Position numbers and translations under genes: made by a program
DNA from: a virus
Direction: 5' to 3' (one strand)
Length of the DNA: 36,089 nt
IMG/VR virus record: IMGVR_UViG_3300037300_000016
Coordinates: 1 to 36,089 of that record
The notes under the pieces: generated by a model
The model's database searches: none
The model's input: only the letters and a program-made list of their open reading frames with translations
What the model was told of the DNA's origin: nothing
In this document: piece by piece, positions 1 through 36,089 of the stretch
Layout: every line of letters begins with the position of its first letter
Position numbering within the stretch: position 1 is the first letter of the stretch

Positions 1-920
1 AGATTACCAACACTGGTTTCACTTGTACCATCACCCCAATTGATAACAGCATTACGAGTACCCGTGCGATTAGGCCATTGGAATGTGCCACCGTCTGCTG
101 AGATAAACACGGTCATTACGAAAGCATTAGACGGCGCATCAACAGGTGTGATTAGGTTTCTGTACTCAATTTCGTTCGGGTAATAACTTAGTTTCTTATG
201 TGTACCAACACCTAAAGTTAGTGAAGTCGTAACTTGTGGATAAAAGGGTAAGCCGTAAGAACGGTCAGCGATAACAGGCGCACGAAGGTTAGCAGTACCT
301 GCTGTGACAATGATGCCTGCTTCAGGTGTGTCTACGTCTGCTACAAGTGTGCCTTGACCCGATTGGTTATACCATTGAGTGAAGTTTGAGCCTGAGAGCG
401 TGAATGCGTCTACCGCGCGGGTGACTTGTGATGCTACTGTGGGAATGTATGAGGAAGCGTATGCACCAACTTCTAGTTGTGCAAGTGTGACCGAACCTGT
501 AACGGTTAATGTCAAAGTACCTGCGGTTGGTATAAAAGTTAAAGTCTTGCGTGATGGGTAAGCACCTAAACCAACGACTGTGGCTGTTGCTGTGCCTGAT
601 AACGTTACTGTACCCGCGCCATAGAAACTAAGTGTATACGCAACTGCCGTGACCGTAACGTTCTGAGTCACCAACGCCGCGCTGTTTAGTACGAGATTAG
701 TCCTCTGCGCTTCCCGCATCAACCCTTCACACTCGCCTGTCACCGCATCAAATGTAATCCGTGGCACATTGCTTAACGCTGTCTGGATAACACCGAACTT
801 GTCTGTATATGTCGCTGTAGAGGCTCGTGCTGATACGATACGCGGGTCTACTGTTTCGCTGTTACGAAAATCAACCGTGAGAGATGGGCGTGAATTTGGA
901 AAATTGTTTTTAATAGACAT
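1..920 (-). CDS. Phage tail fibre/adhesin, N-terminal part (3' end outside window)
   Basis: An open frame starts at ATG 920, with an AAAGGA ribosome site just upstream, and runs through the window edge without a stop (about 306 codons seen). The N-terminus carries the pattern VPRITFDAVTGECEGLMREA followed by QRTNLVLNS, and later GAYASSYIPT. This combination is typical of phage tail-fibre and lectin-like adhesin proteins that hold a carbohydrate-binding-like beta-sandwich (family knowledge). Near the visible end, VINWGDGTSE resembles the WGDG segment that opens BspA-type LRR or PKD-like surface domains, so such a domain may follow outside the window (inference). It lies 14 nt after the repeat-rich fibre gene and is probably co-transcribed with it. 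Base composition is richer in G+C than the baseplate genes. Receptor binding is the likely role; the exact ligand is unknown. Confidence 0.75.
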   Translation of the reverse strand, partial: MSIKNNFPNSRPSLTVDFRNSETVDPRIVSARASTATYTDKFGVIQTALSNVPRITFDAVTGECEGLMREAQRTNLVLNSAALVTQNVTVTAVAYTLSFYGAGTVTLSGTATATVVGLGAYPSRKTLTFIPTAGTLTLTVTGSVTLAQLEVGAYASSYIPTVASQVTRAVDAFTLSGSNFTQWYNQSGQGTLVADVDTPEAGIIVTAGTANLRAPVIADRSYGLPFYPQVTTSLTLGVGTHKKLSYYPNEIEYRNLITPVDAPSNAFVMTVFISADGGTFQWPNRTGTRNAVINWGDGTSETSVGN

Positions 921-934
921 TGTTTAATCCTTTG

Positions 935-3900
935 TTAATATGCGAGCCGACCACCAACAGTCCGACCACCAACAGAAGAAGCATCCGCCGAATGCAAGCA
1001 GAACGCACCCGCAAACGCGCCAATATGAGCACCACCGCCCACAAGCACAACCCGATTGCTTGACGCCGATGCATAATGATAATCTGTTATGTAAGTAGTA
1101 GAGCCGCCACCTGAATTGGTCGAACTTAAAAAGTAAGGGTCAACGGTTGTTGACATATCTCGAATGAAACCTGATGCCGTTGGAAAGCTACTAGTTACTA
1201 ACTCCATGCCTGTTGCCGTATTATCGGCAAAGAAAGCCGCATCATTAGTGATGTGAACATTACCCGTAACTGTGACATTGACATTGATACCGTCAGCCCA
1301 ATTAAAACAATTACCGTAAAAGTTTTCAATACCACGATATTTCATAAACGATGTGCCAGGCTTTGCACTTACGCCTGCACCTGAAGTGGTATTAGTAGAG
1401 CCGTTGGCAATCGAATCACCTGCACCTGCTATGGTATGTGGGCTGTCAGTTTGGTTGCCACTTGAGCCAAGATACCCGCCATTGGTATTTCCTGCACCCA
1501 AAATATCTTGCGAGTAAAACGATTGGTGTTCAACAACAAACAACAATTGAATTGCAGACCATAAAGCATAATCCATTTGACGCCAACCAGTGCCATTAAC
1601 CGAAGCTAACAGCCTAAACTCATTTCTAGTTAACCCAACCATAGGATAAATGCCTTTTACACTTGAGAGCTTGTCTGCGGCCGTGTCAACGTTACCATTG
1701 TTGTTATCTAAGTTAGTGCCTGAAATGTAAGCCGATGCTGAAGTGTCAAAAACACAAGCGTCATACGCACCCATGTATCTAAAGTCTACCTCTACATTGT
1801 CTTTAATAAATGCAGGGTGAGTCACATAACCCGACTGTTGTACAGCAGAGATTTTCCAAGTGGTTTCTGTCCCTGCGTACACAATACGATAATAAAACTT
1901 AGGTATCTCTACCATTACGTTACCGTCTGCACCCGTCAAAACAGAAGCTGTACCGTTAGCTTGTTGTGCCCAATTTGTTGGGTTCAAGTAATAATTAACC
2001 GAACCATCAGCGTTAAGCACACAGCCACGCATCATGTCGTGGATACCCGTAACGACCTGTGATCGACCAAAGACTGAATTAGGCGTAGAGGTAAACGAAT
2101 TCCAAGTAAAAGAACCTGTCAATAACTCTTGGCGCACATTTGACTGCCCTGTAACCGTTGACTGCCCTGTAACCGTTAAGTTGCCCACTACTACGTTGTT
2201 AGAATCCTGATATGCCATCGTGCCTAAAAACTGATTCAGCGGTATTTGGTTCGGGTCTGTGCCGATGTCTCGCTGAGTCACTACATTATAATAATCGACA
2301 CCATTAGGTGATTCTGTTATTGAACCATTTACGGCTAATTTGGATCCAGGTGTTGTCGTACCAATACCAGTATTACCGGAACCATTGACATATAGTCTTA
2401 GGACACCATCACCATCAGAAAGAATAATGTTATTGTTGCTGGTACGAATGTCAAGACCATTACTGTTACCATCGAACGAACCTAGTATTGAGTTCTTTGA
2501 TCCTGTGGTTATTGCTTGACCTGAGTTAACACCAATTGCTGTGTTGTTGATGCCCGTGGTGTTAAAGCGGAGTGCGTTCTGCCCGCTGGCTGTGTTGTAG
2601 TTGCCTGTGGTGTTGGAGTAGAGTGCGTCTCTCCCACTGGCTGTGTTGTTTGTGCCCGTGGTGTTGCTGAAGAGTGCTTGACGCCCGTTAGCTGTGTTGA
2701 AGTTGCCCGTGGTGTTGTCGCGGAGTGCGCCCCCCCCGCTAGCTGTGTTTTGAGCGCCCGTGGTGTTGAGGTAGAGTGCGAACGCCCCGCTGGCTGTGTT
2801 GAAGTTGCTCGTGGTGTTGCTATAGAGTGCGTTAAACCCGCTGGCTGTGTTGAAGCTGCCTGTGGTGTTGCTCCGGAGTGCGTCCTTCCCGCTGGCTGTG
2901 TTCAAGATGCCAGTGGTGTTGGAGTAGAGTGCGTCCTGCCCGCTGGCTGTGTTGCTGATGCCTGTGGTGTTGTTGAGGAGTGCTTGAAACCCGCTGGCTG
3001 TGTTTAGACTGCCTGTGGTGTTAGCATTTAAAGCACCAGACCCCAGTGCGGTGTTTGTCGATATGGCCCCAGCACCTTTGCCTACTGTTAAGCCTGACAG
3101 GGTTGCGTCGGTTGTTGAGGAAATAGCTCCAGTTACTGCCAACGCCCCAGAGTTCACAGCCGCCAGCGTAGATGTTCCTGTAGCCGACAGCGTAGTGAAC
3201 GCACCTGTGCTTGCTGTTGTTGCGCCAACTGTTCCGTTAATGTTAATAGATGCAGTACCAGTCAAATTAGTGACTACACCTGCCGATGGAGTACCAATAT
3301 TTGGTGTGACCAATGTAGGACTTGTGGCAAATACTAAAAAACCTGTACCAGTTTCATCACTAATGACTCCAGCTAATTCTGCAGAAGTTGTAGAAGACAG
3401 AACACTAATTTTATCAGCAGTTTTTACTAATGTAGACGACGCAGGTATTGTAGTACCGTTTAAAATTGTAGTCGATGAACTGTTTATCGTCGTAAATGCG
3501 CCAGTTGATGCAACACTTGCGCCAACTGTTCCGTTAATGTTAATAGATGCAGTACCAGTCAAATTAGTGACTACACCTGCCGATGGAGTACCAATATTTG
3601 GTGTGACCAATGTAGGACTTGTGGCAAATACTAAAAAACCTGTACCAGTTTCATCACTAATGACTCCAGCTAATTCTGCAGAAGTTGTAGAAGACAGAAC
3701 ACTAATTTTATCAGCAGTTTTTACTAATGTAGACGACGCAGGTATTGTAGTACCGTTTAAAATTGTAGTCGATGAACTGTTTATCGTCGTAAATGCGCCA
3801 GTTGATGCAACACTTGCGCCAACAGTAGTACCATTTATTGACCCGCCAGTAATCGTTACATTTGATAGAGCATCAATCTCCATTGCATTGTTAAGTTCTT

Positions 3901-4168
3901 CACGAGTAATTTTCTTCATTAGTTCAGCAGAAGAATCATATATCAAGAAGAAGTCATCGGTAGCAGTACTAGAACCACCAATTGCAGTCAGGGCACTTAC
4001 CTTTGTATTTGCCAAGTCTTCGCGTGCAAGTGGATGACCACCGACTGCAACACCGTCATGTACGACTACAGTATCTTTCGTGGTATCAATTGTAATTTCA
4101 CCTAAAGCACCAGTGAACGTGGTATGTTCTGCGCTAGTACCTCTGCGTCTTTGTATGACCTTTGACAT
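935..4168 (-). CDS. Repeat-rich tail fibre with Mtd-N-like start and C-type-lectin-like C-terminus
   Basis: A 1077-residue protein, probably the main receptor-binding fibre. Residues 1-55 (IQRRRGTSAEHTTF, GEITIDTTKDTVVVHDG) match the N-terminal module of major-tropism-determinant-type tail proteins. Residues about 116-316 hold two identical 99-residue units. Residues 372-558 hold eleven 17-residue repeats of the NTASGxxALxxNTTGxx type, as found in trimeric fibre stalks. A GIGTTTPGSKLAVNG linker follows, then a TVTGQS doublet near 650. The last 340 residues contain YRGIENFYGNCFNWADGI and end in RVVLVGG...AGAF...VGGRLAY. That layout is known from phage tail proteins with a C-type-lectin/formylglycine-generating-enzyme fold, some of which are DGR targets. 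ATG 4168 follows an AGGAAA ribosome site. Its G+C content is visibly higher than that of the baseplate genes, which suggests horizontal exchange. Receptor binding is inferred from architecture. Confidence 0.85.
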   Translation of the reverse strand: MSKVIQRRRGTSAEHTTFTGALGEITIDTTKDTVVVHDGVAVGGHPLAREDLANTKVSALTAIGGSSTATDDFFLIYDSSAELMKKITREELNNAMEIDALSNVTITGGSINGTTVGASVASTGAFTTINSSSTTILNGTTIPASSTLVKTADKISVLSSTTSAELAGVISDETGTGFLVFATSPTLVTPNIGTPSAGVVTNLTGTASININGTVGASVASTGAFTTINSSSTTILNGTTIPASSTLVKTADKISVLSSTTSAELAGVISDETGTGFLVFATSPTLVTPNIGTPSAGVVTNLTGTASININGTVGATTASTGAFTTLSATGTSTLAAVNSGALAVTGAISSTTDATLSGLTVGKGAGAISTNTALGSGALNANTTGSLNTASGFQALLNNTTGISNTASGQDALYSNTTGILNTASGKDALRSNTTGSFNTASGFNALYSNTTSNFNTASGAFALYLNTTGAQNTASGGGALRDNTTGNFNTANGRQALFSNTTGTNNTASGRDALYSNTTGNYNTASGQNALRFNTTGINNTAIGVNSGQAITTGSKNSILGSFDGNSNGLDIRTSNNNIILSDGDGVLRLYVNGSGNTGIGTTTPGSKLAVNGSITESPNGVDYYNVVTQRDIGTDPNQIPLNQFLGTMAYQDSNNVVVGNLTVTGQSTVTGQSNVRQELLTGSFTWNSFTSTPNSVFGRSQVVTGIHDMMRGCVLNADGSVNYYLNPTNWAQQANGTASVLTGADGNVMVEIPKFYYRIVYAGTETTWKISAVQQSGYVTHPAFIKDNVEVDFRYMGAYDACVFDTSASAYISGTNLDNNNGNVDTAADKLSSVKGIYPMVGLTRNEFRLLASVNGTGWRQMDYALWSAIQLLFVVEHQSFYSQDILGAGNTNGGYLGSSGNQTDSPHTIAGAGDSIANGSTNTTSGAGVSAKPGTSFMKYRGIENFYGNCFNWADGINVNVTVTGNVHITNDAAFFADNTATGMELVTSSFPTASGFIRDMSTTVDPYFLSSTNSGGGSTTYITDYHYASASSNRVVLVGGGAHIGAFAGAFCLHSADASSVGGRTVGGRLAY
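965..1054 (-). other. Candidate variable region (DGR-like, adenine-depleted) at the fibre C-terminus
   Basis: The coding strand of this 90-nt stretch contains only four adenines. It lies at the very end of the lectin-like domain, where DGR target proteins carry their variable region. Many codons at the positions expected to vary are NNT (GCT, CAT, ATT, TTT, CAT, GAT, GCT, TCT, TCT, GTT, GGT). This is the set expected if adenines of AAT codons in a template had been replaced. No reverse transcriptase or template repeat is present in this window, so the DGR reading is inference. Confidence 0.4.
2140..2175 (-). repeat. Two exact 18-bp tandem units inside the fibre gene
   Basis: The unit ttgactgccctgtaaccg occurs twice without interruption, giving the doubled TVTGQS in the protein. 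The unit is a multiple of three, so the frame is kept. Confidence 0.9.
2495..3055 (-). repeat. Eleven tandem 51-bp (17-residue) repeats in the fibre stalk
   Basis: Eleven 51-nt units encode NTALGSGALNANTTGSL, NTASGFQALLNNTTGIS, NTASGQDALYSNTTGIL and so on, ending with the divergent NTAIGVNSGQAITTGSK. The first ten units keep exact 51-nt spacing (first Asn codon at 3055, eleventh at 2545). Constant positions are NTASG, AL and NTTG; residues 6-7 and 16-17 vary. Repeats of this type form trimeric beta-rolls or stalks in fibres and autotransporter heads (family knowledge). Confidence 0.9.
3220..3823 (-). repeat. Perfect 297-bp tandem duplication (two copies) in the fibre gene
   Basis: The stretch starting at 3220 recurs at 3517, and the match runs on to 3526/3823, so the two copies overlap by a shared edge. 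I found no base difference over the whole length. Each copy encodes 99 residues (GASVASTGAFTTINSSSTTI onward). The frame is kept. Confidence 0.9.
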
Positions 4169-4182
4169 TTTATGTTTCCTGT

Positions 4183-4386
4183 TTAATCTGTGATAAGACC
4201 GTAGTCTTGTGATGCTTGGTCGCTGACAAACCGTATGGCTTTGTCGCCAGTACCATCAGATTGTTTTAAATACATATATCCATCATGTGTATTGATTGCA
4301 AGTTCACCTAGTTCAATATCACTTGTCGTAGGTGCTTTGCCTGGAACAGAAGACCGTCTAAACTTAAAAACACTTGCAGATGCCAT
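4183..4386 (-). CDS. Small Mtd-N-type tail protein (67 residues)
   Basis: The protein consists of little more than the motif FKFRRSSVPGKAPTTSDIEL followed by GELAINTHDGYMYLKQSDGTG. This is the N-terminal module of major-tropism-determinant-type phage tail proteins (family knowledge), which trimerises and anchors fibres. Here it stands alone, without a receptor-binding part, directly before the long fibre gene (14-nt gap), so it may be an adaptor for that fibre (inference). The start ATG 4386 follows an AAGGA ribosome site that lies in a 12-bp palindrome (aggaatattcct, 4387-4398). A TATAAATA late-promoter box lies about 60 nt upstream. Confidence 0.75.
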   Translation of the reverse strand: MASASVFKFRRSSVPGKAPTTSDIELGELAINTHDGYMYLKQSDGTGDKAIRFVSDQASQDYGLITD

Positions 4387-4443
4387 AGGAATATTCCTTA
4401 ACTCTTTATGTGATGCCCTATATAGAGCGAGTTGTTATACGTT

Positions 4444-4451
4444 TATTTATA
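4444..4451 (-). promoter_or_regulatory. T4-type late promoter box TATAAATA
   Basis: A perfect TATAAATA on the minus strand, in the spacer before the 67-residue Mtd-N-type gene and partly within the last codons' neighbourhood of the preceding 66-residue gene. T4 late promoters consist of essentially this box, read by the gp55 sigma factor. It would drive the small gene and the fibre behind it. Confidence 0.7.
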
Positions 4452-4455
4452 ATAC

Positions 4456-4656
4456 TTAATATGTGCCGCCATCAACGGTTTGTTTTTCTAATAGTTTCGT
4501 TGACTTCCATTTACCTATATTGGTAGAATAAACAAGAACAGCACCGTCTTGCAAATCTGACACATCAATATTACTTAATTCATCTATAGATGACGGACCA
4601 ACCTTTGATTTAACTATAAGATTATCTTGACTTCTTAATTTAACTTTTATCGACAT
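4456..4656 (-). CDS. Small phage structural protein (66 residues)
   Basis: The protein contains LSNIDVSDLQDGAVLVYSTN followed by IGKWKSTKLL and ends in a GGTY tail. The 'D-G-x-V-L-V-Y ... W' pattern recurs in tail-fibre proteins of marine T4-like phages, usually as a linker or trimerisation segment (family knowledge, from memory). It starts 3 nt after the stop of the 115-residue gene, so it is probably translated by coupling with it. Specific function unknown. It may be one part of a fibre adaptor split over three small genes. Confidence 0.6.
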   Translation of the reverse strand: MSIKVKLRSQDNLIVKSKVGPSSIDELSNIDVSDLQDGAVLVYSTNIGKWKSTKLLEKQTVDGGTY

Positions 4657-4659
4657 ATA

Positions 4660-5007
4660 TCACTCAATAATTTTTGTGACTGATGGAATTAATTCAAAAA
4701 TTCCTTCTAATAATTTTATCCTGCTATTACTTATTTCTGTGTTCATTGAATATATGTCATACACATACCGACCGCTCTTCATACTAGCAGTTTGTTCTGA
4801 GGTTAATTTGACATGAATAACGCCACCGGTGGCATTATACTTAACAATGGTAAAGTCGACTGCATTTGTCGATTTGTATGTACGTCTAATTTGACCATAT
4901 AAATTGTATTCGGTTAAATCTAAAGGGTCGCCATTGGCATCTTCTAACTCTAAGATAGTCTGAAAATCCGCACCCTGATCTGCGCTAACATTAGCATATG
5001 ACGCCAT
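4660..5007 (-). CDS. Phage tail structural protein, beta-sandwich type (115 residues)
   Basis: The sequence runs DQGADFQTILELEDANGDPL, LYGQIRRTYKS, LTSEQTASMKSGRYVYDIYS. A protein with this order is commonly found near the fibre genes of T4-like cyanophages, and the pattern resembles the N-terminal domain of BppU-type baseplate proteins (weak resemblance, from memory). ATG 5007 is preceded by an AGGAA ribosome site about 12 nt upstream. It is the first gene of the leftward fibre cassette. Two minus-strand TATAAATA boxes lie upstream in the divergent spacer. It is likely an adaptor or small tail protein. Confidence 0.65.
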   Translation of the reverse strand: MASYANVSADQGADFQTILELEDANGDPLDLTEYNLYGQIRRTYKSTNAVDFTIVKYNATGGVIHVKLTSEQTASMKSGRYVYDIYSMNTEISNSRIKLLEGIFELIPSVTKIIE

Positions 5008-5041
5008 TGAAGTAAATTCCTGCGGTTAATTGTTATATTAG

Positions 5042-5049
5042 TATTTATA
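5042..5049 (-). promoter_or_regulatory. T4-type late promoter box for the leftward fibre cassette
   Basis: Perfect TATAAATA on the minus strand in the left arm of the palindrome. By the T4 rule the transcript would start near 5036, about 29 nt before ATG 5007. Confidence 0.75.
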
Positions 5050-5068
5050 CTTTTTACAATTTAAAAAG

Positions 5069-5076
5069 TATAAATA
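5069..5076 (+). promoter_or_regulatory. T4-type late promoter box for the plus-strand structural gene
   Basis: Perfect TATAAATA on the plus strand in the right arm of the palindrome. The expected start near 5082 leaves a leader of about 32 nt with an AAGAGA ribosome site before ATG 5114. Confidence 0.75.
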
Positions 5077-5093
5077 ACTACTGAATCTAACAT

Positions 5094-5101
5094 TATTTAT
5101 A
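5094..5101 (-). promoter_or_regulatory. Second minus-strand late promoter box in the divergent spacer
   Basis: Perfect TATAAATA on the minus strand, 13 nt in front of ATG 5114 of the opposite gene. A transcript from here would cross the palindrome, carrying a 15-bp AU-rich hairpin in its leader, and would overlap the start of the plus-strand transcript. The region is very A+T-rich, so chance occurrence is possible. Confidence 0.5.
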
Positions 5102-5113
5102 AGAGAAAACTTT

Positions 5114-7354
5114 ATGACCAGAAGCTTCAGTAAAAAGGGACTTCGTCGAGACCTAAACTTCTATGACATCGTAGACCCAAAACAATCATTAGAGAACTTG
5201 CTTGATGGGTTAGTTCAGGAAGAAGGCGAAACTTTTGTTTCTGCGGACATTGAAGTCATCAAGAACATTGATTCAAAGGGTGTTACTAGCGCAGACTTTG
5301 CAAACATTGCAGGATCTGCTATTCGAGTCGTCAGTTCAGAAGGTGGCATTGAAGTATATAAACCAGTCATAACACTGAAAAATCGTATTGACCAATCAAA
5401 ATATATAACTGGAGTACCTCAGTTATTTGGCGGTGATGGACTGACTGTCAGATACTATCCTGATACTCAAGTCGATTCCGTTGCAGTAGACTTAGACAAT
5501 ATTTTTACAGGTGCTCCAGCAGAAACAGAAGTCTTTTGGGAAAATGGGGATATAAACCTTTCTGTCGATGTACTTCAAGGAACTAAGAGCAATTATGGTG
5601 GAGCAATTTACACAGGATTTTTTAAACCTACGGAATCTGGTCCTCACGTATTAAGAGTCAGTACTAATTCATATTTTACTGTTGAATTTGGCGAAGCCGA
5701 TACAATATTGGCCAGAAAGTCTCAGGTAGTGCATACGTTTGCATGTGATGCTGCTTCTACATCTGCAACCACTATTACACTACAAAATATTGCTAATGTA
5801 AAAAATCTCTTGATTGGAGATATTCTTGTCAATGACGCAATATCTCAATTCAGTGATCCAGAAAGTAATCCAGTCACTATCGCTGGAATTAATCTATTGA
5901 CAGGGGTTATAACCATATCAGAACCACTCGATGCCGGATTTGCTAGTGGAACCACATTTGACTTTACATATAATATTGGAAGCGGAACAGCAAGTAATGT
6001 AAATTTAGTTCTAGGCGATTTAATTATTGGCGAAGCATATCCTATACAAATTAGATTTTGGCTAGATGACGCAAATGGCGAAGATATATCGCTTGCAACT
6101 CAAAAGACTATTATTTTCAGCATTGGAGTACCATCTACTTCAAATAGAAGTTTAAACTATAAATTTTTATATGATGAAGATTATAATATAGACCCGTCAC
6201 CATCTGACGTAGATTATGGAGAATTCAATTCATTCTATGATAATCGGATTCCGTCATATGGTGGTATCGTAGGCGGAGTGTCTGCATATTCCGATTATCA
6301 ATCAGTTGTTTCTCTTAACAAACTCAATATTACATATACACCGCCTATATCACTTGCAAGTGCAATTAGACGTACTGCAACGGTAGCATTCTTGACGGGT
6401 ACAACAACTCTTGCAGTATCTGATACAACAGACTTGATTGAACCAGGGAATTTTATATTCGGCACTGGAATAAATGCCGGAACACAAGTTACAGATTTTA
6501 ACATTAATTCATTAATATTCATTAGTAGCGAAACAACAACTACCACTGCATCTACTTCTCTGGTCTTTGTTAATCATCGTGGTCTAGGTGCATTTGAATC
6601 ATCTGCCATATGGTCGAATGCTGGGACTACAATAAGTGGTCTATCTACAAACACGGTCAGTAATATTTTAATCGGTGATGTTGTCGTTCTGAACGGATCT
6701 CCGCTCTATAATGTGGTCGTCACTAAAGGATCTACGAGTATCACGACTTCTAAGTCATTCACTGCTACATCAGGATCTGGTATTAATGGTACGGTGCTCT
6801 TTTATCGTGCCAAAGGTCTTTACAATAATTCATTAACTGATTACTGTACAAATGTATTTTCTGACGTAACAACAGTACAAAGTAATGCAGGAAGCAATAC
6901 ACTTACCATTGAAGATGATACAAATTTGATTGTAGGACAAGTTGTTCAGTTTGGAACTCGCATACCCACAGGCACTACTGTAGTTAGCATTGTACCATCA
7001 GGCAGTGATTTTATTATAACTCTTTCTGCAAATATAGCAGATGACATTCCTTCTGGACAATTGATTATATTTGCCCCAGGCGGCACTATAGACTCAAAAG
7101 AAATTTGTTTTCCACCAATTGATACATCTCCACCATTTACAGCAACATCAACAGGACTGATTACTACATCAGGCAGACCATCTATGAAAATTGAACCTAC
7201 GATAACAGGAACAGGTGAATTGAAGTTTCAGTCGCTCAAAGCAGATTCAGTTACTGTAGTGTCTGCCTCTGTAGCAGATACCTATGATCGCACAATTACA
7301 ATCAAAGATCGTGCTGGTGCAACATTCAAAATACTTGGAAAGATTATTGTTTAA
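5114..7354 (+). CDS. PA14-domain virion structural protein, only plus-strand gene
   Basis: A 746-residue protein. Residues about 112-205 (LTVRYYP, AIYTGFFKPTESGPHVLRVS, YFTVEFGE) look like the first half of a PA14 carbohydrate-binding domain. The second half appears near 310-330 (YPIQIRFWLDDANGED). Between them sits a repeat-type module (about 209-286). Similar modules recur at about 421-486 (TTLAVSDTTDLIEPGNFIFG), 503-564 and 584-654 (NTLTIEDDTNLIVGQVVQFG). The N-terminus (FYDIVDPKQSLENL) resembles those of the two neighbours at 7344-8327 and 8335-10842. It starts divergently from the fibre cassette, behind its own TATAAATA box, and ends convergent with and overlapping its right neighbour by 11 nt. 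PA14 and context suggest a tail protein that contacts surface sugars (inference). Confidence 0.8.
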   Translation: MTRSFSKKGLRRDLNFYDIVDPKQSLENLLDGLVQEEGETFVSADIEVIKNIDSKGVTSADFANIAGSAIRVVSSEGGIEVYKPVITLKNRIDQSKYITGVPQLFGGDGLTVRYYPDTQVDSVAVDLDNIFTGAPAETEVFWENGDINLSVDVLQGTKSNYGGAIYTGFFKPTESGPHVLRVSTNSYFTVEFGEADTILARKSQVVHTFACDAASTSATTITLQNIANVKNLLIGDILVNDAISQFSDPESNPVTIAGINLLTGVITISEPLDAGFASGTTFDFTYNIGSGTASNVNLVLGDLIIGEAYPIQIRFWLDDANGEDISLATQKTIIFSIGVPSTSNRSLNYKFLYDEDYNIDPSPSDVDYGEFNSFYDNRIPSYGGIVGGVSAYSDYQSVVSLNKLNITYTPPISLASAIRRTATVAFLTGTTTLAVSDTTDLIEPGNFIFGTGINAGTQVTDFNINSLIFISSETTTTTASTSLVFVNHRGLGAFESSAIWSNAGTTISGLSTNTVSNILIGDVVVLNGSPLYNVVVTKGSTSITTSKSFTATSGSGINGTVLFYRAKGLYNNSLTDYCTNVFSDVTTVQSNAGSNTLTIEDDTNLIVGQVVQFGTRIPTGTTVVSIVPSGSDFIITLSANIADDIPSGQLIIFAPGGTIDSKEICFPPIDTSPPFTATSTGLITTSGRPSMKIEPTITGTGELKFQSLKADSVTVVSASVADTYDRTITIKDRAGATFKILGKIIV

Positions 7355-8327
7355 GCAGAATGAAATACTCTACGCCATCAATGATAATAGGAATCTTGTG
7401 GGTAAAGCTAGAGGCTTCGCCCGATTCTGTATTAAATGCATCAATGGAAGCAAACTTTATATCATTTTCAAAATAAAGATCGCCAATGTTGACTTGACTT
7501 GACTTTGTATCCAGTGATGTTGCACCTTGTACCCATGGTTGATTATCGCTAGAATATGCTCTTGTTTTACTGATTTCAAATATATCAGAAAACGGATCAG
7601 TTATGTATACACCAGGTGAATTAACTTCGTTCAGCTTTACTTGAGAAGTATTATGAACTGCCGGATCTGATACAGTAATAGAACCTTGTGTATTAATTAT
7701 ATTTGATGTAGCAAGTGATTTATTACTAGTATATTTTTGTGCGCTCAAAAAAGAAAATCTATCAATGTTTTCTTCTAATTCACTAAACCCTTGATTATAA
7801 TTATTTACACCATATGTAGTGTCAACTTCTGCATTAGTTTGAGTCAAAAATGTATTACGTGATTGCGGTCTAGCAATATTGATAATATTATCCTGACTAA
7901 CAAAGTCATTACGTGTAAATATTAAATGACTCGTAATAGAACCTAGTGCAACAAGACTACCATCTACAGTAAGAGACAGGCCAAACGATATTTGATTTGA
8001 TCTTGCGCCAGACTTAGGATTGTATTGTACAACATAATACAGTTGATCAGGGCTAAGACTACCCAAAGAAGTTCCGCTCACATATACAGGATCATTATTT
8101 GTATATGTTGCCAATAGTGATGTAGGAAATAAAAACTTGTTGCCGACTATTGACGATCCAAGTGTCTCATATCTCCATTCCAACTCAGAAAAGTTATTTG
8201 TATTGTTTCTGAATATAGATATATCATCTGCAATACTTCCGCCACCAAGGTTATTCAGAGCCTGTCGATCATCGATAGATTCCGCAAGATTCCTTGCCTG
8301 ATCATATCCTAAATTTCTTAATGCCAT
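7344..8327 (-). CDS. Phage virion structural protein (327 residues)
   Basis: The N-terminus reads MALRNLGYDQARNLAESIDD then LNNLGGGSIADDISIFRNN, a pattern seen at the start of several tail proteins in T4-like marine phages. Later parts (NQISFGLSL, GVYITDPFSDIFEIS, C-terminal IPIIIDGVEYFILLKQ) suggest an all-beta protein that ends in an adaptor strand. I chose ATG 8327, which lies 7 nt after the stop of the LRR gene. The longer frame from a GTG at 8357 would overlap that gene by 23 nt and add a non-conserved-looking MVGKFRGNKN. The stop codon overlaps the 3' end of the opposite-strand PA14 gene. Function beyond virion structure is unknown. Confidence 0.7.
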   Translation of the reverse strand: MALRNLGYDQARNLAESIDDRQALNNLGGGSIADDISIFRNNTNNFSELEWRYETLGSSIVGNKFLFPTSLLATYTNNDPVYVSGTSLGSLSPDQLYYVVQYNPKSGARSNQISFGLSLTVDGSLVALGSITSHLIFTRNDFVSQDNIINIARPQSRNTFLTQTNAEVDTTYGVNNYNQGFSELEENIDRFSFLSAQKYTSNKSLATSNIINTQGSITVSDPAVHNTSQVKLNEVNSPGVYITDPFSDIFEISKTRAYSSDNQPWVQGATSLDTKSSQVNIGDLYFENDIKFASIDAFNTESGEASSFTHKIPIIIDGVEYFILLKQ

Positions 8328-8334
8328 GTTTTTG

Positions 8335-10842
8335 TTACCACGAAATTTGCCAACCACGTTGACGGAGGAATGCTATTTTTTCAAAGATTTCTTGTTCACG
8401 ACTTGTACCAATTTCAGAAGGATTATATCCAGGTGCATTTGACTGACTACGAAGATTCACACTAACTCTACTTCGAGGAGCAAGTATATAATTTTCGTAC
8501 AGGTCTTCGATGATAGTATTTAAATTAGACTCAGATAAGTTGTTAGTTGATACGTCAAGGAATGTGAGTCTTCGGAGACCTTTAAAGGATCCACTCGTAT
8601 AATCAGTGAATTGATTATTATAAAGATATAGTCTATCGATGTTAGGCGAGTCTTCCGACAGTGCAGGTATAGATCCTGTTATCTGATTATTATACAAATA
8701 AACATGATACAGATTAGGTGTGTTTATAAAGCCATTAAACGATGTCAATGCATTATTATGTGCATAAAAGTAATTTAATGCTAACTTGTTATTGAAGAAA
8801 GGAACACCACCAGAGAGTTCATTATTTGATACATCAATATAGAGAATGCTTTGATTAGACGTAAATGTAGGAATTGACCCACGGAATTTGTTTACTGGCA
8901 TTATAAAATAACGCAGTGCAGGGCAACTTGATATATCTGGCAAAGGAACATCGGTTAATGAATCGCCAGTTCTTCCATATGAATACCAATAGAGATAGCT
9001 AAGATTCTTTAGGTTTTTAAACGTGTCGGGTTCAAATCCCTTTCCGACCAAAAGACTGTTTGATAATACTCGGAAAAATGATATGTCCTTGGCATCATTA
9101 AAGGTATCCTTGTACAACACATAAGTTGTACCATCTGCATAACCATGCTCACCATTATCTGGTCTGCCGCCTGTTATTGATTGCGCAGCATAGGCATCAA
9201 ATGAAGTCAGTGATTGATTGTTCTTGAACTTTGGTATAAATCCACTAACAGCAGACGCATTTATGCTAATACCAGTAAGAGCAGTACAACCAGAAAACTT
9301 GTACGACACATCAGAAGATGTACTAACATGAAACGGACTAGAGTTGCTATTACTAGTATGACCATAACTTGTTAGGAGTGTTCTGCTTCTTAAATCTGGT
9401 ATGGGCAAATTTGTACTACTGATATTGACGGTCTGTATATTAGTCGAGGCAATAGAAAATGTTGCATCGCTTAAATTTCTATTACCACCCAAATCAATAT
9501 TTCTTAATTCTGGTAAATCTTTTAGTCCTGTAGCAGGAACTGTTCTAAAGTCATTATTTCCTACATAATAATTTTGACAAGTATCTGGCATCTGTGGTAA
9601 ATGACACACAGGATCATATAAGTCTGGGTTAAAAAATGGACCAGAACCACGTCCTACATTAAACGTGATCAGCGAAGGAAAGCGATACTTAAATACAGAT
9701 ACTGCGCCTACACTTGCCGGAGCAACTTCTATACCAGAACCATTGACCCAGCGAATCGAACCAAAGAACGTGCCATACATATTAATAGATGCAAGACTTG
9801 TAGGAAAGTGATTTAGCACATCTAAGTTCAGTTTCTTTAGGTTGTCGCTTTCTGCTAAGTAAAGATTGTTACCAAATATGTTAAGCGTCAAAAGGTTAGG
9901 CGAAAATATATTCAGATTAGCGACAGTTCGTATATCATTAAATGAAATATTTAATTGTGTAAGATTAGGCAATTCAGCTAACGGAAGAGTACGCAGGTTT
10001 ACACCAGTCAGAGTCAATGATGTAAAATTATCTGGAGGATAATATATTTCAATTGTACGAGGTGCAGACTGAACACTACGATAATTTAATGTAGTGCCTC
10101 GATTCGGATATGATTGAATATCTGACGCATTTGACTGATTGACAATTCGCCAACTGATGTTGATACCAGTTATTGGATTAACTGCTACAATACTATCAAA
10201 GTTTCTAAAAAAACCACTAAATTTAAGTGGAATGGACTTCATGGCATATAACTTAACCTGTTCCCCATTGATTGTAGTCGTGATTGCATGAGTAGGTACT
10301 TCTGCGGTATACAATTTAGGAACTGCATTTTCTCCCCACTGAATCTTGTCTGTTGTAACAGTACCACCATCGTATATCTTGACTTCTGAACCATAGAAGA
10401 TCGGATCAGATTCAGAAGGAGAAGATCCTGCTGGACTAATAGACGACCATGCCGATACACGAGATGTAGAAATATCTGCAAAGGCAATCTGGTCAGTATC
10501 TGTATTAACATAATTATATCGAATGGCCGAGGCACCAATTGGTCCATTGACCTCTAGATTACCCTGAAGTGAATTGTCTGTTCCACCTGCCCTAGATAAT
10601 ATACCTGCATACTGTGAACTTTCCGATAAAAATCTATCCAAAGTTCTATAAATTGGCGAAGTCAAATTAGACAGTGTAACCAGATCATCACGTGTTGCAC
10701 CTAACTCACCTGCAACTCCACGTATGATATTAAGGTCGCCAATATTCAACCCTATTTTAAATAGAGCATCTTCTTTATCGATAACATCGGAAAGGTTACT
10801 AGATGCTTTATATCCGTAATATACGTTTGTTTCAAATGCCAT
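8335..10842 (-). CDS. Leucine-rich-repeat tail/adhesin protein
   Basis: An 835-residue protein. Residues 1-60 contain NLSDVIDKEDALFKIGLNIG, a virion-attachment-like N-terminus shared with neighbours. Residues about 80-130 (GNLEVNG, NYVNTDTDQIAFADISTSRV) are fibre-like. From about residue 270 to the end run irregular leucine-rich repeats: LPLAELPNLTQLNISFNDIR, LTLNIFGNNL, LPELRNIDLGGNRNLSDA, ILYIDVSNNELSGGVP, LYHVYLYNNQITGSIP, LTFLDVSTNNLSES. The last unit is followed by SQSNAPGYNPSEIG and FLRQRGWQISW, the kind of ending seen in bacterial BspA/internalin-like LRR surface proteins (family knowledge). It starts 9 nt after the stop of the preceding structural gene. LRRs bind proteins or glycans, so a host-recognition role is likely; this is inference. 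Confidence 0.85.
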   Translation of the reverse strand: MAFETNVYYGYKASSNLSDVIDKEDALFKIGLNIGDLNIIRGVAGELGATRDDLVTLSNLTSPIYRTLDRFLSESSQYAGILSRAGGTDNSLQGNLEVNGPIGASAIRYNYVNTDTDQIAFADISTSRVSAWSSISPAGSSPSESDPIFYGSEVKIYDGGTVTTDKIQWGENAVPKLYTAEVPTHAITTTINGEQVKLYAMKSIPLKFSGFFRNFDSIVAVNPITGINISWRIVNQSNASDIQSYPNRGTTLNYRSVQSAPRTIEIYYPPDNFTSLTLTGVNLRTLPLAELPNLTQLNISFNDIRTVANLNIFSPNLLTLNIFGNNLYLAESDNLKKLNLDVLNHFPTSLASINMYGTFFGSIRWVNGSGIEVAPASVGAVSVFKYRFPSLITFNVGRGSGPFFNPDLYDPVCHLPQMPDTCQNYYVGNNDFRTVPATGLKDLPELRNIDLGGNRNLSDATFSIASTNIQTVNISSTNLPIPDLRSRTLLTSYGHTSNSNSSPFHVSTSSDVSYKFSGCTALTGISINASAVSGFIPKFKNNQSLTSFDAYAAQSITGGRPDNGEHGYADGTTYVLYKDTFNDAKDISFFRVLSNSLLVGKGFEPDTFKNLKNLSYLYWYSYGRTGDSLTDVPLPDISSCPALRYFIMPVNKFRGSIPTFTSNQSILYIDVSNNELSGGVPFFNNKLALNYFYAHNNALTSFNGFINTPNLYHVYLYNNQITGSIPALSEDSPNIDRLYLYNNQFTDYTSGSFKGLRRLTFLDVSTNNLSESNLNTIIEDLYENYILAPRSRVSVNLRSQSNAPGYNPSEIGTSREQEIFEKIAFLRQRGWQISW

Positions 10843-10851
10843 AGTTTTATC

Positions 10852-13800
10852 TTATTGTTCCGATGTATTAATACTTATTTGTATAGTACCAGAAGAAACT
10901 GCCATCGTCTTACCAACAACAAAGGTTGCTTCTCTGTTAAATAAGTCAGGCGTAATAGATTCACGATCTGAACCATATATATTTGACATATCAATTATTT
11001 TTGTTTCTCCTGCGCCAACATAGAACGAATTCACTACACTGTATGGTCTTAACTGCTGGCCAACTTCTACATCAACTGCTACAGCAGATAATCTATTCTT
11101 TGAAACAAAATTAACTGGAGGAAAATCATCTTCTGCTGGGCTACTTACAAGTGGTGATTTATCTATATTATTATTTAGGAGCCATTGTGGCGATGATGCA
11201 ATAGCCATGTCGCCAATTATTTCTTTGACTGAAATTGAATTGACTGCAGACTTATCTCGCAAAAAGCAAACAAGGTACAATGGATATGGGTTGAACTTCA
11301 TGACCTTTGATTTATTGACATTTGCCCAGAATATGCGCAACGATGACAATGCGATCTGTATATCATCTCCATCACTTTTGCCTGGGAGTTGACCACTTAT
11401 CTGAGCATAATAAATTGTATCTTCTTCGACATCATATGAATCCTGTTCCGATGTAAACGTAATGCCCGTACTAACAAAAGCAGTACCGTTATACAATCCG
11501 ACTTCGCCACTTATTAGTGCATCTGATTGAAATGACTCGTTTGGCTCAAGGACAATATAATAATTGCCATCAGGTTCGCCAGTCTTAGGATTCCCTAATT
11601 CTAATTTGCTATTTAATTGTATTTTATCTATTTGCTCAACTGTAAGCGTAGAACATACACCTGGTAATATACCAGTAATTGCAGGAATACGGTAATCAAT
11701 TTCACCAACAGAAAAATTTGTACCAAGTGCTTCACCTGCTTCAATACCCTTGCGTGTACGACCTGTACCAGAAGGTATATGCTCACCAAATAAAATGTCC
11801 GAGAGTGGTAATGATGTTCGTGTATCAGAGTCCGAATATTTCCAATTTATATCTGGATCGCCACCTGAGTCTAATACTTCAACTGGCACCTTGTCGGTTA
11901 CACCTAACAAGAATTCAGCAAAGTGACCAAACGAGTCGCCTACTCTAGGATTTAAAAATTGTATTTCTATCTTGGAACCAGTCAGCGGAGTGATCGAAGC
12001 AGCAATAGCATCATAGTTAGTCAACCTAACCTGATATGGGTATTGAGTTCCTGTACCAAAAGGTACTGTGATAACATCGCCTACAGTGTATGAAAATACA
12101 GTAGAAGGAAATCCACCAGCAACTTTTGTGAACCCATTTGTTGCAATTCTTTCTATGACTGCTTCTTCAAACAGCCCAGACCCTGGAGATGTCTCTAAAT
12201 CAAGTGACTTGATATAACCACCATACAATCCATCTGCAATTATCTTTGAACCAATATCTGCAACCGTAAACAACTCTGATGGTTGAACATCTAAGGGATT
12301 AGCAGGGACTATAGAAAACGTATTAAGTGCCGAGGTATTTAATGTTATGTTAAATGTACGACCAATCGTTCCGCCAATGAGACCATGATTGTATACATGA
12401 CCAAACCCAGGGCATGCCTTACAGGTAACCACATCAACTCGTGTCAACTCAGATGCCGTAGCAGATATTGTCTTTGGAAATATAATTTTTTTATTTTCTT
12501 TTGCTATACCATCAGAATTTAATAATGTTGTCTTTGATGTCAGACCTATTAATGGTTTGCTGATAGTCGAGTTAATATCTTTCAGTCCAGACTCAAATGA
12601 ATTCTGAGTCAATGCGCCTTCATCCCCGCCATCAATATAGCATGATGCACCATATTTGTATATGTACTGCGGTGTACGGAGAGTAGCGTTTTCACGAATA
12701 TCAATTTGATATTTAAATCTAAAGTAAGGATCTTCTAGACAAGGTTGTCCTAATTTATTTTCTATGACCAGCGTATGAATCAGAACCCAACGAGCCTCGC
12801 CATTATCTACAGGAATATACACATAGAACTTTGCGCCAATTGCTCCATACCAGCCAAACTCAATCTTGTACATCGTTACATTAGGTGTTGTCAATAAATA
12901 ACCCGAACGACCATTACCATTAAGTTTATCACCATTAAAGTTATCACGAGGTATGACTAGTGTATAATAATTCTGTAGATTAAATGGGTCACCTGATGAT
13001 TCAAATCTTTGATCCGATGGCTCAAGACCATTTGCTCTAATAACATCAGGATCAAGTGGAACGGTAGATCTACGAACAATTGAAAAATTTGCACCACGAA
13101 CCTGAAAGACATACTGATCCGTTGGGTTTGCTATACCCCATTCGATTACGTTTGCCGCAGAGCCTGAGTCCGAGGATATTCTGGCACCAAAGGTAAACCC
13201 TGATATACGCCCTGGCTGATAACGATATGTCTTGCGAGATTGCATTAACGAAAGTCGTCTAGTGCTAGAGGAATAGCCAGGTCGGGTTTCGTCAAATGAA
13301 GGGTTGCTACCCGTCAGTCCATTAATGATTGATGGAGTAATAATTGTGCCTGGGTTAGTAGGGTCAGAAAATATATTGGAACGAATGTCTACCCATGTTC
13401 TTGTCCATGTATCAATTAGTGTGAATCCTTCGGCTTCTGTTACACCAACAAATTCAATTTCTTCATCGCTTCCAATGAATACCTTTGATCCATCTAAAAA
13501 GTATTGCGACAAGCCAGGAAGTTCTTCATATAGTATGTTACCTAAATCAATAAAGTTTTTAAATTGTTGATATAGTAATTCATTATATCGACCAAGGTCT
13601 TCCCACCCTAGACCGAATGGATATGAATAAGGTACAGGAAATGCGCCTAACTTAATTGCTTGCTCTCCAGTTTCTTCTATCATCTGAGCGCCATAGTGTT
13701 GCCCAAATCCTACAGCAGTTCTAGATTCCCATGGACCATATGAAGCAGCACCAGATCCATAATTGTATGTCTCCCATGACGACTCATCAAAGCCAAGAAC

Positions 13801-14103
13801 AGATACATCAGAAAACAGACTCAACTGAGTCTCTGCTCTGCTTATACCCAATAGAGTCGTTGCAGTCTCAGATGTCTCTGGGAATTGTTCAACAACTTTA
13901 ATTGGTTCTATTGTATTAGGATCAGTAACTACGGACGTTGCATGCTTAGAAGTAGCAATTTCAGAAATTACTCTTTCTGCGTCTGTGACGAGCGGAAGTC
14001 CTGCCTGATCCACGAGCTTTTCACCCGTGACAATATCAGACAGTTGAACTTCCGTAATAATAGAAGGTACTGGAAACTTATCAAACCCAATTTTTGTATG
14101 CAT
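10852..14103 (-). CDS. Large virion structural protein, paralogue of its upstream neighbour (1083 residues)
   Basis: It shares several blocks with the 983-residue protein directly upstream: LLGISRAETQLSLFSDV (near residue 85), YRYQPGRISGFTFGARISS (about 289), KIEFGWYGAIGAKFYVYIPV then NGEARWVLIHTL (about 411-450), and YKYGASCYIDGGDEG (about 480-500). The N-terminus (MHTKIGFDKFPVPSI) differs. Proteins with these blocks are found as large structural proteins between the baseplate and fibre genes of T4-like marine phages (from memory). The position suggests a baseplate periphery or fibre-connecting role; no enzymatic motif is visible. ATG 14103 lies 6 nt after the upstream stop, with a GGAAGAG ribosome site. 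No signal peptide or membrane segment is seen. Confidence 0.75.
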   Translation of the reverse strand: MHTKIGFDKFPVPSIITEVQLSDIVTGEKLVDQAGLPLVTDAERVISEIATSKHATSVVTDPNTIEPIKVVEQFPETSETATTLLGISRAETQLSLFSDVSVLGFDESSWETYNYGSGAASYGPWESRTAVGFGQHYGAQMIEETGEQAIKLGAFPVPYSYPFGLGWEDLGRYNELLYQQFKNFIDLGNILYEELPGLSQYFLDGSKVFIGSDEEIEFVGVTEAEGFTLIDTWTRTWVDIRSNIFSDPTNPGTIITPSIINGLTGSNPSFDETRPGYSSSTRRLSLMQSRKTYRYQPGRISGFTFGARISSDSGSAANVIEWGIANPTDQYVFQVRGANFSIVRRSTVPLDPDVIRANGLEPSDQRFESSGDPFNLQNYYTLVIPRDNFNGDKLNGNGRSGYLLTTPNVTMYKIEFGWYGAIGAKFYVYIPVDNGEARWVLIHTLVIENKLGQPCLEDPYFRFKYQIDIRENATLRTPQYIYKYGASCYIDGGDEGALTQNSFESGLKDINSTISKPLIGLTSKTTLLNSDGIAKENKKIIFPKTISATASELTRVDVVTCKACPGFGHVYNHGLIGGTIGRTFNITLNTSALNTFSIVPANPLDVQPSELFTVADIGSKIIADGLYGGYIKSLDLETSPGSGLFEEAVIERIATNGFTKVAGGFPSTVFSYTVGDVITVPFGTGTQYPYQVRLTNYDAIAASITPLTGSKIEIQFLNPRVGDSFGHFAEFLLGVTDKVPVEVLDSGGDPDINWKYSDSDTRTSLPLSDILFGEHIPSGTGRTRKGIEAGEALGTNFSVGEIDYRIPAITGILPGVCSTLTVEQIDKIQLNSKLELGNPKTGEPDGNYYIVLEPNESFQSDALISGEVGLYNGTAFVSTGITFTSEQDSYDVEEDTIYYAQISGQLPGKSDGDDIQIALSSLRIFWANVNKSKVMKFNPYPLYLVCFLRDKSAVNSISVKEIIGDMAIASSPQWLLNNNIDKSPLVSSPAEDDFPPVNFVSKNRLSAVAVDVEVGQQLRPYSVVNSFYVGAGETKIIDMSNIYGSDRESITPDLFNREATFVVGKTMAVSSGTIQISINTSEQ

Positions 14104-14109
14104 AACGTA

Positions 14110-17061
14110 TTATTGCTCTTCCCATGTCAGACTTGCTAACACTGACGATTTCAGGACAGGCGAACCCGTAGGATCTCCGCTACCATCTATATTATATTGA
14201 CGATCCACTGAAGCAGAAGTCAAGAAAAGTAAATCAGTTTCATTGGTCAATGGATATGAGAGATAATCTTTATTGTAATCAAAGTATGCATCGAGTTCAA
14301 ATATATTACCACCAGGAGGAATATAAAACGTAGTGACCTGAGTACCAGTTCCTGGGATCGGAGTACGCAATTCTTCGTTGATTAGAACAGAAGATAATCT
14401 TGACAACTCTTCAGGAGTTCCTGTATCCGTACTGATTACTGTACCATCTTCGTCATAGTTAACTGCAACCATAAAGGATCCAACAATCTCGACTTCTTCT
14501 GAGTATGCATCTTTGGCCGTGAAGTTATATGCCGAACCGATACGTCTCAATAGACCAAGTACAGGAAACTTAAACTCGCCGACATCTGATGTAAAGTATG
14601 CCCTGAACCAACCATATACAGACTTGCCATCTGCAATTGTAGGAGTTGCTGATAATGACAATGCCGTTTGTTGACCTGCAGATTTTAGTACCGTTGCCGC
14701 AGTGAGGGTCAATGTACCTGAATATGCATCAAAGGTCTGGAAAATAGGATTCTTGCGTAATTGTAACGATATAGTAGATGTACCTGCTGCGCCAGTTGCA
14801 AGACGTGTAGGATATACCTGAACACGGTTACGAACACTCTTACCCTGCGATGAAACAATTTCACGCTTAGTCTGAAGACCATAGATAATCTGAGGGCGAT
14901 CTACCAGAATGTCCATTTGAACCGATACACCAGTAACAGAATTCAATGCCTTGTTAAGGTACAATCTCTTATTTGGTATATCTACCCATGTAACCTTAAT
15001 ACCACGGTCGACTACATCACCAGACAATAACGTACCACTCATATAGAAATCCGACGCAGTAGGGTTGACGTCATATGGAGCAGTCTCAATCATAGTCACA
15101 TAAGGATCCGATGCCTGAGAATTTGAAGCATTAACTTTTATACGATACTTTGAACCATATACTTCAGTCGCAGCAGAGGAGGCATAACTATAAAGTCGAA
15201 CTGTTCCTCGATCACCGCCATCGATATAATATGATGCACCGTACTTAGTAATGTATTGTGAATATGAACCAGATCCTGGGACTGAATTAGGAATTCTTTT
15301 GCCAGAACTTGATCCATTTTCATAACCATATCGCTCTTCTGAACCACCACCATATACAAGGTATGTAATAGGCAAGGTGGCATTACCCAAAGAAGATACT
15401 TTGAGTTGATTAGATGCACGAAGATGATGAACACGAACCCAGCGAGCCTCGCCATTTGATACAGGAACATAGGCAAGGAACAGTGCACCCACCGCACCGT
15501 ACCACGAGAATTCTATCTTTTGCATGATTACTTTAGTGAAGTCAATGTCCCAAATAGAATCAGAGGTAATGTTGCTATCAGTTACTGGAGAGATAACGTT
15601 TTCGCCAGGAAGTTTAATCGTATCATTGCCAGAACCTGTACGCACTACGTCAGAGTATAATACTTCCTGTGCAGTTGAATCCTGAGTACCATTTAGGAAG
15701 TCGCCAGAGAAACGTGAACGTGGAATACGATATTCATAGACACGATAAAATTCTGGCTTGACGTTTTGCTCTACCCAATTTGCCCAACTTGTATTAACAA
15801 CATCAATCTCTTCTGAGATACGAACAAGTGCCTGTGATACAGTTTCATCACCACTCTTAGAGGTCCCAATATATCCAACAGGAGTTTCTAAAACATTTCT
15901 GTCTATGTCAAACGACCGACGCAATGGAAACATAATATCATGAGCGCCTTCGACACCATTTTCTGGGAATATAAATGGCACAGGTGTACGGATAACATGA
16001 GTTCCTGTCAGTGTACCAAGTGTAATAGGAGTATTGCCCTGACCGTCATCACCTAACTCGGCCAACTTGACCGTATAGTTACCAACAGATGGTGTAGTCT
16101 TTTCAATGACACGATAAATCTTTGTCTTTATCAGACCAGTAATTGCAGTTGGTTCATCTGTGTGATAAGATACATATTGACCATTGGCTAATTCACCATC
16201 TGCAACTGCCAATGTTATTGCATTTGAACCTATTGCCGAAGCAGCATGATTTGTTTCTTCTAGCAATAGTGAAGGATCATACATCGCGGCATGAGACATG
16301 ACTAGACTATCGCGTAGGATAACTAAATCACCAGGAGTCCCTTCTGCATTAGTTGATGAGGGTGCTTCGCCTGATTGACCATAGTCATCTATTTGCTGTC
16401 CCGCTGCCGAACCAAAGGTAATCGGATTAGCCGTAATAACTGCTTGAGTACGACGGACTACGACAAGTTGGTCGCCTTTTCCTGTGTCACGGGTTTCCCA
16501 AAAATAACCATCAAACTTGTCAAAAATACCATACTTGCGAATTGCAGGATTACGATATACATCGGAAGGCTCGCCAGGGATAATCGAAGTCTTTATGCCA
16601 AATGTGGCCGATGATACACGACCTGGTTGATAACGAAAGAATCGCTTCGATGTAAGAATTGCTACCTTATTAGCAGGAGCCTCAACAAGAGCACCAGACT
16701 CTTCTGGGATATGTTTGATTCCCCAACCTTGTTCGCCATCAAAACCATCATATGCAATGTCATCTGCTTCAAGAATATCCTCTCGAATTGCAGGACTGCT
16801 AGACCATTCAGAAGGATTGATGTCATAGGTATTCACGTCAGCAAAGATGCCAAGTGCAACTTCTGAACGTGGAATACCCAACAAAGATAATGCTACTTCA
16901 GAAGCAATCTTGTTTTGTTCAATGACTGGGACAGGAGGTTGATCAGTTGCTAATACAACAGGAATCGATTTACTTGCTGGTTGTTGACCAGGAGGTACTG
17001 GCGCAGTTCGTCCTACGACAACAACCGCGGCATTATTGTTTACATTAGTTAGACTAGACAT
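14110..17061 (-). CDS. Large virion structural protein, paralogue of its downstream neighbour (983 residues)
   Basis: The conserved blocks are LLGIPRSEVALGIFADV, FFRYQPGRVSSATFGIK (about residue 140), KIEFSWYGAVGALFLAYVPV then SNGEARWVRVHHL (about 512-546) and TKYGASYYIDGGDRG (about 606). All recur in the next gene with different spacing, so the pair arose by duplication followed by strong divergence. The N-terminus (LTNVNNNAAVVVVGR, SIPVVLATDQPPVPV) is of a type common at the start of phage tail proteins. The C-terminal part is beta-rich. ATG 17061 shares its A with the TAA stop of the beta-helix gene (TAATG), and a TATAAATA box lies 164 nt upstream. Likely baseplate/tail periphery; exact role unknown. 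Confidence 0.75.
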   Translation of the reverse strand: MSSLTNVNNNAAVVVVGRTAPVPPGQQPASKSIPVVLATDQPPVPVIEQNKIASEVALSLLGIPRSEVALGIFADVNTYDINPSEWSSSPAIREDILEADDIAYDGFDGEQGWGIKHIPEESGALVEAPANKVAILTSKRFFRYQPGRVSSATFGIKTSIIPGEPSDVYRNPAIRKYGIFDKFDGYFWETRDTGKGDQLVVVRRTQAVITANPITFGSAAGQQIDDYGQSGEAPSSTNAEGTPGDLVILRDSLVMSHAAMYDPSLLLEETNHAASAIGSNAITLAVADGELANGQYVSYHTDEPTAITGLIKTKIYRVIEKTTPSVGNYTVKLAELGDDGQGNTPITLGTLTGTHVIRTPVPFIFPENGVEGAHDIMFPLRRSFDIDRNVLETPVGYIGTSKSGDETVSQALVRISEEIDVVNTSWANWVEQNVKPEFYRVYEYRIPRSRFSGDFLNGTQDSTAQEVLYSDVVRTGSGNDTIKLPGENVISPVTDSNITSDSIWDIDFTKVIMQKIEFSWYGAVGALFLAYVPVSNGEARWVRVHHLRASNQLKVSSLGNATLPITYLVYGGGSEERYGYENGSSSGKRIPNSVPGSGSYSQYITKYGASYYIDGGDRGTVRLYSYASSAATEVYGSKYRIKVNASNSQASDPYVTMIETAPYDVNPTASDFYMSGTLLSGDVVDRGIKVTWVDIPNKRLYLNKALNSVTGVSVQMDILVDRPQIIYGLQTKREIVSSQGKSVRNRVQVYPTRLATGAAGTSTISLQLRKNPIFQTFDAYSGTLTLTAATVLKSAGQQTALSLSATPTIADGKSVYGWFRAYFTSDVGEFKFPVLGLLRRIGSAYNFTAKDAYSEEVEIVGSFMVAVNYDEDGTVISTDTGTPEELSRLSSVLINEELRTPIPGTGTQVTTFYIPPGGNIFELDAYFDYNKDYLSYPLTNETDLLFLTSASVDRQYNIDGSGDPTGSPVLKSSVLASLTWEEQ

Positions 17062-19757
17062 TAATGAATTCTTCCTTTGGCAAGTATGAATGATTTTCTG
17101 ATAGCGACATAACCTGTTACACCACCATTTACTGAACCAGATAAATTAACTTCTGCTGGTAATTGAATTTTTAGTTTGCGCGCCAAGCCAGATACAATCT
17201 TTTCTACAATGACACTCTCTGTACTATTTATATCTGGTGTAGATGTATGAGTAAATATTTTTACTGTATCACCCGAAACAAATGTAGCATATTGTGAAGG
17301 ATCACTTAACGTAATGGTAATGAACTTATCACTGCCACTTGCAGAAAATATAGATTCCTCTATTGCAATTCTTTCGCCAACATCAGTATTTGTATAAGTT
17401 GTACCTATGACTCGATATGCCAAGCCCATGATCTGCTCTCCTGCAACAAGTATTCCTGAATTCTCTGTAATCAACTCTGATAGAGTAGGAATCTCGTTAA
17501 TATCAGTACCGAGTATCTTGAACTGGAAATAACCATTGTTTCTTCCATAGTCACCTGTATCAGCAGATATGAAATTAATAAATTGCGTACCACGCAATGT
17601 TTCGGAATAGTCAACAGGAAGTTGCTCATCATTATTTAACTTGGTCAACATCCTAATGTCAGCAGTCAATTCTACGGCAGTCCCAGGAATACTATTCCTA
17701 TCACCAGAACCGAGGTACGACACAACGCCACGTTCCATATAGAGATATGCTGCAGAGATATAATCCACACCGCTATCGAGCGAAATATTTACGGCATTAT
17801 AATCTGAGTCCATTGTATCAGGCGAAGGCAGGTACTCATTATCAGGTCCCATCAATAAATTAGGCGATGAAAGTAAATTGGCTGAACCATATATCAATAG
17901 ACCCGATCCGCAGTTGCGAACCGTATTACCAATTACTGTTCCGATATTAGTCACAGATACATCAACAGGACTCAGGAAGTTTTCAAACAAGTTATTCGTT
18001 ACTGTAAGGTATCTAGAACCACCAGAAAAGAATGGAGACAACTCGTTACCCAAATAGGATACACCGCCACCATTTAATATTTCACAATTCTGAAGACGAA
18101 GATAATCACACTGATACGAACGAATGCCACCACCCGTAGAATTAACGACCTGAATATCAGAGAATGAAATATTCTCGCCATTTGATATATTGATTAGGTA
18201 TGTTGCGTTGGATTCTGCATATCTTGCATTATTAGTAAAGTTACCATCTGCAGTCAAATTAGAAAACGAAACACTAAATGGAGCCGACTCTTCTGATACA
18301 AATATATTACCCTTTTCGTTAGGGTTAACTACATCATTCCAGTATTCAAAATTCCAAGGGATTTGTTTAAATACGGTTTGCTTGCCTGAGCCTGTCATCT
18401 CAAAGTTCGAAGGGACTTTCAGTTTAGATGTATAATAGACACCATTAGAAAAGTTTGCTCCCTTGACATTTAAATCCCGTTGGTCATTTATAAACTGCTG
18501 AAGACCAGCAGTATTATTATGTACAAATTCTAATGAAGAACCTGAGTTCATTTCATATTGTGCATCAAATGTTACTTGCTCTGTATTGTCTATGCTTTCA
18601 ACTGTAGCAGTAACCCAACCCTTTAAAGGTGTTGCCGATGCAGATAACGGGAAGTGTATGATACCAGAATTAGCAGTATAGTTGCCAAAATCATCTTTAC
18701 CTGCCCACTCTGTATTAGAATAACGACCATAGTCTATATATGATATATTAGAAGCAGACCCGCCTAATTGCCCTGGACCTAGTACATCAATAAGAACTGA
18801 TTGGTCGATAGAATCTTGAGTTGCTCTATATATCGCAATACCATAACTTGCGCTTGTACGATTTAATATCAATGAAATATTATCAGTCTCATTAAACTCT
18901 GACGCAACTTTATGAACAATACTAGGGCTTACTTTTGTTGCACTTGATATTCTACCATCATTAAAGTTAAACTGCGCAATCCAATAGTAATATGTAAACC
19001 CTGAACCAGTGCCAATCTTATCTGCCGATGAGGCAGGAGTAATAATAGGAGTAGGGCTCCCAGGGACAGATGCGCCAAATATTTTTACTTCATGACCAAT
19101 TTCAAAGGTAGATGAATCTATGACAACACTTAACACACCAGTATTTGATGCATAGGATATAGTTTCCCCTATGGTAAATGATTCAGCAGGATCATCTAAT
19201 TTGACGTATATGTCATTACCAAAGACCTTTGTGACCGTTCCAGTTGTAGCAGATACTGATCCTACAATTTCTTGCCCGGAATCAAATGTGCCTTCTATAG
19301 TAATCAATCGTAAGATGACATCTAATGTGACTACAAGTTTATTTGATAAATTTTCGCCAGTACCCTGAAAAGTTTCACCGTCGCCTGATACTTTATATTG
19401 TGCACCAAGCTGAGATGATATAATCTGACCAGAAAGATATATATTTCGTACAGATATATCACCACCGTTTAGATTAAGATCTCCGCTTGCCTCGCCACCA
19501 ACGTTTATATTACCTTCAACCACAATATCTTTTGTATTACCTGCACCAAAGGTCGCGACAAGTTCGTCATTCTCATTAAAGATTTTTAGACCATTGGCTT
19601 CGCTTATTGGTACAATGCCAGAGGTGTTCAAATTACCCGTCATGGGTATTGACCCATTGCGTTCTAGTTTTTCTGTATTAAATGCGTCTAGGTTAGCATC
19701 TCCTTCAGCATTCGTAAGAGGTGTGCCTTTGACTAACCGTTTTATAATTGTTGCCAT
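17061..19757 (-). CDS. Tail fibre/tailspike-like protein with right-handed beta-helix
   Basis: An 898-residue protein. The N-terminus (IIKRLVKGTPLTNAEGDANL) is typical of marine phage fibre proteins and probably attaches it to the virion. Residues about 60-115 (VVEGNINVGGEASGDLNLNG) form a repeated beta segment. Residues about 420-640 look like a parallel beta-helix of the pectate-lyase/tailspike type: a QRDLNVKGANF cap, then short Asn-rich turns such as NISFSDIQVVNSTGGGIRS, LRLQNCEILNGGGVSYLG and YLTVTNNLFENF. No catalytic residues can be assigned with confidence. It could bind or cleave host polysaccharide (inference). It starts 3 nt after the stop of the 149-residue gene and overlaps the next gene by one base. 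Confidence 0.75.
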   Translation of the reverse strand: MATIIKRLVKGTPLTNAEGDANLDAFNTEKLERNGSIPMTGNLNTSGIVPISEANGLKIFNENDELVATFGAGNTKDIVVEGNINVGGEASGDLNLNGGDISVRNIYLSGQIISSQLGAQYKVSGDGETFQGTGENLSNKLVVTLDVILRLITIEGTFDSGQEIVGSVSATTGTVTKVFGNDIYVKLDDPAESFTIGETISYASNTGVLSVVIDSSTFEIGHEVKIFGASVPGSPTPIITPASSADKIGTGSGFTYYYWIAQFNFNDGRISSATKVSPSIVHKVASEFNETDNISLILNRTSASYGIAIYRATQDSIDQSVLIDVLGPGQLGGSASNISYIDYGRYSNTEWAGKDDFGNYTANSGIIHFPLSASATPLKGWVTATVESIDNTEQVTFDAQYEMNSGSSLEFVHNNTAGLQQFINDQRDLNVKGANFSNGVYYTSKLKVPSNFEMTGSGKQTVFKQIPWNFEYWNDVVNPNEKGNIFVSEESAPFSVSFSNLTADGNFTNNARYAESNATYLINISNGENISFSDIQVVNSTGGGIRSYQCDYLRLQNCEILNGGGVSYLGNELSPFFSGGSRYLTVTNNLFENFLSPVDVSVTNIGTVIGNTVRNCGSGLLIYGSANLLSSPNLLMGPDNEYLPSPDTMDSDYNAVNISLDSGVDYISAAYLYMERGVVSYLGSGDRNSIPGTAVELTADIRMLTKLNNDEQLPVDYSETLRGTQFINFISADTGDYGRNNGYFQFKILGTDINEIPTLSELITENSGILVAGEQIMGLAYRVIGTTYTNTDVGERIAIEESIFSASGSDKFITITLSDPSQYATFVSGDTVKIFTHTSTPDINSTESVIVEKIVSGLARKLKIQLPAEVNLSGSVNGGVTGYVAIRKSFILAKGRIH
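17225..17232 (-). promoter_or_regulatory. Intragenic T4-type late promoter box
   Basis: Perfect TATAAATA on the minus strand inside the last 170 nt of the beta-helix fibre gene, 164 nt before ATG 17061. It could give extra transcription of the two paralogous structural genes. Confidence 0.5.
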
Positions 19758-19760
19758 CTT

Positions 19761-20210
19761 TTACCCGATTTTAATTTTCCACGAAACATTTAAATAGTCC
19801 GTGGGTGATTTGACGAATGGTGTCGATACAACAGTACGACAAAGTAATTTCCTTGGTGATGAATCAGAAAACAATCCAATCTCGTTCAGTGTACCCGTAC
19901 CGATGCCCTCTTCAAATGTCGTGGTGTTAACAAGAACATTAGTATTCACGGTATCAACAAAAGTAAACAACACATTGTTTTGAGCCAACAAAGTTTCCAT
20001 AGCAGTATCAGTTATAGTTGCAGGAGTAGTGCCAGAGCCAATTGAAATCGACTCGATCACTTCGACATCGCCCTTTATTTTACGAACAATGAAGTTCTTA
20101 CCTGCAGTGGTAACTAGATTATGTACAGTATCGGAATATTTGAGAACATGATCTGAGCCAAATAACTCTACCGTAACAACACCTTCTATTTTGATATTAT
20201 CTTCTATCAT
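19761..20210 (-). CDS. Phage tail protein with conserved fibre-type domain (149 residues)
   Basis: The order VTVELFGSDHVLKYSDTVHN, LVTTAGKNFIVRKI, ISIGSGTTPATITDTAMETL, then GTLNEIGLFS matches a small domain found in many phage tail proteins of sipho- and myoviruses. That pattern is 'hNLVTxaGxxxI ... iGtGtt.a...dtaLe' (from memory). It is beta-rich and lacks catalytic motifs. Its ATG overlaps the TGA of the preceding coiled-coil gene (ATGA), so the two are translationally coupled. It sits between the DUF4815 protein and the beta-helix fibre, where an adaptor between baseplate and fibre would be expected (inference). Confidence 0.7.
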   Translation of the reverse strand: MIEDNIKIEGVVTVELFGSDHVLKYSDTVHNLVTTAGKNFIVRKIKGDVEVIESISIGSGTTPATITDTAMETLLAQNNVLFTFVDTVNTNVLVNTTTFEEGIGTGTLNEIGLFSDSSPRKLLCRTVVSTPFVKSPTDYLNVSWKIKIG

Positions 20211-20416
20211 ATCGCTTTGGCTACCATTTGTTGAATTAAATTTCTTAAGTCTGCAACATCATCTTCTAGTTTATTTATTCTTTCTTGTTGATGTTTCATT
20301 TTATTACGTTGCTCAATGTATTTATTATAGTCTGTAGAAGAAGTATTCACGATGGCACCAGATTGCATTTCTCGATGCAACCCGATTTCATCTTTCACTT
20401 TTATAAGAGAATCCAT
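20207..20416 (-). CDS. Small coiled-coil protein (69 residues)
   Basis: I chose ATG 20416 (MDSLIKVKDEIGLHREMQ), one base after the TAA of the DUF4815 gene. The longer frame from 20437 would overlap that gene by 20 nt. The second half, IEQRNKMKHQQERINKLEDD followed by VADLRNLIQQM, shows heptad spacing of Ile/Leu/Val and is a strong coiled-coil candidate, suited to trimerise or link fibre components. Similar small proteins occur at this place in marine T4-like phages (from memory). Function unknown. Confidence 0.65.
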   Translation of the reverse strand: MDSLIKVKDEIGLHREMQSGAIVNTSSTDYNKYIEQRNKMKHQQERINKLEDDVADLRNLIQQMVAKAI

Positions 20417-20417
20417 A

Positions 20418-23400
20418 TTAGGCGGTTGCAATAACAATTAAATCCTTTGCTCTAGGTATTGCTGAGGAGTTGAAAGACTTCATTACAAGTTTAATTGACG
20501 CAGCATTGAAAGCAGGAATGTCATTTACAGTAAATGCTGCATCTGACATTCGGTTATTAGCCACAGTGGTACCAACGAAATTCCAAAGAACTTCATTGAA
20601 AGGAATCCCTGAGCTAACTTGTGATGTCTTATAATAAACCTCTATACTTGCACCTACTGGAATATCTGCGGCAAATCTAATAGATAAGTTCTTTGACTCT
20701 GCGGCAGAACCCGATAGATTAATCTTTCTAGTAAGGTATTTAGCCAAGGAAGAACTCTCAAGTGCGATTTCATCAATATAGTTATCATACAACTTAATTG
20801 TAATTATCGCACCTGCCGAAGCAGTATTGAATGATGTAGTGGTCGTCACCGTTCCACCATCTTCGGATATATTTGTAATAAGATGATTACCATCATTACT
20901 AGCCGAACCAACGATGTTTATGTACTTACCATTTCGTAGTGACTTAAAAATCGCCTTTACTGCCACATCATTTGTCGTAATAGTTTTTCCACTGAATGCA
21001 ATCTCTTCATTTAAGGATATGATAGCATAGAAGTCAAAGTCGCCATCTTCAGTTGCACCTACAAAAGTATTTGATGTGAACGTTGGTGAATTAATACGAT
21101 TGTTTACTGTGATAAGTGAAGTTCTGGCAGTATCGATTACAGGTGATATTGACGAGTTCGATGTCGTCATGTTTGCTTTAAATTCTAATGACTTTTGACC
21201 CGAAAGATATAGCGTCTCATTTTCTGGCGATGCTATCATTCTTGGGGAAGCAAAAGAGTTATTGTCATTCGCAATAACAGAACTGAACGAAGAATCTGGA
21301 TTCCCTGCTACCTGTGATCCATTTATAGAAGACCCAGAAATTGTCTTGATAGAAAAGTCAAGAGTCGTATCGGCAAACTTCTGTAACTGAATCACGGGTT
21401 GTACCGTATCAAATTGAACGTTACGAGTAGACACAATACCAGAACCACCAGTACGACCAGTTTGTACTGCCGTACTTGTTACGCGAACAGTAAAAGAGTT
21501 TTGCTCAATATGTAGAACCGTGTGCTGTGTATTTAATTGAGTAGAAGAAATATTATTATATGTATTTGTCGCAACGCCTAATATTGTGACCTTCGACCCA
21601 ACAGACATTCCATGATTACGTTGAAATACTCTGACGAGCTTAGAACCTGCACGAGTAAAGAATGGATCGTTGGTTAATGATGCATTATCGACTCTTGCGT
21701 TAACAAATATGGCAGAACCAGAAGTATTGAACTGAGCAGTATTGACCCTGAACATTAAGTCTTCATTCTGATGAGCAGTCCATGTAGAGGCATTTTGTGA
21801 TTTAAACAATACACCTGCATAGGGTTGCTCAGAGATTAAGCGTGGTGTTGGTGTAGTAATATCAATACCACCAAGCTCAGAAGTCCATACGTTATAATTA
21901 TTTGAGTTAGATAAAAGGACTATACAATATTCACCGATGTCTTGAACAAAGACGGGTGACTTCATATAAAATTTAGTTGGCTTATCTGCCGCTAACCATA
22001 CACTACCGTCTAATTCAATGCTGTTGGCCGATAAACCATAACCCGCTGGTTGGTTCTCATCGCGTAACTCATATGGGTAAAGTGTGACATTAGAGAATGG
22101 CAGAATTGTTTTCCCAGGGTATCCATTTACAACTTCACGAATCTGTAATGTTACTGGTTTAATTGGATCGACCGATGCGAACCATACATCAATAGAGGTA
22201 ATGAATGCACCACCACGGTTTTGTACCAAGAAAGTTTGAGCCAAAGGATCATACCAACCAGTATCACGAATAATCCGACCTGCCCTTTCGTCTGTAATGA
22301 CAGTACGATCATCTGTTACAACAGTACGAACTATCTCGCCATTACGAACAGAACTATATGTCGACTGCCATGTCTGTAATACGCCTTCTGCATGATAGTT
22401 GCCAAACGCTCGAGTCTTTGCAATCAGATCGTTATTAGTAGTATTGTCAATCAACTTAAATTCGCGATTTCCAGTTTGGAATTGCACCGAGTTGTCATTG
22501 GGTATATCAAACACACCAGCAACGTCACCACCAAAGTTTGTCAATAAATGATCGCCCTTTTCTGTCGGAGCCCATAAAGTAACTTCACCTTCTGAACCAG
22601 AAACCGATCCCCCAATAATATCAGTTGTAAGGAATGTGCCCTTAGTGTTTACGACCAAGACTGAGCGAGTTGTTCCACCAGGCTGAACTTCCTGAAGTAC
22701 ACATACCGCAGTAGCAGGTGATGTGGCAGGGCTTGCATAGGAAACTGTACCGCGACGTTTAACGAATACTACGTCCCCTTTGTTATATGAAGTCTGAGTA
22801 TTACCATTGAACCTTCTTGAAGGTTCATCGTTATCTTGCCCAACATTAGACTCAAAGTCAAACTTGTCGATGTCCTCTACATTTATAGGATTAGTACCCT
22901 TGAAAGTCAATCTAGAGGCAGGAGTAATATACTGAGTAATATTAGTCTGGTCAAAGAAAGGATGTACAATAGTTTGTAACTTTAAACCACGAGCCAAGAA
23001 TACTACCTTTCGTGAACGTATGAAAGGTATGAGCGAAGTAGAGACAACTCTATCTGACACAAATTCCTTTGAGAATGTTGCACGAACTTCTGTATTGATA
23101 CCCGTACGAGTTTGACCACTTGCATTAGCAACAACCTCGCGAGTGACGACTCGACCACCTGCGGTTCCATTAATAAGAGCAACCTCGGCTCCTGTGAAGG
23201 TTTGACGGTTTTGCCAACCTGCGGCACCTAGACCAAGGTCATTTGTAGACCAATCAGCCGCACGAGATAATGTATTACCCGTCACCTGAGTCCCACTCCA
23301 TTGAGTCTGCCATGCATTCCATATAGTACCAAGCGCACCTGAGTTTTGCTCTGCGGCTCGGACGGCAGAGAAATTGCCCTCTACGTCATTGATAATTTCT

Positions 23401-26400
23401 GGTACACGTTGTGTCTCTATCCATTCATCCGAAGGAGGATTCAAGTCTACCGAACCGATAAAGGTAAAGATAGCAAATGGGTTAATATTCTCTGGGCGAG
23501 AAGCATATGTCTGAGCAATAAATTGATTTTCTGTATAGGGCAAAGTAATCAAGTCACCCGTTATCTGATAACCCTGAGTTGCGCGTTCAGAATCAGAGCG
23601 AGCCTGTTCAATCAACTTTACGTTATCCATCACGAATGTTGGTCTTAACTCTTTGGCATCCATATCGATAGACGCTTTGTAGTCTGTAGAGAATACATCA
23701 CCTGTCGTATGACCTGCGAAGTTATCTACGATAAATCCGTTCTTAAATCTATCGATACCAAATTCATCAGGGACATTTAAAGACGAAGCCTGTTGTTCTA
23801 GTAATGATAGGGAAGTGTAGTATTCAAGATTTTCGATACGCTTTTCGAGTTTACCAATATCACGCATGGTAAATCTACGGTTATCAATTTTTTGAATATT
23901 TACATAATTAGGACTAAGCGTATAAGGTGCAAGAGTTAGAGTTGTTAAATGCATTGTTAAATCGGGCGCCTCGGGTGAGACTGCATTATCTGCGGCAGTG
24001 CCTTCGGTTACAATAAAATTGCCTTCAATGTTCAAAGATATTTTATCAATACGAGGAACATAATATGTATAGTCTACTTCGGTTGTTGTCCCAGGCTTTG
24101 GGGGTAATGCCAATGCACCACCAGAACTTGTGAATGAAACTCCATCATCACCCATGCGAGGACGAAAATCTATTACGTCTGCTAAAAAGACAACACCATA
24201 TATTGTTGAGTATAATGGAATGTCTTCACGTCTAACATTCTCATACGAATCAATACAAAAGTAATCACCAACTTCAGAATGTTGATAGTAGTCAAAGTAA
24301 ATTCTTAACGAACCAGTAGGAACTGCAAAGTTTGGACGACGAATTAATTTAGACACATCATAATGAGTATCACGTTGACCGTCATCTAATTGAAAGTATT
24401 GAGTAATATCTACTGCACCAGCAGCATTAAATGCGCCAGTGGCGGTCGACATTATAACTTTACGGACTCGATATACGTCGGCTTTACCAAGTGATATGAT
24501 TCGTTGTTCAATTGCCGTTGTCGTAGTAAGATCAAAAGTAGCATAACGTACAGGAGTCTTTTTCTTAGGAGTTACAGTTACTGAGCTATTTTTTATGACA
24601 GGAAAGAATACAGTGTAAGTAGTCGATGCTGATAATCCAGTGATGGTAAAGGACTGATCATCTATAGAAACGCTAATTCCAGTAGGGACAACAAAGGCAG
24701 ACCCTGAAGTCGATACTATAATTTCTGTCAATTCTGTATTAGGATCAATTCTAGAACCAACACCAGTAAGACCAGATACTTCAGATAATGAAACAGTTAA
24801 AGACGTTGCGCCAGAACCAGTAGTCTTTGTGACTTTCTGCATAACAGTATATGACATTTCTGGAATAGCAACTGAAGGAGTTTCATCCTTTACAGTTTTA
24901 ATAAAACCACGACCCAAAGGAAATAACGAAATTGCTTGGGTTGGATCTTTTACGTTAGAACGATGAATTTTATAGGCAACATTAGTTGCACCAGTACCCG
25001 AAGCCGAGATGGTTAAGGTACTGTCATTTGTGATAACAGTAATACTATAATAGTTTCCACCGACATCGATAAAATCACCGACAATAAAATCTCTTAAGAA
25101 ACGAGTACCCGAACCTGTTATAGTCGTTCCTGATACTGATACATTACCCTGAGCATCTGCGTCAACAATGTTAGCGACCTGTGAACTGAAACTTGCATTG
25201 TCAATAGTCTTTACGTCACGTTCAAAAGTCTTATCGGTATTAAGAACAATGTCAAATACATATAGGCGGTATTCATTTCCGAATCGCTCAAGGCCACGAA
25301 TCTTAGCAGTACCCAAAGAACTTCCAGTAGAACTCTTTAGGTTTACCGAAACAAAGGTTACAAAATCAGGAACACCGACAAAATTACGGGTCATGATATA
25401 ACTACCAATTGTCGTAGCGATTAGGTCATCATTGATTTGCTTATATACACGAGCCTTATTTACCGTAATGAATGTGGTAGAAGGTTTCTCGATCTCGTAC
25501 CCACGAACATAGGCTTTGCCAGGCTCTACGGCTAATACGATTTGGGACTCAAGCCCAGTTAATGATTGACCATTATTGTATTTTGGATTTTCATCGAACG
25601 TCCATGTTAATGCACCGTCCGAAGCATCGCCTATCAAGTGTGATGGCGTGGTAGAACCAGAAGTTCCTGACATGGTAGAAACATAGGTCTTAGTGTTAGA
25701 GGTGATAATATCGCCAATCAGATACGATGCGCCTGATACCCATTCGCTACGATCATTGTTACGTGATTCTTTGGCAGTCATTCTAAAAGAACTTACTGTG
25801 TAGTCACCAGATTCATCAAAGGTACGACGTGCAAGCTCTCGAGCTAATTCTGAATATTCTGTTTTATTGACATGAGATTGTTTTGCACCTTCTTCGGTTT
25901 GCATCAACTCGATAAAAGTTTCGTCAGTGATTGAGCCGAGTGGTAATTTTTCTAGTAGGAGTTCTACTTTATAACGATGAGCACCAGGAGCGCCATAGTT
26001 ATATGTCCCATTTGCATTATCGTTTAGGGTCTCATCTTGTTCTGGTGTAACTAATGTTTCGTTTACATGCAAGCCAATTCGATATGATGGCTCTGAAGAA
26101 TATGCCTCAAGAATTAAACTTTGTTTTTCAACAAGAGTAAAGTAACCACGAATAAAATACACGCCTCGCTCTATCTCTACTACTGAACCAACACCAGTCG
26201 ATTCGGATACTGCAGTATTGATTCTATATGTGGTATAGTTCTCAGAGTTGGTCTCAGAAATAATAACCGATAGCGTTTCAGCATCATTGAATACCTGAGT
26301 AACATTGTCGTCACCAGTTGTATCATACTCAACAAATAGTGTTAGAGGGTCAGTATTGGTCGCCAACTTATAATGTTTAACAATGCCCTTGACGCCAGAA

Positions 26401-26747
26401 CCTTCACCAGTAACTTCTTTACCGATCATTGAAGCAATATTAGCATCAGTGACCGTTATACTAGTGGCGGATTGGTCAGATCCTGCAATAGTTTGTGTAG
26501 ATGAAATGTTGCCAGTCATCTTTACATATTGAAGTTTTGTATTTAAAGAGGTTCCACCTGGGATCACTATCGAGCCTTCTTTAAATATCGATTGACCAAA
26601 ACGATCCACCTGCTTCTGGTACATTGACTGAAGCTGATTTAACTCTCGAGTCTGTACGGCATACCCAGGACGAAATAAAATCTTCAGGAACTTCTTATCT
26701 TCGCTGAAGTCATCGTGGTATGGTGCGGTATTAAAATTGATTGGCAT
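20418..26747 (-). CDS. Giant DUF4815-type virion structural protein (2109 residues)
   Basis: The N-terminus reads INFNTAPYHDDFSEDKKFLK then ILFRPGYAVQTRELNQLQS, FGQSIFKEGSIVIPGG, which is the DUF4815 signature of large marine phage structural proteins. Further recognisable blocks are PGKAYVRGYEIE (about residue 420), the IPFIRSRKVVFLARGLKLQT then HPFFDQTNITQYI block, GWYDPLAQTFLV followed by GAFITSIDVWFASVD, and a beta-rich C-terminus with Ig-like repeats. Residues about 1110-1200 are Gly/Ala/Trp-rich (LGTIWNAWQTQWSGTQ) and look like a linker. It starts 11 nt after gp8, with an AGAGGAAT ribosome site. A TATAAATA box lies within gp8, 77 nt upstream. It is probably a baseplate-peripheral or long-fibre-like component; its function has not been assigned from sequence. 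Confidence 0.85.
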   Translation of the reverse strand: MPINFNTAPYHDDFSEDKKFLKILFRPGYAVQTRELNQLQSMYQKQVDRFGQSIFKEGSIVIPGGTSLNTKLQYVKMTGNISSTQTIAGSDQSATSITVTDANIASMIGKEVTGEGSGVKGIVKHYKLATNTDPLTLFVEYDTTGDDNVTQVFNDAETLSVIISETNSENYTTYRINTAVSESTGVGSVVEIERGVYFIRGYFTLVEKQSLILEAYSSEPSYRIGLHVNETLVTPEQDETLNDNANGTYNYGAPGAHRYKVELLLEKLPLGSITDETFIELMQTEEGAKQSHVNKTEYSELARELARRTFDESGDYTVSSFRMTAKESRNNDRSEWVSGASYLIGDIITSNTKTYVSTMSGTSGSTTPSHLIGDASDGALTWTFDENPKYNNGQSLTGLESQIVLAVEPGKAYVRGYEIEKPSTTFITVNKARVYKQINDDLIATTIGSYIMTRNFVGVPDFVTFVSVNLKSSTGSSLGTAKIRGLERFGNEYRLYVFDIVLNTDKTFERDVKTIDNASFSSQVANIVDADAQGNVSVSGTTITGSGTRFLRDFIVGDFIDVGGNYYSITVITNDSTLTISASGTGATNVAYKIHRSNVKDPTQAISLFPLGRGFIKTVKDETPSVAIPEMSYTVMQKVTKTTGSGATSLTVSLSEVSGLTGVGSRIDPNTELTEIIVSTSGSAFVVPTGISVSIDDQSFTITGLSASTTYTVFFPVIKNSSVTVTPKKKTPVRYATFDLTTTTAIEQRIISLGKADVYRVRKVIMSTATGAFNAAGAVDITQYFQLDDGQRDTHYDVSKLIRRPNFAVPTGSLRIYFDYYQHSEVGDYFCIDSYENVRREDIPLYSTIYGVVFLADVIDFRPRMGDDGVSFTSSGGALALPPKPGTTTEVDYTYYVPRIDKISLNIEGNFIVTEGTAADNAVSPEAPDLTMHLTTLTLAPYTLSPNYVNIQKIDNRRFTMRDIGKLEKRIENLEYYTSLSLLEQQASSLNVPDEFGIDRFKNGFIVDNFAGHTTGDVFSTDYKASIDMDAKELRPTFVMDNVKLIEQARSDSERATQGYQITGDLITLPYTENQFIAQTYASRPENINPFAIFTFIGSVDLNPPSDEWIETQRVPEIINDVEGNFSAVRAAEQNSGALGTIWNAWQTQWSGTQVTGNTLSRAADWSTNDLGLGAAGWQNRQTFTGAEVALINGTAGGRVVTREVVANASGQTRTGINTEVRATFSKEFVSDRVVSTSLIPFIRSRKVVFLARGLKLQTIVHPFFDQTNITQYITPASRLTFKGTNPINVEDIDKFDFESNVGQDNDEPSRRFNGNTQTSYNKGDVVFVKRRGTVSYASPATSPATAVCVLQEVQPGGTTRSVLVVNTKGTFLTTDIIGGSVSGSEGEVTLWAPTEKGDHLLTNFGGDVAGVFDIPNDNSVQFQTGNREFKLIDNTTNNDLIAKTRAFGNYHAEGVLQTWQSTYSSVRNGEIVRTVVTDDRTVITDERAGRIIRDTGWYDPLAQTFLVQNRGGAFITSIDVWFASVDPIKPVTLQIREVVNGYPGKTILPFSNVTLYPYELRDENQPAGYGLSANSIELDGSVWLAADKPTKFYMKSPVFVQDIGEYCIVLLSNSNNYNVWTSELGGIDITTPTPRLISEQPYAGVLFKSQNASTWTAHQNEDLMFRVNTAQFNTSGSAIFVNARVDNASLTNDPFFTRAGSKLVRVFQRNHGMSVGSKVTILGVATNTYNNISSTQLNTQHTVLHIEQNSFTVRVTSTAVQTGRTGGSGIVSTRNVQFDTVQPVIQLQKFADTTLDFSIKTISGSSINGSQVAGNPDSSFSSVIANDNNSFASPRMIASPENETLYLSGQKSLEFKANMTTSNSSISPVIDTARTSLITVNNRINSPTFTSNTFVGATEDGDFDFYAIISLNEEIAFSGKTITTNDVAVKAIFKSLRNGKYINIVGSASNDGNHLITNISEDGGTVTTTTSFNTASAGAIITIKLYDNYIDEIALESSSLAKYLTRKINLSGSAAESKNLSIRFAADIPVGASIEVYYKTSQVSSGIPFNEVLWNFVGTTVANNRMSDAAFTVNDIPAFNAASIKLVMKSFNSSAIPRAKDLIVIATA

Positions 26748-26758
26748 ATATTCCTCTG

Positions 26759-28327
26759 TTAATACTCAAGTACAAGCGTAATGGTTTCAATCTGATCGCT
26801 TGTTCTATCAATTGGTGTCCTATTATTTATAAACAAAATATCACCCGAATAGGGTTGAACCTCTGGATTTAAAATTTGTGTAATTGTTGCAGTTGCCCCA
26901 GACTCTGATCGGATAGACTCAATTTGAAAATCAATATTATTCGTAAGAGTTTCGTCTCGAATATATCTAATCTTATTACCATCTATCAAATCTACATTAA
27001 GCCCTATTGCACCAGAAGTCTGACCGTATATAATGTCGTCTTCGTCAAAGGTTCCAGAGATATTAGATATGACCAATGTATTTTTTGCATTAAGCGTTCG
27101 CGCAGTTGCAAGAACAGTAGTCCCATAAATAAAAGGGCTATCAAGTAACACGATGCGCCTAAAATCGTTTTGAACCGTGAAGTCATCTTGACCTTCGTTA
27201 TAGGCAAAGTTAAGATTCATAAGAGCATATCGAGCGTACAATTCCCTTTCTGGAGAAGCGCCATGACCTCGGAAAGGCGATATAATAGGTCTTATCTCTG
27301 CGGATGTTATCGAGTTTGCAATAACGACTGCCTTTGCAATAGTGAATTCGCTACCTGATCTTCCAGTTGAAACATCGATATTAGTGATAATTCCATTTTC
27401 ATCAGTTTCGGCATAACCGTAACAAGAAGAAAGCACTATAATAGCTGGACCATCTGTGTATCCTGTTCCGCCTAGTATAATTTCAACAGTTAGGATTTGC
27501 CCAACAGCACCAGTCGTAGCTATTCCGAAAGCAGTTTCTACTGCGCCAGATGTAGAGACTTGACGTATCAAGACAGGGATATTAATCTCTGGGGCAGAAG
27601 GGTATCCTGTGCCACTTTCAGTAACAACTGCCGAGCTTACCACACCACCAGAAGTCACTATTGTACACCGAGCAGTTGATACCTCTTTTCCGTCGCCTTT
27701 TATAAAAATTGGCAAGTCTGTGTCATTATCAATAGATGCATTTAGTGGATAACCATCACCGCCAGAAATTAATTTTAGATGATCAACAGAACCTCTTATA
27801 GATTCAGATTCAATAAATTCGTTATTATCCATTGGCAGAATACCAGTAACAAAGAATTTACGAATAAGTGAATCCGACACGGTGAACATGAACTTCCACT
27901 TATACCCGTCTAATGTGGTATCAATACCCGAAGTGACATGAGTAGGTTTTGATGTAGACTGAGAACCGTTATTATTTGAAATGCATTTATATACTTTCTT
28001 TTCGTCAGTATATACATAAAAATCTAATTCGGTTAAATCAATGGCATCATCATACTCGGCATACACTGTCCCAGTAGTCCAGTCGACACGTCTAAACCCA
28101 AGAACTATATCCTGAGATATAACGCGTTTCATTGCAGTCATATCATGCCATGCATCATATTCAGAATCAAGACTGTTATCTGTGTCGGGTGGGAGCGTAT
28201 CATTTTCCCAAGGTTGTGGTCGACCAATACCTACATAAAGATTCGATGACTGATTCGATACTGAGTCAATCAACCTCTTTGCATTCAGATAACTTAGCTT
28301 AGTAGATATACTTGATTTGGTTCCCAT
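26759..28327 (-). CDS. gp8: Baseplate wedge protein gp8-like
   Basis: The N-terminal half matches the T4 gp8 family: LYVGIGRPQPWEND, FYVYTDEKKVYKCISNNNGS, SKPTHVTSGI, DGYKWKFMFTVSDSLIRKF, then LPMDNN. In T4, gp8 (334 residues) is a homodimer in each baseplate wedge. This version is 522 residues, with an extra beta-rich C-terminal part (about 190-520) containing Gly-rich LKLISGGDGYPLNAS and VEIILGGTGYTDGPAIIVL units. Similar extended gp8 proteins occur in marine T4-like phages (from memory). ATG 28327 follows a strong GAGGAAG ribosome site, 8 nt after the previous stop. It carries a TATAAATA box near its 3' end. The order gp25-gp6-(gp7-like)-gp8 follows the T4 wedge genes. Confidence 0.9.
   Translation of the reverse strand: MGTKSSISTKLSYLNAKRLIDSVSNQSSNLYVGIGRPQPWENDTLPPDTDNSLDSEYDAWHDMTAMKRVISQDIVLGFRRVDWTTGTVYAEYDDAIDLTELDFYVYTDEKKVYKCISNNNGSQSTSKPTHVTSGIDTTLDGYKWKFMFTVSDSLIRKFFVTGILPMDNNEFIESESIRGSVDHLKLISGGDGYPLNASIDNDTDLPIFIKGDGKEVSTARCTIVTSGGVVSSAVVTESGTGYPSAPEINIPVLIRQVSTSGAVETAFGIATTGAVGQILTVEIILGGTGYTDGPAIIVLSSCYGYAETDENGIITNIDVSTGRSGSEFTIAKAVVIANSITSAEIRPIISPFRGHGASPERELYARYALMNLNFAYNEGQDDFTVQNDFRRIVLLDSPFIYGTTVLATARTLNAKNTLVISNISGTFDEDDIIYGQTSGAIGLNVDLIDGNKIRYIRDETLTNNIDFQIESIRSESGATATITQILNPEVQPYSGDILFINNRTPIDRTSDQIETITLVLEY
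26824..26831 (-). promoter_or_regulatory. Intragenic T4-type late promoter box before the DUF4815 gene
   Basis: Perfect TATAAATA on the minus strand inside the 3' end of gp8, 77 nt upstream of ATG 26747. The expected leader is about 70 nt. It would allow separate expression of the 6.3-kb gene that follows. Confidence 0.6.
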
Positions 28328-28335
28328 TACTTCCT

Positions 28336-29841
28336 CTATATTGTTTGTGTTTCTTCAACTGCATTTAGCGTGGCCTGAGTTGCCTGTCCTGAAACAGTAG
28401 ATTCTAGATTAAAAGATTTGTCTACATAATAATCTTCGGCATAATACATATCAGAGTTAACATAATAAGATTGAACAAATCCTGTTATAGAATCCGTTAA
28501 CTGAGGCGACTCTAATACTATATATTCGACAGGATCTTTTGTTCCGACAAATATGAACGCATTCTTAACTTTAGTGTTAATGAAATTGAAAGTAAAAACA
28601 TTACTGATCACCTCCATGCCAGCAGGGTGAGCAAACTTCTTTAAAGGTTGCATCCATGAGCTAGATTGGTGCGTAGTTCTTACTTCATATGAAAACTTTT
28701 GATAATATTTTGAATCTTGTAAAACGATTGACTCAGATAACTGACCACGAACACCTTTATAATATCCTTGATACTTCGCCAAAGCTCCGTAAGTCAATAC
28801 AAGTTCTGCACCGACACCGTTCATAGTATCAATATTTATTATCACTTTCGGAGCGAGTAATCCGTAATCATCTGCCAGAGTAGCAAGTTCTGTTATAAGA
28901 CCATAGTTAATATATGTAATATATGGATATATTTCAGTTTCAGTTATTAGCCCATAGTCAAGGAATTGATATAGTAAGAAATCTATTAAATAATATTGAC
29001 CAAGATCGTTTGTAGAAATAACAGAATCGGGCGTATTACCTGAACCAAAGTCAGAAATGGCATAGCCAACAATACCACCCAGTGAGTTAACACTTGTGAC
29101 CTGAGCAATGACCGAAGAGCCTTCGAATCCTTGTACGGTTATCTTATCACCGATCTTATAACCAGTACCTGCGTTGTTGATAACGAATCCATTTGCGCTT
29201 CGATAAATCTCTGCAGAAAGTGAAGAGTCAACATATATTGTCTTATGGTCAGTAAATTTAACAGTTGATATAGTTTCTGGTAAGAGTGTTAACTCATAAA
29301 TTATTATGTCCTGATATATTTTACGCTTTACCGAATCTACGACTGCAGATGCATTTGAACCCGCCTCGTATATACGTTTACCTTCAAAGGCATATGGGTC
29401 ACCGTTCAATGGTGTAATGCGAAGAACAGTTTCTAAATTCCAACGACCATCAGAAGGTATCAGTACCGAGTCCCAAGGGTAGTATATTTCTACTTCATCA
29501 TCGAGGAATAATCTAAAGAATGTCTTAATTGATTCTTCTGAACCTTTTGACTTCCATACTTCGCTTATCTTGTCGTAGAATACTTGTGGATTAGCAGCAT
29601 ATTCTTGCTTGGATAATATACCAAGTTCGCGCTGTATATAATTTAAAAACTCTGGTTCTTGCTCTCGTATATCTCTTTGAAGATACAAATTGTTTTGATA
29701 ATATGAAGACTTGTTTTCGTTTTCAAGGTAATCAAAAAATACACGTGCAAATTCTACGAGTTCAGGGTATGACTGAACAACATGGTCGGGTAGAATAGAA
29801 GTTACAAAGGATGCGACATTGGGGACATTCTTTTTATGCAT
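28336..29841 (-). CDS. Baseplate wedge protein, gp7 / tail-protein-I-like
   Basis: The N-terminal 120 residues are helical and acidic/aromatic: FVTSILPDHVVQSYPELVEF, FFDYLENENKSSYYQNNLYL, IREQEPEFLNYIQRELG, then WKSKGSEESIKTFFRLFLD. This is the pattern of tail protein I-type wedge proteins that follow the gp6/gpJ gene in contractile-tail phages; part of T4 gp7 is the counterpart (family knowledge). T4 gp7 itself is about twice as long, so I do not give the symbol. The remainder is beta-rich, with VINNAGTGYKIGDKITVQG units. I prefer ATG 29841, overlapping the gp6 stop by 8 nt, over the GTG at 29871. Neither has a strong ribosome site, so coupling to gp6 is likely. Confidence 0.75.
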   Translation of the reverse strand: MHKKNVPNVASFVTSILPDHVVQSYPELVEFARVFFDYLENENKSSYYQNNLYLQRDIREQEPEFLNYIQRELGILSKQEYAANPQVFYDKISEVWKSKGSEESIKTFFRLFLDDEVEIYYPWDSVLIPSDGRWNLETVLRITPLNGDPYAFEGKRIYEAGSNASAVVDSVKRKIYQDIIIYELTLLPETISTVKFTDHKTIYVDSSLSAEIYRSANGFVINNAGTGYKIGDKITVQGFEGSSVIAQVTSVNSLGGIVGYAISDFGSGNTPDSVISTNDLGQYYLIDFLLYQFLDYGLITETEIYPYITYINYGLITELATLADDYGLLAPKVIINIDTMNGVGAELVLTYGALAKYQGYYKGVRGQLSESIVLQDSKYYQKFSYEVRTTHQSSSWMQPLKKFAHPAGMEVISNVFTFNFINTKVKNAFIFVGTKDPVEYIVLESPQLTDSITGFVQSYYVNSDMYYAEDYYVDKSFNLESTVSGQATQATLNAVEETQTI

Positions 29842-31663
29842 GTCTAGACACCAACGTATAATTAGAACCACCTGCGGCAGAACCTGCTACCACATTATCG
29901 CTTGTTCCTGTGACTGAAATATTTTGATAGTCTATGCTAACCAAATTATTTCTTAAAGGAGAAACATCGTTAGAATCTGGTATGAGGGTCAATTCAATAT
30001 ATGTTCCAATAAAAGAAGACACATTAAAATTAGTTAATACGATCTTACCTGCAGGAGCATCGACATAACCAACTTCATCAGCAACAGTAATTTGATTGAC
30101 TCCTCGACCGCGGATAACTCTTATAACTCTTTCGCCTTGAGAATTTATATAATCTTGCAAGGTGCATTGCTCCTCGCCATATGTAAATATACTTGAACGA
30201 TATATCACTGGCTCATTTGAAGATGTGATATATATAGGGCTTGAAAATTTCAATTCATATAACCTAGCCTGATTAAGTATAGGAATAAATCGTTTTTTCA
30301 TGTAAACTCTGACAACAGAGTTTAGTATTGAATTGTCCGAGTTATCGACAACACCCAATAAGGTTGAATATCTTAAGACACCATCAAACATTTCAAGATT
30401 AGAGTCGTTATAATTCTGAATAGCAGTTTTTACTTTGGTTGTCAATTGAGCAACCGAAAGAGTAGTTTCTACAGGATCGTATTTGTAAAAGACTTCAAGA
30501 TCGACATAGGTATATATCGGATCTATGAATTCAGGTGTGATCGATACGACTGCCTTTGGTTTAATGATAGAATTTATAATAGTATCTTTTTCTGCGGTCG
30601 ATAGAATTTCACCAACTGCAGGTTTTATCGAAATAAATGCCTTACCATACTGAGGGGGATCATTATCTTCGCCACCCCATACGACAATGGATTTAACATT
30701 ACTGAAATTATCAAGAATAATAGATTTATAATCATCAGGAGTAACTGCTCGGTTCTGAGCAGCAAAAGTCAAAGGAGCTCGCAACTTAACAGTGTTAATA
30801 GTTTCTCTCAATAACCCGCCAGTAGAAGCTGTTAGAGTCGTAATTGATAAGTTATCATTTCCTGCAATAGAATCTACTTTCGTAAATCCCTTGGCATTAT
30901 TTGCTTCTGGACCATCGGTCACGAGATATGAAATTTCAATGACGTTACCATTAACCAATGATCGTCCGATTACACCATCTCCAAAGGTTATTTCATAATT
31001 CCCTTCAAAGGTTTCATTAAGAAAATATGCCCTTGAATCTCCAGTTATACCCACAATATTCTTAACAGGAACAAATGTAAATAAATTACTCGAACCCAAA
31101 GACTCTCTAACGTTCACTTCTAGTAGGGTAGTATCGACATTTAAGTCAGGGATAATAAACTGTTCAGAAGTGTCCAGGTCATAGATGTATTCTACATTCT
31201 TAACGACGCCTTGTTTTATTTCTACATCGGTAAATTGTGCATTTGTTGTTGTATATGATTTTGTCGTGACAAAGAAGTAACTAACCCCATCAATTACGCT
31301 CTTAAACCTTGCATACTTTGGAAGCGTCATTGAAAGGCTTATCGGAGAATTAACAACAATGTCTATCTTTCCAGTAGATCCTATTCTTGATCTTGGGGTA
31401 TAACCTAATTGACGCGCATGACCAACAACACTGCCACGGTTTTGAGCAGTATCAAGGAAAGTTTCATTTATACCGATATTTGCATTAAAGGCATTATAGT
31501 GTGTAACATACGCCATAAGATCTACGAAGGTAGAAAGCGCAGAACCTTCAAAGTTATAATCCCGTAATGTATCCTGTGACCTGAGGAATTCTTTCAGGTT
31601 AGACTTAATATCCTCAAAGTCTAACTTCGATACATTTAGCTGTTTATTCTGTTTAATGGCCAT
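29834..31663 (-). CDS. gp6: Baseplate wedge protein gp6-like (Baseplate J family)
   Basis: A 609-residue protein (T4 gp6: 660). The N-terminus (FEDIKSNLKEFLRSQDTLRD, FEGSALSTFVDLMAYVTHYN, NETFLDTAQNRGSVVGHARQ then LGYTPRS) is the gp6/Baseplate-J signature. Residues about 225-235 (YEITFGDGVIGR) hold the conserved FGDG turn. The middle (RAPLTFAAQNRAVTPDDYKS) is the second conserved block of the family. In T4, gp6 dimers form the continuous ring of the inner baseplate and drive its change of shape on contraction. ATG 31663 shares its A with the stop of gp25 (TAATG), giving translational coupling. Confidence 0.95.
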   Translation of the reverse strand: MAIKQNKQLNVSKLDFEDIKSNLKEFLRSQDTLRDYNFEGSALSTFVDLMAYVTHYNAFNANIGINETFLDTAQNRGSVVGHARQLGYTPRSRIGSTGKIDIVVNSPISLSMTLPKYARFKSVIDGVSYFFVTTKSYTTTNAQFTDVEIKQGVVKNVEYIYDLDTSEQFIIPDLNVDTTLLEVNVRESLGSSNLFTFVPVKNIVGITGDSRAYFLNETFEGNYEITFGDGVIGRSLVNGNVIEISYLVTDGPEANNAKGFTKVDSIAGNDNLSITTLTASTGGLLRETINTVKLRAPLTFAAQNRAVTPDDYKSIILDNFSNVKSIVVWGGEDNDPPQYGKAFISIKPAVGEILSTAEKDTIINSIIKPKAVVSITPEFIDPIYTYVDLEVFYKYDPVETTLSVAQLTTKVKTAIQNYNDSNLEMFDGVLRYSTLLGVVDNSDNSILNSVVRVYMKKRFIPILNQARLYELKFSSPIYITSSNEPVIYRSSIFTYGEEQCTLQDYINSQGERVIRVIRGRGVNQITVADEVGYVDAPAGKIVLTNFNVSSFIGTYIELTLIPDSNDVSPLRNNLVSIDYQNISVTGTSDNVVAGSAAGGSNYTLVSRHA

Positions 31664-32073
31664 TAGCGTAATCTCTGTACAATAAATTCTAAGGTTGTAG
31701 TGGTTCTAACTGGAGTAATAATTTCAAGATCAAGAGAAATGCCGATCGAATTATTATCAGGGTTATCGTTAATATCAATAGACAATATAACAACTCGTGG
31801 TTCATATGCAGTCAATGAAAATATGATCTCTTCTTCTATCATAGACTTTGTCACAGAATCGAGTGGCTCAAATAGATATGCCGAAATATTAGATCCAAAG
31901 GAAGGCATAAATGCTCGCTCGCCTCGTTTAGTTCTAAGTATATTTAGGACCGATTGTTTGACTGCCTCCACGTCTTTTTTGATATAGATATCACCTGTGT
32001 CTGGATTTGCACGAAATGCAAAATCTGCATCTGTGTATACCTTTTCTCTCGAGCGTATGTTTAAGTTTACCAT
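31663..32073 (-). CDS. gp25: Baseplate wedge / sheath initiator gp25-like
   Basis: 136 residues, close to the 132 of T4 gp25. It contains VLNILRTKRGERAFMPSFGS (residues 43-60) and TAYEPRV with the EPR motif (91-93) that defines the gp25/gpW lysozyme-like fold family. In contractile systems this protein joins the wedge to the first sheath ring. A TATAAATA box ends only five bases before ATG 32073, and an AAAAGG is found 14 nt upstream of the start. It overlaps gp6 by one base. Confidence 0.95.
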   Translation of the reverse strand: MVNLNIRSREKVYTDADFAFRANPDTGDIYIKKDVEAVKQSVLNILRTKRGERAFMPSFGSNISAYLFEPLDSVTKSMIEEEIIFSLTAYEPRVVILSIDINDNPDNNSIGISLDLEIITPVRTTTTLEFIVQRLR

Positions 32074-32078
32074 ATACT

Positions 32079-32086
32079 TATTTATA
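32079..32086 (-). promoter_or_regulatory. T4-type late promoter box directly before gp25
   Basis: Perfect TATAAATA on the minus strand in the 33-nt A+T-rich spacer between the PAAR gene and gp25. With T4 spacing (box at -13 to -6) the transcript would begin at the A of ATG 32073. Chance occurrence in A+T-rich sequence cannot be excluded. Confidence 0.5.
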
Positions 32087-32106
32087 ACCTTTTATTATTA
32101 TTTTTT

Positions 32107-32418
32107 TTATCCACCAGCAAATACATTAGGACTACCTTGAGTAATGATATTATTACCATATGTATCGCCTATTCTACCAATACCAATGCCACCTACTCTT
32201 ACTGTCGAAGAAGAACTATTCATTGTAGAAACATCTGGTACACAGCCACCTCTTGGGTGCGGTGCGACCAAGTTACCCAGTACAGGAACAAGTCGACCAT
32301 TGACAAATACATTAGCAGTATTGACTTCTCCGACAGAAGTTTGTAATGGGAATGCACAATTCTTTCCTCTTCCATCTGGAGATAATACAGTATCATTTGA
32401 CCTTGCTACCGATGGCAT
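32107..32418 (-). CDS. PAAR-type baseplate spike tip protein
   Basis: 103 residues. The sequence (VARSNDTVLSPDGRGKNC, VFVNGRLVPVLGNLVAPHPR then GGC, GGIGIGRIGDTYG) fits the PAAR family, which forms a sharpened metal-bound cone at the tip of the gp5/VgrG spike (T4 gp5.4, about 97 residues). C21, H54 and C59 are candidate metal ligands (inference). It lies one base after the preceding structural gene and within the same operon as the gp5-like hub, as expected for a tip protein. Confidence 0.9.
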   Translation of the reverse strand: MPSVARSNDTVLSPDGRGKNCAFPLQTSVGEVNTANVFVNGRLVPVLGNLVAPHPRGGCVPDVSTMNSSSSTVRVGGIGIGRIGDTYGNNIITQGSPNVFAGG

Positions 32419-32419
32419 A

Positions 32420-32965
32420 TTATTTTAATCCTTTTATAATTAAAGCATTTATGTTATTGACTGCTGATTGAAACAACCAGTTTATCCATTGGTTCACTGG
32501 AGCAACTGTAAAGGTACTAGAATCTGAATATACTTTAAATGCATATGATAATAATATCGTGACGCTAGAAGGCATTTGGTATCTAATCAGGGATAAGAAT
32601 TCTTCTTCGGTATTAAATGATAAGATTGGTGTTGTTAAATCTGGTAGTACAAACTGATAATACTGAGAAGGGAATGCATTGACTACTGGTCCATCTACTC
32701 TAACCGTATAGGCATTAATCTTTGTAAGTGTCATTCCATATTGTGCAAAGTTAAAATCGGAAGTTACATTAAATGGATTAGTCAATATAACAATTTCTTC
32801 TAGTGTTTCTAGGTCGATAGTAATTTCCTGAAATTGAAACTCGGCTATTGCATAGAATGGTGTAGACTCATAAGCATCTGGTAAATATAATCCAGGATCA
32901 GTCGGATCTGAACTTGGTGGAGATCCACCGCCACTAGTTTCAAGAATATTAATTATAATGCTCAT
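32420..32965 (-). CDS. Virion structural protein of unknown function (181 residues)
   Basis: Not a family I recognise. After a disordered, Gly/Ser/Pro-rich start (ETSGGGSPPSSDPTDPG) comes an all-beta-looking body (IAEFQFQEITIDLETLEEIV, TLTKINAYTVRVDGPVV, YQFVLPDLTTPILSFN) and an amphipathic helical end (QWINWLFQSAVNNINALIIK). Its ATG overlaps the stop of the M15 peptidase gene (TAATG), and it is followed after one base by the PAAR gene. Placement between the puncturing enzyme and the spike tip suggests a hub or spike component (inference). No signal peptide or membrane span is seen. Confidence 0.65.
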   Translation of the reverse strand: MSIIINILETSGGGSPPSSDPTDPGLYLPDAYESTPFYAIAEFQFQEITIDLETLEEIVILTNPFNVTSDFNFAQYGMTLTKINAYTVRVDGPVVNAFPSQYYQFVLPDLTTPILSFNTEEEFLSLIRYQMPSSVTILLSYAFKVYSDSSTFTVAPVNQWINWLFQSAVNNINALIIKGLK

Positions 32966-34599
32966 TAGGCTAACTTCTTAAATGCTTCAGTGCCAGCATT
33001 ATTTCCAGCAACTTGCCCTAGTGCTTCTGCTTCTTGGATTGTTTTGCCAGATGCCAGTGCATTATCAATTGTAGTATTACGAGCATTACGTTGAATATCT
33101 CTAACATTAATCACTTCAGTTGTACCAGAAGAAGCAACTGCAGTTGTTGATGTCTGAGGAATATCGCTAATGCCTTTAGACTTTGCATATGCTGCAACAG
33201 TAGTTGTCCCTTGTTGAATTGCTTTAGGGACACCAGCGCCGAATGAAGCAGGATAGAAGTGCCCTGAGTCACCGCTTAAATCATTAATCAAACCAAACTT
33301 TTGCATTGATTGACGAGCAAGACCAACATATTCATTTGGTCCGCCACGGCCATCATCATACTTGCCATTCACATAAAGCGCAACGTCTGCAGCTGCTCCA
33401 TAGTTATGCCATGACTTGCCTGCGCCAGCTGCTCGAATACCAGAAGCAGCTAACTGAGCAGATCTTTCTGGAGAGCGATAACCTTCAGTGACATTAATAT
33501 CTCTGTTTGGAAAATTAGTTGTAATATAGTCTTGTATGCCTGCAGCAAATCTACCACGAACTGAAGAGTCCATGGTATTTAATCTTGTTGCAATTGATTT
33601 AGCAAATTTAGACGGAGCAAAGTCCTGCGCAACAAACTGTTTACCGTCAGGGAATGGGTTAGCAAGGGAAGAAGGCGGAACCACATTACGAGTTTGGTCT
33701 TGTATCTGAGCTGGAGACTTTCCAGAAGCAGCGACTAGTGGTGTTGGCTGAGCAGTAGTAGCACTAGTAACTTTTGCTGATTGAGCAATTGCTGCCTGTT
33801 GAGCAGAACCTGGTCCAAGAGTATACGCAACCGCAATCGGTGCAACACCAGACACTGCAATATCATTTGCTACATCTGGTAACGGGAACTTAGCCGAGGT
33901 TGGAATAAATTGCTCAAATTTAGTACTGAGATCTTCTTCTGATTTTGTCACGGCATTATTAAATATACTTTCAAAGTCTTTTGTAAATGATTCTATAATT
34001 GAATCTGGAGTTTTCGATGGATCTGGTTGTAGTGCCTTCTTAGGGAACTCAACAAATGTATCGCCTATCTTAATAAGGTTAGGTATGCTATTACAAACAT
34101 CAAGTGGATTATTAAGTGGATCTTCAACAAATCTTTGAAGGTTATCAATAATCTGTTGAGCAGCAGGACCAGCTTCTTGATATGCTGCTCGCAAGTTAAG
34201 TATGTCTGCGGCTATACCTTCAGGATTTTGTAATGAAGCTTCTGATATTAAATTTAATGCAGTCTGTTGAAGTAATGATTCGATTACATCAGGAGCATTT
34301 TGTATTGCATCAATAAAAGTTTCTGCTTCAGTTACTATACTATCAATTGCATTGATGAAGTTTTTACCTAACATCACTTGTGCCTGAATGGTATCTTGTA
34401 ATTTTTTTATTTCTGTAAAGACACCATTTTCGCCACACAGCAAACTATTGACATCGGTAAATTGATTTACTACTCCAAGAGCACCGGCTGCTAAGGCTGC
34501 TCCGCCAGCAGTTATAGTCGTGACTGCACCGACTGCATTTGATGCAGAATTTGTCACTGCCTGTACTGAAGCAATTGCGCCTGATAAATCTAAAGCCAT
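32965..34599 (-). CDS. Tail-associated peptidoglycan hydrolase with M15 (VanY/DacC-like) peptidase domain
   Basis: 544 residues. The first 250 are Ala/Ile-rich and helical (SGAIASVQAVTNSASNAVGA), and 250-320 are a low-complexity linker. Residues about 345-455 form an M15 zinc peptidase domain: TEGYRSPERSAQLAASG, then KSWHNYGAAADV with the SxHxxxxAxD motif (H398, D405), and DSGHFYP with the third ligand H447. Such enzymes cut peptide bonds of the cell-wall stem peptide (family knowledge). It lies between the gp5-like hub and the PAAR tip and has no holin neighbour, so a virion role in penetrating the wall is more likely than an endolysin role (inference). The start at 34599 is 12 nt after the hub gene, with an AAAAAGGAT ribosome site. 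Confidence 0.85.
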   Translation of the reverse strand: MALDLSGAIASVQAVTNSASNAVGAVTTITAGGAALAAGALGVVNQFTDVNSLLCGENGVFTEIKKLQDTIQAQVMLGKNFINAIDSIVTEAETFIDAIQNAPDVIESLLQQTALNLISEASLQNPEGIAADILNLRAAYQEAGPAAQQIIDNLQRFVEDPLNNPLDVCNSIPNLIKIGDTFVEFPKKALQPDPSKTPDSIIESFTKDFESIFNNAVTKSEEDLSTKFEQFIPTSAKFPLPDVANDIAVSGVAPIAVAYTLGPGSAQQAAIAQSAKVTSATTAQPTPLVAASGKSPAQIQDQTRNVVPPSSLANPFPDGKQFVAQDFAPSKFAKSIATRLNTMDSSVRGRFAAGIQDYITTNFPNRDINVTEGYRSPERSAQLAASGIRAAGAGKSWHNYGAAADVALYVNGKYDDGRGGPNEYVGLARQSMQKFGLINDLSGDSGHFYPASFGAGVPKAIQQGTTTVAAYAKSKGISDIPQTSTTAVASSGTTEVINVRDIQRNARNTTIDNALASGKTIQEAEALGQVAGNNAGTEAFKKLA

Positions 34600-34611
34600 G
34601 CCATATCCTTT

Positions 34612-36000
34612 TTAATTCAGTGTTATGATTGAACCATTAATGCTGACAATACCTAGGGCAGTAGTGCTACTGGCAGCACCAATTAATTCTGATAAGCTTC
34701 CGCCAATATCAACTGACTTTGAAACACCAACAGCTTCAGATCGCGAACCAATAATTATTTCTGATAAGTTCACACCCACAACAACTGACTTTGAAACACC
34801 AACAGTTTCAGTTGCACTAATGCCAACTTTTATATCTAAGTTTGTTGATGTATCAATTGTCATAAAGCCAACAGACTCAATATTATATAAACCATATACA
34901 ATATCCATTCTATTAGCTTTTGTGACTATACCCATGTTGCCTGACACCGAAATATTATTGCTGCCTTTAATTGATAATGAGTTATCACCGCCTACATTAG
35001 TTTGTGATGAATTAGCAACAAGCTCTAGTTTATTACCACCAACATTTAAAGAATGATTACCAGCCGACTTAATATAGTATTCGCCACCAATGTTTGTTGA
35101 TACATCTTGTTGAACCTCTGTTACCATATTGCCAGCAATGATTTTTGTTTGCTTTGACTTTGCAATAGTTTCGGTATAGGTACCACCAACCTCAAGCGTA
35201 TAGTCGCCTTTGACTAGTTGATTCATATTGCCATCAACAGTAATGTTTAAGTTACCTTTGACATACATATTCTTATTGCCCATGATAAGTTCATAACCGT
35301 CACCAACAATTTTAATTGTACGAGTACCATCAACAATAATCTCATCGTATGAACCAGACGGGTGCATACGTGTTACGCGTTGAGCACCAGGCGAAGAATC
35401 AAACTCTTCTAGCATACCGCCTTCGTATTCATTGACCGAATTATATGGATACTTTGATACCTGACCACCGCGAAGTGGTAACTCTGCCCAAGACTCTCTT
35501 TCATATTCAGCGTCGGCACTATCAGGCGCTACGGTAGATGCCTTATATTTTTTACTAGCTGGAATAGAAGGTACACGCGTACGTTCACGTTCTGTATATA
35601 CTGGATGTTCTGTATATGTATCAGGCTTAGCTGCTAGTGATGTATTAGATGTCCCATCGCTCCACTTTGGGTTAACACCAAACGGATCTGTGAATCCTTT
35701 AGAATAATCTGGCGGAGAAGTACTTTGAGTCGAAGGTAATGCGCCGATCACAATAGGATCTTGAAGGTTAACATCATGGTACATTACCAGAACCCATGTT
35801 CCTTCGACAAGCTGTGATACTCCACTAGCGGTTGTTGATACATTGGCCGGCATCATTACCATTGACCAAGGTAACGAATCAATTGGAACTTCATTGATAC
35901 GATCATCTGAATGAAGACCAAATACGCGAACACGAACACGACCCATAGTTAACGGATCATGACGATCTTCTACGACGCCAACATGAAAAGATGTAGCCAT
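34612..36000 (-). CDS. gp5: Baseplate hub/spike protein gp5-like without lysozyme domain
   Basis: Residues 1-95 form the OB-fold of gp5/VgrG proteins: VGVVEDRHDPLTMGRVRVRV, LPWSMVMMPA, GTWVLVMYHDVNLQDPIVIG. Residues about 200-462 are a repetitive beta-helix of short units (NMYVKGNLNITVDGNMNQLV, LEVGGTYTETI, NHSLNVGGNKLELV), as in the gp5 C-terminal needle. T4 gp5 (575 residues) carries a lysozyme between these parts; here 95-200 has no lysozyme motif. The last repeats include two 24-residue units (VGVSKSV... and again VGVSKSV...) matched by a 23-nt exact DNA repeat at 34711-34733 and 34783-34805. It starts at ATG 36000, overlapping the stop of the upstream gene (TAATG). Confidence 0.88.
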   Translation of the reverse strand: MATSFHVGVVEDRHDPLTMGRVRVRVFGLHSDDRINEVPIDSLPWSMVMMPANVSTTASGVSQLVEGTWVLVMYHDVNLQDPIVIGALPSTQSTSPPDYSKGFTDPFGVNPKWSDGTSNTSLAAKPDTYTEHPVYTERERTRVPSIPASKKYKASTVAPDSADAEYERESWAELPLRGGQVSKYPYNSVNEYEGGMLEEFDSSPGAQRVTRMHPSGSYDEIIVDGTRTIKIVGDGYELIMGNKNMYVKGNLNITVDGNMNQLVKGDYTLEVGGTYTETIAKSKQTKIIAGNMVTEVQQDVSTNIGGEYYIKSAGNHSLNVGGNKLELVANSSQTNVGGDNSLSIKGSNNISVSGNMGIVTKANRMDIVYGLYNIESVGFMTIDTSTNLDIKVGISATETVGVSKSVVVGVNLSEIIIGSRSEAVGVSKSVDIGGSLSELIGAASSTTALGIVSINGSIITLN

Positions 36001-36089
36001 TAAAATATGTCTCCAATTATATCAATCAAATTTTTCTTCAAATCAGGAAGTAAAGATTTCTTTATACGAAGCGGAGCACCAAAGTTAGG
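36000..36089 (-). CDS. C-terminal end of an unidentified upstream gene (partial)
   Basis: An open frame enters from the right edge and ends at TAA 36002-36000, sharing its last A with the ATG of the hub gene. Only 29 residues are visible (PNFGAPLRIKKSLLPDLKKN, then LIDIIGDIF). The tight overlap and strand show it is part of the same late operon. In related phages another baseplate or tail-tube gene usually precedes gp5, but these residues are too few to name it. Confidence 0.7.
   Translation of the reverse strand, partial: PNFGAPLRIKKSLLPDLKKNLIDIIGDIF

Follow-up and report, generated by a model that had tools for sequence, protein, structure and literature searches.

Genomic context of the divergent gene pair

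The window (the whole stretch of DNA analysed here, i.e., 36,089 nucleotides of the IMG/VR record IMGVR_UViG_3300037300_000016) originates from an uncultured marine T4-like phage. It carries genes for baseplate wedge, hub and VrlC-like proteins and, judged by the gp6-like protein, its nearest isolates are the Methylophilales phage Melnitz and the Pelagibacter phage HTVC008M (about 36% identity). The main structural genes all run leftward, with the sole exception of a gene on the plus strand at positions 5114–7354, which encodes a virion-like protein of 746 amino acids without family assignment and is oriented opposite to all its neighbours. Relatives of this gene were found in three viral contigs only (L125, 99%; L126, 90%; L124, 51%), and its product matched nothing in isolate phages, genome contigs, PHROGs or Pfam. 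As the Pfam search stayed empty even at E = 1, the label “PA14 gene” used in an earlier note on this DNA could not be confirmed.

To its left, the minus strand encodes a protein of 115 amino acids (4660–5007) assigned to phrog_1084 / phrog_3304, “L-shaped tail fiber protein assembly”. It is the first gene of a leftward tail-fibre cassette, as in many cyanophages and pelagiphages, where a gene of this kind likewise heads the cassette. The position of the locus corresponds to the hypervariable host-recognition cluster following VrlC (PMC7029224). As the leftward structural operon is broken up by this counter-oriented gene, the tail-fibre cassette would need a promoter of its own. Apart from this locus, two quasi-palindromes of the same sequence (TGACTCCAGCTAATTCTGCAGA...) lie at 3364–3399 and 3661–3696, which points to a repeat with a distance of about 297 bp within the gene of a tail protein of 1077 amino acids.

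A perfect palindrome holding two outward late boxes

Between the divergent genes, sequence inspection, inverted-repeat search, folding and simulation all bear on a perfect inverted repeat at 5042–5076, the arms of which (5042–5056 and 5062–5076) are complementary at 15 of 15 positions and enclose the 5-nt spacer CAATT. The arms hold two outward-facing TATAAATA boxes with 19 nt between them: a proximal leftward box (5042–5049, minus strand), with a predicted start at about 5036 and the ATG of the 115-aa gene 29 nt further on, and a rightward box (5069–5076, plus strand), with a predicted start at about 5082 and the ATG at 5114 following after 32 nt. A third, distal leftward box (5094–5101, minus strand) opposes the rightward one; its predicted start lies at about 5088 and would give a leader of about 81 nt with the palindrome inside. 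The exact palindrome, the distance of 19 between the outward boxes and the third box had all been described in the earlier note and were confirmed by our sequence, box and inverted-repeat scans. The box scan revealed a further leftward late box within the tail-fibre cassette (4444–4451, minus strand), ahead of the ORF 4386–4183. In total, TATAAATA occurs seven times in the window, compared with 3.98 ± 2.01 expected from shuffles, and at least seven occurrences were reached in 10 of 100 shuffles, so that the count by itself is weak evidence.

The palindrome exceeds chance. It is the sole perfect 15-bp hairpin with a loop of 3–10 nt in the window, 60 first-order Markov simulations produced no such hairpin, and the chance probability of the palindrome amounts to about 1.4e-4 per 106-bp spacer of the local composition. 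An inverted repeat of 8 bp comes automatically with any two opposed boxes; the further 7 bp of symmetry per side had a post hoc probability of P = 0.0009 when the inner 19 nt were shuffled, and an identical upstream 7-mer was found, again post hoc, in 0.4% of real late-promoter pairs from relatives. Given these low chance probabilities (about 0.001–0.004), some selection may act on the perfect symmetry. Further copies, which the earlier note had proposed to look for, occur neither elsewhere in the window nor in the related contigs, each record with the palindrome having exactly one, and a looser pattern search matched the same three related contigs only.

An intrinsic terminator was also considered for the palindrome and rejected, as its stem is AT-rich with one G-C pair and does not provide the G+C-rich stem plus T run; a terminator scan reported no terminator-like site there either. 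The scan for sigma-70 promoters gave 18 matches and thus no excess over the 19.4 in shuffles, and the DNA search of isolates around the spacer returned only a 93-bp match, lying outside the spacer.

Evidence for T4-type late promoters

In T4, the late box occupies positions -13 to -6 and transcripts start at the sixth base after it (PMC1524935), and the late motif accepted for T4-like phages of marine origin is NATAAATA (PMC2984593). Across the window and the loci of 80 relatives, 90 of 151 TATAAATA occurrences (60%) were followed by an ORF on the same strand within 60 nt, which ranks first among 56 permuted octamers of the same letters, used as controls, for which the median was 12%. Moreover, NATAAATA was found within 200 bp upstream of homologues of the 115-aa gene on the gene strand in 62 of the 76 cases with enough upstream sequence, compared with 10 of 76 on the opposite strand. 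The promoters of relatives also prefer A at the base where T4 late transcripts begin, the sixth after the box. The plain TATAAATA box is thus statistically detectable in the phage group of the window, unlike the outcome of a survey of pelagimyophages, in which satisfactory late-promoter prediction was not obtained (PMC7029224).

With three exact boxes that are conserved and closely precede virion genes, the prediction of T4-type late promoters at 5042–5101 is well supported. The equal firing of both sides proposed in the earlier note, however, finds no support: the sixth base after the box is A in 70% and T in 11% of the relatives’ promoters, and here the predicted leftward start (5036) is an A and the rightward one (5082) a T, while the leftward boxes number two. 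Genes for the late sigma factor and the clamp are annotated in the relative Melnitz-1; a search for the late sigma gene, run without a positive control, gave no match in the window or the three related contigs, all of which are fragments. In broad scans of viral contigs for two-box and three-box patterns, the signal was inseparable from the AT-rich background among the matches listed, and these scans do not enter into the evidence given here.

A separate pattern emerged for ATAAATA boxes in the same phage group, which are sharply enriched at a distance of exactly 13 nt from the start codon that follows (12 cases, some loci giving more than one), compared with 1–4 cases at adjacent offsets and 3 and 0 for two control motifs; a second, broad peak lies about 26–42 nt before the start codon. 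One such box with the 13-nt offset precedes the gp25-like ORF 32073 in the window (32079–32086, minus strand), and others occur likewise in L262, L263, L279, L317, L326, L336 and L337. Combined with the T4 start site, this offset would yield leaderless late mRNAs.

Boxes are conserved, symmetry and spacing are not

The divergent gene pair is kept in only three related contigs (L124, L125 and L126), two of which are nearly identical in the spacer, so that the comparison covers a small sample: the spacers of the window, L125 and L126 and two copies in L124, i.e., five of one family, plus that of the distant phage L259. All three boxes are present in every relative found with the divergent pair, including both L124 copies. 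Poor conservation of the boxes in close relatives, named beforehand as the refuting outcome, was looked for and not found, which supports the earlier proposal of divergent T4 late promoters.

In L125 and L126, the palindrome and the boxes are identical to those of the window. The first L124 copy differs from the window by 10 substitutions in the 106-bp spacer, distributed as 0/24 in the boxes, 2/14 in the inner arms, 2/5 in the loop and 6/63 elsewhere; the absence of box changes is weak evidence taken alone (P = 0.067), and both arm substitutions are uncompensated at the DNA level. The second L124 copy is only 62% identical to the window spacer. It keeps the three boxes in the same order, which only 0.13% of spacers simulated with its composition show, but the gaps measure 11 and 27 nt compared with 17 and 19 in the window; beyond the boxes its symmetry is lost, leaving arms of about 10 bp with a 23-nt spacer. 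Even L259, in which the divergent gene is pfkB-kinase-like, has three boxes in the window’s order, with gaps of 17 and 38 nt. In this set of spacers, box identity and order are kept, and symmetry and box spacing are not.

These data bear directly on the possibility that the palindrome is a symmetric operator or a strictly coupled two-way promoter, at which binding of a dimer or alternating binding of polymerase would balance the two transcripts. The exact 15/15 symmetry above chance would fit such an element, as would the identity of the palindrome in L125 and L126 despite a rightward gene in L126 that is only 90% identical in DNA. Yet the spacer of these two contigs is merely about as conserved as the better-conserved neighbouring genes, the first L124 copy carries its two uncompensated arm changes at the background rate, the gap between the outward boxes widens to 27 nt in the second L124 copy and to 38 nt in L259, and the initiation contexts of the two sides are unlike. 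We therefore consider an operator or coupled promoter improbable. More generally, the notion of the palindrome as a compact functional unit is not supported, with inner arms that change at the same pace as the rest of the spacer and a box spacing that varies.

The earlier note had also suggested roles as an RNA structure or a recombination site. As RNA, the palindrome could form a hairpin in the leader of the distal promoter and thereby act in stability or translation control; the window sequence folds with -11.9 kcal/mol (z = -5.9), and the first L124 copy still folds with -15.0 kcal/mol (z = -2.5). The diverged second copy, however, has no hairpin (z = +0.57), the stem is nearly all A-U with the predicted ribosome-binding region outside of it, and the leader of the proximal promoter would lack the element altogether, which makes this function very unlikely.

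In L124 (2448–3000), a segment of about 412 bp that is 94.7% identical to window positions 4750–5160 adjoins the diverged second spacer copy and is accompanied by truncated copies of both flanking genes; it may represent a natural duplication or mosaic of the promoter segment, or an assembly chimera. A duplicated segment beside truncated genes would show that the locus does recombine, and would be in line with the palindrome being a site-specific recombination site or the end of a mobile element. But each record with the palindrome has that single exact one, the similarity in L124 breaks within the flanking genes, away from the palindrome, and the adjacent genes have no match to a recombinase family, so that such a role is extremely unlikely.

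Proposed function of the promoter cluster

Since it is the boxes that persist among the relatives and not the palindrome in full, the spacer resembles an ordinary promoter region with unusual symmetry. From these comparisons we consider it highly probable that the locus is a divergent T4-type late-promoter cluster, in which the boxes are under selection, whereas the 15-bp symmetry would be local to the lineage and not itself required. Each TATAAATA would represent the element at -13 to -6 that a gp55-type late sigma factor recognises together with the sliding clamp. The respective polymerase would transcribe the 746-aa gene from a rightward start at about 5082 and the tail-fibre cassette from leftward starts at about 5036 and 5088, with late timing predicted for all three promoters, and both flanking genes are probably switched on late in infection by the three boxes. 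The cluster could consequently restart the leftward tail-fibre operon around the counter-oriented gene, and would be an example of T4-like marine phages keeping a late operon running past such a gene.

The predicted starts at 5036 and 5082 are 46 bp apart, and two polymerases would therefore probably interfere. For the starts at 5082 and 5088, the predicted transcript overlap is only about 7 bp; as each polymerase would cross the promoter of the other, some interference is likely here as well. The symmetric bidirectional arrangement might itself be selected, with mutual exclusion of gp55-type polymerases, modulated by the third promoter, setting the ratio of the cassette to the counter-oriented virion protein, although we judge this to be quite unlikely. 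Under the favoured reading of selected boxes, the full symmetry is probably incidental. It was perhaps perfected by template-switch homogenisation of the inverted-repeat arms in A-rich back-to-back promoters, a known process (PMC8604942, PMC7202029).

Comparison with known promoter systems

In bacteria, the bidirectional promoters described by Warman et al. (PMC12825309) share with the window their symmetry and close divergent starts. They feature, however, one shared -10 element and starts about 10–23 bp apart, whereas the window has separate boxes, a wider distance between its predicted starts and another sigma factor; a shared -10 bidirectional promoter was hence rejected for this cluster. 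A case closer to a shared element was observed in other relatives of the locus, where the self-complementary box TTATTTATAAATAA occurs in L286 (about 2955–3001) and L315 (about 2966). It consists of two overlapping boxes, from which divergent starts at a distance of 23 bp would be expected, i.e., a predicted true shared-box bidirectional late promoter, and in L286 it sits between divergent genes, the left one being weakly glycosyltransferase-like.

The late promoters of the T4 type that marine cyanomyoviruses and pelagimyophages use (NATAAATA; PMC2984593, PMC9004378) agree with those of the window in the box and in its placement before structural genes, but differ in that the window combines two promoters in one palindrome with a third overlapping. 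Opposed late boxes forming short palindromes recur where late genes diverge, as such pairs are found in T4, in Melnitz-1 (an inward pair between the head-completion and tail-tube genes, an outward pair elsewhere) and in further relatives, e.g., TTATTTATAAATAA in L286, TATAAATATATTTATA in L281 and TATTTATAaTATAAATA in L334. The T4 g4/g53 spacer, like the one in the window, separates divergent virion genes and holds two opposed TATAAATA late boxes in an inverted repeat (TTATAAATA ... TATTTATAA, 9 bp). There, the two boxes point towards each other across 7 nt, while the window features an outward pair 19 nt apart, 15-bp arms and a third box. Compact clusters of opposed late boxes thus recur, at the tail-fibre locus of the window as well as at T4 g4/g53, and the locus described here would apparently be a real and conserved divergent late-promoter cluster of this known kind, whose palindrome is unusually perfect and seemingly dispensable.
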